Origin: Patescibacteria group bacterium
GTDB lineage: Bacteria; Patescibacteriota; Patescibacteriia; Veblenbacterales; UBA10138
NCBI GenBank assembly: GCA_018817715.1
Contig: JAHITT010000001.1
Location: 1-34,689 of the forward strand
Direction of reading: 5' to 3'
Length of the DNA stretch: 34,689 bases
Shown: positions 1-34,689 of the stretch, piece by piece
How positions within the stretch are numbered: position 1 is the first letter of the stretch
How the letters are laid out: each line of letters opens with the position of its first letter
Position numbers and translations under genes: made by a program
The notes under the pieces: generated by a model
Database searches by the model: none
The model's input: only the letters and a program-made list of their open reading frames with translations
Told to the model about the DNA's origin: nothing

Positions 1-306
1 AGTATGACTAAAATCACGAGAAATAATAGTACCAACTGCGCCTGTGACTGAGGCTGTAGAATTAGCGCTACCATCGCCCCAGTTAACAGTATAAGTCATA
101 TTGGTATCGTCACTATCAGAAGCTCCTACATTCCAGGTACCAGCCTGACTACAAGTTAAAGTTAAAGGACCGGATAGATGGTCTAATTGAGGAGGCTGGT
201 TGCTTTGCCCAATAATATAACCACTTACTATTATTAAACCAACAGCTACAAAAGCTGCGGAAAAATATTTAGAAAAAACAAAATATAAAAAATGATTTTT
301 ATTCAT
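1..306 (-). CDS. PKD-domain-like surface protein, N-terminal part only
   Basis: Open frame of 102 codons from an ATG at 306 that runs off the left edge of the window. Residues 1-10 are short and polar/basic, and about 11-31 form one hydrophobic segment that looks like a signal anchor. After that come Gly/Ser/Asp/Thr-rich residues including the run TYTVNWGDGSANSTAS. The W-G-D-G-S core is the hallmark of PKD-type Ig-like domains, which commonly make up extracellular parts of surface proteins. A very good promoter (TTGACA-17-TAAAAT) lies 27-55 nt upstream, so the gene probably has its own transcript. The rest of the protein and its partner domains lie outside the window, so its specific job is unknown. 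Confidence 0.7.
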   Translation of the reverse strand, partial: MNKNHFLYFVFSKYFSAAFVAVGLIIVSGYIIGQSNQPPQLDHLSGPLTLTCSQAGTWNVGASDSDDTNMTYTVNWGDGSANSTASVTGAVGTIISRDFSHT

Positions 307-332
307 AAAATTTATAATCTAATTAACACGCC

Positions 333-361
333 ATTTTAACATAATCAATAATCTTTGTCAA
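333..361 (-). promoter_or_regulatory. sigma70-type promoter of the PKD-protein gene
   Basis: On the minus strand TTGACA (361-356), a 17-nt spacer and TAAAAT (338-333). The start codon at 306 follows after a short leader. Confidence 0.7.
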
Positions 362-372
362 TAAATAAAACT

Positions 373-1851
373 TTAAATTACTATAAGCAACAAAGCTAAA
401 GCAATAACCGCTAAAGCATGGCTAATAACTGAATAATGTTGAATTCTAATTTTTATAAAGATATTAAGTAATAAGGCAGCGCCCAAAAAGACCATAAAAA
501 ACAAATAAAACTGGCTAACTTTATCCTGTAAATTATGAACCGTAAAGAAACCAAAAAAATTAGCGTACTTATTAGTACCTTCATTAAAAGTATAAAATTG
601 CTGCACCTGGCTTTGAGGCAATAACAAAGCTAAAGCTTTATTAGCCACCAAACCATTATCAGCCCAAGCCACGACCGATAATTGTTCACCGCTAATGTTA
701 AAAGATAAATTATTAAAGGGAACTTCGGCCTGCCAAACACTACCCGGACCGTCCAAACCCATCATTACCCATTCCTCACCTAAACGTAAAGCTACAGCTG
801 TAGCACCAGTTACAGCCAGCTTAACATTGTAAAAATCTAAAGACTGTTTAATTTTTAAACTGCTTTCATAAATAACCGGAGCAGCTGGCTTAAAAACTTC
901 TACTTCCTGACTAGTCACTTGTAGGTTGTCGCTAGAATTACCCAAACCAACAAATCCAGAATCTACAGTAACCTCTTTAGGTAAGAGTTCAGTTACCTTA
1001 ACCGTTTTAACTTCTGGTTTTTCTACAGGTTTTTTAACTTGAACTAAAGATTCTACCTTAGGAGCAACTGGTTTTATATCCAATGGTACTGTTTTAATCT
1101 CCTCTTTAACCTGGGGCAAATTCTGTTTAATTGCCACAGCCTCTTTTTTAATTTCTTTTACCTGATTAACCATTGGTTGACCAAACATTTGCACAACAAT
1201 TACAGAATCCGCCTGCTCAAACTGTCCACGAGCTATGCCAATACCTATTTCTGAATAGCGAGAATTAACTATATTAGCCCGATGTGTGGGACTAGCCAAC
1301 CAACCAGCCTGAACCTCCTCGGCTTCCTGAAAATGTACTGCCAAATTTTCTCCAGCTAAACGATAATCATAACCTGAATTTTCTATCCAATCCCAAGGTG
1401 TAATATTGTTTGGACTAACATGAGCAAAATATTGATTAAGCAACATATCATTGGCTTTGGCTTGCGCAGCTTTGTTTAATAAATCATTAACTTGTAATTC
1501 CCCAATACCTAAATTAATCCTAGTTTGATTAGTTAAATCTACTATATTTTGTAAAGTAATAGCACTGGAATACAAACTGGAAGAAGGTAAAGCTACCGGT
1601 AAAATAATAACCAAAACTTTTAAAATAACCAACAAAGCACTATAAAACATTAAAAACCTATGTTTTAAAACTTGCGGTAAATGATTATTACCACTATGGG
1701 GAATTAAACAATCCTTAGTCTTATGATAAGCTCGGCGACTGTGATGCTTTACCTTAGGCCAAACCAAAGGCAAACTGGATTGCTCCGGCTGATTTAAAGC
1801 TTTAAAATAAGCCAACACCTTTTTTAATATTTTGGAAAAATAACTAAGCAT
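373..1851 (-). CDS. Membrane-anchored CAP (SCP/PR1-like) domain protein
   Basis: 492 aa. A basic cytoplasmic N-terminus (about 1-65) is followed by a hydrophobic segment at about 68-90. A CAP domain covers about 104-226: it contains FAHVSP (H144), AGENLA (E168), W184 and SPTHRANI (H190), then VVQMFGQP. These are the usual His/Glu positions of the bacterial CAP family. Residues 230-325 are a Lys/Pro/Val/Glu-rich linker, and about 335-412 look like a beta-rich Ig-like domain. Two more hydrophobic helices (about 448-468 and 474-492) end the protein. Bacterial CAP proteins are secreted or cell-surface proteins whose exact activity is mostly unknown; here both ends are membrane anchored. It has its own promoter and lies behind a terminator, so it is separate from the operon upstream. 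Confidence 0.85.
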   Translation of the reverse strand: MLSYFSKILKKVLAYFKALNQPEQSSLPLVWPKVKHHSRRAYHKTKDCLIPHSGNNHLPQVLKHRFLMFYSALLVILKVLVIILPVALPSSSLYSSAITLQNIVDLTNQTRINLGIGELQVNDLLNKAAQAKANDMLLNQYFAHVSPNNITPWDWIENSGYDYRLAGENLAVHFQEAEEVQAGWLASPTHRANIVNSRYSEIGIGIARGQFEQADSVIVVQMFGQPMVNQVKEIKKEAVAIKQNLPQVKEEIKTVPLDIKPVAPKVESLVQVKKPVEKPEVKTVKVTELLPKEVTVDSGFVGLGNSSDNLQVTSQEVEVFKPAAPVIYESSLKIKQSLDFYNVKLAVTGATAVALRLGEEWVMMGLDGPGSVWQAEVPFNNLSFNISGEQLSVVAWADNGLVANKALALLLPQSQVQQFYTFNEGTNKYANFFGFFTVHNLQDKVSQFYLFFMVFLGAALLLNIFIKIRIQHYSVISHALAVIALALLLIVI

Positions 1852-1874
1852 AATTAAAAAAATATTAACTTAAT

Positions 1875-1903
1875 ATACTACTACATTTTTTGTTCTATGT
1901 CAA
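1875..1903 (-). promoter_or_regulatory. Promoter of the CAP-protein gene
   Basis: On the minus strand TTGACA (1903-1898) with a 17-nt spacer to TAGTAT; TATATT lies three bases further on. The 13 bases starting at the -35 box (TTGACATAGAACA) are identical to those of the promoter at 7808. Confidence 0.6.
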
Positions 1904-1934
1904 TCCCTAATATAAGTATATCACGCCCAAAATT

Positions 1935-1961
1935 AAAAACCCCAATTAAATAGGGATTTTT
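1935..1961 (-). terminator. Intrinsic terminator behind the ferredoxin gene
   Basis: On the minus strand AAAAATCCC, a 9-nt loop and GGGGTTTTT: a 9-bp stem with one G-U pair and a T-run. It lies 24 nt behind the ferredoxin stop. The A-run on the other side means it could also work on the plus strand. Confidence 0.7.
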
Positions 1962-1984
1962 AAAATAAACAATTAAACTAACTT

Positions 1985-2233
1985 TTAAGGATAAATTTGC
2001 TGACCGTTATCGTCTTCTATAATTATGGCATCGGTCGGACAAGAACGAGCTGCTTCCATTATGGCCTGAATATCGGCTGGTAATTGTTTAAGATCTGTCC
2101 AATCACTAGTTTTAGAACCAGCTAAATTTTTTATAAGAGCCTTACCTTCGTCATCCAATTCAAAAACTTCCGGTAATAAAGCTACACAAGAAGCGGCACT
2201 AATACATAAATCTCTATCCACTTTTAATCTCAT
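1985..2233 (-). CDS. Small single-cluster ferredoxin with three cysteines
   Basis: 82 aa, matching the length of single-cluster ferredoxins. C10-x5-C16 near the N-terminus (CISAASC) and C65-P66 near the C-terminus (CPTDAI) are the only cysteines. The position that carries the second cluster cysteine in [4Fe-4S] ferredoxins is A13, so the ligands seen here fit a [3Fe-4S] cluster. A labile fourth iron held by a non-Cys ligand cannot be excluded. A ferredoxin of this kind is an electron carrier; no redox partner gene is visible nearby. It is the last gene of its operon, 5 nt behind the DUF5671-type membrane protein, and is followed by a terminator. Confidence 0.85.
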   Translation of the reverse strand: MRLKVDRDLCISAASCVALLPEVFELDDEGKALIKNLAGSKTSDWTDLKQLPADIQAIMEAARSCPTDAIIIEDDNGQQIYP

Positions 2234-2238
2234 ATTAA

Positions 2239-3174
2239 TTATTTAACAAAATCATTATTAAAAACTTTCATCTCAAAACAATAATCACCTGCTGGATGAG
2301 ACCAATTCATCCGCCCAGGACCCATAAAAATTTCCCCGGGCTGTTTGTCTGATTGGTTTTCAAAATTAGCGCAAAGCGAATAGGTTTGCTCGGATTGCTT
2401 GTCATAACGGTAAGACTGCTTAGTTAAAGGATCAATTGGTTGCCAATCATAATAACCAGCCGCAGTAATAGCCGCTAAACTGCCAGGTAAGGCTTGAGGT
2501 TGAGAAGTCTCATAATAATTTTGAATAGCATAAGATAACTGCTGAAGATCATTTAATCTTTTTTGGTCACGAACAATTTTTTGTTGTTCCAAAGGGTTAC
2601 CAGCTAACAAAAAACCTACTACCAATAAAACCATGGAAAAACCAATCAAAAAATAAGCTTGCCATTTTTTGGGAATTATTTGCGACCCGCGTAATTCAGA
2701 CCAATAATAACAATTAATCCAACCACCCAAAAATAATATAATAACAACCTTTAAAATAAATCTAATAGTCAGTTGCCCACCAACAAAATTAAAAACCAAA
2801 CCAATAATATCACCAATCACTACGGCGCTGGCAATAAATAAAGCCAAATAAATAATCACCCGCCGCACGGCTGAATTAAGACTACTAAGACCAGCTTTAG
2901 TATCTTTATTAATCTTCCAATTAGCCCACAAAAAAACTGGACTAGACACAATAAAACACGCTAACGACCATTGCAAGGCCCCCGAGGTTACTGCCTGGTT
3001 ATAATTAACAACAATATCCGACCAATAATGATTTACTACCTGAAATAAAATACCACCGGCACTAATAGCGCTTAAAGTTAAAGTAAAAAATAATAACAAA
3101 TAAAAAAATAAATCCCGTCCCGTACCAGCTTGCTGAATATTGGTATTTTCCATAAAAAATTTTAATGTTTCCAC
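2239..3174 (-). CDS. DUF5671-type membrane protein with pseudopilin-like C-terminal domain
   Basis: 311 aa. Five hydrophobic helices are visible at about 22-46, 67-85, 104-128, 138-156 and 172-192. The arrangement and motifs (such as LWANWKIN and the Arg-rich loop before the third helix) look like the DUF5671 family. Residues 198-311 form a soluble tail. This begins with a heptad-like helix (RLNDLQQLSYAIQNYYE), then reads IDPLTKQSYRYD and TYSLCANFE, the pattern of the globular part of type II secretion/type IV pilus minor pilins. C268 and C299 may form a disulfide. No prepilin cleavage site is seen, so the tail is probably displayed outside the membrane rather than assembled into a fibre. METLKFFMEN is taken as the start; M8 is a possible alternative. 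Function unknown. Confidence 0.6.
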   Translation of the reverse strand: METLKFFMENTNIQQAGTGRDLFFYLLLFFTLTLSAISAGGILFQVVNHYWSDIVVNYNQAVTSGALQWSLACFIVSSPVFLWANWKINKDTKAGLSSLNSAVRRVIIYLALFIASAVVIGDIIGLVFNFVGGQLTIRFILKVVIILFLGGWINCYYWSELRGSQIIPKKWQAYFLIGFSMVLLVVGFLLAGNPLEQQKIVRDQKRLNDLQQLSYAIQNYYETSQPQALPGSLAAITAAGYYDWQPIDPLTKQSYRYDKQSEQTYSLCANFENQSDKQPGEIFMGPGRMNWSHPAGDYCFEMKVFNNDFVK

Positions 3175-3209
3175 AGCTACTAAAAATAGTTGCGGCTAAA
3201 CAATTATAA

Positions 3210-3371
3210 TTAAAAAGCGATTAAGACTGCTCCTAAAGCCATAAGTATTGTACCACCAATCATTTTAAACGTTAATTTTTCTCCTAAAATTAAAACAGCT
3301 AATAAAACTGTAAAAACCAAAGACAACTTATCGATTGGTCCAACCTTAAAAGCCACCCACAACCAAGACAT
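3210..3371 (-). CDS. 53-aa EamA/DMT transporter-like C-terminal fragment
   Basis: Small open frame, ATG at 3371 and TAA at 3210-3212, starting two bases behind the stop of the VirD4-like ATPase gene. It reads MSWLWVAFKVGPIDKLSLVF and continues with ILGEKLTFKMIGGTILMALG, which is the C-terminal end of single-domain EamA (drug/metabolite transporter) proteins. There the same PIDKLSL and LGEKLT stretches precede the last helix. Full-length members have about 140 aa, so most of the protein is missing. Two hydrophobic segments remain (about 16-30 and 38-53). It may be a decayed remnant or a functional mini-protein; the intact frame and the coupled start favour translation. No transport function can be claimed. 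Confidence 0.6.
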   Translation of the reverse strand: MSWLWVAFKVGPIDKLSLVFTVLLAVLILGEKLTFKMIGGTILMALGAVLIAF

Positions 3372-3373
3372 AA

Positions 3374-5212
3374 TTATTCTTCAAAATGAATTACTTGATT
3401 AGGTTTTATGATCTGCGGTTTATCCGCTGACAGACTGACTACTTTAGGTAAAGGGTCAATCAGCTTATCTGGTGATAATTTTATTTCTTTGTTTTTTTTA
3501 ACGCCTGTTATTTTTTTACTGCTAGTAGCTGTTGAGTTGGAATTAAAATCATCAACATCAGTCGGTTTTTTAATCTTATTATAATCTTCTTCCTCAACCG
3601 TCGGTAAACTATCAGGAACCCCGTTAAGTGGTTGCCCTTGCACCACCACCAAAGGCGGTTTGGGTTTGGTTATTAATCCCTGTCTAACTTTTTTCATATC
3701 TTCTTTACAATAAATCGGCCTAATACCATCCGGCTTAAAAGGAAGTTGCAGTTTTCTGTGGCAAACCCAACATTCGGCTTCATATAAATCCTGAACCGTC
3801 TTAGTTAAATTAAGACGAGGCATATCGACTTCAGCCGATTGGCTGGGCGCCGCTGATTTATGCTTAAACCTTAACTCTTCTTCATCTAAACTACCAGATT
3901 CAGCTGTAGCTGTTTCCTTAAAAACATCTTCCACACCGGCCCACCGCAAGATTTTTTCTTCAACCTGTTGCCGAGTTTTGCTGTAACGTTCACGAGAAAC
4001 CTTAATTATTTTTTCCCGGTTCTTATTTTTAGTAGCCACTGGCGGTAAAGTAACAGCACTAAAAGACTCACTAGTAATTCCATCAATCATCAATTTTAAA
4101 TAAATATGGTACTTGGGTAAGCCTACTAAATCTTCTTCAGTAAAAGTTGGCCCGAATTCTTTTTCTAAAAATTCCGCATCTTCTGCACCGACCCGAAAAG
4201 TTATCATAGTACCCACGTTACCAAAAACAGCCGCCTTAACGACATCGCCCAACTGCTCAATATATTGATGGGCTATAGTTATATTTAAACGGTATTTACG
4301 AGCTTCTGACAAAATATTAGCAAAACTCTCCGTAGCAAAATTTTGAAATTCATCAACATAAAGAAAAAAATCTTCCCTAGCTTCTTCCAAGGTATCAATA
4401 CGGCTCATAGCCGATAATTGAATTTTAGTAATCATCATCGCACCTAACAAACCAGAATTATCCTCACCTACTCGCCCTTTAGACAGATTAAGTATCAAGA
4501 TTTTTTTATTATCCATTATTTCCCGCAAATCTATGGTTGATTTGGGTTGGCCGACTATATTACGAATAATTGAAGAGGATAAAAACTGACCAATTTTATT
4601 TTGAATCGGCGAAATAGCCTCAGTTCTAAATTTTTCATTATAGTTATCATACTCATCTATCCAAAAGGACCTAACTACTGGGTCGCTTACCTTTTCCAAA
4701 ACTTTTTTTCTGTAATATTTATCTACCAAAATACGAGTAATACCTAACAAAGTAGAATTAGGATATTCCAATAAAGCTAAAATGGCATTACGTAAAATAT
4801 ATTCCAAACGAGGCCCCCAAGAATCGGCCCAAATTTTCTTAAAAACCCCCACCAAACCCGAAGCCACCAAATGACGATATTTGGGATCTACCGATTCTAA
4901 GGGATTAAAAGCCACTGGGTAATCCACATCGGACGGATTAAAATAAACGACATCGTTAACCCGATGCGAAGGTATAACATCCAAAATCGCTTCGGCTAAA
5001 TCGCCATGCGGATCGACTATGGCCAAACCATGACCCGCCCGAATATCGTTAAATATCATATTTTCTTCCAAAACAGATTTACCCATGCCTGTTTTACCAA
5101 TAATATAAACATGCCGACGACGATCATCAGTTTTAATACCAAATTTTCGCTGCATGTTGCGAAAATTCGTCTGAGCAAAAACATTTATATTTTGTAGCTG
5201 ATCTGTAGACAT
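3374..5212 (-). CDS. VirD4/TraG-like P-loop ATPase without membrane segments
   Basis: 612 aa. Walker A GKTGMGKS at 39-46, IVDPHGD at 65-71 (typical of the VirD4/HerA class) and Walker B FFLYVDEFQNF at 282-292, followed by an SEARKYRLNITIAHQY helicase-like motif at 302-317. The C-terminal third is low-complexity, with a small metal-binding-like module: C481-x2-C484, then RPIYC (C502) and D505 where a fourth Cys would be expected. Such ATPases pump DNA or proteins as coupling proteins of conjugation/type IV secretion systems. This one has no N-terminal transmembrane helices; the next gene upstream supplies a membrane protein, 3 nt away, so the two probably form a complex. Other conjugation genes (relaxase, VirB-type channel) are not seen, so DNA transfer is not proven. 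Confidence 0.85.
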   Translation of the reverse strand: MSTDQLQNINVFAQTNFRNMQRKFGIKTDDRRRHVYIIGKTGMGKSVLEENMIFNDIRAGHGLAIVDPHGDLAEAILDVIPSHRVNDVVYFNPSDVDYPVAFNPLESVDPKYRHLVASGLVGVFKKIWADSWGPRLEYILRNAILALLEYPNSTLLGITRILVDKYYRKKVLEKVSDPVVRSFWIDEYDNYNEKFRTEAISPIQNKIGQFLSSSIIRNIVGQPKSTIDLREIMDNKKILILNLSKGRVGEDNSGLLGAMMITKIQLSAMSRIDTLEEAREDFFLYVDEFQNFATESFANILSEARKYRLNITIAHQYIEQLGDVVKAAVFGNVGTMITFRVGAEDAEFLEKEFGPTFTEEDLVGLPKYHIYLKLMIDGITSESFSAVTLPPVATKNKNREKIIKVSRERYSKTRQQVEEKILRWAGVEDVFKETATAESGSLDEEELRFKHKSAAPSQSAEVDMPRLNLTKTVQDLYEAECWVCHRKLQLPFKPDGIRPIYCKEDMKKVRQGLITKPKPPLVVVQGQPLNGVPDSLPTVEEEDYNKIKKPTDVDDFNSNSTATSSKKITGVKKNKEIKLSPDKLIDPLPKVVSLSADKPQIIKPNQVIHFEE

Positions 5213-5215
5213 AAA

Positions 5216-6604
5216 TTATTCAACAAAGGGCAGATTAAATGGCGCTCCACCCTTAACACTTTGACCGTTAATTAAAGTCTCACCCACTTGCTCCACCAAA
5301 GGACGCAAAAAGCCAGGTTGATAAACTGGTAAAGCAAAAGGTGGCTCAGCCTTTTTAAGCTCACTTTTCTTAACCAAAGGTGCTTTAACTTCCACCACCG
5401 GAAAATGATACAAACTGGCCAATTCTTCAATATTCAAAATAAAACCATGCCCTTCGCCAGTATGTACATCCCGCTGCTGATAAGATCTTAAAATCTTACG
5501 TTGTTTTTTATTAATACGTGATTGTTTAAGAAAATAATCCGCCTTGGTAGTTAATTTTGACGAAGGTTTAAAGCCATTGCGGTCTAAAGTCATAAATTGA
5601 TTTATCGCCCCCATTACACCCTTAACACCCCGGCCTTTAGTAAAGGTCTCTCGCCGCCCCCAATAAATTAAACGAAATTTAGTATACATACCAACTTTGG
5701 CCATTTTTTTCTCTATAGCCTCCACAACTTTCTTCTGGCCAGGCGTTAAATCTTTTAAAGCATTTTCCTTGTTTTCTTCCTCGCCTATTTCACCCCATAA
5801 AGGAAAAATAATTTCACCCAAATCATCTAAAATTTTAATAGGTAATTTAAAAAAAATATAATCAAAAAAACCATTAGAAACTTTATGACCTTTAATTATG
5901 GACTGAACCTCGTGAGCGGCACGAGCTTTCCAACTATCACTCGTTGGAATTAATACCAATTGCAGCCAAACATCTTCGTCTGGCTTTATTCGACCCAATA
6001 TTTCTAAAAGCGAAGCCATAGTATCCTTATATAGCTTACTTAATTCATGCTCAAATTCCGGATAAGTTTTTATGGGATAAGCCCAAGGTTTTTGCAAAAC
6101 AAATTCCGTACCCCATAAATCATACTCCGCCGTATCAAAATCCGGCGAGATTCGACCAACATAATCTTCCACTTCAGTAATTTCCGCTTCCGGATATTGG
6201 GCATAAACAGCTGCCTCAATTAAATCCCGATATTCATCTTCTGTTCTGATTAAAAATTGAACATAACCGCCTAAAGAAACTATTTCAAAACTAAATTCGG
6301 GCGTGGACATACCCTTAAACCATTTTTCATGCCATTTGGGTTTGTTATAAGTAGCAGCCACCGAGGCAAATATTTGTTCCACAGCTTGGGGTGTTTGCTC
6401 GGTCATTTTTGGCACATCAATAGCCAATAAATGATAAGTTAAACTATGCTTATACTCATGCTGTTTATTTTGTAACCAAATCTGGGTAAAACCCCGCCAA
6501 ATTGGCCACAAAAACAAAATTAAACCACCATGGCTAATAAACCACCAAGCAAAGCTAAGAGGATTGGCAAAATATAGTGAAGTAAAATCCAACACTAACT
6601 CCAT
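5216..6604 (-). CDS. Conserved membrane-anchored partner protein of the VirD4-like ATPase
   Basis: 462 aa. One hydrophobic helix near the N-terminus (about 18-36), followed by a large soluble part with mixed alpha/beta character and several acidic stretches (such as YPEAEITEVEDYVG). The C-terminus contains HTGEGHGFILNIEELASLYHFP. I do not recognise a catalytic motif and know of no characterised member. From memory, proteins of this type sit next to VirD4-like ATPases in CPR genomes; this could not be checked here. The start lies 1 nt behind the sigma-4/HARE gene, and the ATPase gene follows after 3 nt, so the three are very likely co-translated. A role as the membrane platform for the ATPase is an inference. 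Confidence 0.65.
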   Translation of the reverse strand: MELVLDFTSLYFANPLSFAWWFISHGGLILFLWPIWRGFTQIWLQNKQHEYKHSLTYHLLAIDVPKMTEQTPQAVEQIFASVAATYNKPKWHEKWFKGMSTPEFSFEIVSLGGYVQFLIRTEDEYRDLIEAAVYAQYPEAEITEVEDYVGRISPDFDTAEYDLWGTEFVLQKPWAYPIKTYPEFEHELSKLYKDTMASLLEILGRIKPDEDVWLQLVLIPTSDSWKARAAHEVQSIIKGHKVSNGFFDYIFFKLPIKILDDLGEIIFPLWGEIGEEENKENALKDLTPGQKKVVEAIEKKMAKVGMYTKFRLIYWGRRETFTKGRGVKGVMGAINQFMTLDRNGFKPSSKLTTKADYFLKQSRINKKQRKILRSYQQRDVHTGEGHGFILNIEELASLYHFPVVEVKAPLVKKSELKKAEPPFALPVYQPGFLRPLVEQVGETLINGQSVKGGAPFNLPFVE

Positions 6605-6605
6605 G

Positions 6606-7748
6606 TTAATCTTGGTTGATAGTTGATAGATTAGTAGCTAAATCGTAAAGACCATCGGGTAATCTTTTAAATTTTTCCCGATTAGTCAAAGCCAACTGAA
6701 TTGTCCCTTTTTTAACAAAACGTTTTTTAAGAACTTCTTCTATTAAAGAATCTAATAATAAAGGTCCTTTTTCTTGCAACACTCTGGTTAAAACATCGGC
6801 CACTACACCTGGTTTAAAACCCCACTCTCTTAAAGCATAAATACCCCGGCCGACTAAAACGTATTTTTTATCCAAAATGAGTTCATTGTGAACTGTTGGG
6901 GCATAAGCCATTTTATTATCAAACTTCTGTTCATTTATCAAACGAACTATTTCTCTAAAATGCAAAGGTTTGTTAGCTCTTTGTAAGACTAAATAAATTT
7001 TATCATTCATCCTTTTAGGTGTAATAGTTTCCCAGTGCGACAAACCCCAATCACCAAAAGGATTCTGTTTAATCCGACGACTCATAGATAATAAAGCCAA
7101 AGCTAAATCGGCGCTATTAATTGGCTTATTCAAAGGATCAATCAAATTAGCCGCCAATAAAGCCGAACCTAATTCTAGGCCACTAATCGGCTTACCCTGA
7201 GAACTAACTATTTCCTCAGCTTTATCGATTAAAGTTAACAAATTTTCCTGATTAGCTGTCCGTAAACGCCAACCAGTAACAAACTCGGAATTATCACCGC
7301 CTAAAAGTACCACCAAATCAGTTAAAACCTCATTCAATAAAAATTCAATAGCTAAACGGGTCATCCCCTTACCGTATTCAGCCATTAAAGACTGAAAACG
7401 ACTTAAGGGAATAATACCGCCTTCTTTTTCTAAAATTTCAACAATTATTTCCTTAAGCAACTTAACTGCCTGACTTATCTGCTTACCGTCACGCAATTTT
7501 TGAATAGCCTGCCTTTCTATTTGCCTAATTCTTTCCCGAGTTACTTGAAAACTCTGTCCAATTTTTTCCAAAGTTTCTGGTAAACCGTTGGCTAAACCAA
7601 AACGCCTTATTAAAACCTGTTTTTCTCTATCCGACAGCATATTTAACAGTTCAGTCAAAGTATCTTTAGGATCAAATTCCAACAAATGACTGACTGACTG
7701 TTCTGATATTATTTTGTCTAATATAGAAGATTCTTGTTCATCATTCAT
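6606..7748 (-). CDS. Sigma-70 region 4 / HARE-HTH transcription regulator
   Basis: 380 aa. Residues about 31-88 are a sigma-70 region 4 domain: MLSDREKQVLIRRFGL, then LEKIGQSFQVTRERIRQIER, the helix-turn-helix that reads the -35 box. Regions 1, 2 and 3, needed for -10 recognition and core binding by a normal sigma factor, are absent. Residues about 245-310 (KRMNDKIYLVLQRANKPLHF) match the HARE-HTH fold found in the RNA polymerase delta subunit, and 312-370 look like a second winged helix of similar build. It is therefore unlikely to be a stand-alone sigma factor; a transcription factor or polymerase-associated protein is more likely. It is the first gene of its operon, with a strong promoter directly upstream. 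Confidence 0.8.
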   Translation of the reverse strand: MNDEQESSILDKIISEQSVSHLLEFDPKDTLTELLNMLSDREKQVLIRRFGLANGLPETLEKIGQSFQVTRERIRQIERQAIQKLRDGKQISQAVKLLKEIIVEILEKEGGIIPLSRFQSLMAEYGKGMTRLAIEFLLNEVLTDLVVLLGGDNSEFVTGWRLRTANQENLLTLIDKAEEIVSSQGKPISGLELGSALLAANLIDPLNKPINSADLALALLSMSRRIKQNPFGDWGLSHWETITPKRMNDKIYLVLQRANKPLHFREIVRLINEQKFDNKMAYAPTVHNELILDKKYVLVGRGIYALREWGFKPGVVADVLTRVLQEKGPLLLDSLIEEVLKKRFVKKGTIQLALTNREKFKRLPDGLYDLATNLSTINQD

Positions 7749-7779
7749 ACTGTTGCCAAATAATTCTAATACATTGTCT

Positions 7780-7808
7780 AATATATCATAAAAAATGTTC
7801 TATGTCAA
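7780..7808 (-). promoter_or_regulatory. Promoter of the sigma-4/HARE - ATPase operon
   Basis: On the minus strand TTGACA (7808-7803), a 17-nt spacer and TATATT (7785-7780), about 30 nt upstream of the start at 7748. It shares TTGACATAGAACA with the CAP-protein promoter. Confidence 0.75.
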
Positions 7809-7837
7809 CCAATAACTATATTAAACATAATTTTAAT

Positions 7838-7872
7838 AAAAAAAACAAGCGGCCCCATAAGAACCACTTGTT
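7838..7872 (-). terminator. Intrinsic terminator of secDF
   Basis: On the minus strand AACAAGTGG and CCGCTTGTT form a 9-bp stem (one G-U) around an 11-nt loop and run into a string of T residues. It lies 22 nt behind the secF stop. Confidence 0.85.
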
Positions 7873-7894
7873 AAAACATAAATTACTTAGCAAC

Positions 7895-8797
7895 TTACTT
7901 TCGTGACCGGCTTGACCAATTTTGCCAAGTAACCAATAAAGGTGAAGCCAAAAAAATAGAAGAATAAGTACCAATACCTATACCGATTGCCAAGGCTAAA
8001 GCAAAATACTTTATAGTAGACCCACCAAAAAAGAACAAAGTCAACAAAACCAATAAAGTAGTTAATGAGGTATTGATAGAACGAATCAAAGTATCATTAA
8101 CACTCTTATTAACTGTTTCTTCAAAATTAACTGATGAATGACGATAAAGATTTTCTCGAGTACGGTCAAAAACCACTATAGTATCGTGCACCGAAAAACC
8201 CAAAACAGTCAAAAGTGCCGAAACAAACATACTATCTATTTCTACACCTTTAAAATGACCTAAAACGGCAAAAATACCTAAGGTAAACAACACATCATGG
8301 CTTAAAGCCACAATAGCAGCTAGACCATATTTCCAAGATGATACCGGGCGAGACACTTTACGAAAAGCCCAAGCAATATACATTACTATGAAAATTAAAG
8401 ACAAAATAATGGCCCATAAAGCACCTGATTTTAATTCCGAGCCGATAACTGGGCCGACCGATTCAAATCTATCTTCTTTAACTTCTCCGCCACTAAGCTG
8501 GGTTAATTGGGTGGTTATTTTGTTCTTTGTTTCTTGGTCAACTTCTTTAAAACGTAAAATAGCCTTATTGTCACCGCTCGGCTGAATACTAAAACCACCT
8601 AAATCAAATTCTGACAACGAATCTTGCATAGCCACTAAACTGGGGCGACTAGCCGTAAACTCTACTTCCAAAAGCGAACCGCCGGTAAAATCAATACCAA
8701 ATTTTAAACCCCAAATTGCTAAAAAACCAATAGAAATAGCCACCAATAAAGAAGACAAGGTGTACCAAATAGCTCTTTTTTGAATTATTTTAATCAT
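7895..8797 (-). CDS. secF: Protein translocase subunit SecF
   Basis: 300 aa, the usual SecF length. First membrane helix at about 11-31, then the D1 motif FGIDFTGGSLLEVEF (33-47), a short periplasmic domain, and five more helices from about 125 to 292. The D4-type motif is VLGFSVHDTIVVFDRTREN (198-216). SecF forms the SecDF complex with SecD, which uses the proton gradient to help pull proteins across the membrane after SecA has pushed them through SecYEG. The gene follows secD after 9 nt and ends at a strong terminator, so secD-secF is a two-gene operon. Confidence 0.97.
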   Translation of the reverse strand: MIKIIQKRAIWYTLSSLLVAISIGFLAIWGLKFGIDFTGGSLLEVEFTASRPSLVAMQDSLSEFDLGGFSIQPSGDNKAILRFKEVDQETKNKITTQLTQLSGGEVKEDRFESVGPVIGSELKSGALWAIILSLIFIVMYIAWAFRKVSRPVSSWKYGLAAIVALSHDVLFTLGIFAVLGHFKGVEIDSMFVSALLTVLGFSVHDTIVVFDRTRENLYRHSSVNFEETVNKSVNDTLIRSINTSLTTLLVLLTLFFFGGSTIKYFALALAIGIGIGTYSSIFLASPLLVTWQNWSSRSRK

Positions 8798-8806
8798 ATT
8801 AAATAA

Positions 8807-10564
8807 CTAATTAACTTGCTCTTTTTTAAGGGCCTTAACACCAAACGGCCAACGCCAGGCCGTTAAATGCCCGGTGGCCAACAAGCGCAAAAAAGTCCTG
8901 GTCACCGTAATAGCGGAAAACATACTTACCAAAATACCTAAAGCCAAAGTTATAGCAAAACCTTTTACCAAACTAGAACCAAACCACATTAAAATAACCG
9001 CTGTGATAAGACTGGAAATATTAGAATCTCGAATAGATGTCCAAGCTCGAGCAAAACCTTCCTCAATAGCTTGATTTAAAGTTTTACCGTCTTTCAGCTC
9101 TTCTTTCAATCTTTCAAAAATAAGCACGTTAGCATCTACAGCCATACCGATTGATAAAACAAAACCAGCTATACCAGCTAAGGTCAAAGTTACTGGCCAT
9201 AATTTAAAAATAGCAAAAGTCAAAGCCGTATAAATACCCAAAGCCAATACCGAAATTAACCCCGGCAAGCGGTAATAAAACAACATAAACAAAGCTACCA
9301 ACAATAAACCATACATACCAGCTAATAAACTTTTTTCTACAGCCACTTTACCCAAACTGGCATCCACTGTAGTTTGGTTTACTAAAGAAATCGGTACTGG
9401 TAAAGCACCTGAATTCAAACGTTGAGCCAACTGCTTGGCCTCTGGCAGGGTAAAACTACCGCTAATAACCGCTTGTCCACCAGTAATCGCCTGCTGAACA
9501 GTTGGTACACTTATTGGCGTGCCATCCAAAAAAATCGCTACCGGCTTACCAACATTTCGACCAGTTATTTCCGAGAATAATTTTTTACCCTCCTCATTAA
9601 AAGTAAGATTTACTTGGGGAACGCCTGTTTGTTGATCAAATTCAACTTGAGATTTGCTTAATTGTTTGCCCGACAAACCTGTAGATACCCACTGATCAGC
9701 TGTTAAAGCAGCTGATTCTGTTTTAAATAAAATATGGCTAGCACTAATTTCCTCTACTTTATCAGCATTTTCTCTGACACCGGTTTTTTTAATAATATGA
9801 TAACCAAATTGAGTTTTTACTAATTCTTTAGTTACTTCATTAACTGACAAGGACCAAACAGCCTGTTCAAAGTCTGGCACCATAACTCCCTTACCAAAAT
9901 AACCCAAATCTCCGCCCTGATCCTTACTACCGGGATCCTCGGAAAATTCCGTAGCTAATTGAAAAAAATCTTCACCCGACTTAACTCGTGCCAAGACTTG
10001 TTCAGCTTTAATTTTTACCTGTTCATTATTAGCGTCAGTAGCGCTAATATCGGCTACCGGAGCCGCACCCTGCTCTTTAAATTCTAAAGTTGGAGTTTCA
10101 CCTATTAATTTAATAGCCTCCTCGACATCCTTAACACCAGGCAACTCCACTATGACTCGCCAATTATCACCTACCTTATTAGTTTGCACTATTGGTTCGG
10201 CTACTCCAAAATAATTGACCCGCCGTTCAATCACATCACGGACACCTTCCAAAGCATCAGCCCTTTCTGCAGAAGCAATACTAACAACGTCAGCCTGATA
10301 AACCAAATGACTACCACCTCTTAAATCCAAACCTAATTGAACATTATATCTATTCCAAAAAGAACTCCCAGGCACCCAAGATGGCACTTTGGGATAATCC
10401 ACCAAACCGGCTAACAGACTCAGTAACAATATACCGGAAAAAGCATACCAAATTTTTTTACGAGAAGTTATGTTATTAAACAATAACTTATAAAGTCCGA
10501 TAAAAGGCCACCAAATAAACCCCAGACTATCGTTTAATGATTGCCAAAACTTTGAAGTTTTCAT
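8807..10564 (-). CDS. secD: Protein translocase subunit SecD with inserted parvulin-like domain
   Basis: 585 aa. Recognisable SecD parts: first membrane helix about 38-55, D1 motif LGLDLRGGSHLVY (77-89), P1 domain pieces VRDVIERRVNYFGVAEP (108-124) and VELPGVKDVEEAIKLIGETP (139-158), then VGKPVAIFLDGTPISVPTV (338-356). Five C-terminal helices span about 412-562 with GMAVDANVLIFERLKEE (473-489). Between LEFKE (160-164) and the SecD residues WVSTGLSG (292-299) sits an extra block of about 128 residues. Its 184-261 section is a parvulin/PpiC-type peptidyl-prolyl isomerase core: SGEDFFQLATEFSEDPGS, GGDLGYFGKGVMVPDFEQAV and QFGYHIIKK. The parvulin first strand (SASHILFK, 274-281) follows the core rather than preceding it. 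The block therefore looks like a folding helper built into the P1 domain. Isomerase activity is inferred only. Confidence 0.93.
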   Translation of the reverse strand: MKTSKFWQSLNDSLGFIWWPFIGLYKLLFNNITSRKKIWYAFSGILLLSLLAGLVDYPKVPSWVPGSSFWNRYNVQLGLDLRGGSHLVYQADVVSIASAERADALEGVRDVIERRVNYFGVAEPIVQTNKVGDNWRVIVELPGVKDVEEAIKLIGETPTLEFKEQGAAPVADISATDANNEQVKIKAEQVLARVKSGEDFFQLATEFSEDPGSKDQGGDLGYFGKGVMVPDFEQAVWSLSVNEVTKELVKTQFGYHIIKKTGVRENADKVEEISASHILFKTESAALTADQWVSTGLSGKQLSKSQVEFDQQTGVPQVNLTFNEEGKKLFSEITGRNVGKPVAIFLDGTPISVPTVQQAITGGQAVISGSFTLPEAKQLAQRLNSGALPVPISLVNQTTVDASLGKVAVEKSLLAGMYGLLLVALFMLFYYRLPGLISVLALGIYTALTFAIFKLWPVTLTLAGIAGFVLSIGMAVDANVLIFERLKEELKDGKTLNQAIEEGFARAWTSIRDSNISSLITAVILMWFGSSLVKGFAITLALGILVSMFSAITVTRTFLRLLATGHLTAWRWPFGVKALKKEQVN

Positions 10565-10594
10565 GATTTAATATTATTTAAACGAAAATAAAAC

Positions 10595-10609
10595 CCTGTT
10601 AATAACAGG
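10595..10609 (-). promoter_or_regulatory. Perfect hairpin in the secD leader
   Basis: CCTGTT-ATT-AACAGG on the minus strand: a perfect 6-bp stem with a 3-nt loop in the 5' untranslated region, followed by a T-rich stretch. It could be an attenuator or an RNA stability element; nothing in the sequence decides. Confidence 0.35.
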
Positions 10610-10620
10610 AAAACATAAAC

Positions 10621-10649
10621 ACTATAGCAGTCGTCTGGCAGTCTGGCAA
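10621..10649 (-). promoter_or_regulatory. secDF promoter with tandem 8-bp repeat
   Basis: On the minus strand TTGCCA (10649-10644), a 17-nt spacer and TATAGT (10626-10621). GTCTGGCA occurs twice in direct tandem (plus strand 10633-10640 and 10641-10648), covering the -35 box and half of the spacer; this could be an operator. Confidence 0.6.
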
Positions 10650-10686
10650 GGGTAGTTTAATTGATTTTAATTAAAAGTTAAGTTAC

Positions 10687-10692
10687 TATAAT
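10687..10692 (+). promoter_or_regulatory. Possible -10 box of the 10728 gene
   Basis: A perfect TATAAT lies 35 nt before the ATG, but no good -35 box is found at 16-18 nt. A second possible -10 (TAAAAT) lies just 8 nt before the ATG, with TTGGCT 18 nt upstream of it, which would give a leaderless transcript. Confidence 0.35.
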
Positions 10693-10727
10693 TGGCTAAC
10701 TTCCTAGACTTATTCTAAAATAATCAT

Positions 10728-11285
10728 ATGGAAAAAATAAACAACTTTAATTCAATTAATGCCTCAGAGCAAACCGATCGCCAAAAACAACTAAAAGATA
10801 TTGGCCAACAAGACTTAAGAAAAATTGGCATTGAACCTGATAATTACCAAAAATATACCAATTTAATGCGTCTAGCCGATGCGCCGATTGGTCAAGCTTT
10901 GGGAGTTCTAAAATACTTAGACGGAGTAATTATTACGCCAGACGAAGCTGTAGAGGCCTGGTCCATGATTCAAGATATTTTTGAAAAAATCAATACAAAC
11001 GATTATAACCAAGAAACTGGTCAAACTATATTGATAGAAATGAAAAAACTAACAGCCTCTTGCTTAAATTACTTAAAAGACTTGACCGAAAATTATAAAG
11101 ATAAAGAAATTACCGAACCTATCCGTTTATCGGCTAATATGCTAATCATCACAAAAAGATTGAATGAATTAAAAGAACAGTTCGGCCAATTACCAGCCTA
11201 CCTAACTTATCGCAAGGTTGGTATTTATGATATTAAAATCGCTGATTTACCAGATGATACTTGGTTCAGAGAAAACCCCAACTAA
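10728..11285 (+). CDS. Unknown soluble, mostly helical protein
   Basis: 185 aa. No family recognised. The N-terminal 40 residues are polar (NSINASEQTDRQKQLKDIGQ) and probably flexible. The rest reads as amphipathic helices without a signal peptide or membrane segment, with one Cys (in TASCLNYLKDL). It ends in a compact part, YRKVGIYDIKIADLPDDTWF. It is one of only four plus-strand genes in the window, stands alone between the secDF promoter region and the convergent ABC transporter gene (5 nt between stops), and has its own likely promoter. I cannot assign a function. Confidence 0.75.
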   Translation: MEKINNFNSINASEQTDRQKQLKDIGQQDLRKIGIEPDNYQKYTNLMRLADAPIGQALGVLKYLDGVIITPDEAVEAWSMIQDIFEKINTNDYNQETGQTILIEMKKLTASCLNYLKDLTENYKDKEITEPIRLSANMLIITKRLNELKEQFGQLPAYLTYRKVGIYDIKIADLPDDTWFRENPN

Positions 11286-11290
11286 ACCTT

Positions 11291-13057
11291 TTAAGCACTA
11301 ACAAAACCGCCCGCTTGCAACCGCCAAAGGGTTTGATAAAGACCACTTTCTTTTTGTAATAATTCAGCGTGACTACCTATTTCTTCAACCATACCATTTT
11401 TAACCACCACTATCCTATCCATTTTCATAATAGTAGACAGACGATGAGCTATGACAATAGTGGTTTTACCATGCATTAATTTTTCCAGAGCATCTTGGAT
11501 TAAAATCTCAACTTGGGAATCCAAACTACTAGTCGCCTCATCCAATAATAAAATTGGGGCATTTTTTAAGATGGCTCGAGCAATGGCCACTCTTTGCCTT
11601 TCACCACCGGATAACTTAACTCCCCTCTCACCCACAAAAGTATTATAACCTTCAGGCAAACGACTAATAAATTCATCACAATGCGCCTGCCGAGCCACTT
11701 CTATTACTTCTTCGTTAGTACTAAAACGCCGACCATAACGAATATTGTCCAATAAAGTTCGGTGGAATAAAATTGTATCTTGTGGCACCAAGGAAATATT
11801 GCGACGCAAAGATTCTTGACTAACTTTAGCTATATCCTGACCATCAATATAAATAGCCCCCTGCTGACTATCATAAAAACGAAACAACAAAGCCACTAAA
11901 GTAGATTTACCAGCACCCGACGGTCCAACTATACCAACTTTTTCTCCTGGTTTAACTGTTAAAGAAAAATTCTTTATTACATCCAGTGAGTTTTGGTAAT
12001 TAAAACTAACATCTTTAAATTCCACTAAACCTTTACTAACTTTCAATTCAGACGATCTAGGTTCATCTTTAATTTCCTGAGGTGTATTTAATATTTCCAC
12101 CATTTCCTCGGCATCAGCAAAACTTCTGTACATACGACGAATTATCCGGCCAAAACCCCACAATTGGAAAAATACCTGCATTATATAGGCCTGTACCAGC
12201 ACAAAATCACCGACCGTTACCAAACCTTTAATCCACAAAGTCAAACAATAATAAAAAATAGCAAACTCCAATAAAATCATAAAAACCGCCTGAATCGCTT
12301 CTATAACGGCATCAAAATCCCAACTTTTTTTAGATAATACAAATTGATTACTAGTGGTATCGGCAAAACCTTTTTTTTCATCAGATAAAGCGGCGAATAT
12401 TTTTAAGTTTGATTGATTGGTTATAGTGTCTGCCAAATAAGAAGTCACTTTGGTATCGGCGGCCGCAGCAGCTTCATCTAATTTTAATTTATATAAAGAC
12501 AAATAATAATTAATAGTAAGATAAAGCGCCAACCAAGCTAACATCAACCAACCAATTAACTGGTAACGGCTAAATACCACTACCAAAACAGTTATTAAAC
12601 TGACGCCGATCCTTATCATATTCCAATACCAAGCGTCAGTAACTTCTTCAAAGGCCCTAATTAACCGACCAACCTTACGTACCAAACCACCGACAAAACG
12701 ATTAACAAAAAATCCAAAAGAATGGCCGTGTAAATACTCAAAAGAAGTATTTTGTAATTCAGCCATTACCCTAGGCTGAAAAAAATTATTAGTAAAAGTG
12801 GCTAAACGGTAAAACAACCAACTAACAGCATTTAAACCTAAAATCAACAACAAAATATTAACTAAATCTTGCTTAATTAAGTTATTTTGAGCAGTAGAAA
12901 CAGTTAACAAATCAATAAATTTTTTATAATAAATCGGTACTATGACATCTACTACCGAACCTATCACAATGGAAAAAACAATCACATAAAAATACCAGCG
13001 ATATTTTTTTATATGCTGCCAAAAAAGCTGATAAGTTTGTTTAGTAACTAATTTCAT
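11291..13057 (-). CDS. ABC-type exporter, fused membrane and ATPase domains
   Basis: 588 aa, the usual length of half-size ABC exporters. Membrane helices at about 22-43, 64-88, 145-162, 165-187, 252-275 and 280-300. The nucleotide-binding domain runs from about 344: Walker A GPSGAGKS (378-385), Q-loop Q426, signature LSGGE (482-486), Walker B ILLLDE (502-507) and H-loop H538. The family works as a dimer that moves lipids, peptides or drugs out of the cytoplasm; the substrate cannot be told from sequence. The gene follows the HAD phosphatase gene on the same strand after about 70 nt, which contains an inverted repeat. Confidence 0.93.
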   Translation of the reverse strand: MKLVTKQTYQLFWQHIKKYRWYFYVIVFSIVIGSVVDVIVPIYYKKFIDLLTVSTAQNNLIKQDLVNILLLILGLNAVSWLFYRLATFTNNFFQPRVMAELQNTSFEYLHGHSFGFFVNRFVGGLVRKVGRLIRAFEEVTDAWYWNMIRIGVSLITVLVVVFSRYQLIGWLMLAWLALYLTINYYLSLYKLKLDEAAAAADTKVTSYLADTITNQSNLKIFAALSDEKKGFADTTSNQFVLSKKSWDFDAVIEAIQAVFMILLEFAIFYYCLTLWIKGLVTVGDFVLVQAYIMQVFFQLWGFGRIIRRMYRSFADAEEMVEILNTPQEIKDEPRSSELKVSKGLVEFKDVSFNYQNSLDVIKNFSLTVKPGEKVGIVGPSGAGKSTLVALLFRFYDSQQGAIYIDGQDIAKVSQESLRRNISLVPQDTILFHRTLLDNIRYGRRFSTNEEVIEVARQAHCDEFISRLPEGYNTFVGERGVKLSGGERQRVAIARAILKNAPILLLDEATSSLDSQVEILIQDALEKLMHGKTTIVIAHRLSTIMKMDRIVVVKNGMVEEIGSHAELLQKESGLYQTLWRLQAGGFVSA

Positions 13058-13067
13058 AAAGACAAAT

Positions 13068-13089
13068 AAATGAGCTAATTAGCCCATTT
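13068..13089 (-). repeat. 11-bp inverted repeat just upstream of the ABC exporter gene
   Basis: AAATGGGCTAA followed directly by TTAGCTCATTT on the minus strand, an 11-bp palindrome with one G-T pair and no spacer, ending 11 nt before the start codon. A palindrome without a loop is more like a protein binding site than a terminator. Confidence 0.35.
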
Positions 13090-13129
13090 AATATAAAGAC
13101 GTTCTACAACAACAAACGTTACAAAACGC

Positions 13130-13828
13130 CTACAAATGGTAAATAACGTCTTTTCTTTCCACCACAACAGCCCAACTCTTCTTACGGGCAATACTGTATA
13201 AATCGTGGTTAGGGTTAAAACAAATCGGTTTTTTTACCAAAGACAAAAAACCAGCGTCGTTTTCCGTATCACCCACACCCACCGAACCAAATAAGGACAG
13301 TTTCTTTTGTTTAACATAATTAGTTAAAACCGCTCGTTTATCTGTAATAGGTAAAAAATTTACTTTACCCGTATAACGTTCGTCTTTAATTTCAAATTCC
13401 ATGCCATAAACTTTATCAAAACGCCAAATACGATTAAATTCTTTTACTATCTCAATGGGTGAACCGGAAATAGCCACTAAATGATGAGTGGGTCGCAATT
13501 TTTTGATTAAATCACGGGTAAAGGTATAAACTCGATTCTTTTGTTTGCCAATCACTATTCTGGCCACATGTCTAACATCTTCCACGGACACTCCGGGAAT
13601 CCTTTTTTCATAAGAGTTAACCACCCCCATTATATAATCTTCGTAACTGCCCCGCCTATCTACCCAAGAAAAAAAATCTTTTTCCAATTCTTTCTTAACA
13701 ATCGGTGGAAAAACACCATATTTAACCAATTCCATTATTAACTCCCTTTGTAAAGAAGATCGAAAAATAGTGCCATCAATATCAAAAACCGCCACTTGAG
13801 ATTTTTTATTTTTAATTCTTTTTTTCAT
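13130..13828 (-). CDS. HAD-superfamily phosphatase, SerB-like (subfamily IB)
   Basis: 232 aa. Motif I FDIDGT (15-20) with nucleophile D16 and acid D18; motif II AISGSP (119-124) with S121; motif III Lys around K164; motif IV GVGDTENDAGFL (184-195) with D187 and D191. A helical cap lies between motifs I and II. This is the layout of HAD-IB enzymes such as phosphoserine phosphatase and small phospholipid phosphatases. The natural substrate is not clear, and no serine pathway gene is adjacent. A possible promoter (TGGACG-17-TATAAT on the minus strand) is at 13849-13877. Confidence 0.88.
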   Translation of the reverse strand: MKKRIKNKKSQVAVFDIDGTIFRSSLQRELIMELVKYGVFPPIVKKELEKDFFSWVDRRGSYEDYIMGVVNSYEKRIPGVSVEDVRHVARIVIGKQKNRVYTFTRDLIKKLRPTHHLVAISGSPIEIVKEFNRIWRFDKVYGMEFEIKDERYTGKVNFLPITDKRAVLTNYVKQKKLSLFGSVGVGDTENDAGFLSLVKKPICFNPNHDLYSIARKKSWAVVVERKDVIYHL

Positions 13829-13848
13829 AAATAATTTGGTGAAGCAGT

Positions 13849-13877
13849 ATTATAAAACTAATTCTTTAAATCGTCCA
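13849..13877 (-). promoter_or_regulatory. Possible promoter of the HAD phosphatase gene
   Basis: On the minus strand TGGACG (13877-13872), a 17-nt spacer and a consensus TATAAT (13854-13849). The start codon at 13828 follows about 20 nt later. Confidence 0.5.
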
Positions 13878-13886
13878 TAAATCTAA

Positions 13887-14102
13887 CTAAAACCAGCCAC
13901 TACTGGAATCTGTTTGGGCGACCAAATAACGACCGGCTGCTGACCTAGTCATAATAAAATGCCGCCCTTTGTCATCTTTAAATTTAACCCGATGCTCATA
14001 TTTAGCTTTCTTAAAAAGACTTTCCGCTTCAGCATCAATTCTGTCTAAATAAAAAACCCCATCTTCGTCACCCTCTACTTGTCGGCCCAAAATTTCTCTC
14101 AT
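13887..14102 (-). CDS. Unknown 71-aa soluble protein
   Basis: 71 aa, strongly charged: ILGRQVEGDEDGVFYLDRID, then AEAESLFKKAKYEHRVKFKD and HFIMTRSAAGRYLVAQ. It has no membrane segment, no Cys and no family I recognise. Alternating charged and hydrophobic residues suggest a small alpha/beta fold. It starts 3 nt behind the four-helix membrane protein gene, so the two are co-transcribed and probably co-translated. Function unknown. Confidence 0.65.
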   Translation of the reverse strand: MREILGRQVEGDEDGVFYLDRIDAEAESLFKKAKYEHRVKFKDDKGRHFIMTRSAAGRYLVAQTDSSSGWF

Positions 14103-14105
14103 AAA

Positions 14106-14645
14106 TTAATGGCCCTGACCAGTCTTTTTATTAAAAGCCCGCCTTCTTTCTATGTAAACAACCAAAATTGCCAACAACAAAGCGGCTAACCCCAAACTGG
14201 TATACCAAGCTGCCACTTTATGATATTGAAATAAATAAACTATAACTTCCAATATGAATTCTACCCCAAAAAATATAGCCACACCGTTAGAAACACGATA
14301 CAAAGCCGTTTGCCAAGTTCCTAAACGCCTTTTTCTAAAATAAAAAACCAAACCTAAAAAAATTAAAAATAACGGCAAACTTAAATAACTATGCAATAAA
14401 ACTGTTTTAAAAGCATAAGTTTCCCACAAACAACTTTCACCCGCTGATAATAAATAATTAGCCTGATTACAAACCTGATAATGGGGATTATACAATCTGT
14501 TTAAATCATACAAACCCCGCTGACCCAAACCTATTAAAGCCACTGCCAATAACACCGAAAGAAAAACCGAACTTAGAGCCATTTGTTCCTTACGTGGTTT
14601 ATTGGATTTGTGACTGGCTCCAGATACTGGCTGTAGTGGCGACAT
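14106..14645 (-). CDS. Unknown four-helix membrane protein
   Basis: 179 aa. A polar N-terminus of about 22 residues is followed by membrane helices at about 24-44, 82-103, 117-138 and 143-165, then a basic C-terminus (ERRRAFNKKTGQGH). C58 and C73 lie in the loop between the first two helices and could form a disulfide outside the cell. No family recognised. It precedes the 71-aa gene by 3 nt and follows the truB block across a 128-bp gap with a long inverted repeat. Confidence 0.7.
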   Translation of the reverse strand: MSPLQPVSGASHKSNKPRKEQMALSSVFLSVLLAVALIGLGQRGLYDLNRLYNPHYQVCNQANYLLSAGESCLWETYAFKTVLLHSYLSLPLFLIFLGLVFYFRKRRLGTWQTALYRVSNGVAIFFGVEFILEVIVYLFQYHKVAAWYTSLGLAALLLAILVVYIERRRAFNKKTGQGH

Positions 14646-14681
14646 AAATTTGCTAATAAATAATACAATTACATGATACTA

Positions 14682-14784
14682 CAAAAACTAAAAACCTAAA
14701 AATCCTAATTTCTAACTTCCAAACCCTAAATAATACCCCAATCTCAATAATTTTAAATTTTAGGATTTAGGTTTTAGAGTTTTG
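14682..14784 (-). repeat. Long imperfect inverted repeat behind truB
   Basis: Two arms of about 30 nt (14682-14711 and 14755-14784) are imperfect reverse complements, built from repeated CCTAAA/CTAAAA-like words, with about 43 nt between them. The right arm covers the last codons of truB. On the minus strand it would form a long hairpin ending in a T-rich stretch, so it may act as a weak terminator or processing site; a decayed miniature element is also possible. Confidence 0.45.
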
Positions 14785-15553
14785 CATTATCTGCTTCTAT
14801 TTCCTCACAATCCTTAATACTATATTCCCCCACTCTGGTTCTAACTAAACTAAGCAAAATAGCTCCACTAGCCAACCTACGTCCTAATTCTTTGGCTAAA
14901 CTTCTTATGTAGGTACCACTAGAACAATCAATTTCCAAATTAACAGACAAAAATTGATTAGAATTTTCTAAAAGCAACTTATGCCACTGCTGTAAAATTG
15001 TCTCCTGCCTTAAATCGGTCTGCAATCGAGAAAATTTATCAATTAATAAATTTATCAACTGATCGGCTGTATAATTTTTGGTTGATAAAAAATCTAACCT
15101 GTTTAACAAAACAGTTTTTTGGGGAATGACTATTTCGGCTAAACGATTTTGCAAGGCCCACCAAAATAATCTTTTGCCTTTAATTTTATAAGATGAAAAA
15201 GGTGGCAAGCTGAACTTAAAATCGCCCACCAAGGATGCTACTTCTTTTTTAACACCCTCTAATATTGGTTGCTTAATAACTTCTTTGGGCAAACCTAAAG
15301 CATCGTAACTATCGGTTGTAAAACCAAATAAAATTTCTGCCTGGTAAGTTTTGCCTAATTTTTGATATTTAGACTGATCTTGTAAAGCCTCATCAATGGC
15401 AATTAACATAACTCCTTCAGCCATAGGATCTAAGCGACCAGTATAAGTCATTTTTAAACCGTCCCAGTCTTTATGCTGTAAACGCCATTTATTTAAAGCC
15501 TGCAAGGGAGTATAACCAATCGGTTTATAAATAGGTGCTAAAAGATAAGACAT
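14774..15553 (-). CDS. truB: tRNA pseudouridine-55 synthase TruB
   Basis: 259 aa from the ATG at 15553. It opens MSYLLAPIYKPIGYTPLQAL and carries the catalytic motif TYTGRLDPMAEGVM (36-49) with D42 as nucleophile. FSLPPFSSYKIKGKRLF and VNLEIDCSSGTYIRSLAKEL in the C-terminal half are typical TruB motifs. The enzyme makes pseudouridine at position 55 in the T-loop of tRNAs. A longer frame to 15664 exists, but those 37 extra codons overlap a zinc-ribbon gene in another frame and do not look like TruB, so the shorter start, one base behind that gene's stop, is chosen. Confidence 0.93.
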   Translation of the reverse strand: MSYLLAPIYKPIGYTPLQALNKWRLQHKDWDGLKMTYTGRLDPMAEGVMLIAIDEALQDQSKYQKLGKTYQAEILFGFTTDSYDALGLPKEVIKQPILEGVKKEVASLVGDFKFSLPPFSSYKIKGKRLFWWALQNRLAEIVIPQKTVLLNRLDFLSTKNYTADQLINLLIDKFSRLQTDLRQETILQQWHKLLLENSNQFLSVNLEIDCSSGTYIRSLAKELGRRLASGAILLSLVRTRVGEYSIKDCEEIEADNAKL

Positions 15554-15554
15554 A

Positions 15555-15719
15555 TTAATTACCCGGCTGTTTAAAAATTTGCTTAAGCCCGCACCACGGA
15601 CAATACCAATCCAATTTATCTTTAGGTGCATCACCGATTGTCCACCACTTGCTACAATTGACACAAGAAAAATGGGCTAAATTTTCCCAGCTTATTTTTT
15701 CTTTATCTATTCTATTCAT
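15555..15719 (-). CDS. 54-aa zinc-ribbon protein
   Basis: Small frame from the ATG at 15719 to the TAA at 15555-15557. It contains FSCVNCSKWWTIGDAPK and DWYCPWCGLKQIF: C19-x2-C22 and C40-x2-C43, a complete four-cysteine zinc ribbon. It starts 6 nt behind the MTH1-like Nudix gene and ends 1 nt before truB, which fits a real gene in the operon and explains why the longer truB start is wrong. From memory, very similar small zinc ribbons are frequent in CPR genomes, but I cannot verify this or name a function. Nucleic-acid binding is possible. Confidence 0.8.
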   Translation of the reverse strand: MNRIDKEKISWENLAHFSCVNCSKWWTIGDAPKDKLDWYCPWCGLKQIFKQPGN

Positions 15720-15725
15720 AAACGA

Positions 15726-16175
15726 CTAAATTTCCCGCAAATTATATTGCTTAATTGATTGGCCTGATTCATCAGAAAAAACAAATCGACCGTTGAATTT
15801 TTTACCTTGAATTAACATAGGCAACCAATACTTATCATCTATCCACATTTTATCATAAGGAATGTCGCTCAATTTAAACCATTGCCAAGTTATCTCTAAG
15901 CTTTCTTTAGGTTTACCAGTATAACTTGTTATTTTAAAAATATGAACTAAAAACTCTTCTTGCGGAAAAATAAATTCTATTTCACCAAGCTTATCATACT
16001 CTTTTACAACTAAACTAACTTCTTCTTTTATTTCTCTAACTAAAGATTGTTCAATAGTTTCACCTGATTCAATTTTTCCACCATAACCATTCCATTTGCC
16101 TTGGCCGAATCCCCTCTTTTTTAAACCCAACAAAATATTATCATCCTGAAAAATAAAACCCAAAGTTAGTTCCAT
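15726..16175 (-). CDS. Nudix hydrolase, MTH1 (NUDT1)-like, likely oxidised-dNTP cleaning
   Basis: 149 aa. Nudix box G33-L55 (GKIESGE, then REIKEEVSL); the usual Gly near its end is Ser. The likeness to human MTH1 is strong outside the box too: LLGLKKRGFGQGKWNGYGGK at 15-34, MWIDDKYW at 110-117, KKFNGRFVF, and the C-terminus YNLREI. Residues that line the purine pocket of MTH1 (T8, F27, N33, W117, D119, D120) all appear here as T4, F23, N29, W111, D113 and D114. The expected role is hydrolysis of 8-oxo-dGTP or 2-OH-dATP to the monophosphate. It is the last of five Nudix genes in a row. Confidence 0.88.
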   Translation of the reverse strand: MELTLGFIFQDDNILLGLKKRGFGQGKWNGYGGKIESGETIEQSLVREIKEEVSLVVKEYDKLGEIEFIFPQEEFLVHIFKITSYTGKPKESLEITWQWFKLSDIPYDKMWIDDKYWLPMLIQGKKFNGRFVFSDESGQSIKQYNLREI

Positions 16176-16185
16176 AAATTATCCT

Positions 16186-16614
16186 TTACTTAGGCTTTTC
16201 CATATCAAAATAATTTTTTTCCGAATTATACGATTCAAAAAATAATTCAGTCAGTTTAAACAAAGGATTAGGCAAGGTATTAATATCATACCATTGCCAA
16301 CCTTCATTTTTATCCGGCTCTAACAATTTTGGTTCTCCGGATAACCAATCAGCTGTTAAGCCCAAATGGACTACATGCTTAGGCCAATAAAAAAGATTAT
16401 TGGCCACGAACTGAAATTTTATATTATCTATCTCTAAACCACACTCCTCAGTCACTTCTCTTTTAACACAATCAGTAAAAGACTCTCCATATTCCATATG
16501 ACCCCCAGGAAAAGCATATTCACCTGCGCCGTGAGCGCCTTTTCTTTTACCCAATAAAACCTTGCCTTGTTTAAAAATAGCTATTCCGATACCAACTCTT
16601 ATTTCCTTAGTCAT
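16186..16614 (-). CDS. Nudix hydrolase, NUDT15 (MTH2)-like
   Basis: 142 aa with a perfect Nudix box at 38-60 (GHMEYGE, then REVTEECGL). Flanking residues resemble NUDT15 rather than MutT: VLLGKRKGAHGAGEYAFPGG at 19-38, a VANNLF stretch, and EPDKNEGWQWYDINTLP. NUDT15-like enzymes hydrolyse nucleoside triphosphates including modified guanine nucleotides. The exact substrate cannot be fixed from sequence. It starts 4 nt behind the preceding Nudix gene, and the MTH1-like gene follows after 10 nt. Confidence 0.85.
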   Translation of the reverse strand: MTKEIRVGIGIAIFKQGKVLLGKRKGAHGAGEYAFPGGHMEYGESFTDCVKREVTEECGLEIDNIKFQFVANNLFYWPKHVVHLGLTADWLSGEPKLLEPDKNEGWQWYDINTLPNPLFKLTELFFESYNSEKNYFDMEKPK

Positions 16615-16618
16615 AAAT

Positions 16619-17062
16619 TTAATTAATTAATTTTAAACTGACCAATTTACTAACCGCTTCTGTTGGTTGTAAGTTTGGTAATTTAGACAAATCCTCTTTA
16701 TTAAACCAAACCAGTCCATAAACATTATCTTTATTCATTCTTTCCTTTTCTGGTCCGCCAATAGCCGGCTGGCCAGTAAAACCTGTAACTAAATAAAAAT
16801 TATTTTGATATTTTTCCTGCTTATAAAAAGATTGCCCATAACCTAACAAATCTAGGCTAAACAAAAATTTATAATCAGTCACAATCAAACTTAATTCCTC
16901 GTTAATCTCCCTAACCAAAGCTTGCTCCAAACTTTCACCTGTTTCTACACCGCCCCCAGGAAAAACATAATAAATTTTATCCTGCTTAATTCTTTTAATA
17001 AGCAAAACTTCGTTACCTTTTACTATAACCGCTGAAACTCTTTGCCTAATATTATTAACCAT
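16619..17062 (-). CDS. Nudix hydrolase, unassigned substrate
   Basis: 147 aa from the ATG at 17062, which overlaps the end of the upstream Nudix gene by 8 nt (ATGGTTAA). An upstream extension to 17125 exists but would lie inside that gene and adds no Nudix-like residues. Nudix box at 37-59 (GGVETGE, then REINEELSL, with Ser for the usual Gly). The N-terminal VSAVIVKGNEVLLIKRIKQD is a typical first strand pair. The C-terminal half (WFNKEDLSKLPNLQP) is generic, so the substrate is unknown. Confidence 0.85.
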   Translation of the reverse strand: MVNNIRQRVSAVIVKGNEVLLIKRIKQDKIYYVFPGGGVETGESLEQALVREINEELSLIVTDYKFLFSLDLLGYGQSFYKQEKYQNNFYLVTGFTGQPAIGGPEKERMNKDNVYGLVWFNKEDLSKLPNLQPTEAVSKLVSLKLIN

Positions 17063-17552
17063 TTTTTGAATCAAAAAATTTTTTAACTGCCCCAAGAAAA
17101 TCCTGTGGCCGAGTAGATAACTCAACTCCTAAAACGCTCTTATTAAACCACCTAACCTCAGCCACTTCTGTTTCGTCAATTTTTATATTATCTAACTCTG
17201 TATCAATAACTGCAAAAAATACTTGGGTAAAATGGGTCCACTTTTCACCCCGACTTAAGTATTTTGGCCCAGGAATCAAATCCAAATTCTTTAAACCTAG
17301 TTCCTCCTCAGCTTCTTTTATAATATTACTTTTATAAGTTTCATCTACTTCGACTGTTCCGGCTACAGCCGGACCCCATTTACCAGGATCATGTGTCTTA
17401 GTAAAAGCCCGACGAGCTAATAAAATATCACCCTGATTATTAGTAACCCACAACCCAGCTACCCGATAAATATCTTTACTAGTAATAGTAGTGCGGTCTT
17501 TATAATCAATTATTTCATCTTTTTCATTAACTATGGGAATTTTTGGCTTCAT
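17055..17552 (-). CDS. Nudix hydrolase of the IPP-isomerase-like / YfcD type
   Basis: 165 aa. It opens IPIVNEKDEIIDYKDRTTIT and continues IYRVAGLWVTNNQGDILLAR, an arrangement seen in isopentenyl-diphosphate isomerase-like Nudix proteins such as YfcD. Nudix box at 65-87 (GTVEVDE, then KEAEEELGL, with Lys for the first Arg). The HDPGKWGPAVAGTVE stretch fits the same subfamily. Nothing nearby belongs to isoprenoid synthesis, so a hydrolase role is more likely than isomerase. Its end overlaps the next Nudix start by 8 nt. Confidence 0.83.
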   Translation of the reverse strand: MKPKIPIVNEKDEIIDYKDRTTITSKDIYRVAGLWVTNNQGDILLARRAFTKTHDPGKWGPAVAGTVEVDETYKSNIIKEAEEELGLKNLDLIPGPKYLSRGEKWTHFTQVFFAVIDTELDNIKIDETEVAEVRWFNKSVLGVELSTRPQDFLGAVKKFFDSKNG

Positions 17553-17559
17553 ATATAAA

Positions 17560-18012
17560 CTACTTATTTAATATTCCACCCAAATAATTTAACTGATAAA
17601 CTTTTTGGTTTTTAAAATAAATTTCTTCTTGGCCGGAAAAATTTTCCCAATCGCCCTGACTTACGTCCACATATTTCCAATCACCCTTAATAAATTCCTC
17701 AGGGCCCCTAAATGGCCGAGATACCCTAACTTCCAACAGAGCTAATCGCAAAAAACTATAAACTTCTTTAGCTTTAACCTGATCCGAAAAAACTTGGCCA
17801 TAATAATTCATAGTCCAAAGGGGTTTATTCTGTTGCCAAATTATCTCCTGCCCGCTAAAAGGATTAAAACCAAAATATTTATCCTGGTATTTATAATCCT
17901 CCTCCGCATAATTAAAAATCTTCCCGCTATCGCCTAATAATTCATCGGCCGAACTATCACCGGCAGCGTAAGTCCTATGTTTGGCTATGATTATAAAATC
18001 TAATAAAGTCAT
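17560..18012 (-). CDS. DUF5680-like protein
   Basis: 150 aa. It opens LLDFIIIAKHRTYAAGDSSA and contains DYKYQDKYFGFNPFSGQEII and LWTMNYYGQVFSD, which I recognise as the pattern of the DUF5680 family, small proteins of unknown function often found next to or fused to regulators. There is no membrane segment and no Cys. It overlaps the preceding 84-aa gene by 4 nt (ATGA) and precedes the IPP-isomerase-like Nudix gene by 7 nt, so it is part of the Nudix run; any link to nucleotide metabolism is by position only. Confidence 0.7.
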   Translation of the reverse strand: MTLLDFIIIAKHRTYAAGDSSADELLGDSGKIFNYAEEDYKYQDKYFGFNPFSGQEIIWQQNKPLWTMNYYGQVFSDQVKAKEVYSFLRLALLEVRVSRPFRGPEEFIKGDWKYVDVSQGDWENFSGQEEIYFKNQKVYQLNYLGGILNK

Positions 18013-18263
18013 TTTTTAATTATTTTTAACCACTGTTTTTTAAACCAAGGCATTGTTAAGGTAGAAATCATAAAAGCTACCGCTGGCACTATACCATTAA
18101 GCCAAGGATTTTTAATATCAATAGCTAATAAATAAACACTAATAGCCAAATAAGTAAAAACTGTTAACAAAATACGCCTAGTCCAGCTAGTTTCCCAAGC
18201 TTTGTCTTGCTCTACTTTATTGTTGCGACTCTCTATAGCTAAAACTTTATCTTCTAAATTCAT
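18009..18263 (-). CDS. Small two-helix membrane protein
   Basis: 84 aa. A charged N-terminal third (IESRNNKVEQDKAWETSWTR) is followed by two membrane helices (about 31-47 and 54-70) and a basic end (FKKQWLKIIKK). From memory, the ETSWTRRILLT and IVPAVAFMISTLTMP stretches recur in small hypothetical proteins of CPR bacteria. Both ends overlap neighbours by 4 nt, which shows translational coupling within the Nudix run. Function unknown. Confidence 0.7.
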   Translation of the reverse strand: MNLEDKVLAIESRNNKVEQDKAWETSWTRRILLTVFTYLAISVYLLAIDIKNPWLNGIVPAVAFMISTLTMPWFKKQWLKIIKK

Positions 18264-18691
18264 AAATTATAAATTAACTTAAGGCAATCTGCTTCATCGG
18301 GCAATAAATCTAAATTTAAAATTTCTTCTGGTTTAAGCCAAATATACTTTTGATGCTCGTTATTATTCAACTTTACATCTGGTTTAACTCGCAATGATAA
18401 TTTATAGGTATGATAAGGATAATCAAACTCCGGATAACGAACATAAATTGTTTTTAAAAATTCCAAATTACTCTCTTTTACTTCAAGTCCAGTTTCCTCG
18501 TTAATCTCCCTAACCAAAGCTTGTAATTTATTTTCACCCGCGTTTAGTTTACCAGCCGGACGACACCATTTTCCACCTTTAAATTTATCATCATTCCGTT
18601 GTAAAAAAAGAATCACACCGTCATATTCCATTAAACAACTAACGACTTCTATTTTGGGATTAAAATCTTTAGGTTTATCTAAAAAAATCAT
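18260..18691 (-). CDS. Nudix hydrolase, MutT-like
   Basis: 143 aa. Perfect Nudix box at 47-69 (GKLNAGE, then REINEETGL). First strands VVSCLMEYDGVILFLQRNDD, then GGKWCRPAGKLNAGE. Substrate not assignable; the wide C-terminal half (YPYHTYKLSLRVKP) resembles general MutT/NTP pyrophosphohydrolases. It is the first of the five Nudix genes in transcription order, 4 nt behind the sugar-dehydrogenase-like gene, and overlaps the following gene by 4 nt. Confidence 0.85.
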   Translation of the reverse strand: MIFLDKPKDFNPKIEVVSCLMEYDGVILFLQRNDDKFKGGKWCRPAGKLNAGENKLQALVREINEETGLEVKESNLEFLKTIYVRYPEFDYPYHTYKLSLRVKPDVKLNNNEHQKYIWLKPEEILNLDLLPDEADCLKLIYNL

Positions 18692-18695
18692 AAAA

Positions 18696-19886
18696 TTACT
18701 GCCAATAATCAGAATCTACAAAAATTATTTTGTCATCGTCTTGGCCAGCCTGACCCCGACCGTCGCGATTAGAGGTTGTAATATAAATACCTTTATCATT
18801 TGCTGTTATGGCCCGCAAGCGCCCGAACTCCTGACGTAAATAATGTTTAATATCCTTAAGACTTCCTTGAACATCAACTGTTACCCGATAAACCGACTGG
18901 CCACGCAGACCAACAAAAATCAAACTATCTTTATACCAAGTTAATCCAGCCGGCGCCCAGGTTTCTTTGGCGCCTGAATGGACTACTGGCCCCACTGTGC
19001 CAGGTTTAACCAAATCGCCCTGACTATCTGGCCAACCATAATTTTGTCCAGCTTTTATTAAATTAAGTTCATCAAAACCAGATTGCAAACCAGACCGACC
19101 ATGCTCGGTTGCCCACAACCTTCCTAAATTATCCCAAACCAAACCCTGAGGATTGCGGTGGCCATAGCTATAAACTAAATTACCAAAAGGATTATCGGCT
19201 GGTACTCCACCTATATCAGTTAGACGCAAAATCTTACCAGCCAAAGAATCAGTCTGCTGAGCCAAACCCGTATCGGTAGCGTCGCCAGTCGTAACATAAA
19301 GATATCCATCCGGACCAAAAGCAATACGACCCCCGTTATGATAAATACTGCCCGGTATATTATCTAAAATAATTTTTTTATCAGTTAAACCTTTTTCGTC
19401 AAAACTATAGCGAACAATCCTGTTAATCGGCCCGTCTTGATTAACAGTTAAATATAAATAAACCCAGCGATTGTTTAAAAAATCAGGATGTAAAGCCAAG
19501 CCTAAAAGCCCACCTTCGCCATGGTGATAAACATTTTCCACCTTAAGCCTACTTAATAAAGAGCCATCAGAATTTAAAATTACCAAATTGCCCGGCCGCT
19601 CCGTAACAACTAAATTACCATTTGGTAAAACTGCTATTTCCCAAGGTATTTCCAAATTTTCTGCCACCACCCGCAACGCCTCAGTTGGTTGAGCCGTTGC
19701 TTTAACTGGATTATTAAACTCTTTTACCCCCGTTATTATATTAACATCGCCAGCTGGCAAAAAAGTCGGTGTGGGCTTTAGGCTCAACCACAACCAAAAT
19801 AACCCAGCTAGCAAAAACACCAAACCAAGCAAAACAATTAGAGAGAAAAATTTGTTATTTTTTAGACGAACAAAAATATTAAACAT
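18696..19886 (-). CDS. Membrane-anchored PQQ-type soluble sugar dehydrogenase-like protein
   Basis: 396 aa from the ATG at 19886, which overlaps the upstream stop by 8 nt (ATGTTTAA); a longer start at 19928 would lie further inside that gene. One N-terminal membrane helix (about 14-36) puts the rest outside the cytoplasm. The domain is a six-bladed propeller of the YliI/aldose sugar dehydrogenase type: LEIPWEIAVLPNGNLVVTER, GEGGLLGLALHPDF, IYHNGGRIAFGPDGYLYVTT, YGHRNPQGLVWD and HGRSGLQSGFDELN. The His/Arg positions of the PQQ site appear kept. No PQQ synthesis gene is seen, so the cofactor would come from outside or the protein has another role. Confidence 0.87.
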   Translation of the reverse strand: MFNIFVRLKNNKFFSLIVLLGLVFLLAGLFWLWLSLKPTPTFLPAGDVNIITGVKEFNNPVKATAQPTEALRVVAENLEIPWEIAVLPNGNLVVTERPGNLVILNSDGSLLSRLKVENVYHHGEGGLLGLALHPDFLNNRWVYLYLTVNQDGPINRIVRYSFDEKGLTDKKIILDNIPGSIYHNGGRIAFGPDGYLYVTTGDATDTGLAQQTDSLAGKILRLTDIGGVPADNPFGNLVYSYGHRNPQGLVWDNLGRLWATEHGRSGLQSGFDELNLIKAGQNYGWPDSQGDLVKPGTVGPVVHSGAKETWAPAGLTWYKDSLIFVGLRGQSVYRVTVDVQGSLKDIKHYLRQEFGRLRAITANDKGIYITTSNRDGRGQAGQDDDKIIFVDSDYWQ

Positions 19887-20370
19887 CTTTTTTAAAAGCG
19901 AGCTCTTTAAGTTTTTGTAAAACTTCATCTATTTTTTGATAAGCTTTAAGCCACAGCTTGAGTATTAAATAATCAATGGACAAAACCACTAAACCGCCCA
20001 CCAAAATTAAAAACATTAACCAAGCATTGGACAGATTAAAAACTATCAATAGTACGGTAATTGCTATAAAACTTATAAAACCAATTCTAAAAATTTTAAT
20101 CGGCTGTTTAGCCAAATATTCTCGCCAAGCACTAATAGTTGGCACCTTTCCACCCAACAATAAAAAAACCACCAAGCCTAACCAAGGCACAGCCACATAA
20201 ATCACCAGATTATCCCAAATGGCAGACAAATACTTAATATCTATAGCCGAAGACAAAACATGCAACACCAGCAAATAAGGCAATAAACAAATAAAACTTA
20301 ACCAAAAAATCTTAAACAACTCCACGTATTTTATTAACCTGCTAGTGGGAATTTGAAAAGAATTTTGCAT
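19879..20370 (-). CDS. Unknown four-helix membrane protein
   Basis: 163 aa. Hydrophobic helices at about 20-40, 55-74, 93-112 and 116-138, and a Lys-rich C-terminal helix (KAYQKIDEVLQKLKELAFKK) that may be a coiled coil in the cytoplasm. I recognise no family. Its stop overlaps the start of the sugar-dehydrogenase-like gene by 8 nt, so the two are translationally coupled and may act together at the membrane. It starts 29 nt behind the MazG-type gene. Confidence 0.7.
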   Translation of the reverse strand: MQNSFQIPTSRLIKYVELFKIFWLSFICLLPYLLVLHVLSSAIDIKYLSAIWDNLVIYVAVPWLGLVVFLLLGGKVPTISAWREYLAKQPIKIFRIGFISFIAITVLLIVFNLSNAWLMFLILVGGLVVLSIDYLILKLWLKAYQKIDEVLQKLKELAFKKDV

Positions 20371-20399
20371 AAGAACTTATAGTTATTAATCTATAAAAC

Positions 20400-20789
20400 T
20401 TATTTTTTATTTTTACGTCGACGATGAGATTTTTTTATTTTCCAATATAGACTCTCGGTCCCCGGTTCTTGAGTAGTCTGTTTCATTAATTTAGCTGGAT
20501 ATTTTTTAGCCACCTGAATTAATTTTTGTTTAATAATTTTTTCTGTATCCAGTCCCAATAACACCGCTAGCTCTATAGAATAAATTATAACATCGGCCAA
20601 TTCACTTTTTATGGCTTGCAGTTTCTTCTTGTTGCCTTTTACTTCTGGCAAACTTAAATTTTCCCACTGAAAAAGTTCCAAAAGTTCGGCACCTTCTATC
20701 ATTATAGACTTAGCTATGTCTACCGGCCGTAAATTATGCCAATGCCGATCTTTTAAATGCTTATAAACTCTTTTTTCCAAATCTTTCAT
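20400..20789 (-). CDS. MazG-type nucleotide pyrophosphohydrolase (dCTPase-like)
   Basis: 129 aa. The metal-binding pattern of all-alpha NTP pyrophosphatases is complete: E32-x2-E35 in IEGAELLELFQWE and E63-x2-D66 in ELADVIIYSIELA, followed by KYPAKLM. The sequence is closest to the single-domain MazG/DCTPP1 (RS21-C6) group, which hydrolyses non-canonical dNTPs or dCTP to the monophosphate. The last 15 residues are a basic tail (SHRRRKNKK) that may bind nucleic acid. Its place upstream of five Nudix genes on the same strand supports a nucleotide-pool cleaning role. Confidence 0.87.
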   Translation of the reverse strand: MKDLEKRVYKHLKDRHWHNLRPVDIAKSIMIEGAELLELFQWENLSLPEVKGNKKKLQAIKSELADVIIYSIELAVLLGLDTEKIIKQKLIQVAKKYPAKLMKQTTQEPGTESLYWKIKKSHRRRKNKK

Positions 20790-20823
20790 AAAAATTTATT
20801 GAATCTCATAATACTTCTTAATC

Positions 20824-21360
20824 TTATTTTAACTTCCGCAAAGATTTATTTGACCTTTTAATTGTTTCTTTGATCATCTTTTCTTTCTTTTTACTATAAA
20901 TTTCCCTATTATTTTGATATTTTATTGCTAAATTTTCTTTTAATGCAGAATACTTCTTTGCCATATCTTCATTATTACAAAGATAATCTCTAAATAAAAC
21001 CATATTTTTAACATAACTGCTACCAATTTCTCCAATATGGAGATAATATGTTCTCTGTCTTTCTGGGCCTTTAGTAAAGAATAATCTTTCCTTTCTAGTG
21101 TCGTCTTTCTTTATTTTATAACCTATACCTTTTAATTTTTTTACGTAGTGTCGAACCCTACAAAGCGACGGAACAACAATAGCAATATCAATAATTGGTT
21201 TTGCTAATATTCCTGGAATAGCTGTACTTCCTACATGTTGCGCCTCTATCACATCTCCGCCAAAAATTTTTTGTATTTTTTTAGACTCCATTCTAAAATT
21301 CTGTCGCCATTTCGGGTCATACTTTACCAATTTAACTGTTCCCCGTTTCAACCCAATCAT
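20824..21360 (-). CDS. GrpB family (UPF0157) nucleotidyltransferase-like protein
   Basis: 178 aa from the ATG at 21360, 5 nt behind the secA stop. GTVKLVKYDPKWRQNFRMES, then HVGSTAIPGILAKPIIDIAI, then RTYYLHIGEIGSSYV and FRDYLCNNEDMAKKYSALK are the conserved blocks of the GrpB/UPF0157 family, which has a nucleotidyltransferase-like fold (GSTAIPG with acidic residues). Its substrate is not known. Composition is more Lys/Ile-rich than its neighbours, so recent gain is possible. A longer start at 21381 would overlap secA. Confidence 0.88.
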   Translation of the reverse strand: MIGLKRGTVKLVKYDPKWRQNFRMESKKIQKIFGGDVIEAQHVGSTAIPGILAKPIIDIAIVVPSLCRVRHYVKKLKGIGYKIKKDDTRKERLFFTKGPERQRTYYLHIGEIGSSYVKNMVLFRDYLCNNEDMAKKYSALKENLAIKYQNNREIYSKKKEKMIKETIKRSNKSLRKLK

Positions 21361-21365
21361 ATATT

Positions 21366-24089
21366 TTACGCTCCATGACACTTCTTATATTTTTTTCCAC
21401 TACCGCAAGGACAAGGATCGTTGCGACCGACTTTATGGCCTTCACCATCGCGCGGTTTATTGCTAGCCGCCTGGCCCTGGGTGGTTAAAGCTGTCGCAAA
21501 GACGCTGTTTTGTTCGGCCATGGTTTTAGCCGGACCTTTTTCTATAATCGCCTGCTTGGGAGCAACTGGCTCCCTAACCAAATTTTGTATTAAACCGGTT
21601 TTAAATATATTATAAACCATTTCATCTTGAATAGCGGCCAACAACTCTTTAAACATTTTATAAGCTTGGCGTTTATATTCTACCAACGGATCTCTTTGGC
21701 CATAACCTTGCAGACCAATACTGCCCCGCAAATAATCCATAGAAGTTAAATGCTGAACCCACAGTCTATCAATAGCTCTTAAAAACAAAGTCTTTTCTGC
21801 TTCGCGCATTATTTCCTGGCTGTTGGGCACAGCTAAATCGGCTGCTTTTATTTGCAAACTCTGCTCCATAGCCACATAGTGTTCCTTAGCCAAACCGGTT
21901 AAATAATTTATTAAACTATCCCTAGCTATCACTTCGTCTGTGGCTGTGTTTTTATGACCTTCTAATTCTGCTAATTTTTTTCTAACTTCTTTGGTCACTG
22001 GGAAAATGGAATTTATTGTTTCGTAAATTTCTTCAATATTCCAATCTTTTAAATTATCTAAAGCCGTATGAAAAGCTACTACCTCGCTAATTTCTTTAAC
22101 AATCATTTCCACTACTAATTCCCTTAATTCATTGGGATTTTTTTCGGCTGATTGCAATACTTGTCGCCGTTTCTTATAAACCGCTTCCCGTTGTTTATTT
22201 AAAACATCATCATACTCCACCAAATGCTTACGAATATCAAAATTATGACCTTCCACTTTTTTTTGCGCTGTTTCAATGGATTTAGAAACCATTTTATTTT
22301 CTATAGGCACATTGTCGGGCAAGCCTAAGCGTTGCATTACACCACCTACTCGGTCCGAACCAAAAATCCTCATTAAATCATCTTCCAAAGAAACAAAAAA
22401 CAAAGTGGAGCCTGGATCCCCTTGCCGGCCGCCACGACCACGCAATTGATTATCTATACGCCGTGATTCGTGCCGTTCCGTACCAATAACATGCAAACCC
22501 CCTAAATCTTTAACAACGGCCGCTTCTTCGGCTGTGGCCGGACTGCCACCCAAAATTATGTCTACACCGCGACCAGCCATATTAGTAGCCAAAGTAACAC
22601 TACCTTTGCGACCAGCTTGGGCAATAATACCAGCTTCACCCGTATGATTCTTGGCGTTTAAAACTTGGTGCGGTAAACCGGCTTGAGTTAACAGCTCAGA
22701 CAACAGTTCATTTTTAGAAATTGAAATAGTACCCAACAAAACCGGTTGGCCTTTTTGATATCGCTCCTTTACCTCCTGCACCACGGCCTTAAATTTGGCT
22801 AATTCATTTTTATATACCCGATCGGTTAAATCTTGCCGGATATTGGGTTTATTAGTGGGAATGCTTACCACTTCTAATTTATAAATTTTATGAAACTCCT
22901 CAGCTTCGGTAGTAGCTGTACCGGTCATACCAGCCAACTTCTCGTAAAGCCTAAAATAATTTTGAAAAGTAATGGTGGCTAAAGTTAAAGACTCACGTTG
23001 AATTTTTACATTTTCTTTAGCTTCAATAGCCTGATGCAAACCCTCAGAATATCTACGGCCGGGCATTAAACGGCCAGTAAATTCATCGACAATTACAATT
23101 TCCCCCTCTTTAACTACATAATCCTTATCTTTTTTAAATAAAGCTTTAGCTTTTAAAGCCTGCTCTAAATGATGAATCATCTGAAAACCAGCTTCACTGT
23201 ACAAGTTACCTAAATTAAGCCAACGCTCCGCCTTAGTAATACCATTTTCCGTATAAGTAGCGGCTCGCATTTTTTCATCTACATTATAATCTTCATTTTC
23301 TACCAAACCCGCGGCAAACTGAGCCACTTTATAATAAGTGGCCATAGCTTCTTCGGCCGGCGCCGAAATAATTAAAGGTGTTCTGGCTTCGTCTATTAAA
23401 ATAGAATCCACTTCGTCCACAATCGTATAATGCAAAGGACGTTGAACCATATCACTAAGACGCCAAACCATATTATCTTTTAAATAATCAAAACCAAATT
23501 CGTTATTAGTGCCGTACAACACATCAGCCAAATAAGCCTGCTGACGCGGTACAACCTTTAAATTATTAAAAGACGGATCTTCGTTGCTAACAGTCGGATC
23601 GTACAAATAAGCTATTTCGTGATTTACACAACCAACAGTCAAACCTAAACTGTAATGAACCTTACCCATCCAAATAGCATCGCGCCTAGCCAAATAATCG
23701 TTCACGGTAACCACATGTACACCCTTACCCGTTAAAGCATTAAGATAGGTTGGCGAGGTGGCGGTTAAAGTTTTACCTTCACCAGTACGCATTTCCGCTA
23801 TTTGACCGCGATGTAAAACAATACCGCCAACTAATTGAACGTCAAAATGCCGCTGGCCTAATACACGACGAGCCGCTTCACGCACGGTAGCAAAAGCTTC
23901 GGGTAATAAATTATCCAAAGTTTCGCCTTGCTGCAAACGATTTTTAAATAAAGCAGTCTGACCGCTTAATTGTTCATCGGTCAACTGTTTTATTTTGGGT
24001 TCAAAAGCGTTTATTTGTTCTACCTCTGACAAAAGCTTATTAACCACTCGTTCATTAGGATCGCCAAATAATTTATCTAAAAATGACAT
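21366..24089 (-). CDS. secA: Protein translocase ATPase SecA
   Basis: 907 aa, the full length. Walker A MRTGEGKT (100-107), [26 protein letters not shown], Walker [21 protein letters not shown] (near 222-241), [33 protein letters not shown], and the helicase end [13 protein letters not shown] with [16 protein letters not shown]. The last residues are the SEC-C zinc module C893-x-C895-x8-C904-H905. SecA drives secretory proteins through SecYEG with ATP. It begins what looks like a long minus-strand run (grpB, mazG-like, Nudix genes, truB). Its promoter lies 40-68 nt upstream, behind the terminator of the preceding gene. Confidence 0.98.
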
Positions 24090-24128
24090 GCTAATTTTTT
24101 CTACTTTACAAGCTATAAAACAGACCTT

Positions 24129-24157
24129 ACTATACTATAATTTTAAGCTAACGACAA
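24129..24157 (-). promoter_or_regulatory. secA promoter
   Basis: On the minus strand TTGTCG (24157-24152), a 17-nt spacer and TATAGT (24134-24129), about 40 nt upstream of the secA start. Confidence 0.6.
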
Positions 24158-24172
24158 GTATAAAAATAATTA

Positions 24173-24204
24173 ACGCCTCCTCACCTAAAAAGGCAAAGAA
24201 GCGT
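24173..24204 (-). terminator. Terminator behind the IMP-cyclohydrolase-like gene
   Basis: 32 nt form a 14-bp stem with a TTTT loop on the minus strand. Five of the pairs are G-U, which become A-C mismatches on the plus strand, so the hairpin is made by minus-strand RNA. T-rich sequence follows. Confidence 0.75.
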
Positions 24205-24214
24205 CCAATTGTTT

Positions 24215-24865
24215 TTACTTTTTTTGTTTATTAACCAGTTTTACTCTGGTATCACCGAAAAATTTCAACAAAGGCTCATAAGAATTAAGAACCGTATGAA
24301 TTGCTTCTATGCCTAACCCTAGAATATCAAATATATAAGCATCTTTCTGCAACTCATCAGTTAAATCAACTCTACCTTCGTTAACCTCTTCAACTATTTT
24401 TATTACTTTTGAAAATTGTTTAGGATTAGATACAACTAATCTTAAACCCTTAACAGCCGCTACCAACATAGCTGGACCACCAACATCTATCATTTCTACA
24501 ACTGCAGAAAAATTTCCAACTTTATCTTTAATAACATCGCTAGTCGGATAAGGATTAACATACAATAAATCAAAAGGTTCCATACCCATCTCTGCCAGTT
24601 CCCGCAAATCATCGAGTGAAGAATAATTAGCTAACAAAGCTCCGAATACTTGAGGTGAAATTGTTACTAAACGGTGACCAAACTTTGCTTGACCGATTAT
24701 TGAAGCAATATTCAAAACTTCAACTCCATTATCAAGCAAATAATTAGCTGTACCGCCCGAAGCGTAAACCTTAACACCTAAACTACTAAGGTTGTTGGCG
24801 AATTTAATCAATTCCTGATCTTTTCTGTAAGAAGACAAAAAAGCATTACTGATTTTAAAAGACAT
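24215..24865 (-). CDS. Stand-alone IMP-cyclohydrolase (PurH N-terminal) domain protein
   Basis: 216 aa, against about 520 for full PurH; the AICAR-transformylase part is absent. The fold signature is clear: VKVYASGGTANYLLDNGVEV (31-50), PFDLLYVNPYP (97-107) and EMIDVGGPAMLVAAVKG (124-140). In PurH a GRVKTLHPKVHGG loop holds catalytic residues; here it reads HRLVTISPQVFGA, so Arg (R65) and Thr (T68) stay, but the Lys is V67 and the His is S70. N104, Y106, D127 and K139 match other active-site positions. It may be a changed or specialised enzyme, or a nucleotide-binding protein. It has a strong Shine-Dalgarno and ends at a good terminator, so it is a one-gene unit. No other purine synthesis gene is near except prs. 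Confidence 0.8.
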   Translation of the reverse strand: MSFKISNAFLSSYRKDQELIKFANNLSSLGVKVYASGGTANYLLDNGVEVLNIASIIGQAKFGHRLVTISPQVFGALLANYSSLDDLRELAEMGMEPFDLLYVNPYPTSDVIKDKVGNFSAVVEMIDVGGPAMLVAAVKGLRLVVSNPKQFSKVIKIVEEVNEGRVDLTDELQKDAYIFDILGLGIEAIHTVLNSYEPLLKFFGDTRVKLVNKQKK

Positions 24866-24870
24866 TTTAA

Positions 24871-24876
24871 CCTCCT
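24871..24876 (-). promoter_or_regulatory. Strong Shine-Dalgarno of the IMP-cyclohydrolase-like gene
   Basis: AGGAGG on the minus strand, 5 nt before the ATG at 24865. Unusual here because most genes in the window have no clear Shine-Dalgarno. Confidence 0.8.
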
Positions 24877-24921
24877 AAAAGTTGTTGAAATTGTTTTTAT
24901 TTTTTGAAGATGTTTGATAAA

Positions 24922-24950
24922 ACCTTAATTAAAATAAGCCAATCTGTCAA
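24922..24950 (-). promoter_or_regulatory. Possible promoter of the IMP-cyclohydrolase-like gene
   Basis: On the minus strand a consensus TTGACA (24950-24945) and, after 17 nt, TAAGGT (24927-24922), a poor -10. It lies back to back with the aguB promoter. Confidence 0.4.
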
Positions 24951-24963
24951 TTAACTAACTGAC

Positions 24964-24992
24964 TTTACAACCAAGTTCTGCTAAAATATAAT
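24964..24992 (+). promoter_or_regulatory. aguBA promoter
   Basis: TTTACA (24964-24969), a 17-nt spacer and a consensus TATAAT (24987-24992). The ATG follows at 25016 with an AT-only leader and no Shine-Dalgarno. Confidence 0.75.
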
Positions 24993-25015
24993 AGCTCTAC
25001 TATAATAAATTATTT

Positions 25016-25861
25016 ATGCCAAAATTAACTATTGCTTTAATTCAACATCAATCTACCACAGACCAAGCTTTTAACTTAAAAAAAGTTTTAGCTTTAGTGG
25101 CTAAGGCTGGCCGGCGTGGCGCCAAAATTATCGCCTTGCCCGAACTATTCAATACGATTTATTTTCCTCAGTATAAAAATGTTAATAAAGATGTTTACGC
25201 TCAAACCATCCCCGGCCCAATTACCCAAGCTCTAGGCAAACTGGCCAAAAAGTATCAAACCATCATAGTGGCCCCAATTTACGAAAAAGATAAACAAGGT
25301 CGCTTTCACAATTCAGCCGCTGTGATAAACGAACAAGGCAAACTTTTGCCAACCTACCGTAAAATTCACATTCCGCACGATCCTTTATTTTGGGAAAAAA
25401 ATTATTTTAACCCCAGCCAAGCCGGCTACAAAATTTACAAAACTAAATACGCCACTTTTGCCGTGCTTATTTGTTTTGATCAATGGTTTCCCGAAGCCGC
25501 CCGTATTGCCACGCTTAAAGGCGCTGATTTAATTTTTTACCCAACAGCTATTGGCTACATAGTCGGCCATAATTCTAAAGACGGCGATTGGCATAATGCT
25601 TGGGAAACAGTTATGCGCGGCCACGCCATTGCCAACGGTGTTCACGTAGCGGCTATTAACCGTACTGGCCGTGAAGATAAATTAAACTTCTGGGGACAAT
25701 CTTTTGTGACTAATGGTTTTGGCACAATAATCAAAAAAGCTTCAGCTACTAAAGAAGAAATAATTATCTGTGATATTGATCTGTCACACAATAAAAGAAT
25801 TCGCCAGGGTTGGGGTTTTTTAAAAAACAGGCGCCCCGACACCTACCAACCACTAATATGA
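25016..25861 (+). CDS. aguB: N-carbamoylputrescine amidase AguB
   Basis: 281 aa, the usual length. Carbon-nitrogen hydrolase with the Glu-Lys-Cys triad: E43 in ALPELFNTIYFPQ, K116 in YRKIHIPHDPLFWEKNYFNP and C153 in LICFDQWFPEAARI. The IPHDP...WEKNYF stretch and FDQWFPEAAR are marks of the AguB subgroup rather than nitrilases in general. It converts N-carbamoylputrescine to putrescine, CO2 and ammonia. The stop overlaps the aguA start by 4 nt (ATGA), so the two enzymes of consecutive steps are co-translated. Confidence 0.93.
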   Translation: MPKLTIALIQHQSTTDQAFNLKKVLALVAKAGRRGAKIIALPELFNTIYFPQYKNVNKDVYAQTIPGPITQALGKLAKKYQTIIVAPIYEKDKQGRFHNSAAVINEQGKLLPTYRKIHIPHDPLFWEKNYFNPSQAGYKIYKTKYATFAVLICFDQWFPEAARIATLKGADLIFYPTAIGYIVGHNSKDGDWHNAWETVMRGHAIANGVHVAAINRTGREDKLNFWGQSFVTNGFGTIIKKASATKEEIIICDIDLSHNKRIRQGWGFLKNRRPDTYQPLI

Positions 25862-26892
25862 ACCCGACCCCCAAATCACTAGGCTATCAAATGCCAGCCG
25901 AATGGCAAGAGCACTCGGCCACTTGGCTGGCTTGGCCGTACGACCTAATAACTTTCCCCGACCGCCTTAACCAGGTTGAACAGGTTTACTGCCAAATAAT
26001 TGAAGCTCTAAGCCAACAAGAAAAGATAAAAATTATTATTCAAAACGAAGCGGTTAAAAATAAAATTTTAAAAAAATTAGAATCAACTAAAACTATTCTA
26101 AAAAATGTTGAATTTTATATAACTGATTATGCCGATGTTTGGTTGCGCGACTATGGCCCAACTTTCCTAAAAAACAATCTAAAAGAAAAAGCCTGGGTTA
26201 AATGGCAATACAATGCTTACGGTCATAAATTTACTGATTTACTCAAAGATAATAATGTTTTTGACTTATTAGACAAAAAAATAACCGGCCAAAAATTCCT
26301 AACCGATTTTATTATGGAAGGCGGTGCTATGGAGGTAAACGGCCAAGGTTTGGCTTTAACCACTGAAGAATGTTTGCTAAATCCTAACCGTAATTCTAGT
26401 TTATCCAAACAAGACACTGAACAATTACTAAAAGATTATTTGGGGGTTGATAAAGTAATCTGGCTTAAACAAGGCTTAGTCAACGACCACACCGACGGAC
26501 ACATCGACGAAATTGCCCGCTTTGTAAATACCAATACAATTTTAGTGACTTGGACTGATGATAAAAATAATCCCAACTATGAAAGATTAGTGGAGAATTA
26601 TAATTTGCTTCTAAACCAAACAACTGCCCAGGGTGATAAATTAAATATAGTTAAATTACCCCTGCCGGAAATTTTTTATGATAATGGCCAATTAATGCCG
26701 GCTTCTTACGCTAATTTTTATTTAGCTAATAATTGTTTGTTACTGCCTAAATTTAACTTACCCAGCGACCAAGAGGCCCAAAAAATAATCGGCCACTACT
26801 TTAGCGACCGATTAATTACTTTAATTGATTGTAACGATTTACTGTACGGTGGCGGAGCTATTCACTGCATTACCCAGCAAGAACCTGTGTAA
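25858..26892 (+). CDS. aguA: Agmatine deiminase AguA
   Basis: 344 aa from the ATG at 25858. Pentein-fold guanidine-modifying enzyme: ATWLAWPYD (21-29), DVWLRDYGPTFL (93-104), FIMEGGAMEVNGQGLALTTE (151-170), NDHTDGHIDEIARF (209-222) and the catalytic Cys in YGGGAIHCITQQEP (C337). Converts agmatine to N-carbamoylputrescine. A longer frame back to 25810 would lie inside aguB and does not resemble AguA. Its stop codon touches the stop codon of speA on the other strand with no base between. Confidence 0.95.
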   Translation: MNPTPKSLGYQMPAEWQEHSATWLAWPYDLITFPDRLNQVEQVYCQIIEALSQQEKIKIIIQNEAVKNKILKKLESTKTILKNVEFYITDYADVWLRDYGPTFLKNNLKEKAWVKWQYNAYGHKFTDLLKDNNVFDLLDKKITGQKFLTDFIMEGGAMEVNGQGLALTTEECLLNPNRNSSLSKQDTEQLLKDYLGVDKVIWLKQGLVNDHTDGHIDEIARFVNTNTILVTWTDDKNNPNYERLVENYNLLLNQTTAQGDKLNIVKLPLPEIFYDNGQLMPASYANFYLANNCLLLPKFNLPSDQEAQKIIGHYFSDRLITLIDCNDLLYGGGAIHCITQQEPV

Positions 26893-28266
26893 TTACCAAC
26901 CAAATTGCTTACCAACCTCTTCAGCTGATTCACGCTTCCTAGCTACTGTTAAAACACCGTTCTGAGCAATTACTTTAGCTGGCGAAGAAAGCAAACAATG
27001 ATAAGAAGATAGAGCATCCTGATAAGCACCAGTGTCCAATATGGCAATATATTGTTTTTCGCCTTCTTCTAAATCATCCAACCTAGGTAATAAAACATAA
27101 TTACCACCATTGGTGTATCTATCGTCTGAATCACAAGACAAACCAGCTAACCAAGTGCGAGTTAAATTTTTAGCTTGTAAATTATTTACTGGCACAACAT
27201 GCCATTTTTGGTGAATGGCCCACGTGTCCTTAAGGTCGTTCATAAAACTACCATCCACGATATACCAATTTTTAGCCGTACCTTTACTAATATGCTTTTG
27301 TGATAAAACACGATAAATAGTTACCTGAGCCGGGGCGACCAAATAACTACCCCACTCACACAAAATATCAGGATGTGGTAAACCAGCTTTATCTACAGCT
27401 TTTTGAATAATACTAACCATACGTTTAACCATGGTTTCCACTTTGAAGAAAGGGACTTTCTCATGAGGCACAGGAAAACCACCTCCAATATCTATCATGT
27501 CTAAGCTGGGATTTATTTTACGCAGTTTAACATAAACTTCCATAGCCTTTTTTAAAGGATTTATCATATCCTCCTGATATTCAATTTGGGTAGAAGTATG
27601 ATAATGCAACAATTTAAGATTGCGAATGCGACCTAATTCCAAAATATCATTAGCTTTCAAACCAAAACGATTCACTTTTTTGTCCCAATGGGCCCGAATC
27701 TTCATATCCAAATCTAATCTAATACCAACATCGCCCTTAAAACCATTAATGGACTTGGCTTCTTCCAAGCTTTCAATAATCGGCGTAATCTGCAAACCTT
27801 TTTCTCGAAGTTCGCTAATCAAAGACAAATAATAATTAGTTTTTGGGCCATTACAAATAACCCGTATCTTAGTATTGAATTGCCCTTGCTCCCACAAACG
27901 TTTAACTAGCCACAATTCATTAGCGCTGGTTACTTCTAAATTACCTCCCTCAGAAATAATCGGCAAAACAAACTCTTTATTCTGATTAACCTTCATGGGG
28001 TAATGATAAAAAAACTTACCCTTGTATTTGTAAGATTTAATAGTGCGATTAAAAGTTTCTATTAAGTGCCCCAGTCGATTCTCAATTATAAAAGGAAAGG
28101 CGATTTCCAAAGGCGTACCAAATTTTTTTATTAAATCGTTTAAATTGTATTGATAATTACCTTCTTTAACCACCAATTCCCCAGGCGGGACTATGTCAAA
28201 ATGATCTGTGTTTACTTCTGGGCGACCTAATTTCCAAAAATTACGATAATTTTTATTTTTAGCCAT
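26893..28266 (-). CDS. speA: Arginine decarboxylase, SpeA-like (fold III, PLP)
   Basis: 457 aa, clearly shorter than the about 630 aa of E. coli SpeA. The PLP-lysine motif is FYHYPMKVNQNKE (K92) and is followed by GGNLEVTSANELWLV. The barrel continues with LLHYHTSTQIEYQEDM, MIDIGGGFPVPHEK and ILCEWGSYLVAPA; the substrate-site motif LSCDSDDRYT holds C378. These blocks match biosynthetic arginine decarboxylase better than ornithine or diaminopimelate decarboxylase. The missing length is in the inter-domain and C-terminal helical parts. Agmatine would feed AguA and AguB, encoded on the opposite strand next to it. It lies 16 nt behind hpf and is probably co-transcribed with it. Confidence 0.88.
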   Translation of the reverse strand: MAKNKNYRNFWKLGRPEVNTDHFDIVPPGELVVKEGNYQYNLNDLIKKFGTPLEIAFPFIIENRLGHLIETFNRTIKSYKYKGKFFYHYPMKVNQNKEFVLPIISEGGNLEVTSANELWLVKRLWEQGQFNTKIRVICNGPKTNYYLSLISELREKGLQITPIIESLEEAKSINGFKGDVGIRLDLDMKIRAHWDKKVNRFGLKANDILELGRIRNLKLLHYHTSTQIEYQEDMINPLKKAMEVYVKLRKINPSLDMIDIGGGFPVPHEKVPFFKVETMVKRMVSIIQKAVDKAGLPHPDILCEWGSYLVAPAQVTIYRVLSQKHISKGTAKNWYIVDGSFMNDLKDTWAIHQKWHVVPVNNLQAKNLTRTWLAGLSCDSDDRYTNGGNYVLLPRLDDLEEGEKQYIAILDTGAYQDALSSYHCLLSSPAKVIAQNGVLTVARKRESAEEVGKQFGW

Positions 28267-28282
28267 GGCGATTGCTTACTCC

Positions 28283-28615
28283 TTATAAATCTAAAACCGG
28301 CGGATTAAATTTTTCTCTAGCCAAATTTTTATCCTTAGCTTTATTAAGCTGCCTTTCTAATTTAGGCATTACCAAATCTATAGCCTCGTGCATCTCGCTA
28401 GCTTTTTGTTCGGCCCGAATATCTGGTCCTGGTACTTCCAAAACCACATCCACCCCACTTAACTGCCCTGACTTATGCGCTTTGTCCACTTTTAATTCAA
28501 TGCGCGCCCGTATAATTTTTCCCCAATATTTAGATAATTTACTAAACTTATCCTGCACGTATTTTTTAATGCTCGGGGTAAGCTTAAAATTTTTTCCGCT
28601 GATAATAAAATCCAT
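28283..28615 (-). CDS. hpf: Ribosome hibernation promoting factor, short HPF/RaiA type
   Basis: 110 aa, the length of short HPF. FIISGKNFKLTPSIKKYVQD, then KLSKYWGKIIRARIELKVDK and VDVVLEVPGPDIRAEQKASE, then MHEAIDLVMPKLERQLNKAK give the beta-alpha-beta-beta-beta-alpha HPF fold with its basic ribosome-facing helices. It binds the 30S decoding site in slow growth and keeps ribosomes inactive. The frame on the other strand over the same region is a shadow. It is first in an operon with speA and has a good promoter with an inverted repeat on the -10 box. Confidence 0.93.
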   Translation of the reverse strand: MDFIISGKNFKLTPSIKKYVQDKFSKLSKYWGKIIRARIELKVDKAHKSGQLSGVDVVLEVPGPDIRAEQKASEMHEAIDLVMPKLERQLNKAKDKNLAREKFNPPVLDL

Positions 28616-28621
28616 ATATTT

Positions 28622-28644
28622 TTAATAAGGATAACGCTTATTAA
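28622..28644 (-). repeat. 8-bp inverted repeat in the hpf leader
   Basis: TTAATAAG, a 7-nt loop and CTTATTAA: a perfect 8-bp stem touching the -10 box and ending 6 nt before the hpf start codon. It could be an operator or a leader hairpin that hides the start. Confidence 0.45.
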
Positions 28645-28671
28645 TATAAATAAAATTGACCCATTTGGCAA
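28643..28671 (-). promoter_or_regulatory. hpf-speA promoter
   Basis: On the minus strand TTGCCA (28671-28666), a 17-nt spacer and TATATT (28648-28643). Another hairpin (AAGATTA / TAATCTT, 28674-28694) lies directly upstream. Confidence 0.6.
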
Positions 28672-28684
28672 ATAAGATTATTTT
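28656..28684 (+). promoter_or_regulatory. Possible prs promoter
   Basis: TTGACC (28656-28661), a 17-nt spacer and TATTTT (28679-28684). It overlaps the hpf promoter on the opposite strand and would leave a leader of about 120 nt before prs. Confidence 0.35.
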
Positions 28685-28797
28685 GGCTAATCTTAGCCTC
28701 TTACTTAACGATAAAAAACCACGGAGTTAAGGTAACTAACTAAAAACAAGTCTAAAAATGGTATTTAACAAACAATCAATATAAAATAAACAATATG

Positions 28798-28802
28798 AGG
28801 AG
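28798..28802 (+). promoter_or_regulatory. prs: Shine-Dalgarno that fixes the prs start
   Basis: AGGAG 7 nt before the ATG at 28810. The earlier ATG at 28795 touches the Shine-Dalgarno itself and is therefore not the likely start. Confidence 0.75.
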
Positions 28803-28809
28803 ACAGGAC

Positions 28810-29751
28810 ATGAATGGAAATCTATTAATATTCTCGGGCAGAGAAAGTAAAAATTTGGCTGAAAAAATGGCCAAACATTTAGAAATGCCCTTGGGCAATT
28901 TGGAAGTTAAACGCCACAGCGATGGTGAAGTTTGGTGTAAATATCATCAAAATATTCGAGGAGCCACCGTCGCCATAGTTCAATCAACTAATCCACCGGC
29001 TGAAAACCTGATGGAACTCCTTGTAGCCATCGATGCGGCTAAAAGAGCTTCGGCAGCTAAAATATTCGCTATTATTCCTTACTTTGGTTATGCCCGACAA
29101 GACAGAAAACCAGAACCTAGGGTTTCTATCACCGCCAAATTAGTTGCCAACTTATTAACCACTGCCGGAGCTGACAGAATCATAACCATTGATTTACACG
29201 CCAGCCAAATACAAGGTTTCTTTGATATTCCGGTTGACCATGTTTATGCTTCTAAAGAATTACTGCCCTACTGGTCAAAATATCCAATTGATACCGTGGC
29301 CGCCCCCGATGTTGGCGCGGTTAAAATGGCGCGAGCTTGGGCCAAAAGATTAAACGCCGAATTGATTATTATTGACAAAAGAAGGCCCAAAGACAACGAA
29401 GCGGAAATTTTAAATATTATTGGCAATCCAAGTGGAAAAAATATTTTAATAGTGGATGATATGATAGACACCGGCGGTTCTTTTGTTGGCACAGTTAAAG
29501 CCTTAAAAGAAAAAGACGCTAATAAAATATATGGCTCAGTTGTTCACGCTGTTTTATCCGGTAAAGCTATAGAAGCCATTGAAAATAGCCCCATAGAAAA
29601 ACTTGTTGTAACCGATACAATAAAAAAAGAAATCACTTCGGAAAAAATAGAAGTTATCAGTCTGGCTAAACTACTGGCCGAAGTAACCAACAATGCTTTT
29701 TCTAATAAATCCATCTCCTCCATGTTTGATTCAGAGGAAATGAAAAAATAA
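28810..29751 (+). CDS. prs: Ribose-phosphate pyrophosphokinase (PRPP synthetase)
   Basis: 313 aa from the ATG at 28810, in line with the family. LLIFSGRESKNLAEKMAKHL, then RHSDGEVWCKYHQNIRGATV, ATP-site YFGYARQDRKPEPRVSITAK, ITIDLHASQIQGFFDIPVDH, APDVGAVKMARAWAKRL and the PRPP loop ILIVDDMIDTGGS are all present. Prs makes PRPP from ribose 5-phosphate and ATP for nucleotide synthesis and salvage. It is a single-gene unit with a strong terminator behind it, opposite in direction to hpf and murB. Confidence 0.96.
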   Translation: MNGNLLIFSGRESKNLAEKMAKHLEMPLGNLEVKRHSDGEVWCKYHQNIRGATVAIVQSTNPPAENLMELLVAIDAAKRASAAKIFAIIPYFGYARQDRKPEPRVSITAKLVANLLTTAGADRIITIDLHASQIQGFFDIPVDHVYASKELLPYWSKYPIDTVAAPDVGAVKMARAWAKRLNAELIIIDKRRPKDNEAEILNIIGNPSGKNILIVDDMIDTGGSFVGTVKALKEKDANKIYGSVVHAVLSGKAIEAIENSPIEKLVVTDTIKKEITSEKIEVISLAKLLAEVTNNAFSNKSISSMFDSEEMKK

Positions 29752-29766
29752 TTCATACAATTTTAA

Positions 29767-29802
29767 AACCGCCTTTTGTTTTTTAAGAGGCGGTTCTTTT
29801 TA
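29767..29802 (+). terminator. Intrinsic terminator of prs
   Basis: AACCGCCT and AGGCGGTT form a perfect 8-bp stem around a 13-nt loop, followed by CTTTTTAT, 15 nt behind the prs stop. Confidence 0.92.
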
Positions 29803-29842
29803 TACCAGAATAATTCTAACATCCTTGAGAATATCAAAATAA

Positions 29843-30820
29843 TCAAAAACCCAAATACTTTATTTCCTCTTTTAATTGATAGCCAAATTTATCACGCACC
29901 TGCTGTTTAATATAAGAAATCATCATTATTACCTGTTCAGCTGTACCTTGGCCTAAATTAAGCAAATAATTAGCGTGCTCTTCGGAAATTTTAATATCCC
30001 CCATAGTTTTACCTTTTAAACCAGCTTGATCAATTAACCAAGCCGCCGGCAATTGCTGGCCACCTTGTTTAATAAAATCTTCTATCTCTGAGTTGTTAGG
30101 AAATTTACTTCTTAATTCAGCTGGATTTTCTATAACCAAATTAGTAAAAATACAACCAGAAGACGGTTTATTATAAGGTTGATTTTGTCTGGCTTTAATA
30201 TAAGTAGCCATTAATTCCCGACTTTGAGCACTAACACCGGGGTTTAATTTTAAATTAACCGATAAAATAACATCCTCATTAGTCTTAAAAAGGGATTGCC
30301 GATAAGAAAAGTTACAAGCTTCTTTAGTTAAAGTAATAATTTTATCCTGTCGCAAAACAGTTACGCTATTAACCCAGTCGCCCATAAATCCCTGCTTAAT
30401 CTTAGGTAACCCCGCGTTACCATAAATTGCCCCACCCACTGTACCGGGCACACCAACTAAAGGTTCTAAACCAGTTAAACCAGCCGCCACAATTTGCTGC
30501 ACTAGCCAAGCTAAATTAACACCCGCTTCGGCCACTACTGAACAATCGGTAATCTTTAATTGATTGGTTTTAATTTTTATAACCAAACCATCTAAACCAC
30601 CATCTGATACTAAAACATTAGAACCCAAACCTAAATAAAATGTTTTAACATTTAATTCATTGGCTACTTGTACAGCTTTTATTAAGTCGGCCGTATTCAA
30701 AGCAGTAAAAAAATATTTAGCCGGACCACCAATTTTAAAATTAGTATGATTTTTTAAAGGTTCCTCTGCTAAAACCGGCCCTATTTGATTATTATTAAAT
30801 TCTGTAATTATATCGGCCAT
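29843..30820 (-). CDS. murB: UDP-N-acetylenolpyruvoylglucosamine reductase MurB
   Basis: 325 aa. FAD-binding blocks KNHTNFKIGGPAKYF (23-37), FYLGLGSNVLVSDGGLDGLV (61-80) and GLEPLVGVPGTVGGAIYGNA (117-136), then NFSYRQSLFK and KPSSGCIFTNL (218-228). The proton-donating residue of MurB, usually Ser in a GS(V/F)F motif, is C223 here. A C-terminal Glu (E318 or E319 in LKEEIKYLG) fits the second acid. It reduces the enolpyruvyl group to make UDP-MurNAc for peptidoglycan. The gene is separated from murC by a 1.1-kb non-coding region. Two small hairpins (around 30837-30860 and 30868-30884) lie in its leader. Confidence 0.95.
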   Translation of the reverse strand: MADIITEFNNNQIGPVLAEEPLKNHTNFKIGGPAKYFFTALNTADLIKAVQVANELNVKTFYLGLGSNVLVSDGGLDGLVIKIKTNQLKITDCSVVAEAGVNLAWLVQQIVAAGLTGLEPLVGVPGTVGGAIYGNAGLPKIKQGFMGDWVNSVTVLRQDKIITLTKEACNFSYRQSLFKTNEDVILSVNLKLNPGVSAQSRELMATYIKARQNQPYNKPSSGCIFTNLVIENPAELRSKFPNNSEIEDFIKQGGQQLPAAWLIDQAGLKGKTMGDIKISEEHANYLLNLGQGTAEQVIMMISYIKQQVRDKFGYQLKEEIKYLGF

Positions 30821-30998
30821 ATTGAATATTTTTATAAATTTTCCCTTACCTAGGTTAAGGTTATTTGCTTAACTAAGCAAGAGATTATTCTAATATACTG
30901 TAAACAAACATCCTGTAATAAAACTCAATTAACATAAACTAAATTTAATTATCTTCTCTAACATTAGCCAAAATAACCACCAAGCCAAGCCTTAACTA

Positions 30999-31027
30999 TT
31001 GACAAAAATCCTGCTTGGGTGTATGAT
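30999..31027 (+). promoter_or_regulatory. Consensus promoter of the candidate non-coding RNA
   Basis: TTGACA (30999-31004), a 17-nt spacer and TATGAT (31022-31027). It faces the gene-free region and no protein gene follows on that strand to the end of the window. Confidence 0.75.
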
Positions 31028-31033
31028 AAATAG

Positions 31034-31612
31034 TTAAAAATTAAATATATTAAGTTTTAATTGGGTCGTGCTTGTCCCTTAATTAAAACAGCTTACCAAA
31101 GGATGTTTACCTTGGTACCGAATTTACAGGCACAAATTTGTCTTGTTACCTTAAACAGTCACGCCGGTTATACAAAGGATCTTAAGACAATCAGTAATGT
31201 TTGAACTGACGGTATCTAGGCAAACATCTTTTTTAATAGCCACCTTAAAAACAAGTGGCTAAGACAAAAAAATTATTTAAAATATTCCTCAGAGTCCTAA
31301 TGCCGTAGGACTCATCAACACACCTAATTGGGAGAAAATAACATTCTTTCTCCCTCCCACCCTAGCTGCGGATAATTTATCAGCCGTTTAGGTGGGAACT
31401 TTAAAAAAATATTTTTTCTAAGTTAACTTGGAGGGGAGAATAATTAATTGTGCTGGTCTGTTTAGCTGGTGTTAACTAGCTCTTACCAGAAGTCAATTAA
31501 TTCGAAACAGTGGCTTTCGAGCCAAAACTGTTTCACCTGTTCTCCTCCAGATTAATTTAGAAAACACTACACTTCTTAAAAACACTCTTATAAATTAAGA
31601 GTGTTTTTAAAT
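31034..31612 (+). ncRNA. Candidate structured non-coding RNA, about 575 nt
   Basis: Bounded by the promoter at 30999-31027 and a perfect terminator hairpin at 31578-31608. Stems that can be read directly: 31054-31062/31081-31089 (9 bp, plus GGG/CCC inside); 31098-31108/31222-31232 (11 bp closing stem of a 135-nt branched domain, followed by more T); 31238-31243/31255-31260; 31292-31299/31306-31313 (8 bp); 31330-31337/31347-31354 (8 bp); 31356-31361/31391-31396. A three-way junction at 31430-31548 is closed by GGAGGGGAGAA/TTCTCCTCC, with arms AATTAATTG/CAATTAATT and GAAACAGT/ACTGTTTC; the latter continues as GGCT-TTCG-AGCC. G-U pairs favour plus-strand RNA. I see no RNase P, tmRNA, SRP or 6S signatures. 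Whether it is one transcript or two (a T-run follows the stem at 31228) is open. Confidence 0.55.
31578..31608 (+). terminator. Perfect 13-bp terminator hairpin of the candidate RNA
   Basis: AAAAACACTCTTA, a 5-nt loop and TAAGAGTGTTTTT, ending in a T-run. Because of the A-run on its other side it may also stop minus-strand transcripts coming from murC. Confidence 0.85.
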
Positions 31613-31643
31613 ATACCGCTATCTCAAAATTTAAATAAGTAAC

Positions 31644-31778
31644 TTGCCACCATATTTAAGCCCTGGTAACAGAGCGGAAGTTGCCTGACAGATAAGCCAA
31701 GGCGTGTTTGTGGTAGATTCGGCATAGCCTGGGCCTATCAGGCAACGAGCACTGTAGCGACTTAAATTCTGGTGGCGA
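31644..31778 (+). ncRNA. Second candidate structured RNA, about 135 nt
   Basis: TTGCCACCA (31644-31652) pairs with TGGTGGCGA (31770-31778), and ATTTAAG (31654-31660) with CTTAAAT (31761-31767), giving a 16-bp closing stem. Inside, GTTGCCTGA (31680-31688) pairs perfectly with TCAGGCAAC (31738-31746), and ACAG/CTGT flanks it. The apical part is GC-rich with further short pairings (AGGC/GCCT). Followed by perfect hairpins at 31786-31808 (10 bp) and 31839-31859 (9 bp). The one G-U pair in the closing stem favours plus-strand RNA. No promoter of its own is evident, so it may come from read-through. Family unknown. Confidence 0.45.
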
Positions 31779-31939
31779 CTCTTGTATTACTTCTCTTAGA
31801 GAAGTAATGGAGTACTAAATATCTTAATATATAATTAACCCTTTCTTTAAAAGAAGGGGGGTGTAAAGAAGTACCATTAGAGTCCCAAGCTTGGGCTTCT
31901 GCTCGTTAAAAGCAATTAAATAAATTATTCTCTCAAAAC

Positions 31940-33349
31940 CTAAAACTCATTCCCAGTTATAAGTCCAAACTTTTTAATCAATTCCTCCCCCACTCGCCAA
32001 ACATCACCCGCACCCATAGTAATCAAAAGATCATTGCGTTTTAAATCAGCTGATAAATATTCCACCACACTCTCCACTGTTGGCTGATGCACCACATTTT
32101 TATGATGCTCTTTTGTTTCCTCCACCAAATCCAAAGAAGATATACTACCGACTTTCTCACGAGCTGAAGCATAAATATCCAAAATAATAACCTGATCCGC
32201 CTCTTTAAAAGAATTGGCAAATTCCTTAAACAAAGCCTTAGTTCGGCTAAAAGTATGAGGATGAAAAACCACTCGAATATTTTTATAAGGATAAAAAGCC
32301 CGAGCGGCTTTTAAAGTCGCAGTTATAGCCGCTGGATGATGAGCATAATCATCTACAATAGTTAAACCGTTGGTCAACTTACCTTTAATATCAAAACGTC
32401 TGGCCGTACCTTCAAAACTTAATAAGGCCCGCTGAATAACATCCACCTCTATACCTAAGCGCCGGGCGGCCGCAATAGCCGCCATAGCGTTAGCTACGTT
32501 ATGCCCGCCAATTAATCGAAAAGAAAACACACCTAAATATTCTTGCCCCTCATTCAAAGAAAAATGCCAACGACCTTCCTCTAACCACATTCTAACCATT
32601 TTCCAATAACCATTTTTTAAACCATAAGTGATAATTTGTTCCGGCTTTAAACCAGCCTCGGCCACCGCTCGTTTAACATTATTATCATCATAACAAGCTA
32701 CCAACCAACCATCAGGCGGAAGTTTTTTTAAAAATTCCACAAAAGCCTGATAGTAAGACTCGGCATCCGGGAAAAAATCCGGATGATCCCAATCAATACC
32801 AGTTAAAATAGCGGCCTCGGGCATAAACTGATGAAATTTATTTTGGTATTCATCAGCTTCAAAAATAAACCAATCACCATCGCCCACTAAAGCATTACCT
32901 TGCCAATTCTTAACCATAGAACCTACCAAGGCCGTAGGTCGCCATTCAGCTTCTTTTAAAATATGAGCCAGCAAAGCGCTAATAGTGGTTTTGCCGTGAC
33001 TACCAGTTACAGCCAAACCTCGTTTGGTTTTAGTAAGCTCGGCTAAAACTTCAGCGTAAGTATAAGTTGGTAAATTTTTTTTAAGAGCAGCGGCCACTTC
33101 TTCTTGTTCCGGACCATAAGCGCTGGAACGCATAACAAAATCAATTGGTTCGGCCAAATGCTTGGCGGAAAAACCTTCATGACACTTAAGACCGGCTCGA
33201 ACTAATACCTCATCGGTAATAAATTTTTCCGTGGTATCACTACCCCAAACTTCTTTACCCAGACCTTTTAAAATTTGAGCTAAACCAATCATACCAACAC
33301 CTTTTAAACCAATGCAGTATATTCGATTAGCTTTATCCAAAAAAGACAT
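31940..33349 (-). CDS. murC: UDP-N-acetylmuramate--L-alanine ligase MurC
   Basis: 469 aa. N-terminal UDP-binding IYCIGLKGVGMIGLAQILKG (10-29), ATP loop VTGSHGKTTISALLAHIL (114-131), FIFEADEYQNKF, the ILTGIDWDHPDFF block, the central motif LIGGHNVANAMAAIAAARRL, and C-terminal TIVDDYAHHPAAITATLKAA. Adds L-alanine to UDP-MurNAc. MurC rather than Mpl, because the length and motifs fit and it lies directly behind murG (21 nt). Downstream lies the gene-free region. Confidence 0.96.
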   Translation of the reverse strand: MSFLDKANRIYCIGLKGVGMIGLAQILKGLGKEVWGSDTTEKFITDEVLVRAGLKCHEGFSAKHLAEPIDFVMRSSAYGPEQEEVAAALKKNLPTYTYAEVLAELTKTKRGLAVTGSHGKTTISALLAHILKEAEWRPTALVGSMVKNWQGNALVGDGDWFIFEADEYQNKFHQFMPEAAILTGIDWDHPDFFPDAESYYQAFVEFLKKLPPDGWLVACYDDNNVKRAVAEAGLKPEQIITYGLKNGYWKMVRMWLEEGRWHFSLNEGQEYLGVFSFRLIGGHNVANAMAAIAAARRLGIEVDVIQRALLSFEGTARRFDIKGKLTNGLTIVDDYAHHPAAITATLKAARAFYPYKNIRVVFHPHTFSRTKALFKEFANSFKEADQVIILDIYASAREKVGSISSLDLVEETKEHHKNVVHQPTVESVVEYLSADLKRNDLLITMGAGDVWRVGEELIKKFGLITGNEF

Positions 33350-33370
33350 AAATAATTTAAATACTAAATC

Positions 33371-34444
33371 TTAATTCTTGGCTCGGTTAATTACTTTTTC
33401 CACCTCATCCGCTATTCTTTTGGCCCCGTTGGTAGGGATTAATGCGGACAAGTTCTTACCTAACTCAAAACTAACAGCTGAATCATTCAACAGCTGACTT
33501 AAAGTATCAATCAATTTACTGGAAGTCAAATCTGTTTGCTTAAAAACCAAGGCAGCTTGGGCTGTTTCCAATAAAGCGGCGTTGGCCTCCTGGTGCGTAC
33601 CCGGCATAGGCACCACCACCACTGGTTTTTTTAAAGCCGCTAATTCAGACAAAGTGCCTAAACCGGCTCGACTAACCACCACATCAGCAGCTTGCAAAAC
33701 AAATAAATTATCGGCCGTTAAAGGAATTGGCCAATAATCCATAGCTGGCTGACTGGTTGATGTTTTTCCTAAACCAGTTAAATGGACAACTTGCCCCAAA
33801 GTGGTTAAGGAAGGTAAATTATCAATCACTAACTGATTAATAAAATACGCACCCGTACCACCACCCAAAAAAACAATTACCTTTTTTTCAACAGCCAGAC
33901 CTAATTTCTGCCTAGCTTCTGTAACTGTTGGCGGTTGGTTAAAACCAGACCGGACGGCATTGCCGGTAACCACGGCCTGATTATTAGAAAAATCTGTAGC
34001 TGACTTGCTTAAAGTCAAAGTAAATTTAGTGCTAACTGGTTTTAACAATTGATTAGCTAAACCTACCCGTACATCCTGCTGATGGGCCAAAACCGGTAAA
34101 CCTCTAAACCAAGCTGCCCAAGCCGGCGGTACAGCCACAAAACTACCAGCTGTTAAAATAACTACTGGCTTAAGTCGTCCTAAATAAAACCAAGCTTTAA
34201 TAAAAGAGTAACCAATAACAAACAAATCTCCAAAATTTTGCCAGCTAAAATAACGTCGCCATTTGCCAGACGGCCAAGCCAAAAAATTTAAACCGGCCGC
34301 GGTCACTAAAATTTTCTCTGGCCCCCGAGCCGTACCCCACCAAATAATTTTTAAATCCTTATGTCGTTGCTGTAACTCTTCGGCCACAGCTAAGAGTGGT
34401 GTTACCGAACCTAAAGTACCGCCACCCAAGCATAGTATGGTCAT
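33371..34444 (-). CDS. murG: Undecaprenyl-PP-MurNAc-pentapeptide GlcNAc transferase MurG
   Basis: 357 aa. N-terminal glycine-rich loop LGGGTLGSVTPLLAVAEEL (6-24), a hydrophobic patch for membrane contact (FVIGYSFIKAWFYLGRLKPV), HQQDVRVGLANQLL, and the C-terminal donor-site motif DVVVSRAGLGTLSELAALKK followed by PVVVVPMPGTHQEANAALLE. It makes lipid II at the inner face of the membrane. Its start overlaps the stop of ftsW by 4 nt, and murC follows. Confidence 0.95.
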   Translation of the reverse strand: MTILCLGGGTLGSVTPLLAVAEELQQRHKDLKIIWWGTARGPEKILVTAAGLNFLAWPSGKWRRYFSWQNFGDLFVIGYSFIKAWFYLGRLKPVVILTAGSFVAVPPAWAAWFRGLPVLAHQQDVRVGLANQLLKPVSTKFTLTLSKSATDFSNNQAVVTGNAVRSGFNQPPTVTEARQKLGLAVEKKVIVFLGGGTGAYFINQLVIDNLPSLTTLGQVVHLTGLGKTSTSQPAMDYWPIPLTADNLFVLQAADVVVSRAGLGTLSELAALKKPVVVVPMPGTHQEANAALLETAQAALVFKQTDLTSSKLIDTLSQLLNDSAVSFELGKNLSALIPTNGAKRIADEVEKVINRAKN

Positions 34445-34689
34445 AATCTCTCCTTCCAGTGCGCCTGACGAGACACATTAATAATAATACCAATACCGCT
34501 TAAAGCAATCATTAAAGCTGAACCGCCGGCCGAAACAAAAGGCAAAGGCACGCCAGTTAAAGGTAATAAATTAAGCATGGAGGCAATATTAATAAAACTT
34601 TGCCAACCCAACCAAACCAAAATACCGACGGTTAAATAACGGCCAAAATTATCGGGCGCATAACGAGCAATTTTAAAACCGCGCCACAA
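34441..34689 (-). CDS. ftsW: Lipid II polymerase FtsW, C-terminal part only
   Basis: 82 codons that continue beyond the right edge; the first codon seen is not the gene start. YLTVGILVWLGWQSFINIAS, then LLPLTGVPLPFVSAGGSALM and a final membrane helix are the last two conserved blocks of FtsW/RodA (SEDS) proteins. The position directly before murG points to FtsW rather than RodA. SEDS proteins polymerise lipid II into glycan strands, FtsW at the division site. Confidence 0.92.
   Translation of the reverse strand: MWRGFKIARYAPDNFGRYLTVGILVWLGWQSFINIASMLNLLPLTGVPLPFVSAGGSALMIALSGIGIIINVSRQAHWKERL

Follow-up and report, generated by a model that had tools for sequence, protein, structure and literature searches.

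A large structured RNA gene between murB and murC in a Patescibacteria genome and the very probably new three-way-junction RNA family within it

Judged by its sequence, the segment 30999-31608 of the window (the whole stretch of 34,689 nucleotides that was analysed) is a real plus-strand gene for a large folded non-coding RNA, situated between murB and murC. The initial annotation of this DNA had weighed an undescribed RNA class of the CPR bacteria against a very divergent known one; the former option is borne out, except that the RNA is modular and holds at least two conserved modules rather than one class. The module close to its 3' end, designated module B, forms a three-way junction and is, with high confidence, a previously undescribed RNA family. 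Most of its occurrences fall within a single class of Patescibacteria, and in the family of the window's genome (Ca. Veblenbacteria of the Parcubacteria group, eight genomes) it is multi-copy. As to what module B is for, we give about even chances to the reading that the new family is a small transcription unit of the rRNA type, which yields a free-standing RNA and serves as an mRNA leader as well. The features of the locus are collected in Table 1.

Table 1. Features of the murB-murC region (window positions; P1-P3, helices of module B)
Feature	Position	Strand	Evidence
murB	29843-30820	minus	Pfam-confirmed flank of the gap
Sigma-70-type promoter, TTGACA-17-TATGAT	30999-31027	plus	11/12 consensus bases; kept in the family
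Inferred transcript, large structured non-coding RNA (modules A, C and B)	31028-31608, start approximate	plus	Fold z-score, ORF scan
Module A	31062-31234	plus	Homologous in 6/8 family genomes, the window's included
Module A, GUGCUUG element	31068-31074	plus	Invariant
Module A, 20-bp long-range stem	31101-31120 with 31210-31228	plus	Covariation
Module A, U-run	31229-31234	plus	U-run after the stem in all six sequences
Hairpin GCCAC...GTGGC	31238-31262	plus	MFE and centroid fold
Perfect 8-bp hairpin, GAGTCCTA...TAGGACTC	31293-31314	plus	MFE and centroid fold
Module C, two neighbouring hairpins (GGGAGAAA...TTTCTCCC; TCCCACC...GGTGGGA)	31328-31399	plus	MFE and centroid fold
boxA-like sequence GAACTTTAAAAA	31396-31407	plus	9/12 matches to GTTCTTTAACAA
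Module B, three-way-junction RNA	31408-31570	plus	Covariation, covariance models R1 and R2
Module B, P1	31414-31438 paired with 31540-31564	plus	Covariation
Module B, P2	31442-31502	plus	Covariation
Module B, P3 (UUCG loop, AAA bulge)	31504-31534	plus	Covariation
Intrinsic terminator, perfect 13-bp stem, U-run within the 3' arm	31578-31608	plus	Sequence, fold
Element D, separate dispersed repeat adjoining murC, outside the RNA	31644-31910		Further genome and family copies
murC	31940-33349	minus	Pfam-confirmed flank of the gap

The initial annotation had described a gene-free stretch that opens with a consensus plus-strand promoter, closes with a perfect terminator and encodes a large structured RNA in between. 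Both ends are as described, and the orthologous promoter is present in the murB gaps of 7/7 family relatives; promoter-like matches are not unusual in this AT-rich stretch. The arms of the terminator are AAAAACACTCTTA (31578-31590) and TAAGAGTGTTTTT (31596-31608), and a simple terminator scan overlooked it because the T-run sits within the stem. The RNA itself is also upheld, with both flanking genes confirmed: promoter and terminator enclose approximately 550 nt of strongly folded RNA, positions 31030-31615 fold at -185.2 kcal/mol against -115.3 +/- 5.7 kcal/mol for 100 dinucleotide shuffles (z = -12.4), and an ORF scan found no reading frame longer than 47 amino acids within the folded stretch. 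The plus strand, favoured at that stage by compensating G-U pairs, now has a stronger argument on its side, as the family model scores 114.9 bits on the plus strand and 35.9 bits on the minus strand. The extent of the gene-free stretch is what needed correction: it really ends at 31939 and holds, beyond the RNA, a second and separate repeat, element D. A copy of the promoter, 84% identical to the promoter region of the window, lies on the minus strand of locus L038 (approximately 1001-1055; G000:C6:271386-271440, G000 being the window's genome), where it precedes a small predicted membrane protein without any module B, which means that this type of promoter is not restricted to the RNA.

Element D is a highly conserved, hairpin-rich sequence of approximately 270 bp (CTGCCACCATATTTAAG...GGTGGCGACTCTTG...CGCCGCTAGAGTCCTCGCTTGG), and the copy in the window is without the 3' end. 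Two further copies in the same genome, at L036 392-665 and at L037 715-1111 (both minus strand, the latter with an insertion of approximately 100 bp), are located just 3' of apparent pyrG and pyrH genes. Many copies also exist in the family, several of them beside module B units.

Nothing in the window matches a known RNA class. A scan of both strands against Rfam 15 gave no match at the gathering threshold, and hits with E values up to 10 were at chance level only; the homologues that were scanned gave no Rfam match either, and no description of this RNA was seen in the titles and abstracts of the open-access papers returned by literature searches. The absence of RNase P RNA and tmRNA cores from this locus, already noticed at the outset, is consistent with the presence of both RNAs elsewhere in the genome: RNase P RNA (RF00010) at G000:C6:52687-53078 with 236.7 bits, its model having no match in the RNA described here, and tmRNA (RF00023) at G000:C6:268781-269166 with 90.6 bits, ARAGORN having found no tmRNA in the window. 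The 6S and small SRP RNA models (RF00013 and RF00169) do not match this RNA.

Covariation in module B is strong. When nine diverged copies were folded independently, all gave one common junction, in which P1 is a long basal helix with a near-invariant GGAGG/CCUCC inside and covarying pairs on either side, P2 terminates in GGU-NNNN-ACU, whose G-U pair is constant in 21/21 sequences, and P3 bears a UUCG-type loop plus an AAA bulge; some copies have one additional arm. In the window, positions 31424-31560 fold into the three-way junction with the UUCG tetraloop that the initial annotation had drawn (-50 kcal/mol, z = -5.8). The copies of G001 and G002 were excluded from the nine in the first model, their arms having been misaligned by MAFFT, and in the first seven sequences 23 of the 45 pairs show double changes. 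With 21 sequences, 34 of the 45 pairs are changed on both sides (177 double-changed cells), 94% of the cells are paired, and the covariation score reaches 0.588 against 0.09-0.15 for slid partners and 0.24 after shuffling, in an alignment that was fitted to the model and is hence biased towards it. RNAalifold returned a nearly identical structure from the same 21 rows, and the homologues collected from the murB flanks of relatives covary strongly. The genome of the window has a second copy of module B with 89% identity (BLAST against its own genome). Compared without gaps, these two copies, neither of which is followed by an ORF, differ in P3 by three compensatory double substitutions that lie next to each other. 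Such a pattern suggests that the RNA as such is under selection, provided that the ORFs were not lost only recently. Module B is contained in no known RNA family, and discoveries of this kind, namely orphan RNAs from comparative genomics, have many precedents.

Module A, in the 5' part of the RNA, is single-copy and restricted to the murB locus. Its long-range stem is paired in 94% of cases, 8 of its 20 pairs have changes on both sides, and it scores 0.417 against no more than 0.137 when the partners are slid. The GUGCUUG element could form a pseudoknot with a CAAGCAC within the loop, as the complementary letters suggest; no double changes at this pairing occur among the module A sequences. 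Hairpin pairs resembling module C were found by eye between modules A and B in G002, G003 and G007.

Compared by BLAST with its relatives, the whole gap yields almost exclusively short fragments, and its homology is detectable solely via murB synteny and structure models. The three-way junction matched the end of a contig in one genome of the same family, and since this contig continues to an opposite-strand murB, the position of the RNA is the same there. A search with the murB protein recovered the orthologous gaps from all seven other family genomes, and each contains a TTGACA-17-TAnnnT promoter divergent from murB and then module B, which is accordingly divergent from murB in 8/8 family genomes. 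Module B is specific neither to this locus nor to the window's genome. Model R2 finds it in 8/8 genomes of the family (mostly two to five copies, one in G001) and in approximately 21 of the 373 class genomes outside the family, and in a phylum sample of 380 genomes it occurs in the window's genome, in two class members and, marginally, in one genome outside the class; with 7-20 candidates scored per genome, these copy numbers and this spread are lower bounds. Other orthologous places are near gyrA (three), prfB (two) and uppS (two contigs of G003). In five further families (f54, f13, f27, f31 and f24), module B lies downstream of one common gene, which is a DUF4012 gene in three of them and a homologue in the rest (E value of 1e-25 or better), and genes for HrcA or MurJ flank the other side in some of these copies. 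It should be mentioned that class-wide matches of 30-40 bits barely exceed the antisense of a long hairpin (approximately 36 bits) and rest chiefly on synteny plus the common P2 and P1 motifs.

Is module B a free-standing RNA or a leader? In family f54 its copies are without an ORF, a promoter and a terminator are visible in most, and these ORF-less copies still covary (18 pairs with double changes). Both copies of the window's genome and one on contig C22 of G004 likewise have no ORF and run into a terminator. In the relatives, module B mostly sits 5' of an ORF, unlike the copy in the window: in the majority of the 22 family copies that were inspected, a ribosome-binding site and a small ORF follow 16-130 nt downstream, so that module B is not, as a rule, purely free-standing in this family. 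From their sequences, these ORFs are predicted to be small orphans, mostly membrane or exported proteins. A strongly hydrophobic segment is found in 17 of 21 predicted first ORFs (other families included) as compared with 15 of 32 genes of the window (Fisher p = 0.02), and none of 10 downstream proteins tested reaches the Pfam cut-off, with no shared family and no ligand theme among them. In G003, G004 and G007 the murB-murC gap (L071, L072 and L075) holds a small conserved operon for a multi-pass protein of approximately 115 amino acids and a lipoprotein of approximately 160 amino acids, each preceded by a structured RNA element of its own; the window's genome lacks both ORFs. At four f54 loci (L092, L094, L133 and L131), another conserved RNA with a long hairpin, AAAGGCTGCCGAT...ATCGGCAGCCTTT, and GAGCCC arms lies downstream of stand-alone module B; it has no significant Rfam match and is a candidate for an unrecognised 6S-like or other RNA.

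Immediately 5' of P1 there is a sequence resembling boxA (GTTCTTTAACAA), which agrees at no fewer than 9 of its 12 positions in 18 of 22 family copies as against 9% of shuffles, boxA being a short AT-rich motif sought here in AT-rich DNA. The match in the window is weak (9/12; p = 0.10 taken alone, not significant), and in several copies outside the family it is weak or absent. Within the family, the boxA-like sequence stands directly upstream of the bracketing helix, as in a unit of the rrn type, and the promoter region of the copies is nearly invariant. The 16S leaders carry sequences of the same type (GTACATTAACAA in G004 and GTTCTTTAATAA in G006). In enterobacterial rRNA, boxA lies 18-19 nt ahead of the 5' strand of the leader-trailer helix, which bears an RNase III site (PMC10250234). 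From the boxA-like sequence, the layout of the helix and these rrn precedents, we infer by analogy an rRNA-like route of production for module B.

On this route the strong promoter would start the transcript, the boxA-like sequence would load NusB/S10 and the antitermination complex, and the 5' strand of P1 would pair with its distant 3' strand in the manner of a leader and a trailer. RNase III may then trim P1, so that the compact core with the three-way junction is set free. For the window and certain other lineages, the transcript would stop at the terminator and act as a free-standing molecule, while in most other family copies the unit would be a 5' leader that gives the small orphan ORF a strong, protected and uniform 5' end. 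We further consider it possible, although less than probable, that this is a stable, class-restricted RNA of the Patescibacteria whose production follows an rRNA-like pathway with boxA antitermination and a helix of the leader-trailer type, that it works in trans, either as a structured RNA or as an RNP, and that the Veblenbacteria have adopted it as the standard 5' leader for a set of fast-evolving small envelope and exported proteins.

A contender of somewhat lower probability holds that module B works mainly in cis, as a 5' leader by which mRNAs for small envelope or exported proteins are stabilised, insulated or regulated; on this view the two ORF-less copies next to which the window's genome has no cistron would be remnants left after its loss. 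The predominance of downstream ORFs in the family and their hydrophobic segments fit this explanation, as does the murB locus of the relatives, where module A, module B and a third hairpin each stand ahead of a cistron. On the contrary, the copies in f54, in the window's genome and on C22 of G004 have no cistron and ORF-less copies retain compensatory changes, the downstream proteins have no family in common, unlike a regulon of one function, and neither a terminator nor a switch masking the Shine-Dalgarno sequence is visible 3' of module B. Regulation could also take the form of a ligand-sensing riboswitch, with module A resembling an attenuator and module B hiding or releasing a downstream Shine-Dalgarno sequence via CCUCC, and this we regard as unlikely. 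The U-run (U4-U6) directly after the stem of module A in all six sequences, the invariant GUGCUUG and the near-invariant GGAGG/CCUCC of P1 could be read in this way, whereas the loop of the module A stem (40-120 nt or more) is atypical of a terminator, the pseudoknot partner has no double-change support, and the downstream genes have no metabolic theme. The masking of a Shine-Dalgarno sequence by CCUCC was dropped because the motif persists in copies that no ORF follows.

A further rival explanation is that module B is a mobile DNA element, MITE-like and with an outward promoter, whose palindromes merely resemble RNA structure. There are indeed several copies per genome, near-identical pairs exist in G003 (C24/C44) and G006 (C12/C2), P1 forms a long inverted repeat, and the repetitive element D is nearby. 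Nevertheless, this is very improbable, as module B occupies orthologous murB, gyrA, prfB and DUF4012 loci across genera or families, its G-U pairs and its loop and bulge motifs are conserved, the model score is strongly strand-asymmetric, and the orientation relative to the promoter is constant within the family; no match was found in phages and plasmids, nor any exact-pattern match to the module B motif in viral contigs. That one of the known housekeeping RNAs (RNase P, tmRNA, SRP or 6S) is present here in divergent form is hardly credible. In its favour, the Rfam models of 6S and small SRP RNA find nothing in four nearly complete genomes (G000, G006, G078 and G106), from which both are either lacking or, having diverged too far or escaped a first look, were not recognised. 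It is opposed by the RNase P RNA and tmRNA found elsewhere, by the lack of any Rfam match, by up to five copies of module B per genome together with none found in most genomes of the class (7-20 candidates scored in each), and by a structure with neither the central bubble of 6S RNA nor the S-domain motif of SRP RNA.

CPR bacteria have tiny genomes, and to our knowledge few regulatory RNAs have been described in them. An RNA that is kept in several copies at orthologous places across genera, in genomes of approximately 0.7-1 Mb, must be useful. A covariance model is now ready for the annotation of many genomes, and it draws attention to a set of orphan proteins, membrane-bound or exported, that have a promoter and leader in common and may be relevant to an episymbiotic way of life. 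Should the boxA link hold, antitermination and processing of the rRNA type would extend to a non-ribosomal RNA.

Several large orphan RNAs of bacteria, namely OLE, ROOL, GOLLD and raiA, are large and highly structured, have their own promoter and are of unknown function. The RNA of the window resembles them in its size, structure and promoter, and differs in having no Rfam match at the gathering threshold, a smaller core and other host taxa. Candidate structured RNAs have been obtained by comparative genomics (e.g., PMC2864571); the evidence is of the same kind, intergenic covariation, whereas the RNA described here is not in Rfam 15. The rrn leader shares with module B a strong promoter, a boxA-like sequence and, after approximately 10-30 nt, a long helix that brackets an RNA core, but in module B this core is a three-way junction of approximately 100 nt, multi-copy, often followed by an ORF and without any Rfam rRNA match. 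boxA is also found in mRNA leaders such as that of suhB, in which the Nus complex represses translation (PMC5725501). Module B is like the suhB leader in that a boxA-like sequence stands in the 5' UTR ahead of protein genes, and unlike it in what follows the sequence here, namely a large RNA with covarying pairs and a variety of orphan ORFs.
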